Notes under the pieces: generated by a model
What the model was told of the DNA's origin: nothing
Seen by the model: the letters and a program-made list of their open reading frames with translations, nothing else
Databases searched by the model: none
NCBI RefSeq assembly: GCF_014117325.1
Contig: NZ_CP059732.1
Span: 1,364,001 to 1,428,000, forward strand
DNA from: Spirosoma foliorum
GTDB lineage: Bacteria > Bacteroidota > Bacteroidia > Cytophagales > Spirosomataceae
DNA: 64,000 nucleotides
Direction of reading: 5' to 3'
Shown: in pieces, positions 1 to 64,000 of the stretch
How the letters are laid out: the number at the start of each line of letters is the position of its first letter
Position numbering within the stretch: position 1 is the stretch's first letter
Position numbers and translations under genes: made by a program

Positions 1-805
1 GCAGCATTACCACATAATACAAAAAGCTCGCAGTCCCGAATTCAGCCGCTTTGCCTTCTGTAATGTTCACCCGGTAGTACTCGTAGGGCGTAAAAACGAA
101 TTGGTGATAAAAGTTGGTATCTAAAACCATATTGATGGCCAGTCCGATACCAAAGCCAATGGCCATCGGTAACAATCGGGTGTATTTCCGTTCAATAAGC
201 AGCATCCATAAACCGAAACCAATCAGACCAAAGGCGACCTGAAAACGGAAATAGAACGCCAGACTAAACAAGAACCCGATCAGAAAAACGTATAGCGTTT
301 TAGCCCCTTTGCGTTCATACAATAAAATAGCCCCGAAAAACACCATCGACGATGCCATCTCTGAGCTGAATAAGGTACGCGTGTAGGGGAGTACCCAAGA
401 AAAATTGATCAGTAGCAGGACTAAAAAGAGCAGCTTTTTGTCGGACTTGAAATAATATAGTCCGATTGCATTAAATAAAAGGAGTCCAGATACCCCAAAT
501 AGGAGTCGCAGGATTAGGAGTTGTGTATAAGCGTCATTTATGTGGCAAAAACGGCAGACGTCTACAAATCCTGAAAATAAATAAACCTGTAACGTCGGGC
601 GAATATGGCTAGTCAACTCCCAGACACTGGTAGCGCCGGTAGGTTCGCCCATCTGCCAGGACGAAAACTCAATTAACTGAAAGTGTTGATCGGGATGAAA
701 GAAGCCTACCTGTGTAATGCAAAAAAAGAGTTGAACAAGTAGGGCTATGCCCCAAAGCCATCGTAAACGTGTATCGTTAAGCGTCTGGTATGAATTTACG
801 TCCAT
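1..805 (-). CDS. GT22 (PIG-B/Alg9-like) mannosyltransferase, partial
   Basis: The gene runs off the left edge, so only the N-terminal 268 residues are visible. It starts at the ATG whose complement is 803-805. The product is very hydrophobic, with membrane helices near residues 16-34, 94-112, 125-145 and 160-200. Residues 36-44 read FHPDQHFQL, matching the HPDE/HFQ motif in the first external loop of GT22 GT-C glycosyltransferases, where the acidic residue is catalytic. Such enzymes transfer mannose from a polyprenyl-phosphate donor on the outer face of the membrane. The bacterial acceptor cannot be inferred. A TAnnTTTG promoter element lies about 55 bp upstream. The family call rests on this motif and the topology; the C-terminal half is missing. 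Confidence 0.7.
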   Translation of the reverse strand, partial: MDVNSYQTLNDTRLRWLWGIALLVQLFFCITQVGFFHPDQHFQLIEFSSWQMGEPTGATSVWELTSHIRPTLQVYLFSGFVDVCRFCHINDAYTQLLILRLLFGVSGLLLFNAIGLYYFKSDKKLLFLVLLLINFSWVLPYTRTLFSSEMASSMVFFGAILLYERKGAKTLYVFLIGFLFSLAFYFRFQVAFGLIGFGLWMLLIERKYTRLLPMAIGFGIGLAINMVLDTNFYHQFVFTPYEYYRVNITEGKAAEFGTASFLYYVVML

Positions 806-860
806 TGAAATTCGCTGGAATTTGAGCTAGCTACCATCGTGGTAGGCTGTAAACTGCCCG

Positions 861-893
861 CAAATGTACGGCTAAGCAGTTGCTGATTTCGAA
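861..893 (-). promoter_or_regulatory. Predicted Bacteroidota promoter for the GT22 gene
   Basis: On the minus strand the -7 element TACATTTG (861-868) fits TAnnTTTG exactly. A weak -33 element TTCG (890-893) lies 21 bases upstream. Transcription would begin near 853, leaving a leader of about 48 bases before the ATG at 805. The -33 match is imperfect. Confidence 0.4.
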
Positions 894-925
894 TTCAATG
901 GGATTGTTGACGGGTGTTGTTAAAG

Positions 926-1011
926 TTTTTTCGATAGGATTTACAGGATGAAACAGGATTGGAGTTGTGAAAAAAAAATCCTGTTTCATCCTGTAAATCC
1001 TATCGAAAAAA
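926..1011. terminator. Perfect 35-bp inverted repeat after the Sel1 gene
   Basis: Arms 926-960 and 977-1011 are exact reverse complements separated by 16 bases, each bounded by a run of six T or A. It lies 15 bases beyond the stop codon of the minus-strand Sel1 gene, so its transcript would form a long hairpin followed by U residues, as in an intrinsic terminator. The arm is built on a motif (cgataggat...aacaggatt) that recurs in diverged form at 35001-35089. Confidence 0.65.
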
Positions 1012-1026
1012 TTAGATAAATGAAAG

Positions 1027-1938
1027 TTACTCAGATTCAGGAAACGTTCTGACTTTGAGGGCCATACTAGCCAGATTACTGCCTGAGTTGGCTGCCTTCT
1101 GGTAATACTGTAATGCCTTTTGCTTATCAATGGTGCACCCAAGCAGGCCTAAATAATAGGCTTCGGCAAGTTCATACAAGGCGGCAACGTGGTTTTGAGC
1201 CGCTGCTCTTGTCAGGTATGTATAGCTGTTTACGGTATCTAATCGGTCGTAGTAATAAATTCGAAAAGCCCGATAACTGGCTTCGGGAATACTCTGTTCA
1301 GCCGCTGCCCGATACCATTTTAGGGCTTCGTTTGTGTTCTTTTCAACGCCGTTGCCTTGTTCATATAAATTACCAAGGCATTGCATAGCGTCACCACAGC
1401 CTTCGTCGGCCGCCTTTTGATACCAGTCATAGGCGATCTGATAATTTTTGGGTACGCCTAGCCCAGCTTCGTATAAATAACCCAGGTATGTATGGGCTGT
1501 TATATTTCCGGCTTTGGCCGCTAATTGATACCAGGTTAGCGCTTCGGTATAATTTTTTTCGACTCCCATGCCATAGAAATACATGCTACCCAGTGCCCCC
1601 TGCGCTTCTGAATTTCCCTGAATAGACGCCAGGCGCATTAGGTTAGCTGCCTTAACTAAGTCTTTAGAAATTCCTTTTCCGTGGAAATAGCAAAGAGCCA
1701 GATTGTACTGGCCCCAACTGTATTTATGAGTAGCCGCCTTTCGGAAGTACTGCTCAGCCTGACTATACTCACCTGCTTTCCAATGGCATAAACCATCCTC
1801 AACTTGGGCCCGTAGGTAAGCAATGGTGGTTGTATCCTGACGATGAACTCGTTTATGGCTAAACGAGTCATCTGATTTTGCCAGGCAAGCGGTATTAATT
1901 GTGAAGGCTATGACTAGAGACGTTAGCGTGTAAGTCAT
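1027..1938 (-). CDS. Secreted Sel1-repeat (TPR-like) protein
   Basis: A 303-residue protein with an N-terminal signal peptide (about residues 1-20, ending ACLA) and then about seven Sel1 repeats covering residues 55-295. Each is a helix pair with the A..YLG.LYE.G.GV..N...A..WY..AA pattern (for example GSMYFYGMGVEKNYTEALTW). Sel1 repeats form solenoids that mediate protein contacts, often in envelope stress or assembly roles; no enzymatic domain is visible. The start lies 44 bases inside the end of the upstream coiled-coil gene. Using a later start would remove the signal peptide, so the overlap is probably genuine and suggests translational coupling. The partner and pathway are unknown. Confidence 0.85.
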   Translation of the reverse strand: MTYTLTSLVIAFTINTACLAKSDDSFSHKRVHRQDTTTIAYLRAQVEDGLCHWKAGEYSQAEQYFRKAATHKYSWGQYNLALCYFHGKGISKDLVKAANLMRLASIQGNSEAQGALGSMYFYGMGVEKNYTEALTWYQLAAKAGNITAHTYLGYLYEAGLGVPKNYQIAYDWYQKAADEGCGDAMQCLGNLYEQGNGVEKNTNEALKWYRAAAEQSIPEASYRAFRIYYYDRLDTVNSYTYLTRAAAQNHVAALYELAEAYYLGLLGCTIDKQKALQYYQKAANSGSNLASMALKVRTFPESE

Positions 1939-2764
1939 TGGAGTAGATAGCTTGATCGATGTAGCTGAAGAGTCGGTTTTCAGTGCCTACTTTGTCGCCA
2001 TATTGGCTATCGTAAACTAAGCTCTTGCCCTGTTTTCGCTGGAAACTAGGCTGACAGTCCACTAGCGTCTTCCCTTCATCGAACGGGTGAGGCTTCAAAC
2101 TAAGTTTATACTCACCCTGGATGTGAACAGTTGACTTTAGGAAAAGAAAGCCTGGTCTCTTTAAGCTGAAATCTTCAGTAACGATCAACTCTTGACCAGT
2201 TCCTCCTTTGATTTGATAAGGAGAGTTGGCCTTTCTAAACGTATCATTAAGCGCTTGAACGACTTTATAGACGGGTAATGTATATTCCCGCTTGGCCAGC
2301 AAAGCTGAGTCAAAATAGCGTTTGATCATGTCCATGTCACGCTTCACCAAGCGCAAATCAGATAGCGAGTCATGAAGGGCGCGCAGTTCACCGGCCATAC
2401 CCTGGATTCGGGTTTCGTAAGATTTGACCAATTGCTGGTTATCGTTGAGAGCATCCTGCAGAATCTTACGCAATTGCAGGCTATCCCGGCGTAGTTCGTC
2501 GACTTTGAAAACCAGTCGCTTATTTTTAAGATCGAGTTGCGATAGCTTTTTCGTTAATGTCTTCGAGTGGCGGGATAGATAGACGGATTTCTTCTGGTAA
2601 TAGTTTAGCTGTTGCGTGAGCGTTTCGACGGAAGAATTGTCACCTCGTTTTAAGGCTTTAGACCAATCTAGACCGGCCTCGCTGGAAGAGCCTGCTTTGT
2701 CCTGTGCCTGTGCTACGCCTGTCAGCGCAATTAAAAGAGTAAAACTCAATACATATTTTCTCAT
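1895..2764 (-). CDS. Secreted coiled-coil protein of unknown function
   Basis: A 289-residue protein not recognised as a named family. Residues 1-20 form a signal peptide ending in AQAQ. Residues 45-150 are highly charged with leucine heptads (LTKKLSQLDLKNKRLVFKVD and similar), which predicts a long coiled coil. The C-terminal 120 residues look like a small globular beta-rich domain. Its 3' end overlaps the Sel1 gene by 44 bases in another frame, so the two are almost certainly co-transcribed. Both products are exported and both carry interaction folds, which suggests a periplasmic or surface assembly, though that is inference. No cysteine lipobox is visible. Confidence 0.75.
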   Translation of the reverse strand: MRKYVLSFTLLIALTGVAQAQDKAGSSSEAGLDWSKALKRGDNSSVETLTQQLNYYQKKSVYLSRHSKTLTKKLSQLDLKNKRLVFKVDELRRDSLQLRKILQDALNDNQQLVKSYETRIQGMAGELRALHDSLSDLRLVKRDMDMIKRYFDSALLAKREYTLPVYKVVQALNDTFRKANSPYQIKGGTGQELIVTEDFSLKRPGFLFLKSTVHIQGEYKLSLKPHPFDEGKTLVDCQPSFQRKQGKSLVYDSQYGDKVGTENRLFSYIDQAIYSNDLHANVSSHSLHN

Positions 2765-3220
2765 GAATAATAATATGGTGTTAAAGACAAGTATTTACGG
2801 TCAGGTAAGCTTGAGCTTCTCCCAAGCTGTAGATAGACTTATTTGCAAAAATATGTATTTGTGTATTTCGGGATGTATGTAGTTTAAGTTATGTGTATAT
2901 GTATTACTTTATATTTATTAAATGGATAAATAGTAAACTAAATATTTTTAGTTGTAATAATCATTGAAAATTATAGATATGTTCTTGTTGATAACTGGGA
3001 CACAATTGTTTAGGGAATTGTATAGCGGGGACAGTTGCTACAGAAACGAGATGAAAGACCTGGGAAAATATAAATCGTTCTGGTTCGAGTGAGTAGAGCG
3101 AAGTTATAGGTATCTATAACGTGCCAGAAGGAGCAGGCAAATCAGAACTGTAATCTACTTTTTCAGGAAAAGCCATCACCAGATGCTCGATAAATGACTA
3201 CCTGATGCTTTGCCTAAGAA
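2765..3220. other. Gene-free AT-rich intergenic stretch
   Basis: Between the start of the coiled-coil gene and the tRNA-Leu terminator. The first 200 bases are strongly AT-rich and may hold the promoter of the coiled-coil/Sel1 pair. No convincing ORF, RNA or repeat is seen. Confidence 0.5.
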
Positions 3221-3256
3221 ACAAAAAAGCACTTACCGTTAAGTGTAAGTGCTTGA
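3221..3256 (-). terminator. Intrinsic terminator of tRNA-Leu
   Basis: On the minus strand a 10-bp stem (3227-3236 with 3245-3254) is followed by a T-rich tract. It lies about 18 bases beyond the 3' end of tRNA-Leu. Confidence 0.75.
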
Positions 3257-3272
3257 CTTTTAGTTATTTATG

Positions 3273-3354
3273 TGACCACGGGGAGACTCGAACTCCCATG
3301 CCTTGCAGCACCACCCCCTCAAGATGGCGTGTCTACCAGTTTCACCACGTGGCC
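3273..3354 (-). tRNA. tRNA-Leu(GAG)
   Basis: An 82-base tRNA with a seven-base-pair acceptor stem (GGCCACG with CGTGGTC, one G-T pair) and discriminator A. The D arm contains GGTAGACAC. The anticodon stem is CCATC/GGTGG with loop TTGAGGG, giving anticodon GAG. It has a long class II variable arm and the T loop TTCGAGT. The long variable arm and GAG anticodon identify leucine (CUC/CUU codons). CCA is not encoded. A strong promoter lies upstream and an intrinsic terminator downstream, so it is a single-gene unit. Confidence 0.95.
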
Positions 3355-3372
3355 ATTTCTGTGATGCGGGTG

Positions 3373-3404
3373 CAAAGATAAGATTCTAGTTTTCTTTTCC
3401 CAAA
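3373..3404 (-). promoter_or_regulatory. Bacteroidota consensus promoter of tRNA-Leu
   Basis: On the minus strand TTTG (3401-3404), exactly 20 bases, then TATCTTTG (3373-3380). This matches the Bacteroidota primary-sigma consensus TTTG-N19/20-TAnnTTTG perfectly. Initiation near 3366 would give a short leader before the tRNA 5' end at 3354. Confidence 0.75.
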
Positions 3405-3505
3405 CGGAAGTCCGAAACTTTTCCTTTTTTCGTGAAAGAGGGGGCATAAGTGGCTAAAATTTCGTACTTTTATCTTTCTAAATCACGTTTAAAAGTCCAA
3501 TTTAT

Positions 3506-3913
3506 ATGGCACTGGAATTAATCGGAAAACTCATAAAAGTTCTGCCAGAAGTATCGGGGCAAAGTCAAAAAGGCCCTTGGAGCAAACAGGAATTCGTTAT
3601 TGAAACACTGGATGCTTCCTATCCCAAAAAAGTATGCTTAACCGCTTGGGGCGATAAAGTAGCAGACTTGAAACAATACGCTACGGGCGATACCCTGAAA
3701 GCTACCTTTAGTGCTGAGTCGCGGGAATACAATGAGCGTTGGTATACTGAATTGCGGGCTTTCCGTATTGAATTAGCAGAAGGAGATGGTGGTGCGGCAC
3801 CAGCTCGCCCGGCAGCTCCTCAACAAGCGCAGTCTCGCCCAGCGGCTCCTCAGGGTGCTGCTATGTCGTTCAATGCAGCTTTTGATGAAGAAAGTAACGA
3901 CCTGCCATTCTAA
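3506..3913 (+). CDS. DUF3127 OB-fold protein with SSB-like C-terminal tip
   Basis: A 135-residue protein of the Bacteroidota DUF3127 family. Residues 1-92 form the conserved domain (ELIGKLIKVLPEVSGQSQKG, then WGDKVADLKQY and WYTELRAFRIE), predicted to be an OB-fold related to single-stranded-DNA-binding proteins. Residues 93-120 are a flexible Ala/Pro/Gln linker. The last residues, DEESNDLPF, closely resemble the acidic DDDIPF tip that SSB uses to recruit repair and replication proteins. A nucleic-acid role is therefore likely, but DNA binding is inferred. It lies alone between two tRNA genes and ends at a bidirectional terminator. Confidence 0.85.
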   Translation: MALELIGKLIKVLPEVSGQSQKGPWSKQEFVIETLDASYPKKVCLTAWGDKVADLKQYATGDTLKATFSAESREYNERWYTELRAFRIELAEGDGGAAPARPAAPQQAQSRPAAPQGAAMSFNAAFDEESNDLPF

Positions 3914-3926
3914 AATGACTATAATT

Positions 3927-3956
3927 AAAAAAGCCGCTTTAAAGCGGCTTTTTTTT
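3927..3956. terminator. Bidirectional terminator between DUF3127 gene and tRNA-Lys
   Basis: A near-perfect palindrome, AAGCCGCTTTAAAGCGGCTT, flanked by an A run on the left and a T run on the right. It would terminate the plus-strand DUF3127 gene and the minus-strand tRNA-Lys, which ends two bases away. Confidence 0.9.
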
Positions 3957-3958
3957 TG

Positions 3959-4031
3959 TGATTCGGCTGGGATTCGAACCCAGGACCCATACATTAAAAG
4001 TGTATTGCTCTACCAGCTGAGCTACCAAATC
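3959..4031 (-). tRNA. tRNA-Lys(UUU)
   Basis: A 73-base tRNA whose acceptor stem GATTTGG pairs with CCGAATC, discriminator A. The anticodon stem is ATACA/TGTAT with loop CTTTTAA (anticodon TTT), and the T loop is TTCGAAT. Lysine is assigned from the anticodon. CCA is not encoded. Confidence 0.95.
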
Positions 4032-4079
4032 GGTTCAATTAAGGTTCCTCGTTTAGGGGGGCTGTCCGTAATTGTGGTG

Positions 4080-4110
4080 CAAAATTATGGCCTTTATTCG
4101 TTCATTGCAA
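4080..4110 (-). promoter_or_regulatory. Predicted promoter of tRNA-Lys, inside the divergent gene start
   Basis: On the minus strand TTG (4108-4110), 20 bases, then TAATTTTG (4080-4087), a full TAnnTTTG match. It overlaps the first codons of the divergent plus-strand gene starting at 4087. Initiation would leave a leader of about 40 bases before the tRNA. Confidence 0.5.
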
Positions 4111-4830
4111 GCCATTACCCTTAAAATAAGTCTATTTTTTTATTTTTTGTCTGTAAACGCCTGGGCGCAAACAGCTTCGCCGGACTCATTACGACGTGCC
4201 GATTCGTTGTTTGCTTCTGGCGATCAGGCACATGCGGCTCGTCTGTACGAAGCGGCCCTGGCCGAAGGGCATACGGCTACAGACCCGATGCTTTTGAAGT
4301 TAGCGAGTGCTTATGAGCAGCAAAATGATGTGCCGAAGCTGTTATATTACCTGGATGTGTATTTTGATCGGCATCCCGACGACGCGGTACTGCGCCGAAT
4401 GAGCGACATTGCTCGGGCTAATAACCTGAGTGGCTACGAGACCGACGATCTAAATTACTTCTACCTTTTCTATCGTAAATACGGTATCTACTTTCTGCTT
4501 TTTTTGCTGATTCCGGCAGGCTATGTGTTTAGCGTATTGCTGCTTAAAGTCGTGAAAAAGGAGGCCATTCCAGGGCGGCAGAAATGGATTATCTTCGTTT
4601 ACCTGTTGCTGTTATTGATCTTCACGAACTTGCCCGAAGGTGTACAATCTGGTATTACCAGCCACGACCGGGTTTTGTTACGTACCGATCCTTCGGCAGC
4701 TGCTCCCGTTGTGGAGGTGATCGGCCGGGGGCATAAACTCAATATTCTGGGTACGAAAGATATCTACCTACGCGTACTCTGGCACAACGAGCTGTACTTC
4801 ATCCGGCGAGATAATGTGTGGATCATTTAA
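4087..4830 (+). CDS. Membrane-anchored TPR/SH3-like protein
   Basis: About 247 residues from ATG 4087; a TTG start at 4072 is possible but less likely. The order is: signal peptide ending NAWAQ, two to three TPR-like helices (ADSLFASGDQAHAARLYEAA and following, residues 35-110), two adjacent membrane helices (about 135-155 and 165-182) joined by a basic loop, then a C-terminal SH3b-like domain with the pattern DRVLLRTDPSAAAPVVEVIG. This TPR, double-TM, SH3 layout is common in Bacteroidota, including proteins linked to BatE-type aerotolerance loci, but no Bat neighbours are present here. Specific function is unknown. Its stop codon lies inside the inverted repeat that follows. Confidence 0.8.
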   Translation: MAFIRSLQAITLKISLFFYFLSVNAWAQTASPDSLRRADSLFASGDQAHAARLYEAALAEGHTATDPMLLKLASAYEQQNDVPKLLYYLDVYFDRHPDDAVLRRMSDIARANNLSGYETDDLNYFYLFYRKYGIYFLLFLLIPAGYVFSVLLLKVVKKEAIPGRQKWIIFVYLLLLLIFTNLPEGVQSGITSHDRVLLRTDPSAAAPVVEVIGRGHKLNILGTKDIYLRVLWHNELYFIRRDNVWII

Positions 4831-4908
4831 TGATTGAGTGATTGAATGAATGAGTGATTGAATAGCTAGCAGAAATTCAATCACTCATTCATTCAATCAC
4901 TCAATCAT
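4829..4908. repeat. Perfect 34-bp inverted repeat spanning two convergent stop codons
   Basis: Arms 4829-4862 and 4875-4908 are exact reverse complements with a 12-base loop. They are built from near-repeats of tgattgag/tgaatgaa. The TAA of the plus-strand gene (4828-4830) and the TGA of the minus-strand SDR (complement 4905-4907) both touch the arms. It probably acts as a bidirectional terminator or 3'-end stabiliser. Confidence 0.85.
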
Positions 4909-5714
4909 TTTTTTAGTGGCGAGTCCTTCTCTTTGGCCAGTGTGTTGTACACCAGCTTGTCCATCAGACCAGGAAGCCATTTGTTCATAAAGACAGTGAA
5001 TTTGCCCTGGCCAGTCAAAATGAGTTCACGTTTCCGACTTTTTACGGCTCGGAGTATATGATCGGCACATTCCTCGGCGCTCATCATGCTGCTTTCATCG
5101 CGCATTGTTTCGCCTTTTGCCTGGCCGTGGGCATCTAGTGCCGAAACTCGAATATTGGAAGCTGTGAAGCCTGGGCAAGCCGTCAGCACGTGAACGCCCG
5201 TGTGGAGCAATTCAGTCCGAACCGCTTCCAGAAATCCGTTCATCGCAAATTTTGACGCAGAATAGCCAGCCCGTACAGGTAGACCCCGGTAACCCGCAAT
5301 CGACGAAATACCAACGATAGAACCTTTGGTTTGCTGAATGTAGGGGAGGGCGTAGCGAGTGGCATAAACCGTTCCCATGAAGTTGATATCCATCACTTTC
5401 TGGATAACTGCCGGGTCGGTATCGATTAGCATAGAGCGCATGCTAATGCCCGCATTATTGATGAGTATATCCAGTCGGCCGAAATGGGCAATGGTTTGGT
5501 CTATCAGTTTTTTTACATCCGCTTCGATGCTTACATCGGCAATAAGCGAAAAGCAGGTAATGCCAGCCTGCTGAAGTTCATCGCTAACCAACTGAAGTGC
5601 ATCCGCTTTACGACCACAGATAACAATACGAGCTCCTTCATGTCCGAAGGCAAAGGCTAATGCCCGACCAATGCCCGACGAAGCACCGGTAATAAGTACA
5701 ATTTTATCTTTCAT
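4905..5714 (-). CDS. Short-chain dehydrogenase/reductase
   Basis: About 269 residues from the ATG at 5712-5714; a TTG at 5726 would add four. It is a classical SDR with a Rossmann fold: cofactor motif TGASSGIG near residue 10, NNAG near 87, catalytic Ser in the GISSIAGY segment and catalytic YSASK near residue 155. The R in CGRKAD after strand 2 favours NADP(H). The long C-terminal tail after residue 200 resembles the DHRS7/YqjQ-like SDR subgroup acting on hydrophobic alcohols or ketones. Substrate cannot be told. It is convergent with the TPR/SH3 gene and shares an inverted repeat with it. Confidence 0.88.
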   Translation of the reverse strand: MKDKIVLITGASSGIGRALAFAFGHEGARIVICGRKADALQLVSDELQQAGITCFSLIADVSIEADVKKLIDQTIAHFGRLDILINNAGISMRSMLIDTDPAVIQKVMDINFMGTVYATRYALPYIQQTKGSIVGISSIAGYRGLPVRAGYSASKFAMNGFLEAVRTELLHTGVHVLTACPGFTASNIRVSALDAHGQAKGETMRDESSMMSAEECADHILRAVKSRKRELILTGQGKFTVFMNKWLPGLMDKLVYNTLAKEKDSPLKK

Positions 5715-5740
5715 AGAGGAAGGCAAAGATAAGGCATTAT

Positions 5741-5836
5741 TAGTCGCTAGTGGTTAGTTGTCAGCCGGTAACAAAACAGCTTTTATGATTAACTGTTAGC
5801 TAACGACTACTAACTGACGACTAGCCACTAACAACT
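5741..5836. repeat. Imperfect 23-bp inverted repeat between gene start and gene end
   Basis: Arms near 5742-5764 and 5814-5836 match at 19 of 23 positions, and all four differences are transitions. It ends three bases before the stop of the large minus-strand secreted protein at 5839, so it probably terminates that gene. Confidence 0.6.
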
Positions 5837-5838
5837 CC

Positions 5839-8094
5839 TTATCGAATGAGCGTTACTGTTCCTTTGAAGGTACGTTTGGTCGTGAGCAGGAGATAATAAT
5901 ACGTGCCAACGGCAGCATCGTTACCATACCAGCGAAATTTTGGGTCGGTCGATGTGAAGATGGTTGCCCCCCAGCGATTCGTGATGTCAACCCGTTTGAA
6001 TTGTTCATCACACGAATTTTCGGGTATGTCTTTTACGGCGAAGTAATCGTTGGCACCATCGCCATTGGGGGTAAATACATTGGGTACTTTGATCTCGGCG
6101 TTAGCCGATGGGTTTTTAACATGGAATGTAACGCTAGTCACGTCGGTATGATTGGGCTGGCAGGAACGATCATCAACTACGAAATCGACAATGAATGTGG
6201 CCTCACTTTTGCCCGCCATCAATTCGCAGGTAGGCGTCCAGCTAAAGGCAGATTGTAGCGTGGGCAGACCTGTTTTGTCGGTGAAATTCATGCCCGCAGC
6301 TTTCACATCAAATCCGCGTCCTGTACCTGTTAATCGAAGTGTGTCGCGGTCGGGGTCGTTGCCCAGTACATCGAATTGCGTGTGGCCGGTAGAGTCGGAG
6401 GGGCTCACGGAGAGTTCAACGACAGGCTGGGCCAGTGTTGTGCGTATACTGGGTGGCTGGCTGGGTATGCCCACAGCCGAGAGCCGCACCGTGACAGTAT
6501 CGCGAAGGTTTTGATTACAGCGCGTATCGGTCACAATAAAGTCGACTACATACTCAGGTTGTGTGGCTTGTGTACAGGTTGGCTTCCAGGTGAACGGTTG
6601 AGCGACTTTTCCCGCACCTGAAACAGAACTAAAGCTCATGCCCGCTTGTACCAGAGTAAAGCCGCGCCCGACAGCCTGAATCGTGATATTATCGTTATCG
6701 ATATCGTTGCCAAAGGCCGTAAAGCTAAACGATGAGCCAACCGTAGCTTTGCCTATGTTATTTAACAGATCGGTGCTGGCTGCAGGTTTATTATTTAATG
6801 ACGGAATAATTGTCAGGCGGATACTAATCGTATCACTCAATCCTTGCGGACACCCATCATCGGTGGCCCGGATGAGTAAGGTAAACGGTTTTCCATCGGC
6901 TCCAACGCAGCGCCCAAAACAGAATTTAGCTTGTAAGGTATCGCTACTGGTCTTGGTGAGCAACGTACCGGGTGTGAGTGTCAGGCCGGGTAGCGACCCG
7001 CTCATGTTAGTGATGGTAATTTGCTGGTTCGGGTCAATATCAGTGACGTACAAACTCAGGCAGTTTGTGTCTTTCTCGGCAATTGTGATGACGTTTCCTT
7101 CTTTGTAGAAGCCTTTCTGTCCATCAGGCTTGAAAAGGAGTGTCGGCGGGTTGTTTTTCTTACAGTCGACAACCAAAACCTGAAAATCGCGTCGGACGAG
7201 ACCGATCAATTTTTTATTCCGGTATTCACCAACTTCAACCGAGAACACGAAGAGGCCAACTCTGTCGGGAGTTACCGTGAGCAACCCGGTACGGGCGTCT
7301 ACGCGTAGGGGTACACTTCCCGGAATCTCATTGCTGATTGAAATGCCGTTGATCCATTGCACAGGTGGGTAGGGGCCAGCGTTGAAAACGGGTTGGGCCG
7401 CCTGATTGACAGAGCCTGGATCTGGATAAATGGATGTACTAAACCCATTATAGGGCGTAACCAGGTTATAGGTCAGACTATCGCCATCAGCGTCTTTGGC
7501 ACTAAAGTCGAGCACAAATGGCTGACCCACGCAGGCATAATCACCTTTAGGAACAGTAAATATCGGCGACGAATTGGCTACCGTAACCTGTCCGTTTCTT
7601 ATGGCTGGAAATTCCAGGTAGAATGCAGAACCGGCTGCACCGGGAGCCGTGATATTGACGATTGTTCCGTTTCGGCAGCAACGCTCCCAGGACATATAAT
7701 AACCACCAGGATCATTGAAAACGTTAGGGTCGAGGTTCAGGTCGTTACTGTATCGAATTAATAATGTTCGTAACTCAGCCACGGCGCAGGTGGGTCTCGT
7801 ATAGGCTACCTGCTCGGTACTAACGCGGGGCAGCGGAACATAGCCAATAAGCTGGTTTGTTCGTTTGGCAAAAACACCGACGCTAACGACAGCATCATTG
7901 GCACCCGTATTTCCGTTGATGGCATCGAAGTACAGATTCAGGTTAATGCGATGGGAATAAGCGCTCTGTGAGCCGAGATAACGCAACTCCAATTCGCCCC
8001 CAACAATATGGGTTGCCAGGGCAAAGTGGCTCATAACCAGTAATAAGCAGGTCATAAGTAAGGTTTTCCATAACGGACAGTACAGGTTTGGCAT
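5839..8094 (-). CDS. Secreted gliding-type protein with CHU_C type B sorting domain
   Basis: A 751-residue protein. The signal peptide covers residues 1-27, followed by the mature start THIVGGELELRYLG, typical of large Bacteroidota surface proteins. Several Ig/cadherin-like beta domains follow, with repeated DxDxDxLT calcium-type loops (KDADGDSLTYNLV, GNDIDNDNITIQ, GNDPDRDTLRLTG). The last 85 residues form the gliding-motility-associated C-terminal domain with the hallmark TPNGDGANDYF and NRWGATIF. This directs export through the type IX secretion system and sorting to the surface (type B signal). Role: cell-surface adhesin or structural protein; ligand unknown. It is divergent from rlmD. Confidence 0.9.
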   Translation of the reverse strand: MPNLYCPLWKTLLMTCLLLVMSHFALATHIVGGELELRYLGSQSAYSHRINLNLYFDAINGNTGANDAVVSVGVFAKRTNQLIGYVPLPRVSTEQVAYTRPTCAVAELRTLLIRYSNDLNLDPNVFNDPGGYYMSWERCCRNGTIVNITAPGAAGSAFYLEFPAIRNGQVTVANSSPIFTVPKGDYACVGQPFVLDFSAKDADGDSLTYNLVTPYNGFSTSIYPDPGSVNQAAQPVFNAGPYPPVQWINGISISNEIPGSVPLRVDARTGLLTVTPDRVGLFVFSVEVGEYRNKKLIGLVRRDFQVLVVDCKKNNPPTLLFKPDGQKGFYKEGNVITIAEKDTNCLSLYVTDIDPNQQITITNMSGSLPGLTLTPGTLLTKTSSDTLQAKFCFGRCVGADGKPFTLLIRATDDGCPQGLSDTISIRLTIIPSLNNKPAASTDLLNNIGKATVGSSFSFTAFGNDIDNDNITIQAVGRGFTLVQAGMSFSSVSGAGKVAQPFTWKPTCTQATQPEYVVDFIVTDTRCNQNLRDTVTVRLSAVGIPSQPPSIRTTLAQPVVELSVSPSDSTGHTQFDVLGNDPDRDTLRLTGTGRGFDVKAAGMNFTDKTGLPTLQSAFSWTPTCELMAGKSEATFIVDFVVDDRSCQPNHTDVTSVTFHVKNPSANAEIKVPNVFTPNGDGANDYFAVKDIPENSCDEQFKRVDITNRWGATIFTSTDPKFRWYGNDAAVGTYYYLLLTTKRTFKGTVTLIR

Positions 8095-8166
8095 ACGTAG
8101 ATTCGATTCGGTATTGAGACCGTCCCAAAACGGCTGCTTAAATTAGCGTTTTTTTAGGACTATTTT

Positions 8167-9615
8167 ATGCGTAGGAAGACTCACAAAACCCCCGAACGGT
8201 TGGCAGGCGTTCGAATTGATGCCGTAGCTGCCGAGGGAAAATGCATTGTTCGTACCGATGAGGGCGTGATTTTTGTTGAAAACCCGACCGGTGGGCCGGG
8301 TGTAGCTCCGGGCGACGTAGTAGACCTGCGCATTACTAACAAGAAGAAGCAGTATCGAGAGGCTGTGGCCGAACGGGTTCACGAGTGGTCGCCGGTACGG
8401 GCCGATCCATTTTGCGAACATTTTGGTACATGTGGCGGCTGTAAATGGCAGCACATACAATATCCGGAACAACTGGGCTTTAAACACCAACAGGTGGTCG
8501 ATCATCTGACGCGTATTGGCAAAGTCGAGTTGCCCGCTATTTTGCCAATTTTGCCCGCGCACCCAACTCAGTACTACCGAAATAAACTGGAGTTTACCTG
8601 TGCCGAAGGTCGCTGGCTGACTCAGCAGGAAGTGAGTACACAGCACACAATTGACCAGCGGGCAGTAGGCTTTCATGTTCCGGGCCGATTTGATAAAGTG
8701 CTGCCTATTCATCACTGCTATCTTCAACCAGACCCATCCAACGCCATTCGTCAGGCCGTAAACGAGTACGTTTTTCAGCACGATATGACGTTGTATAATT
8801 TGAAAGCACATACCGGTTTTCTACGGACGCTCATTATCCGTACTGCCGATACTACGCAGCAGATTATGGTAACGTTGCAGGTTGCTCAGGACAACCCCGA
8901 TCTGTTAAATGGCTTGCTTGGTCACCTTCAGGCTACGTTCCCTCAGATCACATCATTGAACTATATTCTGAACACTAAAAAGAACGATAGCTATCAGGAT
9001 CAGGAAGTAATCAACTGGGGAGGAAAACCGTATATCGAGGAACAAATGGGCGAGGCTGATGGGCCCGTACTTACGTTCCGTATCGGTCCGAAATCGTTTT
9101 ACCAGACGAACGCTCAACAAGCCCATAACCTGTACAAAATTACTCGTGACTGGGCTGGCCTAACGGGCAACGAGCGCGTTTATGATTTATACACTGGTAC
9201 GGGTACGATTGCCCTGTTTGTTGCTCGTCGGGCAAAGGAAGTAATTGGTGTTGAGTATGTTGAAGCCTCGGTGGCCGATGCGCGTGTGAATGCTCAGGTA
9301 AACGGAATCACGAATGCGACCTTCTTTGCTGGTGACATGCGCGATATTCTGACCGAGAGCTTTTTTGATCAGCATGGTCGGCCAGATGTGGTCATTACCG
9401 ATCCTCCCCGTGCAGGTATGGACGAGGCCGTAACTCGCCAGTTGCTCAAAGCAGCCCCCGACCGAATTGTGTATGTAAGCTGCAATACCGCCACCCAGGC
9501 TCGCGATTTGGGCATCTTAGATGAAGGATATTCTGTTGTCAGTGTCCAGCCCGTAGATATGTTCCCGCACACGCACCATGTAGAAAATGTGGTGTTGTTG
9601 AAGAGGAGAGAATAA
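8167..9615 (+). CDS. rlmD: 23S rRNA (uracil-1939-C5)-methyltransferase RlmD
   Basis: A 482-residue SAM-dependent RNA methyltransferase of the RumA/TrmA family. An N-terminal TRAM domain (residues 10-75) precedes the four-cysteine iron-sulfur motif (CEHFGTCGGC around residues 81-90, fourth Cys later in the domain). The Rossmann core has the DLYTGTGTIALF SAM loop, the TDPPRAGM motif and the catalytic nucleophile in YVSCNTATQARDL. It methylates U1939 of 23S rRNA in E. coli; the Bacteroidota members could also act at U747 or on tRNA (TrmA/RlmC), so site specificity is inferred. It is a single gene, divergent from the gliding-type protein. Confidence 0.88.
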   Translation: MRRKTHKTPERLAGVRIDAVAAEGKCIVRTDEGVIFVENPTGGPGVAPGDVVDLRITNKKKQYREAVAERVHEWSPVRADPFCEHFGTCGGCKWQHIQYPEQLGFKHQQVVDHLTRIGKVELPAILPILPAHPTQYYRNKLEFTCAEGRWLTQQEVSTQHTIDQRAVGFHVPGRFDKVLPIHHCYLQPDPSNAIRQAVNEYVFQHDMTLYNLKAHTGFLRTLIIRTADTTQQIMVTLQVAQDNPDLLNGLLGHLQATFPQITSLNYILNTKKNDSYQDQEVINWGGKPYIEEQMGEADGPVLTFRIGPKSFYQTNAQQAHNLYKITRDWAGLTGNERVYDLYTGTGTIALFVARRAKEVIGVEYVEASVADARVNAQVNGITNATFFAGDMRDILTESFFDQHGRPDVVITDPPRAGMDEAVTRQLLKAAPDRIVYVSCNTATQARDLGILDEGYSVVSVQPVDMFPHTHHVENVVLLKRRE

Positions 9616-9732
9616 GTTGTTAGTCACAGTCGATAGTTTTCAATCACTAATGATTACGGACTGACGACTCGTTTTAAAACCTTTTGTTGGGCGTAGTGCA
9701 TACTACGCTCAACGATTGACCAACAACTACTT

Positions 9733-10740
9733 TTAAAACTCAAGGTATGGCGCAATCTTCTCGATGGTTTTTGCATCCAGAATCCGAATTGGCTTGAGCG
9801 ATTCAGCCGATGTATAAGCGCCGTGTTGCTCCCGATAATTGACAATAATTTGCGCCTGTCGGCGGGATAAAAACGGATGATGGTCCAGCTCCTCAATGGT
9901 GGCCGTATTGACCGGAATCTTACGAACTGACGACCGGATTTTACCAAACTTCTGTAATTCGTCCAGAGCGAGGGAGTCGAGTCCATAAATATCTCGAAAC
10001 TGATCTTCTGAAACGAAGCCGCCGAGGGCGTCTCTAAACTTTACGATGCGCCCGGCTAGTGTAGCCCCAATTCCTTTAAGCGCAATTAACTGCGAGGTGT
10101 CGGCAGTATTAATATCGAACGGCTGCAAAATCGGCTTGGCCGGTCGTTCTGCATACGCTGGGCGCTCTTTGTAAGGTTGTCTTTCAGCGGATTTATACGA
10201 TTCGTTATTGTAAGGTTTGGCATTTTCGGATGGCCCATTTCCTGATCGATCTGAAGAGGACGCTTCTTTCAACGCAATGTACGGTTCGAGCTGATCATAG
10301 AGATCAGGTGGGAAGTCGTAAATGTGCAGGAGATCTTCTTTCTTCCGAAACCGACCACCTTTTGTTCGATATTTATCGATACGCTCAGCGAGCCATTTCG
10401 GTAATCCCAATTGCTGCCACCCGGCAACGCTAACTGTATTTGGATCGAACCGAAAGAGTTTGGGTTCACTGAAGTGCTCTGCGGTGGTTTTATCCTTGTC
10501 TGGGCGATTACCAAATTGAGGTTGTTTCGCTTCTTCGGCCTGCATTAGCGCAACCAGGCTGTCAAGTTTACGTTGATCGGCAGCGGATGTGTCAACTGGT
10601 TTTTGGTCGCCAATGAACCGATACACGAATGGAACGAGCAGAAAGAGAAGGGTTAGGAAAAGTAGGACGACAAAACCTCTAGCTTCTTTGTGAGAAAATC
10701 CGAAGTAGTCGCGAATGAGCGATTGGAATCGATTGAACAT
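9733..10740 (-). CDS. Membrane-anchored helix-hairpin-helix (ComEA-like) protein
   Basis: A 335-residue protein with one membrane helix at residues 23-43 and three helix-hairpin-helix regions: about 105-150 (GLPKWLAERIDKYR), 205-265 (INTADTSQLIALKGIGATLA) and 275-335 (VNTATIEELDHHPFLSRRQA). A charged, low-complexity linker separates the first two. The HhH pairs have the ComEA pattern of periplasmic DNA-binding proteins. ComEA takes up DNA in competence, but this family is widespread in Bacteroidota without shown competence, so DNA binding is the safer statement. It has a good TTG-N20-TTAGTTTG promoter. Confidence 0.85.
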   Translation of the reverse strand: MFNRFQSLIRDYFGFSHKEARGFVVLLFLTLLFLLVPFVYRFIGDQKPVDTSAADQRKLDSLVALMQAEEAKQPQFGNRPDKDKTTAEHFSEPKLFRFDPNTVSVAGWQQLGLPKWLAERIDKYRTKGGRFRKKEDLLHIYDFPPDLYDQLEPYIALKEASSSDRSGNGPSENAKPYNNESYKSAERQPYKERPAYAERPAKPILQPFDINTADTSQLIALKGIGATLAGRIVKFRDALGGFVSEDQFRDIYGLDSLALDELQKFGKIRSSVRKIPVNTATIEELDHHPFLSRRQAQIIVNYREQHGAYTSAESLKPIRILDAKTIEKIAPYLEF

Positions 10741-10776
10741 GAATAACAGCTAGTTGCGGTGGGTATGTAACTGCCG

Positions 10777-10807
10777 CAAACTAAGCTGTTATTGTGGTTA
10801 TATGCAA
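10777..10807 (-). promoter_or_regulatory. Predicted promoter of the helix-hairpin-helix gene
   Basis: On the minus strand TTG (10805-10807), 20 bases, then TTAGTTTG (10777-10784). Seven of eight positions fit TAnnTTTG with ideal spacing. It lies about 37 bases upstream of the ATG. Confidence 0.5.
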
Positions 10808-10821
10808 CCTAACTACTTGTT

Positions 10822-11406
10822 TCAGTTGACAAAATAATTCTCTGCATTCGCTGAGCGAGCCTTCCACCAATGGTAAACATACACCGCAAGCATAGCTGAT
10901 AAGACGCCAACCCCAGTACCCGCCAGTACATCGAGCGGGTAATGAGCTGCCACATAAATTCGACTGTAGGATACGATAGAGGCCCACAAAAAGCCCCATT
11001 TTAACCAGGGATGCTGTTTGCCCAGCAAAAGCCATAATGTGGTAGCCAGCGCAAACGTGGTTGCCGCATGCGAAGACGCAAACCCATACAATCCACCACA
11101 CTCCATAACAGGGTGCATCAATTTTTGCACGGCAAGATCATGGCAGGGCCTGAGCCGATGGGTAAGTGGTTTGAGTACCGACGAACAGAGTTGATCGCCC
11201 AGGGCAACGGCTGCAATAATGGTGAGCACCAGTCCAATCGTTTGTTTTCGATACCGATAGATCATCCACCCAATTAGCAGGGCGTAGAAAGGAATCCAGC
11301 TATTACGCTCCGTCACCCAAATCATAATCGGGTCGAGCCAGGGCAAATAGCGGCCGTTCAGCCAGAGGAAAAGGTCGGTGTCGAGTCGGTTGAGTGTCTC
11401 TACCAT
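10822..11406 (-). CDS. PAP2-family membrane phosphatase
   Basis: A 194-residue protein with about five to six membrane helices and the three phosphatase signatures: KPLTHRLRP (motif 1), ASSHA (motif 2, SSH in place of the usual SGH) and SRIYVAAHYPLDVLAG (motif 3). The family removes phosphate from lipid phosphates such as undecaprenyl pyrophosphate, phosphatidic acid or phosphatidylglycerophosphate. A role in undecaprenyl-phosphate recycling is the usual guess. It begins two bases after the stop of the upstream isomerase gene and so belongs to the deoC-isomerase-PAP2 run. Confidence 0.88.
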   Translation of the reverse strand: MVETLNRLDTDLFLWLNGRYLPWLDPIMIWVTERNSWIPFYALLIGWMIYRYRKQTIGLVLTIIAAVALGDQLCSSVLKPLTHRLRPCHDLAVQKLMHPVMECGGLYGFASSHAATTFALATTLWLLLGKQHPWLKWGFLWASIVSYSRIYVAAHYPLDVLAGTGVGVLSAMLAVYVYHWWKARSANAENYFVN

Positions 11407-11408
11407 AC

Positions 11409-12322
11409 TTACAGCACCAAAAACTGACTCAAATAATTGCGGGCCGTTAAAATGGCCGTTTGAACGTCTTCTGCGCTGCCTTCGTAGGCTTTATCTTCAA
11501 CTTCGATACAGATCGGGCCTCGGTAACGAACGTCGGTTAAGGCCGCAAAAAAATCGCGCCAGCGTACATCGCCCAGGCCAGGAAGTTTTGGCGAGTGATA
11601 TTCCAGTGGATTCGCCATGATACCCACTCGGTTCAGTTTGTCGCGGTACAGTTTCACATCTTTTAGGTGAATGTGATGCAAGCGGTCGCGGTAATCGTAA
11701 ATAGGCTTCACTTCATCCATTATTTGCCAGATCATGTGACTTGGGTCGTAGTTTAACCCCAGCGCTCGCGACGGAATGATCTCGAACATCCGATCCCAGA
11801 TAGCGGGTGTGGTTGCGAGATTTTTTCCCCTGGCCATTCATCATCCGTAAACCACATCGGGCAGTTTTCGATGCCAATTTTCACGTTACATTCTTCGGCT
11901 TCTTTTACGATGGCAGGCCAATGCTCAGCATACAATTTCAGGTTGTCTGTAATGCTCAGTGAAGGATTACGACCAATGAATGTATTGACTACCGGAACGC
12001 CCAACTTGGCAGCGGCCCGGATAATTTTCTTGATGTGTTCCCGATAAAACTCAGCTTGTACCGGATTGGGATCGAGCGGGTTTGGATAGTACCCTAGGCC
12101 CGAAATAGAGATATTGTACAGCTTCGTTAAGGAGTGAATGTGAGCAACATCCAGATTGTCGACATCGACGTGCGTAACACCTGCGTACCGACGAGCATCG
12201 GCATTGCCAGAAGGCCAGCACATAAGTTCGACACATTTGAAGTCGTGTTCTGACGCAAATTTCAAAACACCATTTAGATCGTAATCGGCCAGAATAGCCG
12301 ATACAAAGCCGAGGTTGAGCAT
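11409..12322 (-). pseudogene. Sugar phosphate isomerase/epimerase, frameshifted
   Basis: Two reading frames together encode one TIM-barrel (xylose isomerase-like, AP endonuclease family 2) protein of about 303 residues. The N-terminal part runs from the ATG at 12320-12322 to about residue 165 (IENCPMWFTDDEWP); the C-terminal part continues in another frame from about 11830 (NLATTPAIWDRMF, then NYDPSHM). The joint falls at a GGGGAAAAAA run (minus strand); one additional G restores a single frame reading EWPGGKNLATTP. It may be a sequencing error in a homopolymer or a recent inactivating deletion. Metal-ligand motifs such as IENCP and NYDPSH are intact, which favours recent damage or error. Gene order suggests sugar catabolism together with deoC. 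Confidence 0.8.
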
Positions 12323-12367
12323 TTAAGTAGTAACTAAGCGTGAAATAAACGTAAAGATAGAGGCTGT

Positions 12368-13135
12368 TCAGTACCCGTTAGCATCCGGAATGGGTATTGC
12401 CTGTGAATCGGCTGGTACGACGCCAAATCGACGATAAGCGGCTTCGATAATGGCTGCCGTTGACGAAGTACCAATTCGAGTCGCGCCCAATTCTTTAGCC
12501 GTTAGCAATTCGTCCAGGGTTCGAATACCGCCCGATGCTTTAACGTGAACACTAGGGCCAACATGATTCAGCATGATCTGTAAGTCGTGCGAAGTAGCTC
12601 CCTGGTAGTCGTAGGACCTGTTGCTGCCTTTGACGAAACCGAAGCCAGTTGATGTCTTGACAAACTCGGCCCCCACTTCCGTGCAGATTTCGCAGAGCTT
12701 GATTTTGTGGGCATCATTGGTCAGGAAATCAGTCTCGAAAATTACTTTCAAAATAGCCCCGTGCACCTGACAGGTTTTATGAACGACGCTAATCTCATCA
12801 GCTACATACTCCCAATCCTGGCTCAACACTTTACCGATGTTAACGACCATGTCAATTTCAACCGCGCCATCCTGACAAGCCTGTTCGGTTTCGGCAACCT
12901 TAATGCTGGTGCTATTGCTACCATGTGGAAAGCCAATAACCGTGCCCACCAGCACATCAGAACCCGCCAATAACTCGGTTGCCATACGAATGGCGTAAGG
13001 TTTAATGCAGACAGAGGCTACGTCGTATTTTAGGGCCAGTTCGCAGCCTTCGCGGAGTTCGGCGTCGGTCAGGGTTGGATGCAGAAGCGCGTGATCAATT
13101 AATTTGGCAATCTCGCGAATGATAGGTGGGTTCAT
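12368..13135 (-). CDS. deoC: Deoxyribose-phosphate aldolase
   Basis: A 255-residue class I aldolase that splits 2-deoxyribose-5-phosphate into glyceraldehyde-3-phosphate and acetaldehyde in deoxynucleoside catabolism. Seen: LIDHALLHP at the N-terminus, the Schiff-base lysine in FVKTSTGF, the second conserved lysine in VHVKASGGIR, and GTSSTAAI at the phosphate site. Length is typical. It lies 45 bases upstream of the frameshifted sugar isomerase and PAP2 gene in the same direction. The -7 element TATTTTTG lies just upstream of the start. Confidence 0.95.
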   Translation of the reverse strand: MNPPIIREIAKLIDHALLHPTLTDAELREGCELALKYDVASVCIKPYAIRMATELLAGSDVLVGTVIGFPHGSNSTSIKVAETEQACQDGAVEIDMVVNIGKVLSQDWEYVADEISVVHKTCQVHGAILKVIFETDFLTNDAHKIKLCEICTEVGAEFVKTSTGFGFVKGSNRSYDYQGATSHDLQIMLNHVGPSVHVKASGGIRTLDELLTAKELGATRIGTSSTAAIIEAAYRRFGVVPADSQAIPIPDANGY

Positions 13136-13142
13136 AGCCGTG

Positions 13143-13150
13143 CAAAAATA
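13143..13150 (-). promoter_or_regulatory. Predicted -7 element of deoC
   Basis: Minus-strand TATTTTTG fits TAnnTTTG, eight bases upstream of the ATG. No clear TTTG is found at the expected -33 spacing, so the leader would be extremely short or the element is fortuitous. Confidence 0.3.
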
Positions 13151-13297
13151 AGTGGGCTAAGATACGAGATTGTGAAACGATAATGTTTCGGGTAGAGGAT
13201 GAACAAATGAATAGTCCCGATACAATTAGCTGGGAAGCTTTCTGGATCGGGACTTTAGTATGGATGAGGACAGTATGTAGGAAAGTTTTTAGGTTTC

Positions 13298-13531
13298 TTA
13301 GAGTACAACTAATCCTCCCCGCATGGCATATACTACCAGCCCAACGCGGCTTTTTACCTGAAAGCGTTCAAATAGCGCTTCTCGATAGCCGTCTACTGTG
13401 CGGGGGCTGACACACATCTGATCGGCAATTTGGACGTAGGTTAATTCGGAACAGGCCAATTGGAGAAAATGCCGTTCACGGGGTTTCAACTGAACAGCGT
13501 TCAGAGGGCGTTTCGGTGGTCGATTGTTCAT
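13298..13531 (-). CDS. Single-domain LuxR/GerE-type HTH regulator
   Basis: A 77-residue protein consisting almost only of a LuxR-type helix-turn-helix: LKPRERHFLQLACSELTYVQ, then the recognition helix SPRTVDGYREALFERF. There is no receiver domain and no other domain upstream: the ORF begins at an ATG with no coding extension. Such stand-alone output domains occur in Bacteroidota and may act as small DNA-binding regulators. No partner kinase is adjacent, and the target is unknown. Confidence 0.7.
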   Translation of the reverse strand: MNNRPPKRPLNAVQLKPRERHFLQLACSELTYVQIADQMCVSPRTVDGYREALFERFQVKSRVGLVVYAMRGGLVVL

Positions 13532-13641
13532 TTGATGGCGTGATGCAGAAGTTAACTAGGAATTTAGCTAACTCCTTGAAAGTAAATAAAATCACACCCG
13601 TATTCCAAATCAAATGAGTTAACGGTAGTTTTTGTTAACGG

Positions 13642-14619
13642 TTAGTTGAATCCCAACTTTTCACGTACGCGGGCAATGGTTTTTTGAGCCACAACACGGG
13701 CCTTTTCTTCACCGGCCCGGAGTTCAGCTTCGAGGGCATCGGGGTTTTCGATAGTGTAATAAATATATCGTTCGCGCTCCGTAGCAAACTGTTCCAGAAT
13801 GAGTTCGTAGAATGCTTTCTTCGCCATGCCGTAACCGTAGTTACCACCTTCATATAAGCTACGCAGTTCAGCAGTTTGCTCGGCTGATGCCAGTAGCGAA
13901 TACAATTGGAACGTAATATCCGTATCTGGATTCTTGGGCTCTTCGAGGGGCGTTGAATCCGATTTGATTTTTTTGATCACCTTCCACAACTCATTCTCCG
14001 GCAGGAAAATATCGATGTAGTTATTATAGGATTTACTCATTTTGGCCCCATCGATACCCGGAATGGTCATAAGCCGATCGTCGATGCGGGCGTCTGGCAA
14101 GACAAATACGTCTTCATCGTACTGATGATTGAACGCGCTGGCAATGTCACGGGTCATCTCGATATGCTGGCGCTGATCTTTACCAACAGGAATGATCTCT
14201 GCATCATAAAGTAAAATATCCGCAGCCTGTAAAACCGGATATACAAACAAGCCCGCATTGACCGTGGAAGCCCGATCCGATTTCTCTTTGAACGAGGTGG
14301 CATTGTTGAGCATCGGAAATGGCGTGAAGCAACTCAGATGCCAGGCAAGTTCGGTATGCTCAGCCACCCGCGACTGCCGCCAGAAGGTGTTTTTCTCCGT
14401 ATCCAGACCAAATGCCAGCCAGGTGGCGGCTACCGCTTTCGTGAACTCACGACGCAGAGGGCCATCTTTGATGGTTGTGAGCGAATGGAGATCGGCAATG
14501 AACAGAAATGATTCGTTATCAGGCTGTTTCGATAACTCAATGGCGGGTTTGATAGCCCCCAGAATGTTGCCTAAGTGCGGACGTCCGCTGGACTGGATAC
14601 CGGTTAAGATTCGTGACAT
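13642..14619 (-). CDS. trpS: Tryptophanyl-tRNA synthetase
   Basis: About 325 residues starting at MSRILTGIQSSGRPHLGN (ATG complement 14617-14619). The longer open frame upstream runs through the repeat element and is not coding. A class I synthetase that charges tRNA-Trp: HIGH-type motif PHLGN, KMSKS in AKMSKSYNN, and the GKDQRQHIEMTRDIA segment of the dimeric TrpRS/TyrRS core. Length is normal for bacterial TrpRS. Confidence 0.97.
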   Translation of the reverse strand: MSRILTGIQSSGRPHLGNILGAIKPAIELSKQPDNESFLFIADLHSLTTIKDGPLRREFTKAVAATWLAFGLDTEKNTFWRQSRVAEHTELAWHLSCFTPFPMLNNATSFKEKSDRASTVNAGLFVYPVLQAADILLYDAEIIPVGKDQRQHIEMTRDIASAFNHQYDEDVFVLPDARIDDRLMTIPGIDGAKMSKSYNNYIDIFLPENELWKVIKKIKSDSTPLEEPKNPDTDITFQLYSLLASAEQTAELRSLYEGGNYGYGMAKKAFYELILEQFATERERYIYYTIENPDALEAELRAGEEKARVVAQKTIARVREKLGFN

Positions 14620-14633
14620 TTTGTTGAATGATA

Positions 14634-14717
14634 AATGATGAATGATGAATGATGAATGATATTGGCGCGAGTTGTAGTCAGCGTAAGCATCATTCATCAT
14701 TCATCATTCATCATTCA
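14634..14717. repeat. Inverted repeat of heptamer tandem repeats upstream of trpS
   Basis: The left arm (14634-14660) is nearly four copies of the heptamer aatgatg. The right arm (14689-14717) is its reverse complement, giving 27 perfectly paired bases around a 28-base loop. It lies between the end of maeB (14729) and the start of trpS, so it probably marks the maeB mRNA 3' end. Confidence 0.8.
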
Positions 14718-14728
14718 AAATTTATAAT

Positions 14729-16996
14729 TCATTTCCCTTGTGCTTCAACGACGGCGATGGCGACCATATTCACAATTTCACGTTCCGATGAGCCTAACTG
14801 CAACACGTACACCGGCTTGCGAATACCCAGCAGAATGGGGCCAATGGCATCGAAACCGGCGGCTTCTGCCATCAGGTTATAGGCTATGTTTGCCGCAGAC
14901 AGGTTTGGGAAAATGAGTGTGTTGGCCCCTTCGCCTACTAACTTACTGAATGGGTGATTTTGCTGTAGTAATTCGGTATTAAACGCTAAGTGAGCCTGAA
15001 TTTCGCCATCCACAATCATGTCTGGATTCCGCTGTTGGAGCAGCTCGACGGCGCGATTCATTTTCTCCGCATCATCGCCTTTCGCACTGCCAAAGTTTGA
15101 ATAGGTGACCAGAGCTATGCGCGGTTTAATGTTGAATCGCTCGACTGTTTGGGCGGTTAATTCGGTTATTTCGACAATCTCTTCAGCCGTTGGGTTAAAA
15201 TTGACAGTTGTATCCGAGAAAAACAGGGGGCCGCGTTTCGTGAGCAGAATGTACATCCCCGCTACTTTTTTTACCCCCGATTCTTTGCCAATGATCTGTA
15301 AGGCAGGGCGAATCGTATCGGGGTAGGAGCGGGTCAAACCAGAAATGAGCGCATCGGCCTCACCGGTTTCGACCATCATGGCTCCGAAGTAATTGCGGAC
15401 ATTCATCATTTTCCGAGCTTCGGTAGCGTTGACGCCTTTACGCTTCCGCTTCTCGAAAAACAGATCGCCAAATCGTTCAACCAGCGCAGCCTGCTCGGGC
15501 GACCGAGGGTCAATGATGGGAATATTGCCCAGGTCAAGGCTGTTTTCGTCGATGAGCTTCTCAATTTTGGCTTGTTCTCCCAGCAAAATCGGGAATGCAA
15601 TCCCTTCATCCCGAACCTGTTGAGCAGCTTTGAGTACTTTCAGGTTTTCGGCATCCGCAAAAACAACCCGTTTCGGATTGGCTTTCGCTTTCGTCAGAAT
15701 AACCCTTGAAATCTGATTGTCCTGACCTAATCGTCGGGCTAGTTGTTGTTCGTAGGCGTCCCAATCGGTAATTGTTAATCGGGCTACTCCCGATGTCATG
15801 GCTGCCTGAGCTACGGCGGGAGCTACTGTCGAGAGCAAACGCGGATCAACGGGTTTGGGCAGGATATAGGTTCGCCCAAAAACCATGTTTGATTCGCCGT
15901 AGGCCAGGTTAACCAGATCGGGCACCGGCTTCTTGGCTAGGTCGGCCAGTGCGTACGTGGCCGCTAGTTTCATTGCTTCATTGATTTCCGTAGCACGAAC
16001 GTCCAACGCACCCCGGAAAATATAGGGAAAACCAAGTACGTTGTTGACCTGATTCGGGTAATCGGAGCGACCAGTTGCCATGATGATGTCGGGCCGGGCG
16101 GCCATCGCATCGTCGTAACTAATTTCGGGATTAGGGTTCGCCATGGCAAACACAATAGCATTCTTGGCCATCAGGCGAATCATGTCCTGACTCACAATAT
16201 TTCCCTTCGATAAACCCACAAATACATCGGCATCGGCAAAAGCATCTTCCAGTGAGTGAATATCACGGGAGGTCGCAAAGGGCAGCATCAGCTCGCTCAG
16301 GTCGGTTCGATCTGTACGAAGCGGCCCATTGACATCGAACATCACCATGTTCTCATGCTTAGCACCCAGAGCGACGTACTGACGGGCACAGGAAATAGCC
16401 GCTGCACCAGCGCCCAGGATGACGAATTTAGCCGTCTGGATTGGTTTTTCGACCAACTCAAGCGCATTGAGCAGGGCAGCCCCACTGACAATCGCCGTGC
16501 CATGCTGATCGTCGTGCATAACCGGAATGTTCATTTCCTTCTTGAGTCGTTCCTCAATTTCGAAACATTCCGGGGCCTTGATATCTTCCAGATTAACGCC
16601 ACCAAACGTAGGTTCCAGAATCTTGACCGTACGAACAAACTCGTCGATATTACTGGTATTCAGCTCAAGGTCGAATACATCGATATCAGAGTAGATTTTA
16701 AACAGCAACCCTTTGCCTTCCATTACGGGTTTGCTGGCAGCAGGACCAATGTTACCAAGTCCTAACACAGCGGTTCCGTTACTGATAACGGCCACAAGGT
16801 TGCCTTTTGCAGTGTACTTGAAGGCATCGTCGGGGTTTGCTTCGATAGCCAGACAAGGTTCCGCTACACCCGGCGAATACGCTAAGGAAAGATCGCGTTG
16901 GGTACTATACTCTTTGGTTGGAACAACTTCGAGTTTTCCCGGACGCCCTTTGGCATGGTAATCAAGGGCATCTTCGCGACGGATTTTCTGATTCAT
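14729..16996 (-). CDS. maeB: NADP-dependent malic enzyme (malic/phosphotransacetylase fusion)
   Basis: About 755 residues from the ATG at 16994-16996. Residues 1-420 form the malic enzyme: [12 protein letters not shown], the catalytic and metal segment [10 protein letters not shown], and the NAD(P) fold [11 protein letters not shown]. Residues 430-755 form a phosphate acetyltransferase-like domain with the [15 protein letters not shown] region. This fusion is the standard MaeB architecture; it decarboxylates malate to pyruvate and makes NADPH, and the PTA-like part is regulatory (binding acetyl-CoA) rather than catalytic in E. coli. The longer open frame upstream, to 17113, is less likely coding. 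Confidence 0.93.
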
Positions 16997-17066
16997 ACTG
17001 GTATTGTTGCTGAAGGCAATTTGTTGGGAGCGCGAAGGTACGGAAAAAGTTAGCTGGGTTATGTAA

Positions 17067-18095
17067 TCAATTCGGCCGGAGAACTTTGTAACTATCGACA
17101 AAGACCCAGCCAACCCAACAAAACAGCAGCAGGAAACTTAGTAAGATTGTGCGTAGAAGTAAGTTGGTGTGTCGTGATTCATAAATGGGATTGGTCGATT
17201 GCAACTGAACCAATTTGCCCTGATCGATGCTAAAAACCCTAATCTGTGCGTAATTGTCATATTTATCGCCGAACGAAAGGGACTCAGTTTGGGTCAACTT
17301 TTTTCGAAAATCACTTTCCCGAAGCTGTACTGTAATTGGCTGGTTAACAGCAATAAGCTGTTTAAGCGAACGGATGTCGGTGTCAAAATCTCTGCGACTT
17401 ACGATAAACTCAAGGTCTGGCCAAGGGTGTAGTTTTAGCGTAAATCCTTTAAAGATGCCTTTAGTGCTATTTGTCGATATACGGTCGACAATAGCCGTTA
17501 CAGATTTGAGCTTAGCCGGAGCCTTATCGACAGGAGTATGGGCGAGGTAAGCAAAGAGCATATTTAGCCCGATAATCAATGCAAAAGCACCAATTGCCCA
17601 CCGGAACCGATTCCGTTCGGTAAGGGTAAGTACCTTCCGTACTGGCCCCGGCTGGCCGTATTGAGTAAATTTGTCGCGTAAGGAATCGTAATTAATAAAG
17701 TCGCTTGGGCGAATCAGGAACCAGTTGTCCGACAAATAAACTCGTAGTTCAGGAGACGGCTCGTTTTGTTTCGAACCAAGACGCTCGCTATAGGTGAGAA
17801 TGTCCGCATACAAATGCCAGTTCGTTTTTTGGGCTATTTTTTTTACGGAGAAACCATCCTCATGAAACTCTATCGAGGAGGCTCGGGAACCAAAATCGAC
17901 CAGTAGGGCCACCCATAACAGTGGAATTAGTGCATAAAAGAAAAGCAGTAAGTCCAGATTTGGATAAGGCCAGCTCCGGAAAGCGATCCAGGTAGGAATC
18001 CCAGCCAGTGAAGCCAGCAGAACAAACAGCAAAAACACAAGCAGATAGAACTGCTTCCTGCTCGCCGTGTATGATACTGCCTTGTAACTGATCAT
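17067..18095 (-). CDS. Uncharacterised membrane protein
   Basis: A 342-residue protein not assigned to a family. It has two helices at the N-terminus (about 14-38 and 48-68), one in the middle (about 168-187) and one near the C-terminus (about 315-335). Between the second and third lies a soluble PH/YcxB-like segment (IEFHEDGFSVKKIAQKTNWH), and another soluble beta-rich part follows the third helix. This pattern resembles bacterial PH-domain membrane proteins, but that is inference. It lies about 70 bases upstream of maeB in the same direction. Confidence 0.65.
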   Translation of the reverse strand: MISYKAVSYTASRKQFYLLVFLLFVLLASLAGIPTWIAFRSWPYPNLDLLLFFYALIPLLWVALLVDFGSRASSIEFHEDGFSVKKIAQKTNWHLYADILTYSERLGSKQNEPSPELRVYLSDNWFLIRPSDFINYDSLRDKFTQYGQPGPVRKVLTLTERNRFRWAIGAFALIIGLNMLFAYLAHTPVDKAPAKLKSVTAIVDRISTNSTKGIFKGFTLKLHPWPDLEFIVSRRDFDTDIRSLKQLIAVNQPITVQLRESDFRKKLTQTESLSFGDKYDNYAQIRVFSIDQGKLVQLQSTNPIYESRHTNLLLRTILLSFLLLFCWVGWVFVDSYKVLRPN

Positions 18096-18123
18096 CAGAA
18101 ATAATTTTGGTGAGAAAAGGCAT

Positions 18124-18540
18124 TTACGCCTTAATCACTGCCACCGTAAGGCGACTTACACAAACTAGCTTACCTTGTTCATCGGCAATCCGGATGTCCC
18201 AAACGTGTGTAGTACGCCCTGTATGAATAGGTGTGCAGCGACCGTAAACCCAGCCTTCGCGTACGGACCGCAGGTGATTCGCGTTGATTTCAAGCCCAAC
18301 GGCACGTTGCGTAGTTGGGTCATCCAATAACATATAGGAAGCTACGCTGCCCAGAGTTTCGGCCAACACCACCGAGGCTCCTCCGTGAAGAATACCAAAC
18401 GGCTGGTGTGTCCGTTTGTCAACGGGCATACGGGCAATCAAATAGCCTTCGCCGGCTTCTATGAACTCAATGCCAAGATGCTTGCCAATAGAGTCGTTAT
18501 GGATAAAATCAAGTGCATTTAGATCGAAGCCCGCTTTCAT
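18124..18540 (-). CDS. PaaI/MenI-type hotdog-fold thioesterase
   Basis: A 138-residue single hotdog domain. Motif HGGASVVLAETLGSVASYM contains the catalytic His-Gly and the Glu of the YdiI/EntH/MenI type; IHTGRTTHVWDIRI closes the fold. It hydrolyses acyl-CoA thioesters; MenI acts on 1,4-dihydroxy-2-naphthoyl-CoA in menaquinone synthesis, which most Bacteroidota need, but no menaquinone genes are nearby, so the substrate is not fixed. It is 28 bases upstream of the membrane-protein gene in the same direction. Confidence 0.85.
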   Translation of the reverse strand: MKAGFDLNALDFIHNDSIGKHLGIEFIEAGEGYLIARMPVDKRTHQPFGILHGGASVVLAETLGSVASYMLLDDPTTQRAVGLEINANHLRSVREGWVYGRCTPIHTGRTTHVWDIRIADEQGKLVCVSRLTVAVIKA

Positions 18541-18677
18541 AGTGATCAGGATTAAAACGTTTAGGTTACATAATAGAAGTTTAATGTGTCAATTTTACGC
18601 TAAGGCGCTGAAATCAGTAACATTAAGCTTGAAACATGGAACCTGAACGAGTAAATTGACGTGTTTTATGTAATTTT

Positions 18678-19361
18678 GTGGTTCAAATTTGGGAAAAATT
18701 GCCAATTGGCAAGCGGAAAGGTTTGGCACAAAAAACAATTTATCTGATTCGCCACGGCGAAACCGACTATAACCGCCGGGGGATAGTACAGGGTAGTGGG
18801 GTTAATTCGGACCTCAACGAGATGGGACGGGCGCAGGCAATGGCGTTTTTTCAGGCTTACCAGCACGTACCGTTTAACAAAATTTACATCTCCGGACTGA
18901 TTCGCACCTACCAGACCGTCGAGCCATTTATCGAGTTGGGCTTACCATACGAAAAACTCACAGGTCTGAATGAGATTAGCTGGGGTGTTATGGAAGGTAA
19001 GGCTCCCGGTAATTTAGACAATGAGTATTACCGGGCACTAATCGAAGCCTGGGAGTCTGGCCAAACAGATCGGGCTACCGATGGCGGAGAAAGTCCTGAA
19101 CAAGTCGTTGAACGCCAGAAAGTAGCCATAGATACGATCCTTTCGCATCCAGAAGAAGAACTGGTTTTGGTGGCAATGCATGGGCGGGCTATGCGTATCC
19201 TGCTTTGCTGGCTTACGAATCTGCCGCTCTCGCAGATGGATCATTTCGAGCATAGTAACCTGTGCCTTTATAAACTCTCATACGATTACGCAACAGCCCA
19301 GTTTACGATTGAATTGACCAACGATACAGCTCACCTGTTATCGCTGGCACTCATGCAGTAA
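18678..19361 (+). CDS. Histidine phosphatase (phosphoglycerate mutase-like)
   Basis: Phosphohistidine superfamily, about 213 to 227 residues. The active-site motif is YLIRHGETDYNRRG and the second histidine is VAMHGRAMRILL. The start is uncertain: the GTG at 18678 overlaps a TAATTTTG promoter-like element (18671-18678), so a TTG start at 18723 giving AQKTIYLIRHGE is at least as likely. The fold removes phosphate from sugars, nucleotides or proteins. The VQGSGVNSDLNEMGR stretch is like broad-specificity Gpm-like phosphatases. It is followed by the LytS-type kinase gene on the same strand. Confidence 0.88.
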   Translation: MVQIWEKLPIGKRKGLAQKTIYLIRHGETDYNRRGIVQGSGVNSDLNEMGRAQAMAFFQAYQHVPFNKIYISGLIRTYQTVEPFIELGLPYEKLTGLNEISWGVMEGKAPGNLDNEYYRALIEAWESGQTDRATDGGESPEQVVERQKVAIDTILSHPEEELVLVAMHGRAMRILLCWLTNLPLSQMDHFEHSNLCLYKLSYDYATAQFTIELTNDTAHLLSLALMQ

Positions 19362-19502
19362 CTGACTGTTTGTATAGGTTACCAGTTATCAGCAACCATC
19401 GGCCGATAATCCACGTATATACCCACTGATAACTGTGGACTGTGAAACTGCTCGCTAAAGGCTGTATATTCGCTTTCTGCCTAAAGGGCATGGTGTAACG
19501 AA

Positions 19503-20618
19503 ATGGGAATGTCAAAGCAGAAAATATATTGGTTTTGTCAGTTTTTTGGCTGGACACTCCTCATTCTGGTGGAGTACACGGCCTATTTGCTGCAAGACGG
19601 CTTTGATCCTGACACACTCTATTTAGCAATTGCCAATATTTTTCTGGGAATTACCCTGACCCATTTGTACCGACTGATGATCCGGCGGTGGAATTGGGTT
19701 CGGTTACCCTTTTTTCGGTTAGCCCCACGCGTGTTGCTGTCGGTTTTCGTGCTGGCGCTGATCATGACGATGGTGAATCTGCCGATGGATCGTCTCATTG
19801 TACCGCAGCACCTCATCGATGAACCCTGGCCTTTAATTGGCTATATAATGACCTGGGGCAAAAACATGCTGACCTGGGTGCTAACTTACACGGCTTATCA
19901 TTACGTTGAGGAAAATCGGAATGCGGAGATTGAGAAAATTCTGCTCAAAACAAATATTCGCGAAACAGAGGCCAAAGTGTTGCGCTCCCAACTGAATCCT
20001 CATTTCGTGTTTAATGCCCTCAACAGTATTCGGGCGTTGGTGTACGAAAATCCCACTAAAGCCCAACAGGGTATTACACAACTATCTAATCTACTACGAA
20101 ATTCGCTGCTGGCCGACCGACGGAAAACGGTTGAGTTACGGGAAGAAATCAAAACTGTAGAGGATTATCTGGCCCTCGAAAAAGTCCGTTACGAAGACCG
20201 ACTTACGTCGTATATCGATCTGGATGGCCGCACCCTTTTCTGGCAGGTGCCGCCTATGATGTTGCAGACCCTTGTTGAGAATGCCATCAAGCATGGCGTA
20301 TCGACGGCTATTCGTGGGGGCTTTGTGGATGTACGCTCCAGTATTGTATCTCGTGATGACGGACCGGATAAGTTGCATATCATTATCCGTAACACGGGGG
20401 TACTGGGCGATAAAAAAGCGTCGGGTGGGTTTGGCCTGGCGAACACGGCCCAACGACTCGAATTACTGTACGGCTCAGAAGCTCAATTTCATATTTTTCA
20501 GGAAGATGATGATCAGGACACCGGTCCCGTTGTTTGTGCTGAAATTACCATTCCTGCCCAGTCGGAGGGCATGTTCCGACGCGAAAAACAGTCGTTAGGA
20601 GTTAGGAGCGGGGAGTGA
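19503..20618 (+). CDS. LytS-family sensor histidine kinase
   Basis: A 371-residue membrane kinase. Four membrane helices (residues 12-32, 42-60, 75-95, 115-135) lack any extracytoplasmic sensor domain; then a short coiled coil and a His_kinase domain with the phospho-acceptor box LNPHFVFNALNSIR, the N box VENAIKHG, and the ATP-lid GGFGLANTAQRL. It is paired with the LytTR regulator 98 bases downstream. The signal is unknown. The last codons (GVRSGE) lie within the inverted repeat that follows. A second pair of the same class is at 46.8-48.8 kb. Confidence 0.92.
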   Translation: MGMSKQKIYWFCQFFGWTLLILVEYTAYLLQDGFDPDTLYLAIANIFLGITLTHLYRLMIRRWNWVRLPFFRLAPRVLLSVFVLALIMTMVNLPMDRLIVPQHLIDEPWPLIGYIMTWGKNMLTWVLTYTAYHYVEENRNAEIEKILLKTNIRETEAKVLRSQLNPHFVFNALNSIRALVYENPTKAQQGITQLSNLLRNSLLADRRKTVELREEIKTVEDYLALEKVRYEDRLTSYIDLDGRTLFWQVPPMMLQTLVENAIKHGVSTAIRGGFVDVRSSIVSRDDGPDKLHIIIRNTGVLGDKKASGGFGLANTAQRLELLYGSEAQFHIFQEDDDQDTGPVVCAEITIPAQSEGMFRREKQSLGVRSGE

Positions 20619-20685
20619 GGAGTTGTTAACCAGGAGAACGTATTTACAAGAAACACGCCCTCCTCACTTCTCGCTCCTAACTCCT
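20597..20685. repeat. 26-bp inverted repeat between kinase and regulator genes
   Basis: Arms 20597-20622 and 20660-20685, built of aggagttaggag units, match except for two G-to-A differences that still allow G-U pairs on the plus-strand transcript. The left arm begins inside the last codons of the kinase, so it could partially terminate or cleave between the two co-directional genes. Confidence 0.75.
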
Positions 20686-20716
20686 CTTTCCTTACGTCTC
20701 ACTACCTTACTAAACT

Positions 20717-21451
20717 ATGAAAACCCTGATCATTGACGATGAACGCTTAGCCCGAAATGAACTTCGTCGGCTGCTCGAAAACTTTCCAAAAATTCAGATT
20801 ATTGGCGAAGCGGCCAATGCGGATGAGGCTCTACCCATGATTGACGAACTGGAGCCAGAACTCCTGTTTCTGGATATTCAGATGCCCGGTAAAAACGGAT
20901 TCGAGTTGTTGCAGTCCATCGAAGGCAAAACGCCGGAAGTTATTTTTACGACTGCCTTCGACGAATACGCGATCAAAGCGTTCGAATTCAATGCACTCGA
21001 TTACCTGCTTAAACCTGTTGAACTGGCTCGTTTATCGGAGGCCATTCACCGCGTAGAAGAAGAACTTCATGTGCCTGAAGCATCAGGGGCAACAGGAGGA
21101 ATCGCGTCAAAAATTCTGGGTGAGAATGATCAGGTGTTCGTGAAAGATGGCGAAAAGTGCTGGTTTGTGAAATTGGGCAAAGTGCGCCTGTTCGAATCGA
21201 TGGGGAACTACGTTCGACTCTATTTCGACGATCAGAAGCCCCTGGTCCTTAAGTCATTAAATGCGCTTGAAGATCGACTCAATCCGGCTACATTTTTCCG
21301 GGCTAATCGCAAACACATCATTAACCTGCAATGGATCGAAAAAATTGAACCCTGGTTTAGTGGAGGGTTGCTGGTGACGTTGCGTGGGGGCGATAAAATC
21401 GAAATTAGCCGTCGACAGGCTATTCGGTTTAAAGATTTGTTAAGTTTGTAG
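20717..21451 (+). CDS. LytTR-family response regulator
   Basis: A 244-residue protein. The receiver domain (residues 1-117) carries the acidic pair at the N-terminus (IIDDERLAR), phospho-acceptor Asp in LFLDIQMPG, the Thr in TTAFDEY and Lys in YLLKPVEL. The C-terminal LytTR DNA-binding domain (residues 145-244) has the FFRANRKHIINLQWI and LVTLRGGDKIEISRRQA signatures. It should be phosphorylated by the adjacent LytS-type kinase and bind direct repeats upstream of its targets. The target genes are not visible from this window. Confidence 0.94.
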   Translation: MKTLIIDDERLARNELRRLLENFPKIQIIGEAANADEALPMIDELEPELLFLDIQMPGKNGFELLQSIEGKTPEVIFTTAFDEYAIKAFEFNALDYLLKPVELARLSEAIHRVEEELHVPEASGATGGIASKILGENDQVFVKDGEKCWFVKLGKVRLFESMGNYVRLYFDDQKPLVLKSLNALEDRLNPATFFRANRKHIINLQWIEKIEPWFSGGLLVTLRGGDKIEISRRQAIRFKDLLSL

Positions 21452-21535
21452 TGCGGGTAGTTAGGTGAAATGGGTAGAAATGTGTCTGATAGCTAATGAA
21501 CTGCCCGTTTCTTCTAATTACCATACTTGCTCTTC

Positions 21536-22327
21536 ATGAAGTACCTTGCTGCAACGTTATTCTTACTTTTTCTCTTTTCTGCCTGTCACTCTACAAATTC
21601 AGGGTCGCCCGTTTTAGAGCGTCAACATTATACCTTTACTGGCTCAGCTCGTTGTGATACAACCAGTAATACAGGGGTAGGGGTCGACGTTTCGTACATT
21701 TTGTTAAAAGACGACTCCGAAGGGGCCCGTAAAATTAATGATAGCCTGCGTTTACTGGCTGTGAATAGTGTAGTGGGCTGGCTCGATAGCGCCACTGTAG
21801 GAAGTCACCCAGAAGCCCGGACAGATCTGGCTAAGGCGGCTTCACTCTTCGCTTCCGATTACGAAGCCGTTCGAAAAGAAATGGGCAATTTTGGCGGTTG
21901 CTGGGAGCTGGAAACCAAAGCCGACACGGTGCATGCGGGCTCAAAGGCGCTGACGGTGAAGATTGAGACCTACGCTTATACAGGGGGCGCCCATCCTAAT
22001 TCGAACCTGGCTTTCTATACATTTGACCGCGAAACAGGCCGAATATTAACCCTGAACGACATGATTGCTGACACAACGGCTTTGCTCGGCGTGCTCGAAC
22101 AGGCGTTTCGACAGCAACAAAACTTGTTGCCCAAAGTAAATCTCGAAGAGCAGGGCTACTTCCTGCGCGATGGACGATTCTTTCTGCCCGCCAACGTAGG
22201 CACCAGTCGAGAGGGAATGGTTTTCTACTATAATCCCTATGAAATTGCGGCTTACGCGGTAGGACCAATTCAGGTAACTGTACCGTACGAAAAGCTAAAC
22301 GGTATCCTCCGCGACGATTGGTTGTAA
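21536..22327 (+). CDS. DUF3298/DUF4163 lipoprotein
   Basis: About 263 residues from the ATG at 21536 (a TTG at 21527 would add three). A lipoprotein signal peptide has lipobox FSACHS, with the cysteine at about residue 16. The soluble part carries a PdaC/DUF4163-like N-terminal region and a C-terminal DUF3298 domain, both recognised from the pattern AYTGGAHPNSNLAFYTFD and the EGMVFYYNPYEIAAYAVGP block. These domains occur in secreted peptidoglycan-linked or anti-sigma-like proteins (RsiV), possibly in wall sensing. It follows the LytTR regulator by about 85 bases and may be co-transcribed. Confidence 0.85.
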   Translation: MKYLAATLFLLFLFSACHSTNSGSPVLERQHYTFTGSARCDTTSNTGVGVDVSYILLKDDSEGARKINDSLRLLAVNSVVGWLDSATVGSHPEARTDLAKAASLFASDYEAVRKEMGNFGGCWELETKADTVHAGSKALTVKIETYAYTGGAHPNSNLAFYTFDRETGRILTLNDMIADTTALLGVLEQAFRQQQNLLPKVNLEEQGYFLRDGRFFLPANVGTSREGMVFYYNPYEIAAYAVGPIQVTVPYEKLNGILRDDWL

Positions 22328-22346
22328 GTGATGATTACGAATTCAG

Positions 22347-22460
22347 TTAGCTTCCCTTTTGGAGTAAAGCCAGCAGTTTTTTGTTAAAATCGGCCGTCTG
22401 ATCGCCAAGGCTGGAAAAAAAGGCTTTGTCGAAGGCTTCAACGGCCTCCTTAATCGGCAT
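22347..22460 (-). CDS. Possible small ORF (37 residues)
   Basis: An open frame from ATG (complement 22458-22460) to TAA at 22347, encoding a charged amphipathic peptide, MPIKEAVEAFDKAFFSSLGD and onward. The frame is open for a further nine codons upstream of the ATG, up to a stop. It has no visible homology to named domains and no clear promoter. It may be a real small gene, a remnant of a longer one, or chance. Confidence 0.25.
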   Translation of the reverse strand: MPIKEAVEAFDKAFFSSLGDQTADFNKKLLALLQKGS

Positions 22461-22526
22461 TGCTTTGTAATGAATAGTAGCTGGTTTGCACGCTAGCCAC
22501 TACATAACGTATAAACTCGAAACGAA

Positions 22527-22820
22527 ATGACACTTGAGCAGTTTACTCTCTCCTTATCTCAACAGCAGCCTCCCACCGACCTCCACCCGATTCTGCAAGG
22601 TTTATGGTACGACGCGAAGGACGATTGGGAGGCTGCTCATAACATCGCTCAAAGCCGGGAGGGAACTCAGGTCTACGATCGGTTGCATGCATACCTACAT
22701 CGTAAAGAAGGCGATCGCTACAACGCCAACTATTGGTACCGTCGAGCAGGAGCTTCGTTTTTTGACGGCTCTTTAAAGGACGAATGGAAGGTGTTAGTTC
22801 AACAGATGTTGGAAGCCTAA
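22527..22820 (+). CDS. Small conserved hypothetical protein
   Basis: A 97-residue, soluble, aromatic- and histidine-rich helical protein with motifs LWYDAKDDWEAAHNIAQ and YDRLHAYLHRKEGD, then ANYWYRRAG. The pattern of helices resembles a short TPR-like or alpha-helical fold, and the histidines and tryptophans could bind a ligand; neither is shown. No signal peptide. It is convergent with the truncated-haemoglobin gene. I recall close relatives in other bacteria but no function. Confidence 0.75.
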   Translation: MTLEQFTLSLSQQQPPTDLHPILQGLWYDAKDDWEAAHNIAQSREGTQVYDRLHAYLHRKEGDRYNANYWYRRAGASFFDGSLKDEWKVLVQQMLEA

Positions 22821-22827
22821 TCAGGAA

Positions 22828-23310
22828 TTAAGGGACGTAAGGTCCACCAGTTTCGCCCCAACCCCAGGTTGGCATAGGAGCATCAATTGCTTCGCCAACA
22901 GAGTCGGCGTTGGAATTTATAACGGCCAATCGAGAACCCCATTCCAGGTAGCCAACCAACGCCGAGCGGAACTCCGGGTCATCAGGCAGTCCAACTGTAT
23001 CGGCAGTGTCCAGAATTAAGTCAATCCAGCGTTTGCGCTGATTCTCGGTTAGGTATTTGCCTAAGTGTTTGTGAATCATTGTATAATGGCTGCCCTCTTC
23101 GCTACTGTAGCGGGCTGGGCCACGGAACACTTCGGCAATGAAATGGGCGACATGCTTGGCATGTTCGGGGGCCATTCCCCGAAAAACGGGTTCCAGAATT
23201 GAGTCCTGATGAACACGCTGGTAAAATAGATCTGTCCAGGCTTCAAAGTTTTCCATACCACCTGCCCACTCGTATAAAGTCGGTACTGTTGCTTTTGGCT
23301 GAGTTTCCAT
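22828..23310 (-). CDS. Group II truncated haemoglobin
   Basis: About 160 residues from METQPKATVP (ATG complement 23308-23310); an upstream open frame is probably not coding. The 2-on-2 globin pattern is present: TLYEWAGGMENFEAWTDLFY (helices A/B), VFRGMAPEHAKHVAHFIAEV (helix E), HYTMIHKHLGKYLTE with the likely proximal histidine, and the conserved tryptophan of group II in NQRKRWIDLIL. Such proteins bind oxygen or NO and often serve detoxification. Upstream lies a 22-bp inverted repeat. Confidence 0.85.
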   Translation of the reverse strand: METQPKATVPTLYEWAGGMENFEAWTDLFYQRVHQDSILEPVFRGMAPEHAKHVAHFIAEVFRGPARYSSEEGSHYTMIHKHLGKYLTENQRKRWIDLILDTADTVGLPDDPEFRSALVGYLEWGSRLAVINSNADSVGEAIDAPMPTWGWGETGGPYVP

Positions 23311-23314
23311 ATTA

Positions 23315-23420
23315 ATAGCACGCTGATTGTCAAGATTTATATGATTTACGCAGATTCTAATTGAATCACAACTCATAAAATCTTACCTTATCTTAATTAT
23401 CTTGAAAATCAGCGTGCTAT
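23315..23420. repeat. 22-bp inverted repeat upstream of the globin gene
   Basis: Arms 23315-23336 and 23399-23420 pair with one mismatch over 22 bases; the 62-base loop is AT-rich. It lies between the globin start and the ald terminator. A leader hairpin of the globin mRNA is possible. Confidence 0.6.
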
Positions 23421-23437
23421 TGTTCGTGCATAATGAC

Positions 23438-23470
23438 AAAAAAAAAGGCCGCACTTCGAAAAGTGCGACC
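23438..23470 (-). terminator. Intrinsic terminator of ald
   Basis: On the minus strand a 10-bp hairpin, GGTCGCACTT/AAGTGCGGCC with a TTCG tetraloop, is followed by nine T residues. It lies about 37 bases past the ald stop codon. Confidence 0.92.
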
Positions 23471-23506
23471 TGCGTCTGTCGATGAATAAGTAATATTTTG
23501 AGTAGC

Positions 23507-24640
23507 TTATTGAGCTAGTTCTTCTTCAGTTAATACGGTATTTACATCGGTTAATGGCAACCCAAAAGCTTCGGCCACTCCTTTGTAAACTACTTTGCCT
23601 TCCACAACATTCAGCCCCAACTTAAGGTCGGTGTTGTCACGGCAAGCTTGTTGCCAACCTTTATTAGCCAGTTGCAGCGCGTAAGGGAGCGTAGCGTTGG
23701 TCAATGCGAGTGTGCTTGTGTAAGGCACAGCACCTGGCATATTGGCAACACAGTAGTGAACAACACCATCGATGATAAACGTCGGGTTTTCGTGGGTAGT
23801 TGGGTGACACGTTTCAATACAACCGCCCTGATCAACAGCCACATCGACCAGCACTGTACCTGCCCGCATTTGCTTCAGCATTTCGCGGGTAATGAGGTGA
23901 GGAGCTTTCGCACCTGGAATCAACACAGCTCCAACAATCAGGTCACAGACTTTGATCATCTCCCGAATGTTGTACTCGTTCGACATCATCGTTTGTACGT
24001 TCGGCGGCATAATGTCTGACAGGTAACGCAAACGGGCCAGGCTAACGTCCATGATGGTTACGTGAGCGCCTAAACCGGCTGCCATCTTTGCTGCCTGAGT
24101 GCCAACAATACCACCACCCAAAATGAGGACGTTGGCTGGTTTAACACCCGGTACACCGCCTAGCAAAATACCCCGACCTTTCAGTGGTTTTTCCAAATAT
24201 TTAGCGCCTTCCTGAATCGCCATTCGGCCCGCTACTTCCGACATCGGTACGAGTAGTGGTAAGCTGCGATCTGGGCGTTCAACCGTTTCGTAGGCTAAAC
24301 AAACAGCACCTTTCGCCAGCATTGCCTGCGTCAGTTCTTCCGACGAAGCAAAGTGGAAATAGGTAAATAGTAATTGGTTCTCTTTAATCAGGTTGTACTC
24401 AGAAGCAATGGGCTCCTTAACCTTCATGATCATTTCAGCAATACCATACACATCTTCAATGGTAGGGAGCATAGTAGCGCCTGCTGCAATGTACTCTTCA
24501 TCCTCAAAGCCGCTACCTTCACCCGCATTAACCTGTACATAAACAACATGGCCATGCTTACGAAGCTCGGTTACACCGGCTGGCGTCAGCGCAACGCGGT
24601 TTTCGTTGTTTTTGATTTCTTTGGGAACACCAATAACCAT
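23507..24640 (-). CDS. ald: Alanine dehydrogenase
   Basis: A 377-residue NAD-dependent dehydrogenase that interconverts L-alanine with pyruvate and ammonia. Signatures are MVIGVPKEIKNNENRVALTP at the N-terminus, the catalytic lysine in VKVKEP-like segment (MKVKEPIASEY), the NAD fold GGGIVGTQAAKMAAGLGAH, and DVAVDQGGCIE near the C-terminus. Length is normal. It is divergent from an Lrp/AsnC regulator with 173 bases between starts, an arrangement in which the regulator commonly controls ald in response to alanine. Confidence 0.96.
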   Translation of the reverse strand: MVIGVPKEIKNNENRVALTPAGVTELRKHGHVVYVQVNAGEGSGFEDEEYIAAGATMLPTIEDVYGIAEMIMKVKEPIASEYNLIKENQLLFTYFHFASSEELTQAMLAKGAVCLAYETVERPDRSLPLLVPMSEVAGRMAIQEGAKYLEKPLKGRGILLGGVPGVKPANVLILGGGIVGTQAAKMAAGLGAHVTIMDVSLARLRYLSDIMPPNVQTMMSNEYNIREMIKVCDLIVGAVLIPGAKAPHLITREMLKQMRAGTVLVDVAVDQGGCIETCHPTTHENPTFIIDGVVHYCVANMPGAVPYTSTLALTNATLPYALQLANKGWQQACRDNTDLKLGLNVVEGKVVYKGVAEAFGLPLTDVNTVLTEEELAQ

Positions 24641-24678
24641 AAAGATGACTGTGGTTGGAAGTTGTTACTTTGATTCGA

Positions 24679-24686
24679 CAAAGTTA
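24679..24686 (-). promoter_or_regulatory. Predicted -7 element of ald
   Basis: Minus-strand TAACTTTG fits TAnnTTTG and lies about 38 bases upstream of the ald ATG. The -33 element is not clear. The region up to 24813 is AT-rich and is the natural site for Lrp binding; a loose inverted motif (tctactact / agttagtagga) flanks its centre. Confidence 0.4.
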
Positions 24687-24813
24687 AAACAGGAGTAATT
24701 GTTTTCTACTACTTATTATTTTTTTAGGATATTTAGCCTGTATAGGTTAAGTTAGTAGGAAATAGTTCTATAAACTGGCTAAATCTAGGAGTTATCCCGT
24801 AAATATTCCGCTT

Positions 24814-25275
24814 ATGGATATTGTTGATCAAACCGATCGAAAAATTCTGGACTTATTACAGCAGAATGCCCACCTGACCATTCAGGATATTGGCAAGAAA
24901 ATTAATCTCTCAAAAACGCCGGTTCATGAACGGATCAAGCGACTCGAACGTGAAGGCATCATTGAACGCTATGTGACCATTGTTGATAAGAAAAAGCTGG
25001 GCAACTCACTACTGGTCTATTGTCAGGTAACGCTTGACCGGCAAACGCGCGACGCGTTTACAGCCTTCGAAGTAGATGTTCGAAAATTACCCGATGTGCT
25101 GGAGTGCAATCGGGTATCGGGGACTTTCGATTATTTGCTCAAGATTGTGAGCCGAGATATGGATACCTACAACCATTTCTATCAGGAACAGCTGTCTATT
25201 ATCCCCGGCACCTTACATATAAGTAGCTTTTTCGTTATGTCCGAAATAAAAAACTCGACCGTGGTGCCGGTGTGA
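24814..25275 (+). CDS. Lrp/AsnC-family transcription regulator
   Basis: A 153-residue regulator. The N-terminal HTH (residues 1-60; DQTDRKILDLLQQNAHLTIQ and recognition helix SKTPVHERIKRLEREGII) is followed by the RAM ligand-binding domain (70-150; RVSGTFDYLLKIV). The family binds amino acids and works as dimers and octamers. It is divergent from ald, so L-alanine-responsive control of ald is the simplest expectation. The gene ends near a C/G-rich tail at 25276-25320. Confidence 0.94.
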   Translation: MDIVDQTDRKILDLLQQNAHLTIQDIGKKINLSKTPVHERIKRLEREGIIERYVTIVDKKKLGNSLLVYCQVTLDRQTRDAFTAFEVDVRKLPDVLECNRVSGTFDYLLKIVSRDMDTYNHFYQEQLSIIPGTLHISSFFVMSEIKNSTVVPV

Positions 25276-25370
25276 GCCCCTCCTCTTAGTTCAAGGGGAG
25301 GGGACGGGGGTGGGGTAAAACCTTATCATTTCCTACAAATAGCGACTAATTTTTCGTTAACTTGACCAGC

Positions 25371-28112
25371 ATGAGATTTTTCATGGCTGCTGTTCTTCTT
25401 GTCTCTATTTGTCTGGGTTCGTATGCCCAAACAGGTACGATTTCTGGGCGCGTTGTCGATGCGAAAACGCTGGAACCACTGCCATTTACCAACGTCTACG
25501 TGAACAATACGACGATGGGCGTGGTCACCAATGCGTCGGGCGAATTTGTCCTGCATAACCTACCACTGGGGACGGCCGATATTGTCTTCTCATTTATTGG
25601 CTATATCTCCCAGCAGGTAAAGGTGACTGTGAAAGCAACGGCCAATAGTCCAATGGCTATTCAGTTAACGGCCGATGCGCAGCAAGTAGCCGAAGTGAAT
25701 GTGAAAGCAGGCCGGGACAAAGCCTGGGAAAAGCAGCTAAAGCGGTTTGAGAAAGTCTTTTTAGGGAATACAGCGGACTGTAAATTGCTGAATCCGTGGG
25801 CCATTGACTTTGTTGACGAGAAAGGGAGTACAATAGCCAAAGCTTCGATTCCGCTAGAAATTGACAATCGGAAGCTTGGGTACAAACTTTTCTTCCAGCT
25901 AAAGAGCGCTACGTACTCCACCACCGAATATTCTATTGTCGGAACAACTCGATTTATCGAACTGGAAACGACGAGTGCAACCGAAGCGCGCCATTGGACG
26001 AAGGAACGGGAACAGGCTTACGGAGGTTCGGCAAAACACCTGATGAAATCAATCCTTGATCGAAAGCTTAGTTTGTTCGGATTTGGACTTTACAGAGACA
26101 AAGGGAAAGCGAAACCCCGTACCAAATCCTTCACGTTCGAGATTGAACACAATCTCGCACCCGTCGATACAACCTCGCTGGTTACTTCAGGGCCCGCTAT
26201 GAATGAATATCGAATTGCGCTAAAAGAGCGAGTCGAGGTTCATTATAGAAAGGAGTTTATTTACCCTAGTTTTTATGCCGATGTAAGTGATGCCGTAAGC
26301 TGGCTGGAAGTTCGGGGTGGCTATGTGCTGATCAATAAAGAAGGTACAATACTTAATCCGACCGACGTCGCAATTTCCGGTAATATGACCGATGCCCGGC
26401 TATCCGGTATGTTGCCACTCGATTACAAGCCGGGCGATTTTGTTATAGCTCAGAAACCAATCAATCATTCTGCCCGGCGGCTTCAGGAAAAAGTGTATCT
26501 GCACACCGATAAGCCTTATTATTATCCGGGCGATAAACTCTGGTTTAGTGCCTATATGACCTATCGGCTTCCAGAACTCATAGATACCCTTAGCCGCGTT
26601 TTGTATGTCGACCTGATCGATGCGAATCGGATGGTTAGCCAATCCCGAGTATTGCCGCTTGATAGTGGTAGAGCAGCCAGTTCGTTCAGGTTTCCGGTAA
26701 CTGTGCCCCCCGGGAAGTATGTGCTCAGAGCTTATACGCAATGGATGAAGAACTATGGAATTGATCATTTTTTCTATAAACCCATTGCGGTGCTGGCCCT
26801 AAATCAGCGCGTTGACGAAAAAACGACCAGGCCAGTTTCGGACAGCCTGCTGAAAATTGTAGTTGATAAGCCCGTTTACCCAACAAGAAATCAAGTGAAA
26901 ATGACGCTTCGTCTGGACACGACCGAAAGTGCTAGTGTAATGGCGGGGAGTTTTTCGGTGGCGGTTCTTGATGAGGCCGATGTCCTATCAAATGCGGAAT
27001 CGGGCAGCATTAAAACAGGATTCGACTTTCTGGAACCACCCAGAGATATGCCGCTTGTGTATGACTATCCCATTGAGAAAGGGATTACGCTGGACGGAAT
27101 TTACTCCGACAAAAAAGGGAAAGTGAAGAAGTCGACACTGACGCTATTGCCGGAGGATTTAAGTCATATTTATCAAGCCACAACCCACAACGATGGTACG
27201 TTTTCGTTGGCCAACCTAGCATTTTACGACAGTACTAAATTCTTCATGCAGTCGCCGGAGGGGAGCATACAGGTAGTGACTAAAGAACCACCCAGGCTAC
27301 CCGAAAAACTACCAGACCTGCCACTCCACATCGTATCCTCAACTGCGCTGCATATGATTGCTGCCGCCGATACGCTCCAGGGAAAGAGGCTAGCTGAAGT
27401 GAAGGTGTCGGCGAAGAAAATTATCCAGTCAGAAAATTCGTATGGGCAGGCCGATGTTACGATAAAAGGAGAGAGCATTGAAGGTTTTGCGACTATAGCC
27501 GATGCCATAGCCTCTAAACTTCCTTCATTCAGACTGGTCTATGATCAGACCGATTGGTATCTGATCTGGGCCAGAGCCAGCACACCAAACAGTCGAGATC
27601 TGTCCTCGCAAAAACCGAATATTGCCAGCAAAAACAACCTATCTGCGCACGAACCGAATTTGTACATCAACAACGTACTGGTTGTAGGCGAAACGGCGGG
27701 TAGCCGACTTATGCAGTTAAGTCCTACTCTGATTGATCATATTGAAATCAATGGTATGATTACCTCCAATCAGGGAGCTTCTGGCTCAAATGGTTTGATT
27801 AATGTGTATACCAAACGACCATCCGATGATGCCAAATCGAAAGGGTTGCCGTTTGGGAAAGTGCGGGGCTTCGACCGGGAATCTACATTCCGTTCCCCTG
27901 ATTATACCTATCAATCAACCACTTCCGACGCAAAAGATTACCGATCAACTCTATATTGGAATCCAAGGGTTAATGTAAAAGCTACCCAGCCACCTACAAC
28001 GCTATCTTTCTTTACATCCGACCAGTCGGGTAGGTATCGTATTGTTGTGGAAGGCATTACCAACAACGGCACGCCAGTTCATGCCGAAACTACGTTTGTT
28101 GTTAACGAGTAA
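25371..28112 (+). CDS. Exported carboxypeptidase-regulatory/MG2-like/plug-like protein
   Basis: About 913 residues from ATG 25371 (a TTG at 25362 is less likely). The signal peptide ends SYAQ. Residues 23-110 are a carboxypeptidase-regulatory-like domain (GTISGRVVDAKTLEPLPFTN, then LPLGTADIVFSFIGY). Residues 385-480 resemble an alpha-2-macroglobulin MG2-type domain (KVYLHTDKPYYYPGDKLWFS). Residues near 670-800 look like a TonB plug (VKVSAKKI, then IADAIASKLPSFR). A beta-barrel like that of a receptor is not evident. Such large proteins sit in the Bacteroidota outer membrane, but which substrate they handle is unknown. The stop codon is at the edge of a giant palindrome. Confidence 0.8.
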   Translation: MRFFMAAVLLVSICLGSYAQTGTISGRVVDAKTLEPLPFTNVYVNNTTMGVVTNASGEFVLHNLPLGTADIVFSFIGYISQQVKVTVKATANSPMAIQLTADAQQVAEVNVKAGRDKAWEKQLKRFEKVFLGNTADCKLLNPWAIDFVDEKGSTIAKASIPLEIDNRKLGYKLFFQLKSATYSTTEYSIVGTTRFIELETTSATEARHWTKEREQAYGGSAKHLMKSILDRKLSLFGFGLYRDKGKAKPRTKSFTFEIEHNLAPVDTTSLVTSGPAMNEYRIALKERVEVHYRKEFIYPSFYADVSDAVSWLEVRGGYVLINKEGTILNPTDVAISGNMTDARLSGMLPLDYKPGDFVIAQKPINHSARRLQEKVYLHTDKPYYYPGDKLWFSAYMTYRLPELIDTLSRVLYVDLIDANRMVSQSRVLPLDSGRAASSFRFPVTVPPGKYVLRAYTQWMKNYGIDHFFYKPIAVLALNQRVDEKTTRPVSDSLLKIVVDKPVYPTRNQVKMTLRLDTTESASVMAGSFSVAVLDEADVLSNAESGSIKTGFDFLEPPRDMPLVYDYPIEKGITLDGIYSDKKGKVKKSTLTLLPEDLSHIYQATTHNDGTFSLANLAFYDSTKFFMQSPEGSIQVVTKEPPRLPEKLPDLPLHIVSSTALHMIAAADTLQGKRLAEVKVSAKKIIQSENSYGQADVTIKGESIEGFATIADAIASKLPSFRLVYDQTDWYLIWARASTPNSRDLSSQKPNIASKNNLSAHEPNLYINNVLVVGETAGSRLMQLSPTLIDHIEINGMITSNQGASGSNGLINVYTKRPSDDAKSKGLPFGKVRGFDRESTFRSPDYTYQSTTSDAKDYRSTLYWNPRVNVKATQPPTTLSFFTSDQSGRYRIVVEGITNNGTPVHAETTFVVNE

Positions 28113-28295
28113 TTCAAGTTGTGCAATTTTATGTATGTCGCGTAGCGACAGCATGTTTGTAGCAGAGTAGCTCTCTCAATGACCCGCGTGCCGTCAGGTA
28201 CGCAATCATTGCGTACCTGACGGCACGCGGGTCATTGAGAGAGCTACTCTGCTACAAACATCTCGTCGCTATGCGACTATCTCGCAACTTGAATT
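28111..28295. repeat. Giant palindrome (185 bp) between convergent genes
   Basis: The core is a perfect palindrome: 54-bp arms at 28153-28206 and 28208-28261 around a single central base at 28207. Outer, less perfect arms (28111-28121 with 28285-28295; and a gtcgc..gcgac element) extend it to about 185 bp. It fills the gap between two convergent outer-membrane genes, overlapping the TAA of the plus-strand gene. It may be a bidirectional terminator or a small palindromic mobile element; no ORF or obvious target-site duplication is seen. Confidence 0.9.
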
Positions 28296-28308
28296 AATGA
28301 GTGTATTC

Positions 28309-30843
28309 TTAAAATGCCAGCCAGCCTGATAATTTGATGGCAAAAGGAGTAACAGGAACGCCAGTCCGACTGACGTTATCACGGTACGTGAGCCGGTGAA
28401 TAGCGTCGATGCGCAACACTTTGAAGATGTTATCGATGCCATACCCTACTTCGACATAAGGCGTTTGGGTGAGCGAACTGAACCCTTCTACAGCTTGTCC
28501 GGCAGCATTTGTGGTCGGAATCATCGCTAAATTATTGGCCGATACACTGCCTGCTAATACTTTTGCCGTAACCAGTTCACGCCATTTTAGTCGTCGTAAT
28601 AAAGGTAATCGATTGAATAAAAGACCATTGAAGTTATGTTCGAACTGTACGGTCGCCCAACGGTCACAAACGAACTCGAAGTAGTTCATGAGATTGTACG
28701 CGTTCCCGACATAAAACGACGACTCGTTGCCGAGGGGTGTAAAGAGCAACGGATACGGAACGGTAGACGGAATAATTCCTGCCCCGAGCGTATAATAAGT
28801 TCGGCCCAAAACACCCATCCGGAATGAATGTTTCATGCCTAGCGCAATACGGTGATAGGTGAAATCGCCATCGAGTACATTGCGCAGGCCAAGGGTATAG
28901 CGTAATGTGAAAATGGGCTTGCGAATAGCACCTGTGCTCAGCCGAACATTGTCGTTCTGAAGAATTAGCTCATCCGGGGCAAACCGGGTTTCCGAAATCA
29001 ATTCCGTGGTTTGGTAAGTGCTCCGGACGGTCTGATTATCGTCGTGGGCCTGCGGCTGAAAGGCAAATGGGAACAGCGGCTCAAAACTTCGATTTCGTAC
29101 AGCCAGCGTTTGCGTGAAGCCACGGCCCATTTCGCGCCGGAAATATACCAGATTTTCTTCCTGAAAATAAGGTCGCCGAATATTGCCAAAACGTGAATAA
29201 GCCGCAAATAGCGAATTATTGCCAATGTTATCGGTTGATACACCAATACGCTCCAGATCATAGCTACGCTTTACGCCGATGACTGTCCAGGGTTTGCGGC
29301 TCACAATGTACTCGATGTTGGCGCTGTATTTTACCTGTTCATCCTGCGTTCCATAGGCAACATACCCACTAAGGAGCCACTTCTTGCTGAAACCCGTATT
29401 GGTACGTAAACCCAGCCGAAAACGGTGCCCTTCTACATTGTTGCTGGCATAGGAATTCAAAATTGGACCTAAGTCAACATTCCATTTGCCCAGTGGTTTG
29501 TAGCCAATTACACCCAGTTTAATGATCTCGCCAGCTACCTTCACTAAAGGGACATTCCTTACCGAATCAACAACATGCATGGCTCTCAACTCGTCGGGCG
29601 AGAGAGAACTTGGACGTACGCTCTGCCAGAAAGCGGTATCACTTTCTTTGTAATCGTCGGCTAGCTCGATAGCAGGATCATAAAATGGAAGTTCCTTGGG
29701 CTTATTTTCAATAATGTTGTTGGCAAACGTGAAAAAACGAATCAGTGCCCCGGGTGCTCGTGGAGCAGGTTCATCGGTATCAATGGTGACCTGCGTCTGG
29801 GTCGGGAAACGGAGCCCCGAAGCCGTTGTTTCCCAGTCTTGTTGAATATGCAGTTCATCGACAAAATTGATATTGGCCCGCTTGTCGACCTGGGCATCTA
29901 TCTGCGCCAGAGCCATATGAAGCGTATCGATCAGCATTGTGCCTGTGAATGCTAAATCGGTGGGGCGTTTGGGCGTAAATTCAATAGAATAGCAGATCGC
30001 GTTATTGAGCGAAACGGTATCTTTTAATCGGAAGGTATAAACGGTTTCCCATTGACTGCCAATGGGAGACGGAATATCTTTCTGAAGAATGTAGAGTGAA
30101 TTCCGGTAGAAATTATATTGCTGAAATGACGCTCCGGTTAGCTGGGCAATCAATCCACCATCGGTAACGCCGACCCCCGTCACGTGCGATTTGAGAACGG
30201 CCTCTTTTGTTTTTTCCGGGCTCGTTCGTGCGTAAAAATTGGAGAATGTTTCAGAGATAAACACGGGTACAGCCGCGTTACCATTCTCGTCGATAATGGC
30301 AGGCAACTTGCCTAACAATCGCCCGATGGGACCGGGTCGTTTATTGTTTTTACGTTTCTGATCGAAGTTATTAATATAGGCTTCAATCTTCGTGTAGCTA
30401 TCGTACTGATAGGCAACAAGTCGGGCTGGGTTGTACTGATCGCGTCGGCGAATGGCCTCTCGCATGACTCGATAAGCTGGATCACCCCCTTTAGCGTATA
30501 CTTTGACTTCCTGAAGTTTGGTGGCAGCAGCTACCAACTGAGCATCGATGGTTTGGGTCGACTGCGCCAGAATAGGGTAGACCCCGGTACGGTAACCCAG
30601 ACTAAGCACCAGTAATGAATCGGAGAGTGCACTGATTTTGAGCGAATAGCGCCCATCAACGTCTGATGTTGTACCGGATGTTTTCCCTTTTAGCGCAATG
30701 CTGGCAAATGGTATTCCTTCTCCCGTTGCTTTATCGATCACCCGACCATTAATTGTATAGACTTTTTGTTGAGCAGCAGCCTGTAAAGTGCACCCGAGGA
30801 ACAAAAAGCCAATGACAATAAAGGTTCGTAGCAATTGAATCAT
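28309..30843 (-). CDS. DUF5686 outer-membrane protein with carboxypeptidase-regulatory domain
   Basis: An 844-residue protein. The signal peptide ends AAAQQ. Residues 28-115 are a carboxypeptidase-regulatory-like domain (INGRVIDKATGEGIPFASIA). The rest matches the DUF5686 family: YRVMREAIRRRDQYNPARLV, then long beta-strand-rich segments typical of an outer-membrane barrel, ending in KLSGWLAF with a terminal phenylalanine, a hallmark of BamA-inserted barrels. Function in the family is not established. It is convergent with the MG2/plug-like protein and separated by the palindrome. Confidence 0.88.
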   Translation of the reverse strand: MIQLLRTFIVIGFLFLGCTLQAAAQQKVYTINGRVIDKATGEGIPFASIALKGKTSGTTSDVDGRYSLKISALSDSLLVLSLGYRTGVYPILAQSTQTIDAQLVAAATKLQEVKVYAKGGDPAYRVMREAIRRRDQYNPARLVAYQYDSYTKIEAYINNFDQKRKNNKRPGPIGRLLGKLPAIIDENGNAAVPVFISETFSNFYARTSPEKTKEAVLKSHVTGVGVTDGGLIAQLTGASFQQYNFYRNSLYILQKDIPSPIGSQWETVYTFRLKDTVSLNNAICYSIEFTPKRPTDLAFTGTMLIDTLHMALAQIDAQVDKRANINFVDELHIQQDWETTASGLRFPTQTQVTIDTDEPAPRAPGALIRFFTFANNIIENKPKELPFYDPAIELADDYKESDTAFWQSVRPSSLSPDELRAMHVVDSVRNVPLVKVAGEIIKLGVIGYKPLGKWNVDLGPILNSYASNNVEGHRFRLGLRTNTGFSKKWLLSGYVAYGTQDEQVKYSANIEYIVSRKPWTVIGVKRSYDLERIGVSTDNIGNNSLFAAYSRFGNIRRPYFQEENLVYFRREMGRGFTQTLAVRNRSFEPLFPFAFQPQAHDDNQTVRSTYQTTELISETRFAPDELILQNDNVRLSTGAIRKPIFTLRYTLGLRNVLDGDFTYHRIALGMKHSFRMGVLGRTYYTLGAGIIPSTVPYPLLFTPLGNESSFYVGNAYNLMNYFEFVCDRWATVQFEHNFNGLLFNRLPLLRRLKWRELVTAKVLAGSVSANNLAMIPTTNAAGQAVEGFSSLTQTPYVEVGYGIDNIFKVLRIDAIHRLTYRDNVSRTGVPVTPFAIKLSGWLAF

Positions 30844-31136
30844 TCAGATGGTGATATAAATGGCAGTCTACTTGATGTAATCAAAAAGTAGTCAATAGAG
30901 TTTACTATATGAGCAAAAATTAACTTATTTTTTGCCGCAACAAGTCGGCATAATCAGGATTTAGTACCAAAAGAGGATATAATGGTATTAAGCTAATTAG
31001 CTTGATTGCTATCTGATTATCAATACGTAAGATAACCTGATTCCGTTGCAACGCATCAGCTTAGCTAGTAAAAAAACAAACGAAGCACGTTTGGACGTAT
31101 CTTTTGGGAATTGTAATCGTCACATTTTCAATGGAG
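30844..31136. other. AT-rich gap of about 290 bp
   Basis: Upstream of the DUF5686 gene and downstream of the DUF4405 fusion gene, both on the minus strand. It probably carries the DUF5686 promoter; I find no exact TAnnTTTG pair, no hairpin and no ORF. Confidence 0.4.
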
Positions 31137-31853
31137 CTACTGCACGGCTGGAAAGGCTCGCTGGGCGGCAATAATCTGCCATTTTTTATTCTGCTCTTTG
31201 AGCAAGTGCGTGTAAACCGACGGTGCTGTAGTCGTGGAGTTGGTAGAGGTGCCGTACACCAGAATCAGGTGATCATCCAGAGCCTCAGCGCGGTCAACTT
31301 TATTCTTTACAACTTCAGGACTCGTTCGCTTCAGTATGTTTTTCTGTACATCGGAGCCACTTAAAATAGTCCCGGCTTCGGTGAGGAGCGCCGTTTTTAC
31401 GGGCATGATTGCGGCTAACGTGCCTGTATCGCCTTTGGTGTAAGCCGTGGCATAGGCTGTTTCAACGGCATTGGCAATTGAATCGACTTTGGGTTGTGCC
31501 ATCGAATCACCTTGAGGGCGGTCACCACGGAACAGATTCTTGCCTGCGTTCGCTAATTTGTCGAAAACGGGGACGTCGAATCCAATACCTGCCGCAAAGA
31601 TTACGACAATAAGAGCAGGCAGGACCAATTCCTTTTGAATGGCTCCCGTTCGGCGATTTTTGGTGTACCCCACCAACGACGACCAGTTGTTAACAATATG
31701 AAAAACAGCGGCTATGAAGAATATAATACCAAACCAGGCATGCGTATGATCGACAATGTGCGAACCCTGCCCGAAGTAAATGAGCAGACCGGTAATCGCT
31801 AAAACAAAGAAAATTGTGGCAACAAACAAGCTGACAAGGTTTTTAGATTTCAT
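31137..31853 (-). CDS. DUF4405 membrane domain fused to NTF2-like domain
   Basis: A 238-residue protein. The N-terminal half has three membrane helices (residues 8-27, 39-58, 78-98), with histidines in DHTHAWFG and VFHIVNNW as in cytochrome-b-like DUF4405 proteins that may bind haem. Residues 122-238 form a SnoaL/NTF2-like (DUF4440-type) cone fold: VETAYATAYTKGDTGTLAAI, then HLLKEQNKKWQIIAAQRAF. Fusion of a haem-type membrane module to an NTF2-like domain is unusual to me; whether haem or a small ligand is bound is unknown. It is downstream of the TonB receptor gene, separated by two palindromes. Confidence 0.75.
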   Translation of the reverse strand: MKSKNLVSLFVATIFFVLAITGLLIYFGQGSHIVDHTHAWFGIIFFIAAVFHIVNNWSSLVGYTKNRRTGAIQKELVLPALIVVIFAAGIGFDVPVFDKLANAGKNLFRGDRPQGDSMAQPKVDSIANAVETAYATAYTKGDTGTLAAIMPVKTALLTEAGTILSGSDVQKNILKRTSPEVVKNKVDRAEALDDHLILVYGTSTNSTTTAPSVYTHLLKEQNKKWQIIAAQRAFPAVQ

Positions 31854-31920
31854 AAGACTAGTGGGGTTGGAAGAGTGGGCAAAATACGGATAAATAAGTA
31901 ACTAACTAAACTTGATTACA

Positions 31921-32000
31921 AACCTATAAGGTTTTCAAAACCTTATAGGTTTAAACGGCAACTAATAAAGAGGGCGTTGACTCAATTGAGTCAACGCCCT
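31921..32000. terminator. Two successive perfect palindromes after the TonB receptor gene
   Basis: 31921-31951 is a perfect 15+1+15 hairpin of aacctataaggtttt type. 31971-32000 is a perfect 30-bp palindrome, agggcgttgactcaattgag with its complement. Both follow the stop of the minus-strand receptor gene at 32030 and precede the DUF4405 gene start, so they probably form a tandem terminator. Confidence 0.75.
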
Positions 32001-32029
32001 GGATACCTTTAGACAGGTAAGCCTACTGC

Positions 32030-34831
32030 TTATGGACGGCCACGGCCACCACCAGTACGACCACCACCACTTGGGGCAGCCTGTTGTTGTTGTGGGCCTG
32101 TATTGTTGTCGCCACCACCGTCGCCTTTCAGGTCATCGTTTTCAACCGATTTGCGACGTTTTTGTGGGGCGTCGAAACTCATTTTGCCAAGTTTGTAGCT
32201 GAATGTCAGACGTACACCTGCGTTGTAGTAACCCGTTTGTGTGTTCTGCACCAGAATTGGCGACGATAACTCTGAATGCTGTCTGAACGGGTGGTTGAAG
32301 ATATTCTCAGCCGCCAGACCTAAGCTGGCTTTCTTGTTATTGAACTCTTTCCGTAGGCCAAGGCTATAGAAATACATGGCACTTTGTTGTCCCTGTAACT
32401 GAACCTGGTTGCCACGACCACCACCGAAGAGCTGGAAGCCCCAGCCATTGGCCAGCGACAGGCTACTCATGATCCGACCAGCCAGTACCCAACCTGAATT
32501 AGATGCCGAATAAATTGGGTTGGCGTTATTGTTGGTCAGGTTAACATGATAGAGGTCGATACCACCACCAAGTTGTAGTTTACGGAAAAGTGTTCCGTTT
32601 CCGAACAGGTTGATACCGTACGCATCCTCATGACCAACGTTCAGGTAGGTTGTGTTAATCACCTGTTGTAGTACATTATTGATCAACGACTGTTGTACTT
32701 CACGAACAGCGGTGATTTCATTGTTGGTCCGACGTGCAAACACCGTTGCATTCAAATATAGTCCTTTGATATTTGCACTGGTACCGAATTCAATGTTATC
32801 AGTCAATTCAGGCGACAGATATGGGTTACCTGTAGTAGTGTTCGTCGGATTGGCTGTATTATTGTTCGGGTTAAGGAACTGAATGCCAGGTCGTTGAATC
32901 CGGCGGTTATAGGCCAGTTTGATAATCTTACCCCCTTTCAGACTTTTCGAAATATTGATGCTTGGTACCAGATTCCCATAGTTAGGGATCGTTGGATTAG
33001 CCCCTGCTGACTCATTGGCGAACTTGGCATTAATAAACGTGTATTCGTACCGGGCACCTGCCTTAATGGTGAACTTGCTCTTGGTTGTCAGCGTGTAAGA
33101 CAGGTAAGTAGCTGCGATATTCTGATTATACTCCAGACCATTTCCTTTGCGAGTCGTATCAATTACATAAGGTGAGTCAGAACCGTTAGCAATGTAATAC
33201 TGATAATCACTATTCACCTGACGGAAAATACCTTTACCACCGAATTCAATCAGTTGATTTGTTTTAATCGGGGTCTGATAATCTAACTGTAATGTCGATT
33301 CCTGATTATAGCTGGGGTTGTCGTTTTTCTGACGTGATGTAATCGTTTGGAAATCGGTTCCGCCCATAATATCAGCGACAAAGCTGTTCGTCCGGTTGTT
33401 GCGGCTATAGAGTGCCAGAATGCTGAATTCCTGCTGAGGCTTATAGATTTTTGTGTAGGTCACGTTGGCATCTACTGTTCCCGACAAGTCTTTGGTATCT
33501 ACATTCCGATTGCTCACAGAAGGGAAGTAGCTGTTCGGCGAAGTGATCGTTGTCATCAGATTGTTTTGCTTGCTTAAACCGTTCCGGGCACCGTACCGGA
33601 TACTGGCTGTCAGCGAAGTCCGCTTATCGATGTCATAATCCCAGCCCAATTGATAGTTCCCAAAGAGACGTTGATTCAGCGTATTGGCTGTTTGTACGGT
33701 GTTAGTCCAGGCCGAATACGTGTTCGAAGTCGGATCGTAGCTGCGCGTGCTTTGATTGTTCAGGAACGTCCCTTTTACGTTATACTCAGCACGACCGAAA
33801 CCACCAAGCGAAAAACCCATTTTACCAGTGCGGTAGTTACCATTGATACCCAGGTTTGCACCCCGGTTACCACCACCACCGTTTACGTCGAGGGTCATCC
33901 CTTGCAGGGTTGTTTTCTTGGTGACAATGTTAATAATCCCAGCTGAACCTTCTGCGTCGTATTTGGCTGATGGCGAGGTAATTACTTCAACGGTTTTGAT
34001 CATGTCGGCCGGAATCTGCTTCAAGGCATCGGCTACGCTACTGGCCACAATGGTCGACGGTTTGTTATTGATTAACACCGTCACGTTACTGCTTCCACGC
34101 AGACTCACATTCCCATCGAGATCGACCGACAGCATCGGCACTTTACGTAGAATGTCGCCCGCGTCGCCCCCTTTGGCAGCAAGGTCCTTATCGGCATTGT
34201 AAACCATCCGGTCCACTTTTTCTTCGATCATAGCGGCCTGACCAACCACGTTCACTTCGCTTAGTGTTCGAACATCGGGCGAGATTTTTATCGCCCCCAA
34301 CGTAATTGTACTGCCTTTATCGACGGTAATGAGTGCGCTTCGTTTGTCTTTGTAGCCAATAAATGTGTACAGAAGACGATACTTACCAGGTGATATACGG
34401 CCAATGGTAAATTGTCCTTTTGCATCAGCTGTTGTACCATCGATGGGTTTATTGGTGCTGATGTTTAATAGCGCAATCGTAGCGAATTCGACAGGTTTGC
34501 TTGTGGTAGAATCTATTAGCGTACCGCTAATTTTACCATTACCACGTGCGACAGGGTCTGCCTCTGATGGGGTAGGAGCCGATTGAGGTTGTACGCCTGT
34601 TGGGGCTGGCGAATTGATGAGGCTCGGTTTCGAGCCAGCAGGAGCTGTAAATGTATCGGGAGTCGTCGGGGCCGGGGTTTTTGTTTCGAACGGGTCCGGA
34701 ACGGCTGGTTGGGTTACTGGGGTGCTACTCGGAGCAGCGCTGGCCGGTGCTGTTGTACTGCCGGGAACGGTTACCTGAGCGAATGAGGTAGTTGCGCTAA
34801 CGATGAGTAAAGAAAGTAATAACGTTTTCAT
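32030..34831 (-). CDS. TonB-dependent outer-membrane receptor (OMP_b-brl_3 type)
   Basis: A 933-residue protein with a signal peptide ending SFAQ. Residues 20-95 are a Pro/Thr/Ala-rich linker. Residues 98-185 form a carboxypeptidase-regulatory-like domain (GTLIDSTTSKPVEFATIALL). A TonB plug follows (VDLDGNVSLRGSSNVTVLIN and DAEGSAGIINIVTKK), then an outer-membrane beta-barrel of the OMP_b-brl_3 family. The C-terminal 45 residues are unusual: Asp/Gly- and Gln-rich, ending in GGGRTGGGRGRP, which extends past the barrel. These receptors take up large ligands with TonB-ExbBD energy; no SusD partner lies beside it. Confidence 0.92.
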   Translation of the reverse strand: MKTLLLSLLIVSATTSFAQVTVPGSTTAPASAAPSSTPVTQPAVPDPFETKTPAPTTPDTFTAPAGSKPSLINSPAPTGVQPQSAPTPSEADPVARGNGKISGTLIDSTTSKPVEFATIALLNISTNKPIDGTTADAKGQFTIGRISPGKYRLLYTFIGYKDKRSALITVDKGSTITLGAIKISPDVRTLSEVNVVGQAAMIEEKVDRMVYNADKDLAAKGGDAGDILRKVPMLSVDLDGNVSLRGSSNVTVLINNKPSTIVASSVADALKQIPADMIKTVEVITSPSAKYDAEGSAGIINIVTKKTTLQGMTLDVNGGGGNRGANLGINGNYRTGKMGFSLGGFGRAEYNVKGTFLNNQSTRSYDPTSNTYSAWTNTVQTANTLNQRLFGNYQLGWDYDIDKRTSLTASIRYGARNGLSKQNNLMTTITSPNSYFPSVSNRNVDTKDLSGTVDANVTYTKIYKPQQEFSILALYSRNNRTNSFVADIMGGTDFQTITSRQKNDNPSYNQESTLQLDYQTPIKTNQLIEFGGKGIFRQVNSDYQYYIANGSDSPYVIDTTRKGNGLEYNQNIAATYLSYTLTTKSKFTIKAGARYEYTFINAKFANESAGANPTIPNYGNLVPSINISKSLKGGKIIKLAYNRRIQRPGIQFLNPNNNTANPTNTTTGNPYLSPELTDNIEFGTSANIKGLYLNATVFARRTNNEITAVREVQQSLINNVLQQVINTTYLNVGHEDAYGINLFGNGTLFRKLQLGGGIDLYHVNLTNNNANPIYSASNSGWVLAGRIMSSLSLANGWGFQLFGGGRGNQVQLQGQQSAMYFYSLGLRKEFNNKKASLGLAAENIFNHPFRQHSELSSPILVQNTQTGYYNAGVRLTFSYKLGKMSFDAPQKRRKSVENDDLKGDGGGDNNTGPQQQQAAPSGGGRTGGGRGRP

Positions 34832-35000
34832 ACGATTAGAAATTGACGCATCAAAGGTGCGCTAGCTTACCTACTCTGCGAAATCAATCTGGCGGAATGC
34901 CCGTTTTTAGGTGTTGAATGTAAAAAATAGCCTCGCGAAGAAAATAGCTCCGTCGATTGCCTAACACAACATCTAATTGGTGAAAACGTTTACGACTATT

Positions 35001-35089
35001 TTTTTCGACAGGATTGACTGGATTAATAAGATGTTTTTTTTACCCCTTACTACCTCATTTTGCTAATCCTGTTAACCCTGTCGAAAAAT
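35001..35089. repeat. Inverted repeat of the cgacaggatt family
   Basis: Arms near 35001-35035 (tttttcgacaggattgactg) and 35056-35089 pair imperfectly, with the ends tttttcgacaggatt and aatcctg..ctgtcgaaaaa well conserved. It shares the tttttcga.aggatt ends with the perfect repeat at 926-1011, so the two look like diverged copies of one dispersed family. Confidence 0.6.
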
Positions 35090-35175
35090 AAATTCGTGCG
35101 GATTATGTATCTAAGAACTGAGCGAACGGTCTATAAAAAGGCTTTTGTGATCGTGGTGGCTTGTTCGTAAACCAG

Positions 35176-35183
35176 TACATTTG
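35176..35183 (+). promoter_or_regulatory. Predicted -7 element of the GT-C gene
   Basis: TACATTTG fits TAnnTTTG and lies 41 bases upstream of the ATG at 35225. No TTTG lies at the expected -33 spacing. Confidence 0.35.
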
Positions 35184-35224
35184 TCGATTGATCCGTAATT
35201 TGATTCAACGCAGTAGGCGGTTTT

Positions 35225-36688
35225 ATGACGCGATTTTTAATATTCCTGGCTATTTTCTGCCCCATTTTTTTTCTTTTTGCTTATAATTCTGGCTACGGAT
35301 ACGATGCGTATGAGTACTTAATTATTGCTCGAACGCTCAACGAAGGCTATAATTTGTACGACTTCATTCCGTCGAAATCATACCTGCTGTATTCCTCCAC
35401 CAGTCTATTGCTGAACCTGTTAGGGGGCTATAATCACCTGAGTGTGTCGGCGTTGATTACACTATTGGCAACCGGCGTGCTGGTGTCGGCCTGGCGTGCT
35501 GCGCGCATGTTTGGCGAGCGAACCGCTTTATTTACGGTAATACTAACGGCCGCCTGTTGCTGCTTTATGGAAATGAATTTCCTGGAGCCAGAAAGTTGGG
35601 TCGCTATTTTTGGTCTGAATGCCTTTACCATAGCCGTTAAAAATAATGGCAGGCAGAATTGGCGATGGCTCAGTGCAGGTATTTTGCTTGGCTTGGCCAT
35701 GTGTTTCAAAAGCGTGGCGGCATTTTATCTGGTAGGCTTTGGGGCGTTTATACTCCTGCTGTGTTTAACAGGTCGGATAAACTTCTGGCAAATGGTTGGC
35801 CGGGGCATGTTAGTACTGGCTGGTTTTGCTGTGCCATTGCTCCTGTCGATGCTCTATTTTTACGCCACCAATCGGTTAGAGGCTCACCTGGAGTGGACGT
35901 ATGTTTATCCGTTTGGCGGGTATCCGTCCCATACGCTGTTTCTGACCAAGTTTTTAATTAAGTTAAGCTGGCTTCTTCTGCTTTTGCTGATCTCATTCAT
36001 CCTCGTTTTTCAACAGCCTTATCGGGAAATCTATCAAAAGACACCGGCCTTGTGGCTGGCTTTGCTGTTAGCGGGTTTTGCCTGTGTTACGATGTTGAAA
36101 ACGCAGGCAAGTCATTACTTTTTTCAGGCTTCCGTATTTTTTGTCCTACACCTGGGCTTCATGGCCGATCAATGGTTGGCGCACTACGAAGCTCGTCGTC
36201 AGCAGGTTTCATACTGGCAAGCCCTCATAGGCGTTGGTGGTATGGGTTTACTTTTATTGGTGAGCTTGTTGCTTTATCGCCCGAATACCGTCAAACGATT
36301 GGTAACGATTAGAGACTATCAGGATGAAGAAGCGGCTGGCGCATTTATTCGGGAGAAAGCAGGGCCAAATGGACACGTGCTGATCTTCGATATGGCGATG
36401 CCTTTATATTATCTATCGGATCGGGAGCCGAATGTACCGTTTATTTTTACTGAAATGCAGGTAACGCATTATCTGGAATCACATCCCGACACCTACGGGA
36501 AGGCCCTGGCCGATACCAGTCTGAAATTTGTCATTTTTGGCAACCGATCGAGTGTGATAGATGATAGTACGGCGCTCAATACTCCGGCTAACGTTCACGC
36601 GATCGGGCAATTACGCGCTGGTCTGCAAAAAGACTTTGTGCGCGTTGAAGACCCCCGTTTCCCGCTACCCTACTGGCGAAGAAAGTAA
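35225..36688 (+). CDS. GT-C (PMT/ArnT-like, GT39/GT83 type) membrane glycosyltransferase
   Basis: A 487-residue protein with about ten to twelve membrane helices and a C-terminal extracytoplasmic domain (about residues 370-487). The short N-terminal loop after helix 1 carries an acidic YGYDAYEY motif (residues 25-32), typical of the GT-C aspartate that binds the polyprenyl-phosphate sugar. The enzyme should transfer a sugar from a lipid carrier to an acceptor in the periplasm. The next gene, 28 bases downstream, encodes a DPM1-like enzyme that could supply that carrier. Acceptor unknown. Confidence 0.8.
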   Translation: MTRFLIFLAIFCPIFFLFAYNSGYGYDAYEYLIIARTLNEGYNLYDFIPSKSYLLYSSTSLLLNLLGGYNHLSVSALITLLATGVLVSAWRAARMFGERTALFTVILTAACCCFMEMNFLEPESWVAIFGLNAFTIAVKNNGRQNWRWLSAGILLGLAMCFKSVAAFYLVGFGAFILLLCLTGRINFWQMVGRGMLVLAGFAVPLLLSMLYFYATNRLEAHLEWTYVYPFGGYPSHTLFLTKFLIKLSWLLLLLLISFILVFQQPYREIYQKTPALWLALLLAGFACVTMLKTQASHYFFQASVFFVLHLGFMADQWLAHYEARRQQVSYWQALIGVGGMGLLLLVSLLLYRPNTVKRLVTIRDYQDEEAAGAFIREKAGPNGHVLIFDMAMPLYYLSDREPNVPFIFTEMQVTHYLESHPDTYGKALADTSLKFVIFGNRSSVIDDSTALNTPANVHAIGQLRAGLQKDFVRVEDPRFPLPYWRRK

Positions 36689-36716
36689 ACCCATCGTTTT
36701 CGCTTATATTTGCTTT

Positions 36717-37400
36717 ATGCTGCTATCTGTTTTGATTCCTGCTTACAACGAGATTAATAATATTGATACACTCCTCGAAAAAGTTCAGGCTGTTCCATTA
36801 GCGAAAGAAATTATTATTGTTGACGATGGCTCTACGGATGGTACGCGTGAACGCTTGAACACGTATCGATCAGTACCGAACATTCAGGTTATCTTTCACG
36901 AGCATAATCAGGGGAAAGGGGCTGCTATTCGCACGGCAATTCAGCATATGACGGGTAGTATTGCCATTGTTCAGGATGCCGATCTGGAGTATGAACCAAT
37001 GGATTATCCGGCATTGATTCAGCCGATTGTTGATGGTAAAGAGAAGGTAATTTATGGGTCCCGATTTCTGAAACCCGAAAACCGACACTCCTATTATAGT
37101 TTTTATATTGGAGGTCAGGTTGTTACGTTGCTGACCAATATTCTCTTCAACCAACGACTCACCGACGAACCGACCTGCTATAAGGTATTCGACACCAACT
37201 TCCTGCGATCTATTCCGCTCGAATGTACTCGCTTTGAATTTTGTCCCGAAGTGACCGCCAAAGTAGCAAAGCGAGGCATTCGTATTAAAGAGTTACCGAT
37301 TAGTTATTATCCCCGCTCTATTGCCGAAGGGAAAAAAATCTCGTGGCTGGATGGTATCGAAGCGATTTGGGTACTTCTGAAATACCGAATTGTGAAGTAA
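36717..37400 (+). CDS. Polyprenyl-phosphate glycosyltransferase (GT2, DPM1-like)
   Basis: 227 residues from ATG 36717; the longer open frame upstream overlaps the GT-C gene and is not expected to be coding. GT-A fold with LIPAYNEINNIDTL, donor-binding IIVDDGSTDGT, DXD-like QDADLEY, and ISYYPRSIAEGKKI near the end. No membrane segment, as in dolichol-phosphate mannose synthase-type enzymes. It would form polyprenyl-phosphate sugar from an NDP-sugar. Being directly downstream of the GT-C gene suggests they form a donor-transfer pair. Confidence 0.92.
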   Translation: MLLSVLIPAYNEINNIDTLLEKVQAVPLAKEIIIVDDGSTDGTRERLNTYRSVPNIQVIFHEHNQGKGAAIRTAIQHMTGSIAIVQDADLEYEPMDYPALIQPIVDGKEKVIYGSRFLKPENRHSYYSFYIGGQVVTLLTNILFNQRLTDEPTCYKVFDTNFLRSIPLECTRFEFCPEVTAKVAKRGIRIKELPISYYPRSIAEGKKISWLDGIEAIWVLLKYRIVK

Positions 37401-37413
37401 TTATAGGGTTATG

Positions 37414-37488
37414 AATAGTCAAGAGTGGTCAGGTATTGTCAAGGATTGTTTATAGACTCCAGACAATGCCTGACCACTCTTGACTATT
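37414..37488. repeat. 27-bp inverted repeat between convergent genes
   Basis: Arms 37414-37440 and 37462-37488 (aatagtcaagagtggtcagg type) pair with a single T/C difference that is a U-G pair on the plus strand. It lies between the GT2 stop and the RluA-type gene end and probably terminates both. Confidence 0.8.
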
Positions 37489-37503
37489 TATGGCCATCCT
37501 TGA

Positions 37504-38427
37504 CTATTCCTCAATCCGCTCCTTCATCATATTTACAAAAGCTCGGGGAATAGGAGCATCGAAACGCATAGCCTCGCCCGTTATCGGGTGTTCAAAGGCT
37601 AGTACTTCGGCGTGTAAACCCAGTCGGCCAATCGGATCGGTAGATGCTCCATATTTGGCATCGCCCACAATAGGATGGCCAATGTCCTGCATGTGCACCC
37701 GAATCTGATTTTTTCGGCCGGTTTCCAGCTCTAGCTCCAGCAACGAATACCCTTGGTTGGATTTTAAAACCTTGTAGTTCGTGATGGACAGTTGTCCGTT
37801 ATCGGGATTCTGGCTCGAATAGACGATCAGCGCTTTACTTTCACGCAGGAAGGAGGTAACCGTGCCAGTTGGTGGTTCAGGTACGCCTTCAACCAAAGCT
37901 ACGTAAGTCCGCTCCTTAGTAGTTGCATTCCATGACTCCTGCATCAGCCTCTGCACTTTCTCGCTTTTGGCAAACATCATAACGCCCGACGTCTCGCGAT
38001 CGAGCCGGTGGATGATAAATATTTTGTTTTTGGGATTCTCTTTCTTGAGGTAATCACTCAAAATGCCATAGGCAGTACGGTCCCGCTCTTTGTTCGTTGC
38101 CATCGAGAGCAGCCCGGCCTGTTTGTTAATGACAATAATACTTGGGTCTTCGTATAGAATGGTCAATCCCCGGTATTGCGTGGTTTGAGGGGCACGATTA
38201 GCGGCTACAGTCACAATTTGCCCGGCTCTCAGCGGATGATTAAACTGCGTGAACACTTTACCATCAACGAGAATTTGCTTGTTACTGAGCAACGATTTGA
38301 TGTTGTTCCGATTCTTATGAGGTAACTGGGCAATTAGAAACGCCATTAGCTGAATCGGCTCTGCGACAGTCAGTTTACTATCAGTACGTTGGCCGCGCTG
38401 TCGGCGAGGCTTGTCGGTATTCTCCAT
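37504..38427 (-). CDS. RluA-family rRNA pseudouridine synthase
   Basis: A 307-residue protein. An N-terminal S4-like RNA-binding region (residues 25-85, AFLIAQLPHKNRNNIKSLL) precedes the catalytic domain with the signature HRLDRETSGVMMFAKS, whose Asp is the nucleophile, and GRKNQIRVHMQDIGHPIVGD (motif of RluA/C/D). The enzyme isomerises uridine to pseudouridine in rRNA. Bacteria usually carry several paralogues, so which site it modifies cannot be told. Confidence 0.93.
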   Translation of the reverse strand: MENTDKPRRQRGQRTDSKLTVAEPIQLMAFLIAQLPHKNRNNIKSLLSNKQILVDGKVFTQFNHPLRAGQIVTVAANRAPQTTQYRGLTILYEDPSIIVINKQAGLLSMATNKERDRTAYGILSDYLKKENPKNKIFIIHRLDRETSGVMMFAKSEKVQRLMQESWNATTKERTYVALVEGVPEPPTGTVTSFLRESKALIVYSSQNPDNGQLSITNYKVLKSNQGYSLLELELETGRKNQIRVHMQDIGHPIVGDAKYGASTDPIGRLGLHAEVLAFEHPITGEAMRFDAPIPRAFVNMMKERIEE

Positions 38428-38837
38428 ACGACAAAGGTACGGTTTCCTGTGCGATCTTATTTGTCATGGCTCCTTATTAAAACAAAACTGCTGATCTGTT
38501 AGCCGACAAGGATGAAGGAGCAGACGCCTTTCTAACTATAAATATGTGTCCACTTGCTCTGAATATAGAGTGCCAATTTCCCGAACCTTGGCCTTTCGCT
38601 CATAATGTTTTTTGCTTCTTTTTGATTATTAGGCAGTTATAGTTGCTCGTTTATTTGAACATTCTATTACATGTTAAGATGTTCAATTCTGGCATAAAAT
38701 TGGCTATTGTGTTTAACGATTTCGCAAATAGTTCAAACATAATATTATAGATAAGGGAATAGCTTCTATAACAGATTTTAACTAGAAGGTATTGGTTTAC
38801 TTGACGTTTGTGTATGGTGCATGTTTATAGCTTATTT
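38428..38837. other. AT-rich gap upstream of the first giant adhesin
   Basis: About 400 bp between the RluA gene start and the adhesin. It must hold the adhesin promoter; no exact TTTG-N20-TAnnTTTG match is seen. The last 24 bases could belong to the adhesin if translation began at ATG 38814. Confidence 0.45.
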
Positions 38838-41800
38838 ATGGCGTTGCCAAGCTGCTTAAAACGAGCTTGGCTATGTATACTGGTCTGCCTACTCGGGCAA
38901 CTTGTATATATGCCTACGGCTACTGCAACGCACTTTCGGTATGGCAACCTTAGTTGGCGACAATTACCGTCTGATGCAACCGGCCGAACTATTGAGTTTA
39001 AGCTCACCATGGGGTTCCGGCTGAGTTATAGTAATTTCTCCCCCACACCAACCGTTGGTTCTACCGTTAGTAATGCCAATGCCAACGGAAGTGCCGCCTT
39101 TACCTATGGCGATGGCACGACGACCACAGCGTTCAATTTTACGGTAACTTCGGTTAATACAGCAGACGATTATTTTTATGCTGAAGCTATATTAACAAAG
39201 ACATACTCAACAACAGGAAACTTTACCGCCTTTATTGAGGCAAGCGCACGGCTTAGTACGTTGCAGAATAATGGCGATGGCCGTTATCGAATCAACTCGT
39301 TGGTTAACGTCGGTGCTGCCAATGCCAACCTGCCACCAGCATCAACCTTACCGCCAATTGTCAATCTACCGTTTAATCAGTCTGCGGCTACGTTTACAGT
39401 GCCCGCCACTGATCCAGATGGCAACCCGCTTACGTTCAGTCTGGCAACTGCCGCCGATCTGGGCGCAACATCGTATACGTTTACTCAGCCAACCAATTTT
39501 TCTATATCATCCAGTGGCGTAGCCACATTCGACACGCGGTCGCCGAAAGCAGTTGGGCAGTTATACAATGCGATCATAAAAATATCCGACGGCAAGTCGT
39601 TTGTCATTGTTGACTTCATTATTAAAATCGTTGCTGCCAGTGATCCGCCCGTCTTTGTGTATGGGGGCATTACGCCCGCAAATAATTCGGCAATACAGAC
39701 GTATGTAGGTTGTCCAATCAATTTTAATGTTCGGGCAACAGACACTGATCCAACCAGTAATACCATTACGCTTCAGGGGGTGGGTTTGCCATCGGGGGCT
39801 ACATTCTCGCCTGTCACAGGTTCAAATACGGTAACTTCTGCCTTTAGTTTTAATCCTACCACCGAGGGAACGTCGGTTACGTCGTTCTATGCACAGGATA
39901 ATATTGGTAATCAGGCAATAACGTCGGTTACGTTTCGAGTCCTTCAACCACTCTTAACGGCTAATGCTTCGCTGGTTTGTGTGGGTAGTACGATTAGTCT
40001 GACGGCTACGCCTGGTACAAGTGCTTCAGGCGTAACAAATTATACGTTCAGAGGGCCGAATGGTGTGATTGGCTCAACGAGTACTACAAACACCGTGACT
40101 ATTAGCGGACTGGCAGCGGGCGTATATAATTTTAGTGTTACAACCACTAATTCTCTCAATTCAAACACCGCCTGTACCAGCACAGCTGTTACATCAGTAA
40201 CCGTCGATGCTCCCCCTACAGTTTCACTGACTAATTCAGGAACACTAACCTGTGCAGTAACCAGTGTTACGTTGACAGCAACTAGCAGCACTGTCCCAAC
40301 TTCGTATGCGTTTACCGGGCCAGGTCTAAGTCAGACGGGTACGGCAAATACAGCAGTCGTTACGCAGCCGGGAACCTATACGGTTTTAGTAACGACGCCC
40401 AGTGGTTGTACGGCAGTAGCCACTACAACCGTGGTCAGCAATACGGCTACACCAGCTACTCCTACGGTTAGTCTGATACAACCTAGTTGTACGCTTGCCA
40501 CGGGTACCATTACCGTTACAGCACCCACGGGGGCGGGTTTAACGTATAGTATCAACGGTACAACTTACACCAATACAACAGGTGTGTTCACGGGTGTCGC
40601 AGCTGGAACCTATGCGGTGACGGTTCGCAATACAAGTAGTGGATGTACATCTCCCGCTACGTCGGTAACGATAACTGCGCAACCTGCAACACCGGCAGCT
40701 CCGACGGTTGTAACGACTCAGCCAACATGTACGCTGCCAACCGGTACGATCACTATCACAGCGCCAATAGGGACAGGACTGACGTATAGCATAGATGGTG
40801 TAAACTATGTGTCGTCTCTAGTATTTTTAGGCGTTACGCCTGGAACGTATGCCGTGACGGTCCGCAACAGCAGTGGGTGTACGTCTGCGGTTACCAGTGC
40901 AAGCGTAAATGGAGCCTTACTAGCCTCACCAGCTCCAACGGTAAGTGTGACTTCACAACCCAACTGTCTGACGGCTACAGGTATCATTACCATCACAGCG
41001 CCCACCGGAACGGGATTTTCATACAGCATCGATGGGTCAACCTACACCAACACGACGGGTGTGTTCACGGGCGTCGCTCCGGGTGTATATGCGGTGACTG
41101 ACCGAAATGGTCTAGGCTGTATTTCTACCGCGACCTCAGTTACCGTGAATGCACAGCCCTCCACGCCCGTGGCTCCCACGGTAAGCGTGACTTCGCAGCC
41201 CAACTGTCTGACGGCCACCGGAACGATCACTATTACTGCCCCCACGGGAACGGGACTGACTTACAGTATTGATGGTACGACCTACACGAATACGACCGGA
41301 ACGTTCACTGGTGTGGCTGCGGGCACGTATGCGGTAACGGTTCGCAACAGCAGCGGTTGTACTTCGGCTGCCACATCGGTAACGGTGAACGCTCAACCAC
41401 CTACACCTGTGGCCCCAACGGTAAGCGTGACTTCGCAACCCAACTGTCTGACGGCTACAGGAACGATTACGATCACAGCGCCCACAGGGACTGGACTCAC
41501 ATATAGCATTGATGGCACGACCTACACCAACACTACTGGCTCATTTACGGGCGTTGCTGCCGGGACTTACGTGGTGACAGTCCGTAACAGCAGTGGCTGT
41601 ACATCGGCTGCCACATCGGTAACGGTGACCGCCCAGCCACCCACGCCAACTGCTCCCACCGTGAGCGTGACGGCTCAACCTAACTGTCTAACCGCCACAG
41701 GTACCATTACCGTTACGGCACCGACCGGAACAGGGCTCACTTATAGCATTGACGGCACGAGTTACACGAATACGACAGGCGTGTTCACGGGCGTTGTCGC

Positions 41801-42926
41801 AGGGGCTTATGCGGTAACGGTGCGTAACAATAGCGGCTGTACGTCGGCTGCCACCTCCGTGACGGTGACGGCTCAACCGCCCACGCCCGCAGCTCCGACG
41901 GTGAGCGTATCGGCTCAACCCAACTGTTTGACGGCCACGGGAACGATTACCATTACAGCGCCGACTGGCACGGGCTTGACGTACAGCATTGATGGTACCA
42001 CGTATACGAATACAACGGGGTCATTTGCAGGTGTTGCCGCCGGGACTTACGCGGTAACGGTCCGCAACAACAGTGGTTGTACTTCGGCGGCTACCTCTGT
42101 GACGGTGAATGCCCAACCGCCCACGCCCGCAGCACCAACGGTAAGCGTGACTTCGCAACCCAACTGTCTTACCGCTACAGGCACTATTACCATTACTGCA
42201 CCTACGGGAACAGGACTTACATACAGTATTAATGGCACTACGTACATAAATACGACAGGTGTGTTCACGGGCGTTGCTGCCGGCACCTACGCAGTAACGG
42301 TTCGCAACAGCAATGGCTGTACGTCTGCCGCTACCTCCGTGACGGTGAATTCACAGCCTCCTACACCAGTCTTGACATTAAACTCAGTTTCAATCTGTGC
42401 GGGTTCATCTACAACCTTATCTGTAGGAGGCTGTACGGGTGGGACTTTACTTTGGTCAACAGGCGACAATACCACGTCTATTGTCGTCGCTCCAGTTGTC
42501 ACAACAACCTATTCCGCTACTTGTACGAACACGTCGGGTTGTATCGCTTCAGTTTCTGCGACTGTAACGATACGTCCTACTCCCACATTTACAAGCATAC
42601 CTACTGTTACAGCAGCTACCTGCAATGGGGCTACGGCTACGAACACGGCTCACATTGACTTTACGACGTTGCAGAATACCGAGCGCGCCGATATCTCTTT
42701 AGGGACAACTTATTCAGGGGCGGCATACGGAGCGCCAAGTAATAAAGTAGTGACTAGTGGAGCGGTTAGCTTTGGTAGCCTGCCTAATCCAGCTTCCAGC
42801 CAGGCATATACTATTCGATTGTTCAGCGGATCGGGGAGTTGTTTTGTCGATGTTGGTGCGCGGCTTGATCCCGTGAATTGTCAGTGCCCATCACCGTCTT
42901 GTGTCATCGTTACGATTGCCCCTTAA
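38838..42926 (+). CDS. Giant SprB-like repeat adhesin with CxCPxPxC end
   Basis: About 1,362 residues from ATG 38838 (ATG 38814 is an alternative). The signal peptide ends in ATAT before THFRYGNLSWRQL. The order is: N-terminal beta domain with cadherin-like motifs (residues 30-280), Ig-like segments (280-530), about eight 80-residue repeats (40441-42366; core QPNCLTATGTITITAPTGTG and YAVTVRNSSGCTSAATSVTV), an Ig-like spacer, and a C-terminal region of about 110 residues ending CQCPSPSCVIVTIAP. Paired cysteines per repeat suggest disulfides. A surface adhesin is likely; it lacks the CHU_C sorting domain and the C-terminal region may replace it. Partner gene follows 67 bases on. Confidence 0.85.
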   Translation: MALPSCLKRAWLCILVCLLGQLVYMPTATATHFRYGNLSWRQLPSDATGRTIEFKLTMGFRLSYSNFSPTPTVGSTVSNANANGSAAFTYGDGTTTTAFNFTVTSVNTADDYFYAEAILTKTYSTTGNFTAFIEASARLSTLQNNGDGRYRINSLVNVGAANANLPPASTLPPIVNLPFNQSAATFTVPATDPDGNPLTFSLATAADLGATSYTFTQPTNFSISSSGVATFDTRSPKAVGQLYNAIIKISDGKSFVIVDFIIKIVAASDPPVFVYGGITPANNSAIQTYVGCPINFNVRATDTDPTSNTITLQGVGLPSGATFSPVTGSNTVTSAFSFNPTTEGTSVTSFYAQDNIGNQAITSVTFRVLQPLLTANASLVCVGSTISLTATPGTSASGVTNYTFRGPNGVIGSTSTTNTVTISGLAAGVYNFSVTTTNSLNSNTACTSTAVTSVTVDAPPTVSLTNSGTLTCAVTSVTLTATSSTVPTSYAFTGPGLSQTGTANTAVVTQPGTYTVLVTTPSGCTAVATTTVVSNTATPATPTVSLIQPSCTLATGTITVTAPTGAGLTYSINGTTYTNTTGVFTGVAAGTYAVTVRNTSSGCTSPATSVTITAQPATPAAPTVVTTQPTCTLPTGTITITAPIGTGLTYSIDGVNYVSSLVFLGVTPGTYAVTVRNSSGCTSAVTSASVNGALLASPAPTVSVTSQPNCLTATGIITITAPTGTGFSYSIDGSTYTNTTGVFTGVAPGVYAVTDRNGLGCISTATSVTVNAQPSTPVAPTVSVTSQPNCLTATGTITITAPTGTGLTYSIDGTTYTNTTGTFTGVAAGTYAVTVRNSSGCTSAATSVTVNAQPPTPVAPTVSVTSQPNCLTATGTITITAPTGTGLTYSIDGTTYTNTTGSFTGVAAGTYVVTVRNSSGCTSAATSVTVTAQPPTPTAPTVSVTAQPNCLTATGTITVTAPTGTGLTYSIDGTSYTNTTGVFTGVVAGAYAVTVRNNSGCTSAATSVTVTAQPPTPAAPTVSVSAQPNCLTATGTITITAPTGTGLTYSIDGTTYTNTTGSFAGVAAGTYAVTVRNNSGCTSAATSVTVNAQPPTPAAPTVSVTSQPNCLTATGTITITAPTGTGLTYSINGTTYINTTGVFTGVAAGTYAVTVRNSNGCTSAATSVTVNSQPPTPVLTLNSVSICAGSSTTLSVGGCTGGTLLWSTGDNTTSIVVAPVVTTTYSATCTNTSGCIASVSATVTIRPTPTFTSIPTVTAATCNGATATNTAHIDFTTLQNTERADISLGTTYSGAAYGAPSNKVVTSGAVSFGSLPNPASSQAYTIRLFSGSGSCFVDVGARLDPVNCQCPSPSCVIVTIAP
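40441..42366 (+). repeat. Tandem array of about eight 240-bp coding repeats
   Basis: Repeats at 240-base spacing encode 80 residues each, with the conserved start of each unit recurring at 40930, 41170, 41410, 41650, 41890 and 42130. The first two and third copies are most diverged; units 4 to 8 are nearly identical in protein while differing at many synonymous sites, which argues against very recent duplication. Confidence 0.9.
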
Positions 42927-42993
42927 TATGAATTAGCTATTTCGAATTTATGGATAAGTGCCTTTTTTGATTCACATCTTACCGCTTGAATTG

Positions 42994-45900
42994 ATGAAAA
43001 AAAATCTACAAATGAATATCCCTCTGCCACTTAGGATGTTGAGACATGTCTGGGTTATTGGCTTACTGCTGATAGTTCAGTTGGTACGGGCAGAAGCTCC
43101 TAACAAGGAGTCGGCTCCGAAACTTTTGGGAATTGGTGATTTTGTATTCCTGGATTATAACCGAAATGGTATTCAGGATGCCGGAGAACCGGGTATTGCT
43201 AACGTAGTTGTTCGACTCTATCAGAGTGGGATACAGCGTGGGCAGACTACAACCAATAGTAGTGGTCAATATTCGTTCGCAACGGGATTGTTGCCCAATA
43301 CAGCTTATGAAGTCAGGATTGCTCCGGGCGATTTTCCTTCAGGCCTGAAATTGACCAGTTACCATCAAGGGAGCAACCAGGAAGTGGACAGTGATGCTCA
43401 ACTAGTTGGTGGAAATGCGGTTGTTTTTCTGACGACGAACAGTACCAACACCGCCGATAACTCGTACGATATTGGTTTCGTGGCTGGAAACCCTGATTTA
43501 ATTGTGGCTAAAACCACAGATGTATCGCAAACGACATTAGGTAGTAATGCGACCTTCACGATTCAGGTAACGAATAGCGGGAGTGGGGCGGCTACAAACG
43601 TACAAGTACGTGATACGTTGGACGCTGGATTGGCGTATGTATCGTCATCGCCAGCAGCCACTACAACGACTTTCGGAGGTACTCGAATTTTAGTTTGGAA
43701 TCTGGGTACATTAACCGCAGGGGCGACAACGAATCTGACCGTGACGACTACCACCCGTGCCGAAGGGGTTTTATATAACACCGCTTATGCCACAACGACT
43801 GATACGGAGAATAGTGTAGCAAATAATGCGGGAAGATCTTGTGTAACCGTCCCAATTAAACTATGCGCCGGTGATGATTACGTCGCTAGTTTGCCTGCCC
43901 AATATACGAATGTCCAGTGGTTTAGAAATGGAGGATCGACTCCCGTTGCTACTGGTAATAGCTTTACGATTGTACAGTCGGGGAGCTATACATTTACAAC
44001 AACGGCAAATGTAAGTTGCCCAGCTAATGGATGTTGCCCAATTATTGTCGAGGACGGGCTGGTTCCAACACTGGCGATTACGCCTGCAAGCCCATCTATT
44101 TGTCAGGGACAAAGCACAAACTTGACTGTTTCTGGTTGTACCGGAGGGGCTTTATTATGGAGTGCAAATGCCTCAAACGCCACTACAGCTACTATTCTGG
44201 TATCCCCGACATTGACAACCGTTTATTCTGTAACGTGTACACCAAGCGCGTATGGTACCTGTCCTGGCGTAACTTCTACCACCGTGACAGTGAACCCATC
44301 GGTGACGGCGACCTTATCGAGCATCACGATCTGTAACGGCACCAGCGGTACGTTAGTGGCGGGTGGCGGCACGAACTACCGCTTCTCAGACGGGGTGACC
44401 AGCACGACCAACACCACCGGTACTTTAGTGGTAGCGCCCACCATCAATGGAGCGAACCCTTATTCAGTGACGGTGACCTCAGGCTTCGGCTGTTCAGCAG
44501 TGGCTACGGGCACAGTGACGGTGAACCCATCGGTGACGGCGACCTTATCGAGCATTACGATCTGTAACGGCACGAGTGGCACACTAATCGCCGAAGGGGG
44601 GACCAACTATCGTTTCTTCGATGGCACTACGGTGACCAATAATACCTTGGGCACCTTAGTGGTAGCGCCGACGGTGAACGGTTCGAACCCGTACTCAGTG
44701 ACGGTGACCTCTGGTTTCGGTTGTAGTGCCGTAGCAACAGGCACGGTGACGGTGAACCCATCGGTAACGGCCACCTTGTCAAGCATTACGATCTGTAACG
44801 GCACCAGCGGCACCTTAGTAGCGGGTGGCGGTACCAACTACCGCTTCTCGGATGGGGTGACCAGCACAACCAATACGACGGGTACTTTAGTGGTAGCGCC
44901 CACCATCAATGGAGTAAATCCGTATTCGGTGACGGTGACCTCGGGCTTTGGCTGTTCAGCGGTGGCCACGGGCACAGTGACAGTGAATCCATCCGTGACG
45001 GCGACCTTATCAAGCATCACGATCTGTAACGGCACTAGTGGCACCTTAGTGGCTGGTGGCGGCAGTTCGTACCGTTTCTTCGATGGCACTACGGTGACCA
45101 ATAATACCTCGGGCACCTTAGTGGTGGCACCGACGGTGAACGGGTCTAATCCGTACTCGGTAACGGTGACCTCGGGCTTTGGTTGTTCGGCAGTGGCCAC
45201 AGGCACAGTAACGGTGAACCCATCGGTAACGGCGACCTTATCGAGCATTACGATCTGTAACGGCACCAGCGGTACGTTAGTGGCGGGTGGCGGCACGAAC
45301 TACCGCTTCTCCGACGGGGTGACCAGCACAACCAATACGACGGGTACTTTAGTGGTAGCGCCCACCACCAACGGTGCGAATCCCTACTCAGTAACCGTGA
45401 TTTCGGGGGTAGGCTGTTCAGCGGTGGCCAGTGCGACAGTGACGGTGAACCCATCGGTAACAGCGACCTTATCGAGCATTACGATCTGTAACGGCACGAG
45501 TGGCACACTAATCGCCGAAGGAGGGACCAACTATCGTTTCTTCGATGGCACTACGGTGACCAATAATACCTTCGGGCACTTTAGTGGTAGCGCCGACGGT
45601 GAACGGTTCGAACCCGTACTCAGTGACGGTGACCTCTGGTTTCGGTTGTAGTGCCGTAGCAACAGGCACGGTGACGGTGAACCCGTCAGTGACGGCCACC
45701 TTGTCGAGCATTACGATCTGTAACGGCACCAGCGGCACCTTAGTGGCGGGTGGCGGTACCAACTACCGCTTCTCGGATGGGGTGACCAGCACGACCAACA
45801 CCACCGGCACCTTAGTGGTAGCGCCCACCATCAATGGAGTGAATCCGTATTCGGTAACAGTGACCTCAGGCTTCGGCTGTTCAGCAGTGGCCACGGGCAC

Positions 45901-46696
45901 GGTGACGGTGAACCCGTCAGTGACGGCGACAATTACGGTTACTAATTCAACGATATGCCAGGGTGAAAGTACGACACTCACCGCAGGCGGAGGAAGTGGC
46001 TATCTCTGGTCAACAGGTGCGACGACTGCTACGATTTCTGTAACTGCCAGCGGGACCTATTCAGTGACCGTAAATAGCTCAGTGGGTTGTAGCGCTGTTG
46101 CGAGTACAACTGTGACCGTTAATCCTGCACCACAACTCACTATTAACTCGGTTACGTTGTGTGCGGGAGGAACTGCTACCTTAACGGTTAATGGTTGCGC
46201 TGGCGGTACACTCAACTGGGCTACGGGCGATAATACGGCGTCTCTAACGATTACACCGTTAATCACCACGACTTATTCGGCCACCTGTACGTTCCCCACA
46301 GGCTGTACCGCTGCCATAGCGACAACCGTCGTTGTGAATTCAGCGCCCACGTACAATGTGGCTCCAACAGTAGTAGCAGCTACTTGTACAGGGGCAGCGG
46401 CAAATAACAACGCGCACATTGACTTCACAACGTTGCAGAATGCGGAACGGGCTGATATTTCGCTCGGAACCACTTACACCGGCCCAGCTTATGGTGCGCC
46501 TAGTAATCAGGTTGTAAGCGGAGGTGTAGTGTCCTTTGCAAATTTGGCAAACCCCGCCACTGCACAATCCTATACGATTCGGTTGTACAGTGCCAATGGT
46601 ACTTGCTTCACCGATGTAACGGTCGTTCTGAGTCCGGCTGAATGCGAGTGCCCTGCACCGAAATGTGTACCTGTCGTTATTCGAAAAGTCAGGTAA
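42994..46696 (+). pseudogene. Giant repeat adhesin (SdrD-B, DUF11, Ig-like), frameshifted
   Basis: Two frames together encode about 1,233 residues from ATG 42994 (GTG 42958 is a possible longer start). The first frame ends at 45651, the second carries on through 46696. The order is: signal peptide (to QLVRAE), SdrD B-like domain (GDFVFLDYNRNGIQDAGEPG), DUF11/CARDB-like domain (NPDLIVAKTTDVSQTTLGSN), Ig-like segments, seven 77-residue repeats, an Ig-like spacer, and a C-terminal region homologous to the first adhesin's, ending CECPAPKCVPVVIRKVR. One extra base near 45573 breaks the frame inside repeat six. It may be an assembly or sequencing error in a repeat, or true switching. If genuine, the product would lack the C-terminal sorting-like region. 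Confidence 0.85.
44291..45908 (+). repeat. Tandem array of seven 231-bp repeats, alternating A/B
   Basis: The conserved tgaaccc motif recurs at 44291, 44522, 44753, 44984, 45215, 45446, 45678 and 45909: all spacings are 231 except 45446 to 45678, which is 232. Units alternate between an A form (NYRFSDGVTSTTNTTGTLVV) and a B form (YRFFDGTTVTNNT.GTLVV), so the higher-order unit is 462 bp. The extra base lies in unit six. Confidence 0.95.
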
Positions 46697-46705
46697 ATTG
46701 TAAAA

Positions 46706-46760
46706 TTCAATAAACAGAAAACCCCGCCAGATTAGCTAGCGGGGTCTTCTGTTTATTGAA
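46706..46760. terminator. Bidirectional terminator between adhesin and LytTR gene
   Basis: 22-bp arms 46706-46727 and 46739-46760 (ttcaataaacagaa..ccccgc) pair with one A/G difference, which is a U-G wobble on the minus strand. The GC core is followed by T-rich and A-rich ends. It separates convergent genes. Confidence 0.85.
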
Positions 46761-46798
46761 CTCAATGTAGATCGGGAGTCTAAGCGTCTCTTAGTTAT

Positions 46799-47575
46799 TT
46801 ACTTACCCAGCCACTCCTTAAACTCAGTCATGCGGTCGCCACTAACGAAGACCTCCTGGCGAGATTTGGGGTTTAAGTCGAGCTTAAGTTTACCCGCCGA
46901 AAACGTATGAATCGTTTGGATAGCGGGGAGGGAAACCAGGAACTGACGACTAATTCGAAAAAACTGACGAGGATTCAGCAACTGGGTCAGTTTGTCCAGG
47001 CTGTAATCAACGGGTAATGTCAGGCCGTCTTTGGTCACTAAAAACACTACTTTTTCTTCCAGATAGAAATACGCTACCTCGCTGGTTTCAATGCTCCTGA
47101 TTTTCGTGCCAACCGTAATCATAAACCGATCTTTGTAATCGGTATGCTTCGATTTGCCAATCAGGTTGAGCAGCGTTTCAATGTCGTGCGAGGAAGACGT
47201 ATTCTGTCCAAATTGCTTTTTCAGGGCTTTGAACTTTTCGATAGCGGCAACCAACTCATCATAATTGATGGGTTTCAGCAGGTAATCAATACTATTGACC
47301 TTAAAGGCCTGAATCATGTATTCGTCATAGGCCGTCGTGAAAATAACCGGCGTAATCAATTGCGTTTGCTCGAAAATGCGGAAGCCCAGGTCATCTTCGA
47401 GGTGGATGTCCATAAAAATCAGGTCGACAGGGTCTGTTGATTCGTCAAACCACGCCACCGCTTCGGCTACCGATGGAAGTCGGGCTAGTACGGTAATGCC
47501 CGAATCGTATTTATGAAGCAGACTTTCAAGTCGTTTGGCGGTAAGGTTTTCGTCTTCGATGATGACTACGTTCAT
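46799..47575 (-). CDS. LytTR-family response regulator
   Basis: A 258-residue regulator. The receiver domain has IIEDENLTAKRL, the phospho-acceptor Asp in LIFMDIHLEDD, TTAYDEYMI and YLLKPINYDE. The C-terminal LytTR DNA-binding domain (residues 155-258) has QFFRISRQFLVSLPAIQTIH. It is downstream of a LytS-type kinase 44 bases away, forming an operon. It lies convergently next to the adhesin pair, and adhesins are typical LytTR-type targets, but adjacency only suggests this. Confidence 0.93.
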   Translation of the reverse strand: MNVVIIEDENLTAKRLESLLHKYDSGITVLARLPSVAEAVAWFDESTDPVDLIFMDIHLEDDLGFRIFEQTQLITPVIFTTAYDEYMIQAFKVNSIDYLLKPINYDELVAAIEKFKALKKQFGQNTSSSHDIETLLNLIGKSKHTDYKDRFMITVGTKIRSIETSEVAYFYLEEKVVFLVTKDGLTLPVDYSLDKLTQLLNPRQFFRISRQFLVSLPAIQTIHTFSAGKLKLDLNPKSRQEVFVSGDRMTEFKEWLGK

Positions 47576-47619
47576 TTTTGATCAGTTACTGAGCGAATAA
47601 ACGAATGAATAATTGGTCT

Positions 47620-48810
47620 TTATGACTTACTTATCAGTAAGTTGGCTCGTTCATTCACTACGTCATTCATGCGCTCATTAAGTAATAGAGGAATCTTAAC
47701 AACAAAGCTACCATCACTCTCACCCACCCAAACCGATTCCTCAGTAAGCATGGCATAGCGGGTAATAATATTTTGCAGACCTACACCGGTCGATGTTTCC
47801 GATTGTGGACGTGGCTGTAGGTTATTTCTGACAACTAAACAGTCGTCTTCAAGCTGAATATGCACTTTCAGCGGCTCTTTGACAGACATTCGGTTGTGTT
47901 TCACCGCATTCTCTACCAATAGTTGCAACGTCAGCGGGGCGATACTATACCGCGTTAGATCGGCCTCGGGCACGTTGATAATGACATCAAATTTGTTCTC
48001 GAAGCGGATGTTGAGCAAGAAGCGGTAAGCCTGAATAAACTCCAGTTCCGTTTTAAGCAGAACCCGTTCATTGTCTTTCTGTTCAAGAATATACCGATAA
48101 GCCCTCGATAACTGGTCGATGAATTTTTCGGACAATTCGGCATCGGCATGCACCAAAGACGATAATATACTGAGACTATTGAACAGAAAGTGCGGATTTA
48201 CCTGGCTTTTTAGGGCGGCAAACTGAGCCTGAACATTCTCTTTTTCCAGCCGTTCGGCCCGTACCTGAATTTCTTCCAGCCGTCGATTGGCCCGTCGGTT
48301 CGCGGCCAGATAGAAGGCCGATAACATCGACATCACGGTCAACCCGTTGTTCACGCGCCGACGTTGTTCACGACCTCTACGCTTATCTTCTTCTGTACGT
48401 GGTGGTCCAACAGGGCGTTGAGGACGAGGGTCCAGATCGCGGTAGAAACCAAACTGTTGTTCTAAAACAGTATCCAGGCCCTTCCAGAGCATACCAAAGC
48501 CGATATTAAACAAAACTGCCAAGGCGCTGGCAATCAGTAGGGTGGCAACCTGAGCCGGGATTTTAAACTCAATCAGGAAGCCATCGCCGAAACGACTAAC
48601 AAATCGTTGCTGTAGCCATTCTGTTACCGTAAGCCAGGCATATAGAAACAGAATGATCAGGCAGATTTCGAGTACCCAAAACGGAATATTTCGTGGCGAA
48701 AACAACCAATCCACTGTGGCACCATTGACGTACAGCCGAACAGGCCAATAAATAACGAACACGCTCAGGGCGAGCTGCCATTTTTGCGAAGTCGTTAAAC
48801 GATAGGACAT
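47620..48810 (-). CDS. LytS-family sensor histidine kinase
   Basis: A 396-residue membrane kinase. Three membrane helices in the N-terminal 115 residues are followed by a basic, glutamine/proline-rich cytosolic loop (residues 125-155) and a possible fourth helix (VNNGLTVMSMLSAFYLAANR). A coiled coil leads to the His_kinase domain: the phospho-acceptor box KSQVNPHFLFNSLSIL, N box VENAVKHN, and GVGLQNIITRYAML. No external sensor domain is evident. It pairs with the LytTR regulator downstream. Confidence 0.92.
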   Translation of the reverse strand: MSYRLTTSQKWQLALSVFVIYWPVRLYVNGATVDWLFSPRNIPFWVLEICLIILFLYAWLTVTEWLQQRFVSRFGDGFLIEFKIPAQVATLLIASALAVLFNIGFGMLWKGLDTVLEQQFGFYRDLDPRPQRPVGPPRTEEDKRRGREQRRRVNNGLTVMSMLSAFYLAANRRANRRLEEIQVRAERLEKENVQAQFAALKSQVNPHFLFNSLSILSSLVHADAELSEKFIDQLSRAYRYILEQKDNERVLLKTELEFIQAYRFLLNIRFENKFDVIINVPEADLTRYSIAPLTLQLLVENAVKHNRMSVKEPLKVHIQLEDDCLVVRNNLQPRPQSETSTGVGLQNIITRYAMLTEESVWVGESDGSFVVKIPLLLNERMNDVVNERANLLISKS

Positions 48811-48988
48811 AGCACGTTAGGTTTATAAACAAAACTAGTTACTAGTTGTAAACTGCAAAAAAGAAACCGGCGGAATGCCAGTTTCAGGAGCGCGAGTGAC
48901 GCGTTTCGGTTTTTGAGCAGAAGACTCTGTTTAACTAATCTAGTTATAGTTCCCTATTGGCTGGTGTTCTGGTAGCAGATTTCGCCAA

Positions 48989-49744
48989 TCAATAAGTAGC
49001 TCGTCCGCCTGACAAATCGAAGATGAACCCTGTAGTGAAACTGGCTTCTTCCGATACAATCCAGGCCGCCATAGCCGCTACTTCTTCCACCGTACCCAGG
49101 CGTTTCATGGGTATTTTGGCCGTCATATAGGCCAGTTGTTCGGGGTCAGTATCGTTGTTTAAGGCCGTTTTGATAACCGCAGGAGCTAATCCATTGACCG
49201 TAATGCCCGTTTCAGCGTATTCTTTCCCAATGCCCTTCACTAAGCCAATAACCCCTGCTTTCATAGACGAGTAGCCCGTCATAAATGGGTTTCCTTCTTT
49301 ACCCGCAATGGAAGCCAGGTGGAGAATACGCCCGTAGTTTCGGCTTTCCATGACCTTAATGCCATACTTGGTCATCAGAAAAGCTCCTCGCAGATTGGTA
49401 TGATATACCCGGTCGTAGTCGGCTACTGAATAGTCGGTGATTTTGGTACTGGTTGGCCCCACAATACCCGCCGAATTCACAATAATATCTAAGCGGCCTG
49501 ACGCTTCGGCGACTACCTGAATTGCCTTTTCAACCGAACTCTCCTGCGAAATGTCGACCACATGACCTGATACGGAAAATCCCTGCTTACTCAACTCGGC
49601 AACGGTACGCTTGAGCTGGACATGGTTAATATCGAACAGGGCGATGGTAGCGCCTTCAGAAGCAATGCGGCTGGCTATCGCTTTCCCAATGCCATCGGCA
49701 CCGCCCGTAATAATGGCTACTTGATCAGCAAATCGAGTTAACAT
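48989..49744 (-). CDS. Short-chain dehydrogenase/reductase
   Basis: A 251-residue classical SDR: TGGADGIGKAIA cofactor motif, NSAG, catalytic Ser in HLASIAGKEG and YSSMK (SSMK with the catalytic tyrosine), and FDLSGGRATY at the C-terminus. The D at the end of strand 2 (ALFDINH) favours NAD(H). It most resembles sugar-acid or polyol dehydrogenases and 3-oxoacyl reductases; the substrate is not determined. It lies 34 bases downstream of the DUF1624 gene in the same direction. Confidence 0.88.
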   Translation of the reverse strand: MLTRFADQVAIITGGADGIGKAIASRIASEGATIALFDINHVQLKRTVAELSKQGFSVSGHVVDISQESSVEKAIQVVAEASGRLDIIVNSAGIVGPTSTKITDYSVADYDRVYHTNLRGAFLMTKYGIKVMESRNYGRILHLASIAGKEGNPFMTGYSSMKAGVIGLVKGIGKEYAETGITVNGLAPAVIKTALNNDTDPEQLAYMTAKIPMKRLGTVEEVAAMAAWIVSEEASFTTGFIFDLSGGRATY

Positions 49745-49778
49745 AATTGGTGTGTGGGTTTAACAGCAGACAAATTCA

Positions 49779-50936
49779 TTATACATAGCGTAACCACCCA
49801 ATTTCAGGGTGATCGGCTTTGTATCGACCATACCATTTGCAGGCCGGATATAACAAGAGAACCAATCCAATCCATACGGCATAAACACCTCCCAACGAGA
49901 TACCAGCTCCATCAGGTCGGCCAAAGTTTAAAGGCCCGGACGGAATATCGGCCCACGTGTAGCCTTGCAGAAAACTCATGACAAGCATGGAGATGTGCAC
50001 CAGATACCAATGCAGAATGTAATAAAACATGGGCACTTTTCCGTAGACCGTTAGCCAACGCGTGAAGCCGTTGGTAATCCCATCGGTTGTCGATAAGAAG
50101 GTCAGCATCAGGCCAATCGTGACCAGTGTATACAGTAGCGAAGGCGGATACTTGGTTACGTTCATGAAGGACAGAAATGTAAATAAGGCATCTTTCTGCG
50201 AAGACCAGGGAGCCGGATCGCCGTAGAGGTTCAGGAAACGGAGTAGTACAAACAGCACTAAAGCGCCCAGACCGATGCGTAGCAGGAGTGGCTTACGCTC
50301 TTCGGCAGGCCGCTCCATCAGCGACCCACAGGCAAAGCCAACGAGCATAATGCCTAACCAGGGAATTATGGGATAGCCTACTAATAACGCAAACGATGGA
50401 CTTATCGAAAAAAAGTCGGTGCGAAAAATTAAGGCCCAGGCCAGGCGGGCCGTTGGGTCGGTAAACGTAGGCACGATCTGGAGAATGTTATGCCCAAATA
50501 CGATCACGAAGCCAATGATGGCGACCCATTTAACGGGTAATTTCGCAACAAAGGAGAGGATTAGTAAGCCCCCACCGATGGCGTAAATCACCTGTAACAT
50601 CAGGGAATGAAAATGAATATCGAACCAGAAAGCAAAGTTGATAACTGTTAGTTCGAGCAGGAGTAAAACCAGTCCACGCTTCCGTAAAAACTGCCGGGCC
50701 GCGGCATCGTTCCGTTTCCTGAGCGACAGATACGCCGACGTTCCTGACAAAAACACGAAGGTTGGCGCGCATAAATGCGTAACCCATCGAGTCATGAAAA
50801 TAGCGGGTGTTGTTGTCGTTAAATCGGTCGGATTCTGACTCATTGCGGGCAGGTGCAATAGGTCACGAACATGGTCCAGCGCCATGATTACCATGACCAG
50901 ACCGCGTGTTACGTCAATGGCAGTTACGCGCTTCAT
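49779..50936 (-). CDS. DUF1624/HGSNAT-like membrane acyltransferase
   Basis: A 385-residue protein with about ten membrane helices. The N-terminus, RVTAIDVTRGLVMVIMALDH, is the DUF1624 signature found in HGSNAT-type membrane enzymes, and a conserved His (DHVRDLLHLP) lies near the end of helix 1. HGSNAT acetylates heparan sulfate glucosamine using cytosolic acetyl-CoA; bacterial homologues probably acylate a cell-envelope glycan, but substrate is unknown. It lies directly upstream of an SDR in the same direction. Confidence 0.82.
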   Translation of the reverse strand: MKRVTAIDVTRGLVMVIMALDHVRDLLHLPAMSQNPTDLTTTTPAIFMTRWVTHLCAPTFVFLSGTSAYLSLRKRNDAAARQFLRKRGLVLLLLELTVINFAFWFDIHFHSLMLQVIYAIGGGLLILSFVAKLPVKWVAIIGFVIVFGHNILQIVPTFTDPTARLAWALIFRTDFFSISPSFALLVGYPIIPWLGIMLVGFACGSLMERPAEERKPLLLRIGLGALVLFVLLRFLNLYGDPAPWSSQKDALFTFLSFMNVTKYPPSLLYTLVTIGLMLTFLSTTDGITNGFTRWLTVYGKVPMFYYILHWYLVHISMLVMSFLQGYTWADIPSGPLNFGRPDGAGISLGGVYAVWIGLVLLLYPACKWYGRYKADHPEIGWLRYV

Positions 50937-50948
50937 GAAAGGAGGGGG

Positions 50949-51199
50949 CTATTGTTCTGTTGTTTCATGTTCCAGGTTTAAAGAGCAAGGATGTTTAAAC
51001 TTTTTAGATTTCATTAAACCTGAATAGGTTTTTTGTCATTTCGACGTCAGGAGAAATCTCAATGCTCCTCATTAGTCAAGCTTGAGATTTCTCCTGACGT
51101 CGAAATGACAAAAAACAAGCTAGTATTTTCTAGAAAAGGAAAGCTAAAAAAACAGCTCAGCTTCAGAATTGGAACATGAAACCTGAAACAACAGAATAG
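50949..51199. repeat. Nested inverted repeats upstream of the DUF1624 gene
   Basis: The inner repeat has perfect 34-bp arms at 51029-51062 and 51082-51115 (ttttttgtcatttcgacgtc and its complement) with a 19-base loop. The outer pair (about 50950-50980 and 51172-51199) is made of gtttcatgttccaggttt-type sequence also found at 52111-52173. It fills the gap between two minus-strand genes and ends at the DUF1080 stop. Confidence 0.9.
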
Positions 51200-52096
51200 T
51201 TAACGTTTCTTATAACGGCACTGGGTGTTGTCCGATTTTACGTAATAAGACTTATAATTCAGTGCTTTCGGATCAGTACACCCTTTTAGTTCAAGCACTT
51301 CTACCTTCTTGAAATCAATGGCGTGACTTTCGGCCTGTAAGGCAATGTAGCCTTCGCCAAGGGGCGTATTCGCCCGACTGATCCAGTAATTTGCATTGTC
51401 GATGTGCGCTACTTTCCAGTCACTGCTTTCACTAACAAAACCGCCACCCACTTCGGGGCGCTCATAGGTTAGTACCGTATCGCCTTCTACAATATGATGA
51501 ACAATAGAGTCGCCCAGTACAATAGCTTCGGCGGTTACCCATTGATCGCCATCGTAAGTTTTGGAGTCCGAGTCAATGCAATGTTCGGGGTTGAGTTTGC
51601 CGTTCATATATACCTGGGTGCCGGGTGTACACAAGTTTCCCGTATGACGCGGCCCTTTGCCTAAGCCGCCCAGCAACTGGATTTCCAGCGACACCGGAAA
51701 CGTTTGCCCAATGGAACAGCTTGCTGCCGATTGCGAGTGGACCATGACGCCACTGTTGCGTACATTCCAGGTATCGCCACCGGGCGTTTGGTTGCCCAAA
51801 AATCGGTACGTAAACCGCACCCGGTAATACGAAAACGGCTTATTGTAGTACATGTGGCCGTATTTGCCATCGAACGTTTTGTACTGATCGTAGGCAATGC
51901 GCAGGATGCCGTTCTCGACGCGGAAGGTATTCTTGTAATTATCATTCAGCGGCAATCCCGCAATCTTGATGTCCCAGTTTTTGAGATCTTTCCCATTGAA
52001 AAGCTGAACCCATTCCTGACGGTCAGCTGCTTTTTGGGCCAATATTGTTGAGATGGTTATCAGGCAAAGAATTAGCGTTTGGATAAGTTTTTTCAT
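51200..52096 (-). CDS. DUF1080 secreted hydrolase (3-keto-disaccharide hydrolase-like)
   Basis: A 298-residue protein with a signal peptide ending TILAQ. The DUF1080 beta-sandwich (concanavalin-like) spans about residues 28-270: WVQLFNGKDLKNWDIKIAGL, NSGVMVHSQ, VSLEIQLLGG. The family includes 3-keto-disaccharide hydrolases. The C-terminus adds a short GCTDPKALNYKSYYVKSDN segment, matching the GCTDPxAxNYxPxAxxDDGSCxY motif of many Bacteroidota secreted proteins. It is bracketed by related inverted repeats on both sides. Confidence 0.85.
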   Translation of the reverse strand: MKKLIQTLILCLITISTILAQKAADRQEWVQLFNGKDLKNWDIKIAGLPLNDNYKNTFRVENGILRIAYDQYKTFDGKYGHMYYNKPFSYYRVRFTYRFLGNQTPGGDTWNVRNSGVMVHSQSAASCSIGQTFPVSLEIQLLGGLGKGPRHTGNLCTPGTQVYMNGKLNPEHCIDSDSKTYDGDQWVTAEAIVLGDSIVHHIVEGDTVLTYERPEVGGGFVSESSDWKVAHIDNANYWISRANTPLGEGYIALQAESHAIDFKKVEVLELKGCTDPKALNYKSYYVKSDNTQCRYKKR

Positions 52097-52110
52097 GCTT
52101 TAAGTCTTGG

Positions 52111-52173
52111 GTTTCAGGTTTCATGTTCCAGGTTTCATGTGGCTTCGAAAACCTGGAACATGAAACCTGAAAC
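52111..52173. repeat. Perfect 25-bp inverted repeat after the Kelch gene
   Basis: Arms 52111-52135 and 52149-52173 (gtttcaggtttcatgttcca and complement) match exactly around a 13-base loop. It lies between the DUF1080 start and the Kelch gene stop (52183). The same unit recurs on the other side of the DUF1080 gene. Confidence 0.9.
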
Positions 52174-52182
52174 AGTTATCAC

Positions 52183-53148
52183 TTATTTCATCACTTCAAC
52201 CGTATTCAATTCCGGTCCTCCGCCGTGATTGGCCGACCCGGCTACGATGTAAATTTTGTCTTTGTAAACAACCGCCTGTGTGCCATGACGCCCTTGTTTC
52301 AGGGTTGGTCCTTTGGTCCACTGATTCGTTTTTGGGTCGAGGGCTTCGGCTTCGTTATGCGCCAGAAGTTGTACGGTTTCGCCACCAATAACCCAGACTT
52401 TGCCGCCTTGCGTTACAGCTGTGCCACCAGCTCGTTGTGTTGGAATATTGGATGTAGCGGGTAGCGTTGTCCATTTTCCCGTTTTGAAATCGTACACATC
52501 AACTTCGGCGATAGTCGTTTCCAGCACTTTATTGATTCGTGCCGTTGAGTTACGACCGCCCGCCAGATAGAGCTTATCGTCTACAACAGCCGCGCTGATG
52601 TGATCGCGTGTGCGGGGTGCATCAGGCAAGCGTTTCCAGGTATTTGTTTTGGGGTCATACTCATCCAGCCAGGCTACGTGCCCGTCGTAATGCCCGTCGA
52701 TGATGCCGCAGGCCATGTAAATCTTGTTCTTGTAGACGACTACGCCCGCCGAACCCCGAAGTCGCTCTTTGGGGATTTCGGGTCCCATGCGCCAGGCACC
52801 CTGCTTCGGACTGTAGATATAGATGTTTGGTATAGGTGTTTCGTGGGGGTACTTTCCCTGAAACGCGCCTATCACATAAAGCTCCCCGTTATAATTGATT
52901 GCCTGAAAATGATTCATTTCGAGGGGAGGAGTTGGCAGTGTTTGCCAAACCAGCGTTTTGAGATTGAGTGCTTCCAGTGGTTTAATTCCCCGGCCACCCA
53001 CTGCGTACAGACTGTCGCCGATGAGAGCCGCAGCATTTTCGTGACGAGGGGAGCACGAATTTTGGGTAGTTACAGGTTGCCAGGTCTGGGCCTGAGTTGC
53101 AAAACCAGCACTCATCAGGCTTAGAAAAATGAAAGAATAGGCTCGCAT
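52183..53148 (-). CDS. Secreted Kelch-repeat beta-propeller protein
   Basis: 321 residues from MRAYSFIFLSLMSAGF (ATG complement 53146-53148); the open frame upstream is not likely coding. The signal peptide ends QAQ, followed by five to six Kelch blades recognisable by GD.LYAVGG, NKIYMACG, DKLYLAGG, GKVWVIGG and DKIYIVAG. A beta-propeller binding domain is expected; no catalytic cysteine-tyrosine of galactose oxidase can be assigned. It is upstream of the DUF1080 gene in the same direction, and both are exported. Confidence 0.87.
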   Translation of the reverse strand: MRAYSFIFLSLMSAGFATQAQTWQPVTTQNSCSPRHENAAALIGDSLYAVGGRGIKPLEALNLKTLVWQTLPTPPLEMNHFQAINYNGELYVIGAFQGKYPHETPIPNIYIYSPKQGAWRMGPEIPKERLRGSAGVVVYKNKIYMACGIIDGHYDGHVAWLDEYDPKTNTWKRLPDAPRTRDHISAAVVDDKLYLAGGRNSTARINKVLETTIAEVDVYDFKTGKWTTLPATSNIPTQRAGGTAVTQGGKVWVIGGETVQLLAHNEAEALDPKTNQWTKGPTLKQGRHGTQAVVYKDKIYIVAGSANHGGGPELNTVEVMK

Positions 53149-53346
53149 GGAATAAAAAGGAGAGATAAATGAGTCTGGTTTGAAAACCGAAAAGTCGTCG
53201 GTTCCTACTCTTTCGCAGTTTCTAAAGATAATGGCAATTTTCCAAACGGTTTCAGGCAAAACTCCCCGACTCTCGAAAACGTATCTGTGTCCTTGGTCTG
53301 TATGGGACCATAGCCGTCAGCTTAAGATTTTTACTGGCTGTTATCG

Positions 53347-53460
53347 TGATGTCAGTTTCTTAAAACTGACACATTAGGTTTCTTAAAACCTAACGGATAA
53401 ACTGTCCACCTAACGAGGTTTTGAGAAACCTTGCTTGTCAGTTTTAAGAAACTGACATCA
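53347..53460. repeat. Composite inverted repeat with internal hairpins
   Basis: Outer arms 53347-53371 and 53436-53460 are perfect 25-bp reverse complements, and each arm is itself a small hairpin (cagttt-ctt-aaaactg). Inside lie two more self-complementary segments (ggtttcttaaaacc and ggttttgagaaacc). The whole could form a four-hairpin cruciform. It ends five bases before the nitronate monooxygenase gene stop. Confidence 0.8.
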
Positions 53461-53465
53461 CCATA

Positions 53466-54537
53466 TCATCCAAATCGCTTTAAAGCGTCTTCTGCCAACT
53501 GTCGGGTCAATTCCCTTGCTGGTAATTCCTGGCCTAAAGCGGCTGCCTGACCTGACCAAAGCGACATGAAATCGCCCGAACCGGTTGATTCTGTTTTTGC
53601 GCGCAGGGGGACAAGGGCTCCTCCGGCCAATGGAAATTCGGGTGCACGATCAGAAATAGGGCCAACTTCACGAACCAGGCGGTTGACAATGCTTCGGGCA
53701 GGACGTCCCGTAAATACATTGGTTATGGCCGTTGTATTGTCTTTGGCACTTCGCAGGGCCTCCCGATGAACAGGTGATATCGTTGATTCCGGACAGAACA
53801 GATAAGCCGTCCCGATTTGTACTGCTGAGGCTCCCAGAGCAAAGGCTGCTACAATGCCACGTGCATCCGCAATCCCACCCGCAGCAATAACCGGCACCTT
53901 TACAGCATCTACTATCTGGGGTACAAGCGCCATTGTGCCTGCTTGCGTTGAGATATCCCGACTAAGAAATATCCCTCGAATGGCCGCCAGCTTCGGAACC
54001 CTGCGCAATAATCGCATCGCAGCCTTCCTGTTCGAGCCAGCGCGCTTCATCAACGGATGTTGCTGAGGATATAACTTTAGCGCCCGTGCCCTTTACACGC
54101 GCCAGAAGGGTTTTATCGGGAAGTCCAAAGTGAAAGCTCACCACTTCCGGTTTTAATTCGGCAACCAGATCGCATAAGGCGGCATCGAATGGAGCACGAT
54201 TCGAAATAGGCGTGGGAGCTTGCGGATCGATATTCAGTTCATGATAATAGGGTTCCAGCCGCTTTTTCCAATTGTTCTCCCGATCGACATCGAATTGGGG
54301 TGGTTGGTGACAGAAAAAATTAAGGTTAATGGGGCGAGTTGTATGTTGTCGGATATGCGCTACTTCTGCCCGTATCTGTTCCGGCGTAAGCAACGCACAG
54401 GGAAGTGATCCGAGTCCACCAGCTTCGGCAACCGCAATCGCCATTTCGGAGGTGGCAGCTCCCGCCATCGGAGCCAGTAAGATGGGCAAGTCAATACCAA
54501 GTAAACGTTGGGTGCGATTATCAGGCCAGGTCGTCAT
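53466..54537 (-). pseudogene. Nitronate monooxygenase-like flavoenzyme, frameshifted
   Basis: Two frames make one FMN-dependent TIM-barrel protein of about 355 residues. The first (ATG complement 54535-54537) has LLAPMAGAATSEMAIAVAEA and IAQGSEAGGH, then breaks. The second continues with GIFLSRDISTQAGTMALVPQ, VIAAGGIADARGIVAAFALG (phosphate-binding) and NRLVREVG. The extra base lies near 53979-53980 (complement of CATTCGAGG; removing one T restores GGHRGIFLSRDIS). It may be a sequencing error or a real lesion. The enzyme oxidises alkyl nitronates and is close to enoyl-ACP reductase FabK. Confidence 0.82.
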
Positions 54538-54849
54538 GGTTCTATGGGTTTTCGGGTAAAATTCGGGATTTTGCCCAAAAAGAAAGCCAGACGACCGAAG
54601 TCACCTGGCTTTTGTCTCGCTTTTGATGGACACTCTACTGCAATTCAACACTACTTTGCCATCTCGAGCGAAATACACTCATATAACGCGTTACTAGTCA
54701 CTGTTGTTTTGGCTATGTGTAATTTATTTTAGGCAATTCTATCCGTATAGACGAATCGGTTTGACATTGGATGAGCTTGATGTGAAAAATGTGCCGGACT
54801 TCGTTAGAGTACTGATCCCCAATTCATTCCCACCTAATTCCTTTTTTGA
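54538..54849. other. Intergenic gap between divergent genes
   Basis: About 310 bases between the starts of the nitronate monooxygenase and the secreted hypothetical gene. A small hairpin aaagccag/ctggcttt near 54590-54613 is visible but its role is unclear. No ORF of substance is seen. Confidence 0.4.
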
Positions 54850-55422
54850 ATGACTAAACTGATCCTCTTTCTGTATGTCTGGATTTTGCCTTTCACGTTG
54901 CAAGCTCAGCAGCAGATCGTTCTAAAATTTCAGCAAGCCTTTGGCCCATCAGCTTCTGTAGTGATTCAGCTAAAAAGCGAGAAGGTCATAGTCCTCAGCT
55001 TTTTGCAGACGGATGTTTATAACGAAAATCAACCAACCTATTCATGGGGAAGAGACAGCTCGGCAACTGAGCATCCGAAAAAGCCAGTTATCTATTTTCA
55101 GGCCTCTATTGCAGACCGACATAAAATCAAGGCGGATCAATTTCGACAACTTTTTACCGCATTTGCAGATGTGTATGCTAATCGGGAAAGGCTGGCTAAG
55201 GTGAAAGACGACAGACTTTTTGCGGATGGTATATCTTGTGAGATCATTATTGAACCGTATCAGTTAATGTATTTTGCCCCTGGTTTAACTGGAAATGATC
55301 AGCTGGATAAACTGATGGAAGAAGCATTGAAAACCATACATGTTAAGTCGAAAAATCGATCCGTTCTGAGGTATTGCAACCAGGTGCTGAAGAGTTATTT
55401 TCCGCAGAAAAAGACAAAGTAG
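54850..55422 (+). CDS. Secreted hypothetical protein
   Basis: A 190-residue protein not assigned to a family. The signal peptide ends LQAQ. The mature protein is mixed alpha/beta with lysine-rich helices and no recognised catalytic motif. It is followed 60 bases later by the RBBP9-like hydrolase gene on the same strand; a shared operon is possible, though unrelated functions are equally likely. Confidence 0.7.
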   Translation: MTKLILFLYVWILPFTLQAQQQIVLKFQQAFGPSASVVIQLKSEKVIVLSFLQTDVYNENQPTYSWGRDSSATEHPKKPVIYFQASIADRHKIKADQFRQLFTAFADVYANRERLAKVKDDRLFADGISCEIIIEPYQLMYFAPGLTGNDQLDKLMEEALKTIHVKSKNRSVLRYCNQVLKSYFPQKKTK

Positions 55423-55482
55423 GCCTTTCGCAAAAAGCCAGCTCCTGCTAACTTATGCCTCCAATTGGACCATCACTGCTAC

Positions 55483-56019
55483 ATGGATTTTACATCTAGG
55501 GTACTTATTGTGCCGGGTTTGGGTAACTCGGGCGAACAACATTGGCAAAGCCTATGGGAGCGACAGTTTCCCAATTTTGAGCGCGTTGGACAGACAGAAT
55601 GGGACGCTCCAGTTTGTGAGGATTGGATTTCGAAACTTGATCAGGTCGTTATGGTTGGTGATCCATCGACTGTTTTATTGGTTGGTCATAGCCTCGCCTG
55701 CTCAACAATTGCGTATTGGGCCAATACCTTTCAGCGACCGATAAAAGGCGCTTTACTTGTTGCTCCCAGCGATACGGAGGCCGATAGCTATCCATCGGGT
55801 ACTATTGGTTTTTCGCCAGTCCCGCTGTCGAAATTGCCTTTCCCTTCGATTGTTGTCGCCAGTACCGATGATTTCTATGTGAGTCTGGGCCGGGCCACTT
55901 TATTTGCTCGGGCGTGGGGAAGTGAATTGGTGAATATTGGATCTGCCGGCCACGTCAATGTAGCTTCAGGATACGGTGATTGGCCCGAGGGATTAGCTTT
56001 ACTGAAAAAATTAGATTAG
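55483..56019 (+). CDS. RBBP9/YdeN-family serine hydrolase
   Basis: About 178 residues from ATG 55483; a TTG at 55465 is less likely. It is an alpha/beta hydrolase with LIVPGLGNSGEQHWQSLWE at the N-terminus, nucleophile serine in GHSLACS, Asp in STDDFYVS and His in GSAGHVN. The family covers small esterase-like enzymes of poorly known substrate. Its stop lies three bases before the GC-rich inverted repeat at 56022. Confidence 0.9.
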   Translation: MDFTSRVLIVPGLGNSGEQHWQSLWERQFPNFERVGQTEWDAPVCEDWISKLDQVVMVGDPSTVLLVGHSLACSTIAYWANTFQRPIKGALLVAPSDTEADSYPSGTIGFSPVPLSKLPFPSIVVASTDDFYVSLGRATLFARAWGSELVNIGSAGHVNVASGYGDWPEGLALLKKLD

Positions 56020-56021
56020 CC

Positions 56022-56129
56022 CAATGTAGCCTGGCCGGGCTGGCGCACCAGCGTCTACGTCCGGGTAAAATTGTGTTCATTCACACCCGGACGTGGACGC
56101 TGGTGCGCCAGCCCGGCCAGGCTACATTG
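56022..56129. repeat. 45-bp GC-rich inverted repeat between convergent genes
   Basis: Arms 56022-56066 and 56085-56129 pair with a single T/C difference (a U-G pair on the plus strand) over 45 bases with an 18-base loop. They begin three bases after the hydrolase stop and end one base before the pgmB stop complement. Its GC content is clearly higher than the flanking sequence. Confidence 0.92.
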
Positions 56130-56786
56130 TTATACCGACGCCTTTTCCAAAACCTGCTCTACGGTCAATGTTTCCAGCGAAGGGGCAACCAGGTCGGCCT
56201 GGGTGAGTACGTCGGACGAGCCAAGGCCCACGACAAACATGCCACCTCGCTTACCCGCTTCGACACCCGCTACTGCATCTTCAAACACAACACATTCGGC
56301 TGGACTAACGCCCAATTCAGCGGCTCCTTTGGTAAATACTTCTGGATCGGGCTTGCCTTTACTGATTTTTGTGCCGTCGATGATGGCGTCAAACGCATCG
56401 GACATACCAATTCGTTCCAGAATCATGGGCGCGTTTTTACTCACCGACCCAAGTGCTGTAAGCAACCCTGCCTGACGAACCTGCGCGAAGAAAGCGGGTA
56501 CACCGGGCAGAATATCATCGGAAGTCATGCGGCTGACGAGTTCGAGGTACCACTGGTTTTTCTGGGTAGCCAGTTCGTTCTTTTTATCATCTGATAGGGT
56601 TAATCCGCCATGCGCCAGAATCAGATCCAGCGATTCCATGCGGCTAACACCTTTGAGTTGTTCATTAAATTCTTCCGAAATATCGAAGCCGAGTTCATTG
56701 GCAAGCCGTTTCCAGGCTTGATAATGATAGATGGCCGTGTCGACAATAACCCCATCGAGGTCGAACAGGAACGCTTTGATAGACAT
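56130..56786 (-). CDS. pgmB: Beta-phosphoglucomutase
   Basis: A 218-residue HAD-family protein with FDLDGVIVDTAIYHYQAWKR (nucleophile Asp and acid/base Asp two residues later), GVSRMESLD (the GxSRxxSL specificity motif of beta-PGM), SVSKNAPMILERIG and FEDAVAGVEAGKRGG. The enzyme interconverts beta-glucose-1-phosphate and glucose-6-phosphate, mainly in maltose or trehalose breakdown. It shares the region with two GH13 amylases at 58.7-62.4 kb, consistent with a maltodextrin pathway; maltose phosphorylase is not in this window. Confidence 0.93.
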   Translation of the reverse strand: MSIKAFLFDLDGVIVDTAIYHYQAWKRLANELGFDISEEFNEQLKGVSRMESLDLILAHGGLTLSDDKKNELATQKNQWYLELVSRMTSDDILPGVPAFFAQVRQAGLLTALGSVSKNAPMILERIGMSDAFDAIIDGTKISKGKPDPEVFTKGAAELGVSPAECVVFEDAVAGVEAGKRGGMFVVGLGSSDVLTQADLVAPSLETLTVEQVLEKASV

Positions 56787-56808
56787 AATGCTTCAGGTTG
56801 GCAAACGA

Positions 56809-56816
56809 CAAAAGTA
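56809..56816 (-). promoter_or_regulatory. Predicted -7 element of pgmB
   Basis: Minus-strand TACTTTTG fits TAnnTTTG, about 23 bases upstream of the ATG. The -33 element is not evident. Confidence 0.35.
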
Positions 56817-56906
56817 GTCGATTCAGGTACTGCTTGGTGGTTTGAAAAAAAACTTACGCCAAAAATTGCGAAATCAATTCGCTTTGCCACGGTAAGTACT
56901 TTTTGA

Positions 56907-57038
56907 TTAATGGAGCAAGATTCCATTTCCCACGATCACCAGCCAGAGCAGCCAAAGGGTGCTACCGATCAAGCTGGCTAAACCCCAGACCGGGAAGTTG
57001 GGAATGACAGTTGCAAAATGGTATACTGGTGGTGTCGG
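56907..57038 (-). pseudogene. Possible remnant of a small membrane protein
   Basis: An open stretch of 43 codons without an in-frame ATG, encoding a hydrophobic helix (PNFPVWGLASLIGSTLWLLW and on) and ending in TAA at 56907. An upstream stop limits it at 57039. It could be the 3' part of a truncated membrane gene or chance in a GC-balanced stretch. Confidence 0.25.
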
Positions 57039-57060
57039 TTATAAGTAATCGACACCACCA
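57027..57060. terminator. Hairpin after the PAS kinase gene
   Basis: Perfect 11-bp arms tggtggtgtcg and cgacaccacca (57027-57037, 57050-57060) around a 12-base loop, two bases beyond the kinase stop. No T run follows on the minus strand, so termination strength is uncertain. Confidence 0.6.
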
Positions 57061-57062
57061 GC

Positions 57063-58646
57063 TCAGGCGGGTAGGTAAACCGTAAACGTTGTGCCTTTTC
57101 CGGCCTCGCTGTCTGCCTGAATCGCACCTTCGTGTTGTTCAATAACTTTTTTGACAACAGCTAACCCAATACCAGTTCCGCCAAATTGTTTTCGGCTGTG
57201 CAATCGCTGGAAAACCTGGAAAATCTGTTCGGCATATTTCTGCTCAAAACCAATCCCATTGTCGGCAATGCTAATGGCCCAATAGGCCTGGTTCGCTTTT
57301 AACTCCTGCCTGATTGTATCGGGTAATTTGGCGCTTGTGATCCGCCTGGCCGATACCTGAATGAACGGTGGTATGGGAGCGCCTGCTGAGTCGGTTTTAT
57401 GGAATTTCAGCGCGTTGGATAGCAAGTTTTGAAATAGCTGCCGCAGTTGAGGCCGGTCGCCGATTAGGTTAGGCAAGGGGTTGTCGGTACCGATTTGAAT
57501 CTGGGCATTGGTATCCTGAATGGGGTGCCAGAGATCTTCCAGAATATCCTCAATCAGGTTGGTCAGCGAAAAGGAGTGGAACGAATCGCGTTGCGACGAT
57601 ATTTTGGAATAGTCCAGCAAATCCCGGATCAGAACCGACATTCGTTCGGCTGCCGACTGCATACGACCCAGCATTTCACTGCCTTCTGTACCCAGTACGG
57701 TTGTGTAGCGTTCGTTCAGCATGGCTCCAAACGCAATTATTTTACGAAGCGGCTCCTGTAAATCATGGCTGGCAATGTAAGCGAATGACTGCAGGCTGTC
57801 GTTCGACCGCTTTAATTCGGCATTCGTCGCTTCGATCTGTTGTCGGTACCGTCGATTTTCCGAGATGTCGATATTCGAGATCACCACCCCATCGCCCGAT
57901 TTGGCGGTCAGCCGAAGTAGCCATTGATCGCCAATGTTAAATTCAGTCAGGTCGGGTTCTCCCGTTTCAACAACATGTACATACTTCGGAAAATCATAGC
58001 GTTGCTGGTCGACGGTTGAAACCTCGAAAAAGCTTTTCGTTAGAATGGCTTCGGCCTGATCGCCCCACATACGAATAGAATGCCGATTGGCCAGTACAGC
58101 TCGGAAATCAATAATTTTTCCGGTCTGGTCCCGAATGGCTTCATGTCGGGAAATGGCTGTTTGTGTATGATCAAGTACCGTTTTGAGCAGTTCGGCCTGA
58201 CGTTTCATGTCCAGTTCTACCCGCTTACTGGCAGTAATATTCAAAAAAGTTACCACCACATGCTCGGACTCCGACCGAACCGCCGATAAATCGAACCAGG
58301 ATTCCGGCACATGCTCATCGGCGTAATATTGGGTGAGTTGCACCGCCTGACCCGTTTCGACCACGCGTTCAAACAAGGCAAGTATCCCTAACTCAATCGC
58401 TCTGGGGAATAGTTCGAGCATATGCTTTCCAATCAGTTCGTTGGGAGGCATAGACAAACTCTGTTCCGTCATCGGGTTCGCTGTTTCGATCAGAAAATCA
58501 ACAATATTCCGCTCCTGATCCCGAATGGCGACCATCGAAATAATGCTGTTCAGCGATGCATCGTACGCAGCCAGAGCTAACTGTATAGTCTCGGGCGATG
58601 ACAGTCGATCGTCACTTGACTGACCAAATGAGCTTGATGGAGTCAT
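57063..58646 (-). CDS. PAS-domain sensor histidine kinase
   Basis: A 527-residue soluble kinase without a membrane segment. Two PAS-like domains span about residues 25-140 and 160-275 (IRDQERNIVDFLIETANPMT; IRDQTGKIIDFRAVLANRHS). The HisKA region has IASHDLQEPLRKI with the phospho-acceptor His, and the HATPase_c domain has N box NLLSNALKFH, G1 ADNGIGF and G2 GTGIGLAVVKKVIEQHEG. It is a phytochrome-like, cytosolic histidine kinase with no adjacent response regulator. The signal is unknown. Confidence 0.93.
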   Translation of the reverse strand: MTPSSSFGQSSDDRLSSPETIQLALAAYDASLNSIISMVAIRDQERNIVDFLIETANPMTEQSLSMPPNELIGKHMLELFPRAIELGILALFERVVETGQAVQLTQYYADEHVPESWFDLSAVRSESEHVVVTFLNITASKRVELDMKRQAELLKTVLDHTQTAISRHEAIRDQTGKIIDFRAVLANRHSIRMWGDQAEAILTKSFFEVSTVDQQRYDFPKYVHVVETGEPDLTEFNIGDQWLLRLTAKSGDGVVISNIDISENRRYRQQIEATNAELKRSNDSLQSFAYIASHDLQEPLRKIIAFGAMLNERYTTVLGTEGSEMLGRMQSAAERMSVLIRDLLDYSKISSQRDSFHSFSLTNLIEDILEDLWHPIQDTNAQIQIGTDNPLPNLIGDRPQLRQLFQNLLSNALKFHKTDSAGAPIPPFIQVSARRITSAKLPDTIRQELKANQAYWAISIADNGIGFEQKYAEQIFQVFQRLHSRKQFGGTGIGLAVVKKVIEQHEGAIQADSEAGKGTTFTVYLPA

Positions 58647-58712
58647 GAGATACGTTGAGAATTAGGTCCAGACCGGTCTGGACCCAATAACTTACGCCAA
58701 CTTAATCAACAA

Positions 58713-60584
58713 TTAGTTCAATTCTAGCACAACGGCCGTTTTTGCCGGGAGGAATACATTGCTCAAATCGGTGATTACCTGATCATTCAGAATGTTTTTT
58801 GCTGATGAGAAGCCTTTCAGGCGTTCTCCAAAACGAGCAGTATTCAACGTAATTTCTTTTTCGTTGGTATTGGTGGCGACCATAACGGTTTTGCGCCCAT
58901 CGTACCGGAAATAGACATACGTGCCTTCCTGCGGTAGAAATTGCATGAGCTTACCCGTGTGCATTACGGGATTGTCTCGCCGGTAGGTAGCTAACTTCCG
59001 CACGAACTGGAAAGCTTCGTTTTCCCGATTGGTACGCCCTGCCGTTTCAAACTTATTCTCTTTATCGCCGGGGAAACCACCGGGGAAATCACGTCGAACT
59101 TCGGCATCCGATGGGTCTTTAAAATTCTTCATCAAAATTTCGGTGCCGTAGTACATGGAGGGGATACCGCGTGTGGTCAGCAGCCAGGTAAGGCCAATTT
59201 TATACTTTTCGAAATCCTCCCCAATGACCGACAGGTAACGATCGGTGTCGTGGTTGTCCAGAAAAGTCACCAGTTTGGTGGGGTCTTGATAAACAGCATC
59301 CTGGGCAAGCGCCTGATAAAAGCGATTCACGCCGTCATCCCAGCTGAATTTCTGTTTCAGGGCATCGTTCATCGAAGCATAGAGTACAAAATCGAGTCCA
59401 CCGGGCTGGTTCGACTTAAAGGGGAAATCGATTTTGTTGCGCGTATAGTACGCCTGATCCACCACATTATTAACCCACGATTCGCCGAAGATGTGAATTT
59501 TTGGGTACTCAGTCATCAGCGCCTGGTTACAGCGATTCATAAAGGGCTGATCGTTGTACATGTAGGTATCAATACGCCAGGCATCGACGCCAAAGTTCTC
59601 GACCGACCAGACCGCGTGCTGAATCAGGAAATTAGCGACGAACGGATTGCTCTGATTGAGGTCGGGCAGAAACGGTACGAACCAGCCATCGAGGGTCACT
59701 TTACGGTCACTTTCGGCACCGTGGGGATCAGTTATGGGCTGGTACTTGTAAGATGTGTTCGTGTACGTCGGCCACTGATGGAGCCAATCTTTGCTGGGCA
59801 TATCTTTAATAAACCAATGGTTGATGCCGCAATGGTTGTACACCGCATCCTGCACTACTTTCAGCCCGGCTGCATGGGCCTCCTTCACAAAGGATTTATA
59901 AGCTTCGTTACCACCGAAGCGACGATCAACGGCATAGTGATCCGTAAAGCCATAGCCGTGATAGGCTGACCGCATCGCGCCACCTTCATTCGTAAGGGGC
60001 TGGTTATTTTCAATCACAGGTGTGAACCAGATGGCTGTAACCCCCAGATCTTTCAGGTAATTGATCCGTTGAGCTGCCCCAGCTAAATCGCCCCCATGCC
60101 GATAGAAAGGGTTACTACGGTCGGCGTTGGGGTCGGCCATATCCGCAAACTTGTCGTTGCTTTGATCGCCGTTGGCAAAGCGGTCGGGCATTGCCAGATA
60201 AATAAAGTCGGCAGAAGTAACGCCCTGGCCTTTCGGGCTGGTATCGCGAGCCTTTAACTCAAAGGGTTGGGTAAGCGTCTGATTGCCCCGTTTGCCGATC
60301 AGTTTCAGAGTGCCGGGTTTTGCGGTAGCGGCAATGACGAGGTCAAGGAACGCGTAGTTGGGGTTTTCGACAGTGTGCGTTTTTACCAGTTTTACGCCCG
60401 GATACGTAAGCGAATAGGCCAACGTTCCGGCATTAGGACCGTATACTAACAATTGCAAATTCGGGTTTTTCATCCCTACCCACCAGTTGGTTGGGTTAAC
60501 CCGCTGGATCAGCGCATTCTGGGCATACGATGCGCTAAAATGAGAGAATAGGGCGATTAGGAGCGTAAAAACAGATCGTTTCAT
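58713..60584 (-). CDS. Secreted GH13 alpha-amylase/cyclomaltodextrinase-like enzyme
   Basis: 623 residues from MKRSVFTLLIALFSHF (ATG complement 60582-60584). The signal peptide ends SYAQ. An N-terminal cyclomaltodextrinase-type beta domain (residues 22-120, RVNPTNWWVGMKNPNLQLLV) precedes the TIM barrel with the four GH13 regions: DAVYNHCG (region I), GVDAWRIDTYMY (nucleophile Asp), IFGESW (acid/base Glu) and FLDNHDTDR (stabilising Asp). A C-terminal beta domain closes it. It would hydrolyse alpha-1,4-glucans or cyclic dextrins in the periplasm. It is divergent from a second GH13 enzyme. Confidence 0.93.
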   Translation of the reverse strand: MKRSVFTLLIALFSHFSASYAQNALIQRVNPTNWWVGMKNPNLQLLVYGPNAGTLAYSLTYPGVKLVKTHTVENPNYAFLDLVIAATAKPGTLKLIGKRGNQTLTQPFELKARDTSPKGQGVTSADFIYLAMPDRFANGDQSNDKFADMADPNADRSNPFYRHGGDLAGAAQRINYLKDLGVTAIWFTPVIENNQPLTNEGGAMRSAYHGYGFTDHYAVDRRFGGNEAYKSFVKEAHAAGLKVVQDAVYNHCGINHWFIKDMPSKDWLHQWPTYTNTSYKYQPITDPHGAESDRKVTLDGWFVPFLPDLNQSNPFVANFLIQHAVWSVENFGVDAWRIDTYMYNDQPFMNRCNQALMTEYPKIHIFGESWVNNVVDQAYYTRNKIDFPFKSNQPGGLDFVLYASMNDALKQKFSWDDGVNRFYQALAQDAVYQDPTKLVTFLDNHDTDRYLSVIGEDFEKYKIGLTWLLTTRGIPSMYYGTEILMKNFKDPSDAEVRRDFPGGFPGDKENKFETAGRTNRENEAFQFVRKLATYRRDNPVMHTGKLMQFLPQEGTYVYFRYDGRKTVMVATNTNEKEITLNTARFGERLKGFSSAKNILNDQVITDLSNVFLPAKTAVVLELN

Positions 60585-60659
60585 AGGTAGCAGTCGAAGA
60601 ACTAAAAATAATGCAACAAGAACGTAAAAATAACCCAAGATTTTCGTTGAAAAAGGCCA

Positions 60660-60667
60660 TAGTTTTG
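60660..60667 (+). promoter_or_regulatory. Predicted -7 element of the second GH13 gene
   Basis: TAGTTTTG fits TAnnTTTG, upstream of either start codon (60715 or 60742). The -33 match is poor. The 157-base gap to the divergent GH13 gene probably holds both promoters and any operator. Confidence 0.35.
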
Positions 60668-60741
60668 TGGTTACGAACCTGACGTGTTCCCACAACCTGA
60701 CTTTTACCCGTTCTATGTATACCTCGTCTGTTGTTCCAGTA

Positions 60742-62442
60742 ATGGACAAACTGATTATTTACCAGATTTTTACGCGCCTGTTTGGCAATCAGAATACAAC
60801 GAACCAGACAAACGGAAGTCGTGATGAAAATGGCGTCGGAAAATTCAACGACATCAACGATGCGGCTCTAAAATCGATCCGGCAGTTTGGGGCGTCGCAC
60901 ATCTGGTTTACGGGCATTATTGAACACGCTACCCAAACTGATTATTCTGCCAATGGTATACATCCCGACGATCCGGCTGTGGTGAAGGGTAAAGCTGGTT
61001 CGCCCTATGCGGTTAAAGATTACTACGATGTTGACCCTGATCTGGCTGTCAGCGTACCCGATCGTATGGCCGAATTCGAGGCATTGGTTCAGCGTACCCA
61101 TGCCAATGGGTTGAAAGTTATTATCGACTTTGTACCGAACCATGTGGCCCGCCAGTACCAGTCCGATGTGAAACCCGCGGGCGTTGAGGACCTCGGCCAG
61201 AATGATAATACGACCGTTATCTTTTCGGGTCAGAACAATTTTTATTATCTACCTGGGCAAACCTTTGTTGGCCCGCAAGATCATTTATATCCACAGAATA
61301 GTGTCAATAAGTTGCATGAGTTTCCAGCTAAAGTGACGGGCAGCGGGTCGATTACGGCAACTCCCGATATCAACGACTGGTACGAAACGGTTAAGCTGAA
61401 CTACGGCTACAACATTTTTGACGGAACGACCCAGTTTGACCCTGTGCCGACGACCTGGCATAAGATGCTCGATATTCTGCTGTTCTGGGCGGATAAAGGC
61501 ATTGATGGATTCCGATGCGATATGGCTCATTTGGTACCGGTTGAATTCTGGCAGTGGGCAATCAGTCGGGTTAAGCAGCGTTATCCCCGGATGATTTTCA
61601 TCGCCGAGATTTACGACCCTGGCTTGTATCGTTCGTTTATTTTCGGAGGTGGGTTCGATTATCTCTACGATAAAGTCGGGCTGTACGATGCTGTTCGGCG
61701 GTTGATGGAAAATCATGGCTCCTGCTACGACCTCACTCGGGTATGGCAGCAGGAATCCGGCGATTTTGCGCAACACATGCTTCGGTTTCTGGAAACCCAT
61801 GATGAACAGCGCATTGCATCCCGATTCTTTACCAACGATCCCTGGGCCGCAGTGCCCGGAATGACGCTGTTGGCCACCATGCATACGGGTCCCATGTTGC
61901 TCTATTTTGGTCAGGAGATCGGCGTGCGGGCCGAAGGGACCGAAGGTTTCAGTGGTGACGATGGCCGGACCACCATCTTTGACTATTGGGGACTGCCCGA
62001 CTGGCAGGGGTATATCAACCACGGGCAGTACGACGGAGGTGGTTTAACTGATGGCCAACGCCGGTTGCGCTTATTTTATCAACAATTGAACTACCTGGTC
62101 AGCGGATCTGATGCGATTCAAAACGGGTATTTCTATGACTTGCAATACGTCAATGATCAGGGCCAAAGTGCGGGTTACGATGCGCATCAGGTCTATAGCT
62201 ATCTTCGTTACACCGAGCGGCAAAAGTTGCTGATTATCTGTAATTTCTCGAATTTCTCGACCTACGAAACAACGGTTATGATACCAAATCTGGCCTTTGG
62301 TGCTATGGGACTGGACCCAACCGGTACTTATCAGTTCTGTGATATATTCCTCAGCGATACGCAGATTGAAAGTGTTGGGTTGGCGGGGGTTCCTGTTTTA
62401 TTGCCACCCAGAGCTGTATATGTACTCGAAATTAAATCGTAG
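60742..62442 (+). CDS. Cytoplasmic GH13 alpha-glucan hydrolase
   Basis: 566 residues from ATG 60742 (MDKLIIYQIFTRLFGN); ATG 60715 is an alternative. No signal peptide. GH13 regions: DFVPNHVA (region I), GIDGFRCDMAHL (nucleophile Asp), IFIAEIYD (acid/base Glu), LETHDEQR (region IV), with GQEIGVRAEG after. It should act on intracellular maltodextrins, complementing the exported GH13 enzyme encoded divergently. The subfamily could be amylase, alpha-glucosidase or branching-like; the sequence alone does not decide. Confidence 0.92.
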   Translation: MDKLIIYQIFTRLFGNQNTTNQTNGSRDENGVGKFNDINDAALKSIRQFGASHIWFTGIIEHATQTDYSANGIHPDDPAVVKGKAGSPYAVKDYYDVDPDLAVSVPDRMAEFEALVQRTHANGLKVIIDFVPNHVARQYQSDVKPAGVEDLGQNDNTTVIFSGQNNFYYLPGQTFVGPQDHLYPQNSVNKLHEFPAKVTGSGSITATPDINDWYETVKLNYGYNIFDGTTQFDPVPTTWHKMLDILLFWADKGIDGFRCDMAHLVPVEFWQWAISRVKQRYPRMIFIAEIYDPGLYRSFIFGGGFDYLYDKVGLYDAVRRLMENHGSCYDLTRVWQQESGDFAQHMLRFLETHDEQRIASRFFTNDPWAAVPGMTLLATMHTGPMLLYFGQEIGVRAEGTEGFSGDDGRTTIFDYWGLPDWQGYINHGQYDGGGLTDGQRRLRLFYQQLNYLVSGSDAIQNGYFYDLQYVNDQGQSAGYDAHQVYSYLRYTERQKLLIICNFSNFSTYETTVMIPNLAFGAMGLDPTGTYQFCDIFLSDTQIESVGLAGVPVLLPPRAVYVLEIKS

Positions 62443-62505
62443 ATTCATGGTACTTTTCAAGCCGTACGTAGTCAATAGTGTATGGTTGAAAACAAATACC
62501 CACCT

Positions 62506-63384
62506 ATGCTAAGACTGTTTACTACATTTTGCCTGCTGCTGGTAGCCATAACGAGCCAGGCTCAGGAGCTTGTTTTGTCGACAAACCTACAGTCGTTGAC
62601 CCTTGTAGGTGGTAAAACTGCCCCCGAAACAACCATTACTATTGGCAAGCAATTCATAGGCCGACCCTATGTTCCGCATACACTGGACGCAAACCCAACC
62701 GAACAGCTGGTGGTGAATGTTCGTGAGTTTGATTGTACAACCTATCTGGAGACTGTACTGGCGCTTTCATTAGCTTATCAGGACACACCAGATAAGCAAA
62801 ATCAATTTGTTTTTGAGCAAACATTTCGGAAGTACCTGACCAAACTTCGCTATCGGGATGGCCGTATTGATGGGTATGCCAGTCGTTTACATTATTTCTC
62901 AGACTGGCTTGGCGACAACGAGCGTAAAGGACTCGTGACCGATGTGACCCGTGAGTTGCCCGGTAGCTTGTCGGTGGCTAAGCCAGTTTCGTACATGACC
63001 ACCTCAATTTACAAATATCCGCATCTGAATGATCCTGCTGTTTTCAAACAGGTTGCGCAAACGGAAGCGGCAATTAGTCAAAAGGCTTTCTCGTTTATTC
63101 CAAAGAAAAACATTCGGCAAGCCGAAGCGCAACTTCGTGAAGGCGACATCATTATGCTGACAGCCGCCCGTCCTGGTTTAGACATGAAGCATGTAGGTCT
63201 TGCCATTCGGCAACTGGATGGACGAATGCACCTTCTGCACGCATCATCCGATCTGGGAGCGGTAGTCATTACGCCCTATCCAATAAGCGATTATGTGCTG
63301 GAGCATAAGCGGCTTTCAGGCATTCGGGTAGCTCGTTTACGTGCGGTCAGCACATCGATAGCAGCAACGGCAAGTGGTGAGTGA
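62506..63384 (+). CDS. DUF1460 (NlpC/P60-like) secreted amidase
   Basis: 292 residues from MLRLFTTF (an ATG at 62482 would add eight). The signal peptide ends TSQAQ. Matches the DUF1460 family: NVREFDCTTYLETVLALSLA, where the Cys is the likely nucleophile as in NlpC/P60 peptidases, then REGDIIMLTAARPG and LDMKHVGLAIR with the catalytic-type His. It is likely to cut cell-wall peptide or N-acetylmuramoyl linkages, by family analogy. It is in the same direction as the second GH13 gene, 64 bases downstream. Confidence 0.82.
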   Translation: MLRLFTTFCLLLVAITSQAQELVLSTNLQSLTLVGGKTAPETTITIGKQFIGRPYVPHTLDANPTEQLVVNVREFDCTTYLETVLALSLAYQDTPDKQNQFVFEQTFRKYLTKLRYRDGRIDGYASRLHYFSDWLGDNERKGLVTDVTRELPGSLSVAKPVSYMTTSIYKYPHLNDPAVFKQVAQTEAAISQKAFSFIPKKNIRQAEAQLREGDIIMLTAARPGLDMKHVGLAIRQLDGRMHLLHASSDLGAVVITPYPISDYVLEHKRLSGIRVARLRAVSTSIAATASGE

Positions 63385-63401
63385 TTTTCGGCCGATAATT
63401 G

Positions 63402-64000
63402 CTAACCAGCAGGTCGCGTAACAAGAATATAATCCTGAAAAAAAGGCGAACCTGATTTCCCCTGAATCCGAATCGTATTATTGCCTGGCGTTAGCGAAAT
63501 GGTTGCCGTGTAGGTGCGCATTCCCCCGTCAGTTCCTTCTATCGGAAAGTCAATTGGAGCCGCTCCATTAATAATAAGGCTGGCAATGCCTGATGCCTGT
63601 GCAACTGATTGATATCGTACGATCAATGTATAATTAGACGCTGTGGTTGGTATGCCTGTTACTGTATAAACCAGGTAATCACTGCTTGTGGCATAGGGGC
63701 CACGTACATTGTTATCGGCAGCAGGCCCTGATGAGGTTCCTGTTCCTGCTGCATCTTCGGCCTGGATCTTTTGCGAGAAAGCCGGGCTGGTTACAGCGCC
63801 AGGTTTGATCAGGGGTGGTATTGTTCCTGCCGGAATAATGGCGCCGTTGTCGACTGTGAGGGTGAAGCTTCCAGCACCAACAGCCGCTTCGAAAGCTGCT
63901 TGTCCTGCGCTATTTAGCGGATAATCGGCGGTGTTTCGTAGAGCTGTTGCCAGGTAAATCACCTGCCCATCGCTTGTACGACGAATTCGGATAAGTTGCG
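63402..64000 (-). CDS. Carbohydrate-binding (CBM6/35-like) C-terminal part of a larger protein
   Basis: The gene runs off the right edge; the visible part is the last 199 residues, ending at the TAG at 63402. The frame is open through the edge (RRTSDGQVIYLATALRNTAD upstream of the first internal GTG), so the start is outside. Residues 60-185 of this part are a CBM6-type beta-sandwich (IQAEDAAGTGTSSGP, SDYLVYTVTGI, GNNTIRIQGKSGSPFFQDYI). It is presumably a secreted polysaccharide-binding or degrading protein. Convergent with the DUF1460 gene by 17 bases. Confidence 0.75.
   Translation of the reverse strand, partial: QLIRIRRTSDGQVIYLATALRNTADYPLNSAGQAAFEAAVGAGSFTLTVDNGAIIPAGTIPPLIKPGAVTSPAFSQKIQAEDAAGTGTSSGPAADNNVRGPYATSSDYLVYTVTGIPTTASNYTLIVRYQSVAQASGIASLIINGAAPIDFPIEGTDGGMRTYTATISLTPGNNTIRIQGKSGSPFFQDYILVTRPAG

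Follow-up and report, generated by a model that had tools for sequence, protein, structure and literature searches.

A short cysteine-containing tail, a putative surface-targeting tag, at the C-terminus of large adhesin-like proteins of Spirosomaceae

Two neighbouring genes of Spirosoma foliorum, located at positions 38838 to 46696 of the window (the whole stretch of 64,000 nucleotides that was analysed), encode large proteins with similar C-terminal ends. The initial annotation had proposed that the 110 or so residues common to both proteins could be a distinct cell-surface sorting or anchoring signal, or a disulfide cap, which raises the question of which part of this end could act as a signal, and by which route. 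We found that the end consists of two separable parts and consider, with a probability of about 0.5, that the shorter and terminal one is a surface-targeting or anchoring tag, likely acting via the type IX secretion system (T9SS) and with reactive cysteines.

Two genes with a common C-terminal region

The features of the two genes are listed below.

38838..42926, + strand: gene 1, a large Ig/repeat protein with a hydrophobic, signal-peptide-like N-terminus (read by eye); the open frame begins at TTG 38808 and the probable start codon is ATG 38838
38937..39311, + strand: SIBA-E_N domain (PF24907) of gene 1; 52 bits, cut-off 28.1
40930..42355, + strand: 240-base tandem repeats of gene 1
42582..42881, + strand: C-terminal beta-sandwich module of gene 1, recognised by profile and BLASTP matches to that of gene 2
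42879..42923, + strand: gene 1 tail, CQCPSPSCVIVTIAP, which lacks 'VP' and does not match NF058574; a divergent form
42958..45651, + strand: 5' open frame of gene 2, with a signal-peptide-like N-terminus, SdrD_B, DUF11 and repeats
43132-43476, + strand: SdrD_B of gene 2
43495-43833, + strand: DUF11 of gene 2
44280..45930, + strand: 231-base tandem repeats of gene 2, with a frame change inside (region 45553-45584)
45584..46696, + strand: 3' open frame of gene 2, with the last repeats, an Ig_7-like domain, module and tail, and no signal peptide of its own
46346..46645, + strand: C-terminal beta-sandwich module of gene 2
46643..46693, + strand: terminal tail of gene 2, CECPAPKCVPVVIRKVR (CVP-CTERM); NF058574 22.6 bits, cut-off 19

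The description of this locus as two adjacent giant adhesin genes was right in that genes 1 (38838-42926) and 2 (42958-46696) are arranged head to tail on the + strand and their ends align, but gene 2 is split into two open frames (42958-45651 and 45584-46696), the first of which stops out of frame and without a tail. The frame change sits in a repeat copy whose length differs from that of its sister copies, and the syntenic gene 2 of a congener is one intact open frame (L179:4597-7134, genome G249); the same locus also encodes a gene 1 orthologue. In this region (L179:2257-9632) the congener has, next to its orthologues of genes 1 and 2, another gene that ends in the same way and is absent from the window. 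Three tail-bearing genes are interrupted in the window's genome (at 45553-45584 of the window, in L034 near 4849 and in L039 near 5359-5453), two of them by a frame change in repeats and one by an in-frame stop, and these interruptions may reflect either errors of repeat assembly or real variation. Many of the repeats contain cysteines. Named relatives of genes from this genome belong to Spirosoma, Fibrella, Fibrisoma and Arsenicibacter. The SIBA-E_N domain takes its name from integrin-beta-like adhesion proteins of a slime mould and occurs in many Bacteroidota adhesins.

The common C-terminal region itself was confirmed, as the two ends share 64% identity over 116 residues without gaps (155 bits), and the strings previously named, including CQCPSPSC and CECPAPKC, are present there. 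It was also correctly stated that neither end is of the CHU_C/type B kind, since genes 1 and 2 gave no match to the type B models TIGR04131 and PF13585, whereas the gene at 5839-8094 does match (54.6 bits with Pfam, 36.5 bits with NCBIfam). However, the approximately 110 residues are not one unit. Structure prediction confidently modelled the first 95 or so residues of the shared region as an Fn3/Ig-like beta-sandwich, and placed the last 15-25 residues outside this fold with low pLDDT (60-71 for the terminal residues in the one usable model, with values of 71 and 60 for the last two ten-residue blocks of the gene 2 tail).

The beta-sandwich domain was also found mid-protein, in nine strong rows that correspond to eight distinct places with at least 400 residues downstream, and because of these positions the whole 110-residue module was ruled out as the signal. 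Module and tail are therefore separable. Of the module copies counted in this analysis, 75 were terminal and 28 were not; both counts contain duplicates from overlapping loci, and the 28 also contain frames truncated at the edge of a locus. There are 51 non-redundant module-plus-tail ends, of which 40 rows, including the window's own copy, were aligned and 11 were left out.

Composition and position of the tail

In its typical form the tail reads CxCPxxxCVP or CCPxxxCVP, followed by a short hydrophobic stretch that leads into a basic end. Using the motif C-x(2-6)-C-[VILSTA]-P-x-x-[VILMA], and counting as terminal those matches within 45 residues of the stop, we found it terminal in 107 and internal in 4 cases in a set of 760 open reading frames, counts which speak to position and not to frequency, as many of these loci were fetched by the tail or the module itself. 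One of the 107 is probably a spurious frame, and the set left out type A and type B loci (L114-L156), frames of fewer than 150 residues, 3'-open frames and duplicates of the last 150 residues. The earlier idea of a distinct C-terminal sorting or anchoring signal is supported for the last 15-25 residues and fails for the whole module, given its mid-protein copies.

The tail is carried on several kinds of upstream domain. The module precedes it in 48 of the 107 tail proteins (and in 2 more by eye) and an Ig domain with CPxxxCCP in 44, and it was also found on SdrD_B-repeat proteins and on Spirosoma proteins of about 300 residues. Seven of nine homologues of the latter protein end in the tail and two (477 and 490 residues) do not; three of these seven tails match the NCBIfam model NF058574, weakly (E 0.06 at best), and the predicted structure of one such protein was a poor model (mean pLDDT 41.9). 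The CPxxxCCP end of the Ig domain that lies just before some tails, such as those of L048 and L070, resembles the tail, as if the latter were a variant. At the other end of the proteins, a hydrophobic N-terminal stretch was present in 23 of 30 tail frames with a start codon, compared with 81 of 204 neighbouring frames.

Among 99 distinct tails, collected with a motif requiring C-x-P after the last cysteine, the spacing C-x-C-x4-C (cysteines at -7, -5 and 0) was found in 47 and C-C-x4-C (-6, -5 and 0) in 39, the remaining 13 having other spacings. The CxCPxPxC signature first proposed consequently describes both tails of the window but not the whole family. The residue after the last cysteine is V in 74 and I in 17 tails and is followed by P; position +3 is mostly F (50) and position +5 I (78), with lysines or arginines thereafter. 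The part beyond the last cysteine is 8-37 residues long and has a net charge of +1 to +6.

The tail is not an unlisted element, as the gene 2 form is covered by an NCBIfam model of 17 positions named CVP-CTERM, 'putative sorting domain' (NF058574), with a match that reaches the last residue, and 29 of the 40 aligned module-plus-tail ends match the same model at E 0.01. No match at E 1 was listed for gene 1, and its nine orthologues also have divergent tails, none of which is over the NF058574 cut-off; in gene 1 and these nine close orthologues the cysteines and the hydrophobic end are kept and the CVP motif is unmatched. The library entry gives the family a name without a mechanism, and we found no paper that uses the name CVP-CTERM, nor a description of the tail in the literature on cysteine tails and T9SS. 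New here are the division of the shared end into a domain and a tail, the replacement of the tail by type A domains in homologues (described below), the divergent form in gene 1 and the classes of cysteine spacing, as well as the finding that no linked gene recurs in 30 stretches from 18 genomes.

Links to type IX secretion and competing readings

SprA is present in all 150 genomes sampled from the window's family, and the window's genome encodes SprA, PorU (1261.6 bits, cut-off 420) and five PorP/SprF genes; 55 of its loci score over the cut-off for type A and 13 over that for type B. Co-occurrence of tail and T9SS was observed, in that all 83 tail-bearing genomes of the family carry SprA, but it is weak and uninformative, because SprA is found equally in the 67 family genomes without a tail match.

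Neither a type A nor a type B signal was recognised in the tail, since the corresponding models (TIGR04183/PF18962 and TIGR04131/PF13585) matched none of the 40 module-plus-tail ends at E 0.01. Gene 1 has a PF18962 match mid-protein (residues 423-449) that is below threshold (20.7 bits, cut-off 27), and a comparison of upstream domains common to tail and type A/B proteins gave scattered weak repeat matches only. Like type B domains (TIGR04131, PF13585), the tail is found on large adhesins of the window's genome. Type B genes usually cluster with PorP/SprF genes, according to PMC10202324, and four of the five PorP/SprF genes of the window's genome lie within about 4.1 kb of type B genes, whereas the PorP/SprF gene nearest to any of the 13 CVP loci of this genome is 24.9 kb away. 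A further T9SS ending, the type C CTD (cl41395) with a ChiA-type end, is described in the same source. In the 30 neighbourhood stretches no convincing linked partner gene was found: the most widespread cluster of neighbours brings together generic ABC ATPases from 5 genomes and partly reflects suf-cluster synteny, and the next one, from 4 genomes that include two of the same genus, is methyltransferase-like by eye.

The link to T9SS comes from the ends of homologous proteins. With the SIBA-E_N part of gene 1 as the query, 48 homologues of the gene 1 N-terminus were obtained (7986 candidates scored, 755-2401 residues), and in the nine close ones the chain finishes with the module followed by a cysteine tail. 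Among the other 39, PF18962 appears in the source annotation of 21, four of which were rechecked and were all over the TIGR04183 cut-off, while 18 distant homologues have no such annotation, several being truncated or from other groups. A search of the 150 family genomes with the same N-terminal part gave four matches, namely the window's genome, two proteins with module and cysteine tail, and a protein of genome G405 that ends in a type A domain (30.8 bits with Pfam, cut-off 27; 22.5 bits with NCBIfam, cut-off 23); the G405 genome also has CVP tails. The strongest sign of a shared task is that homologous proteins end in either a type A domain or the tail, and this exchange makes T9SS the most likely route. 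That both use one machine is not thereby proven, because the common N-terminal part of these homologues is only about 30-51% identical and the intervening repeats differ.

From these sequence comparisons we infer delivery to the surface, the T9SS route and the chemistry of the cysteines. The functional element would be a flexible C-terminal tag, the last 15-25 residues, made up of a cysteine pair (CxC or CC), a third cysteine four residues on, usually V-P, a hydrophobic run and a basic end, and it would deliver Sec-exported and mostly large adhesin-like proteins of Spirosomaceae to the cell surface through T9SS and retain them there. The cysteines are probably the reactive part, judging from their conservation, and could form a disulfide or some other thiol bond at the surface. 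As described in PMC11285876, type A CTDs are folded Ig-like domains of seven strands, and in RgpB truncation of two C-terminal residues blocks secretion while the end may be extended harmlessly; the variable basic extension of the tail fits this tolerance, and its apparent lack of a folded domain does not fit type A. The last 22 residues of HBP35 were the smallest region to give surface GFP in a deletion series (PMC3120885). Tail and type A domains (TIGR04183, PF18962) are thus alike in their C-terminal place on homologous proteins, in their Sec-exported substrates and in the presence of T9SS genes, and they differ in that the tail has no sequence match to type A, is short and modelled outside a fold, and has conserved cysteines. 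A more specific version, which we put forward tentatively and hold to be doubtful, is that the tail represents a further class of T9SS export and anchoring signal, differing from types A, B and C as a short peptide outside any fold, in which the hydrophobic-basic end would direct export and the cysteines would form a covalent thiol anchor, replacing type A on large Spirosomaceae adhesins. The exchange of ends is a direct and testable link to T9SS. Should the tail prove to be a T9SS signal, recognition would not require the folded Ig-like domain, which bears on how T9SS reads its substrates; otherwise these large surface-type proteins would have another, novel anchoring route.

Such another route could rely on a dedicated protease or transferase for which the tail is the recognition site. 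Independently of T9SS and similarly to myxosortase, this enzyme would cut or modify the tail at a cysteine and thereby attach the protein to the outer membrane. A short terminal motif with an invariant cysteine and a basic end, present on many proteins of one family, is what MYXO-CTERM-like tripartite tags look like, cleavage by myxosortase is described as dependent on the conserved cysteines of its tag (PMC11980579), and the tail was modelled without a folded domain such as known T9SS signals have. There is also a candidate processing enzyme in the window's genome, a second PorU-like protein at G000:C1:6436819-6439968 (187 bits, PorU cut-off 420) beside the clear PorU. We nevertheless regard this route as rather improbable, because type A domains replace the tail in homologues, because no gene for a linked enzyme recurs in the 30 stretches and because of the geometry of the tail: basic residues start about six positions past the last cysteine in the profile of 99 tails, and the five or so residues in between leave no room for a membrane helix of the MYXO-CTERM type. 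A cruder hydropathy test of the last 45 residues was positive for 6 of 30 tail frames and 18 of 204 neighbours, in a span that includes the strands before the tail.

It is also conceivable, if unlikely, that the cysteines only close a disulfide loop or staple protecting the C-terminus of a secreted Ig-repeat protein, with no role in sorting. The internal CPxxxCCP at the ends of Ig domains in the same protein family would be consistent with such a cap, as would the cysteines of many repeats, and since CPxxxCCP lies just before the tail in 44 of the 107 proteins, the tail could represent a remnant or a variant of this motif. However, the CVP form is almost always terminal and sits on unrelated upstream domains, a conserved hydrophobic-basic end would be superfluous for a cap, and three cysteines, as in the 86 of 99 tails with the two main spacings, would be odd for a closed one; moreover, the tail proteins otherwise have no recognised C-terminal export signal. 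Far less probable still is a disulfide bond between the adhesin tail and the gliding track or a T9SS component. The precedent is SprF of Flavobacterium johnsoniae, whose Cys-X-Cys tail is described as disulfide-bonded to GldK, coupling the adhesin carrier to the moving track, and as needed for attachment to the track and not for export of the adhesin (PMC12635249). SprF shares with the present family conserved twin cysteines in a C-terminal tail and a place in a Bacteroidota adhesin apparatus, and CxC is found in 47 of the 99 tails. Yet SprF is an outer-membrane carrier with a periplasmic tail and not an adhesin, so that an exported protein would have to keep its end in the periplasm; 39 of the 99 tails have CC instead of CxC, and the precedent was not seen in the window's genome, as none of its five PorP/SprF proteins has a CxC tail. 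On balance, we favour, with moderate confidence, a surface tag whose end serves export, probably via T9SS, and whose cysteines anchor the protein.

Distribution of the tail

The tail is nearly confined to the window's family, Spirosomaceae. The window's genome, a single contig of 8.85 Mb, contains 11 loci over the NF058574 cut-off; a looser tail search, at E 1, also picked up 5 of 14 control genomes, but no match there reached the cut-off. Within the family 83 of 150 genomes match the tail, with up to 20 tails per genome, and at the level of the order 40 of 390 genomes match it, 39 of them of the window's family and one (G558), of another family, at E 0.002. At the level of the phylum there were matches in 9 of 395 genomes, four of them of the window's family in long frames; the other five, from outside the family, were in frames of 22-79 codons, two over the cut-off, and were taken as chance. 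The module-plus-tail profile matched at least 4 of the 395 phylum genomes, all of the window's family, when up to 11 candidates per genome were scored. A divergent form of the tail may reach beyond this family, as a Flavobacteriaceae MAG (P0008) encodes a related module with the end CPPMQCIPIQIMKN. In one genome (G466:C1, about 6700744-6730050), six consecutive tail-bearing genes of the same strand lie within 30 kb.
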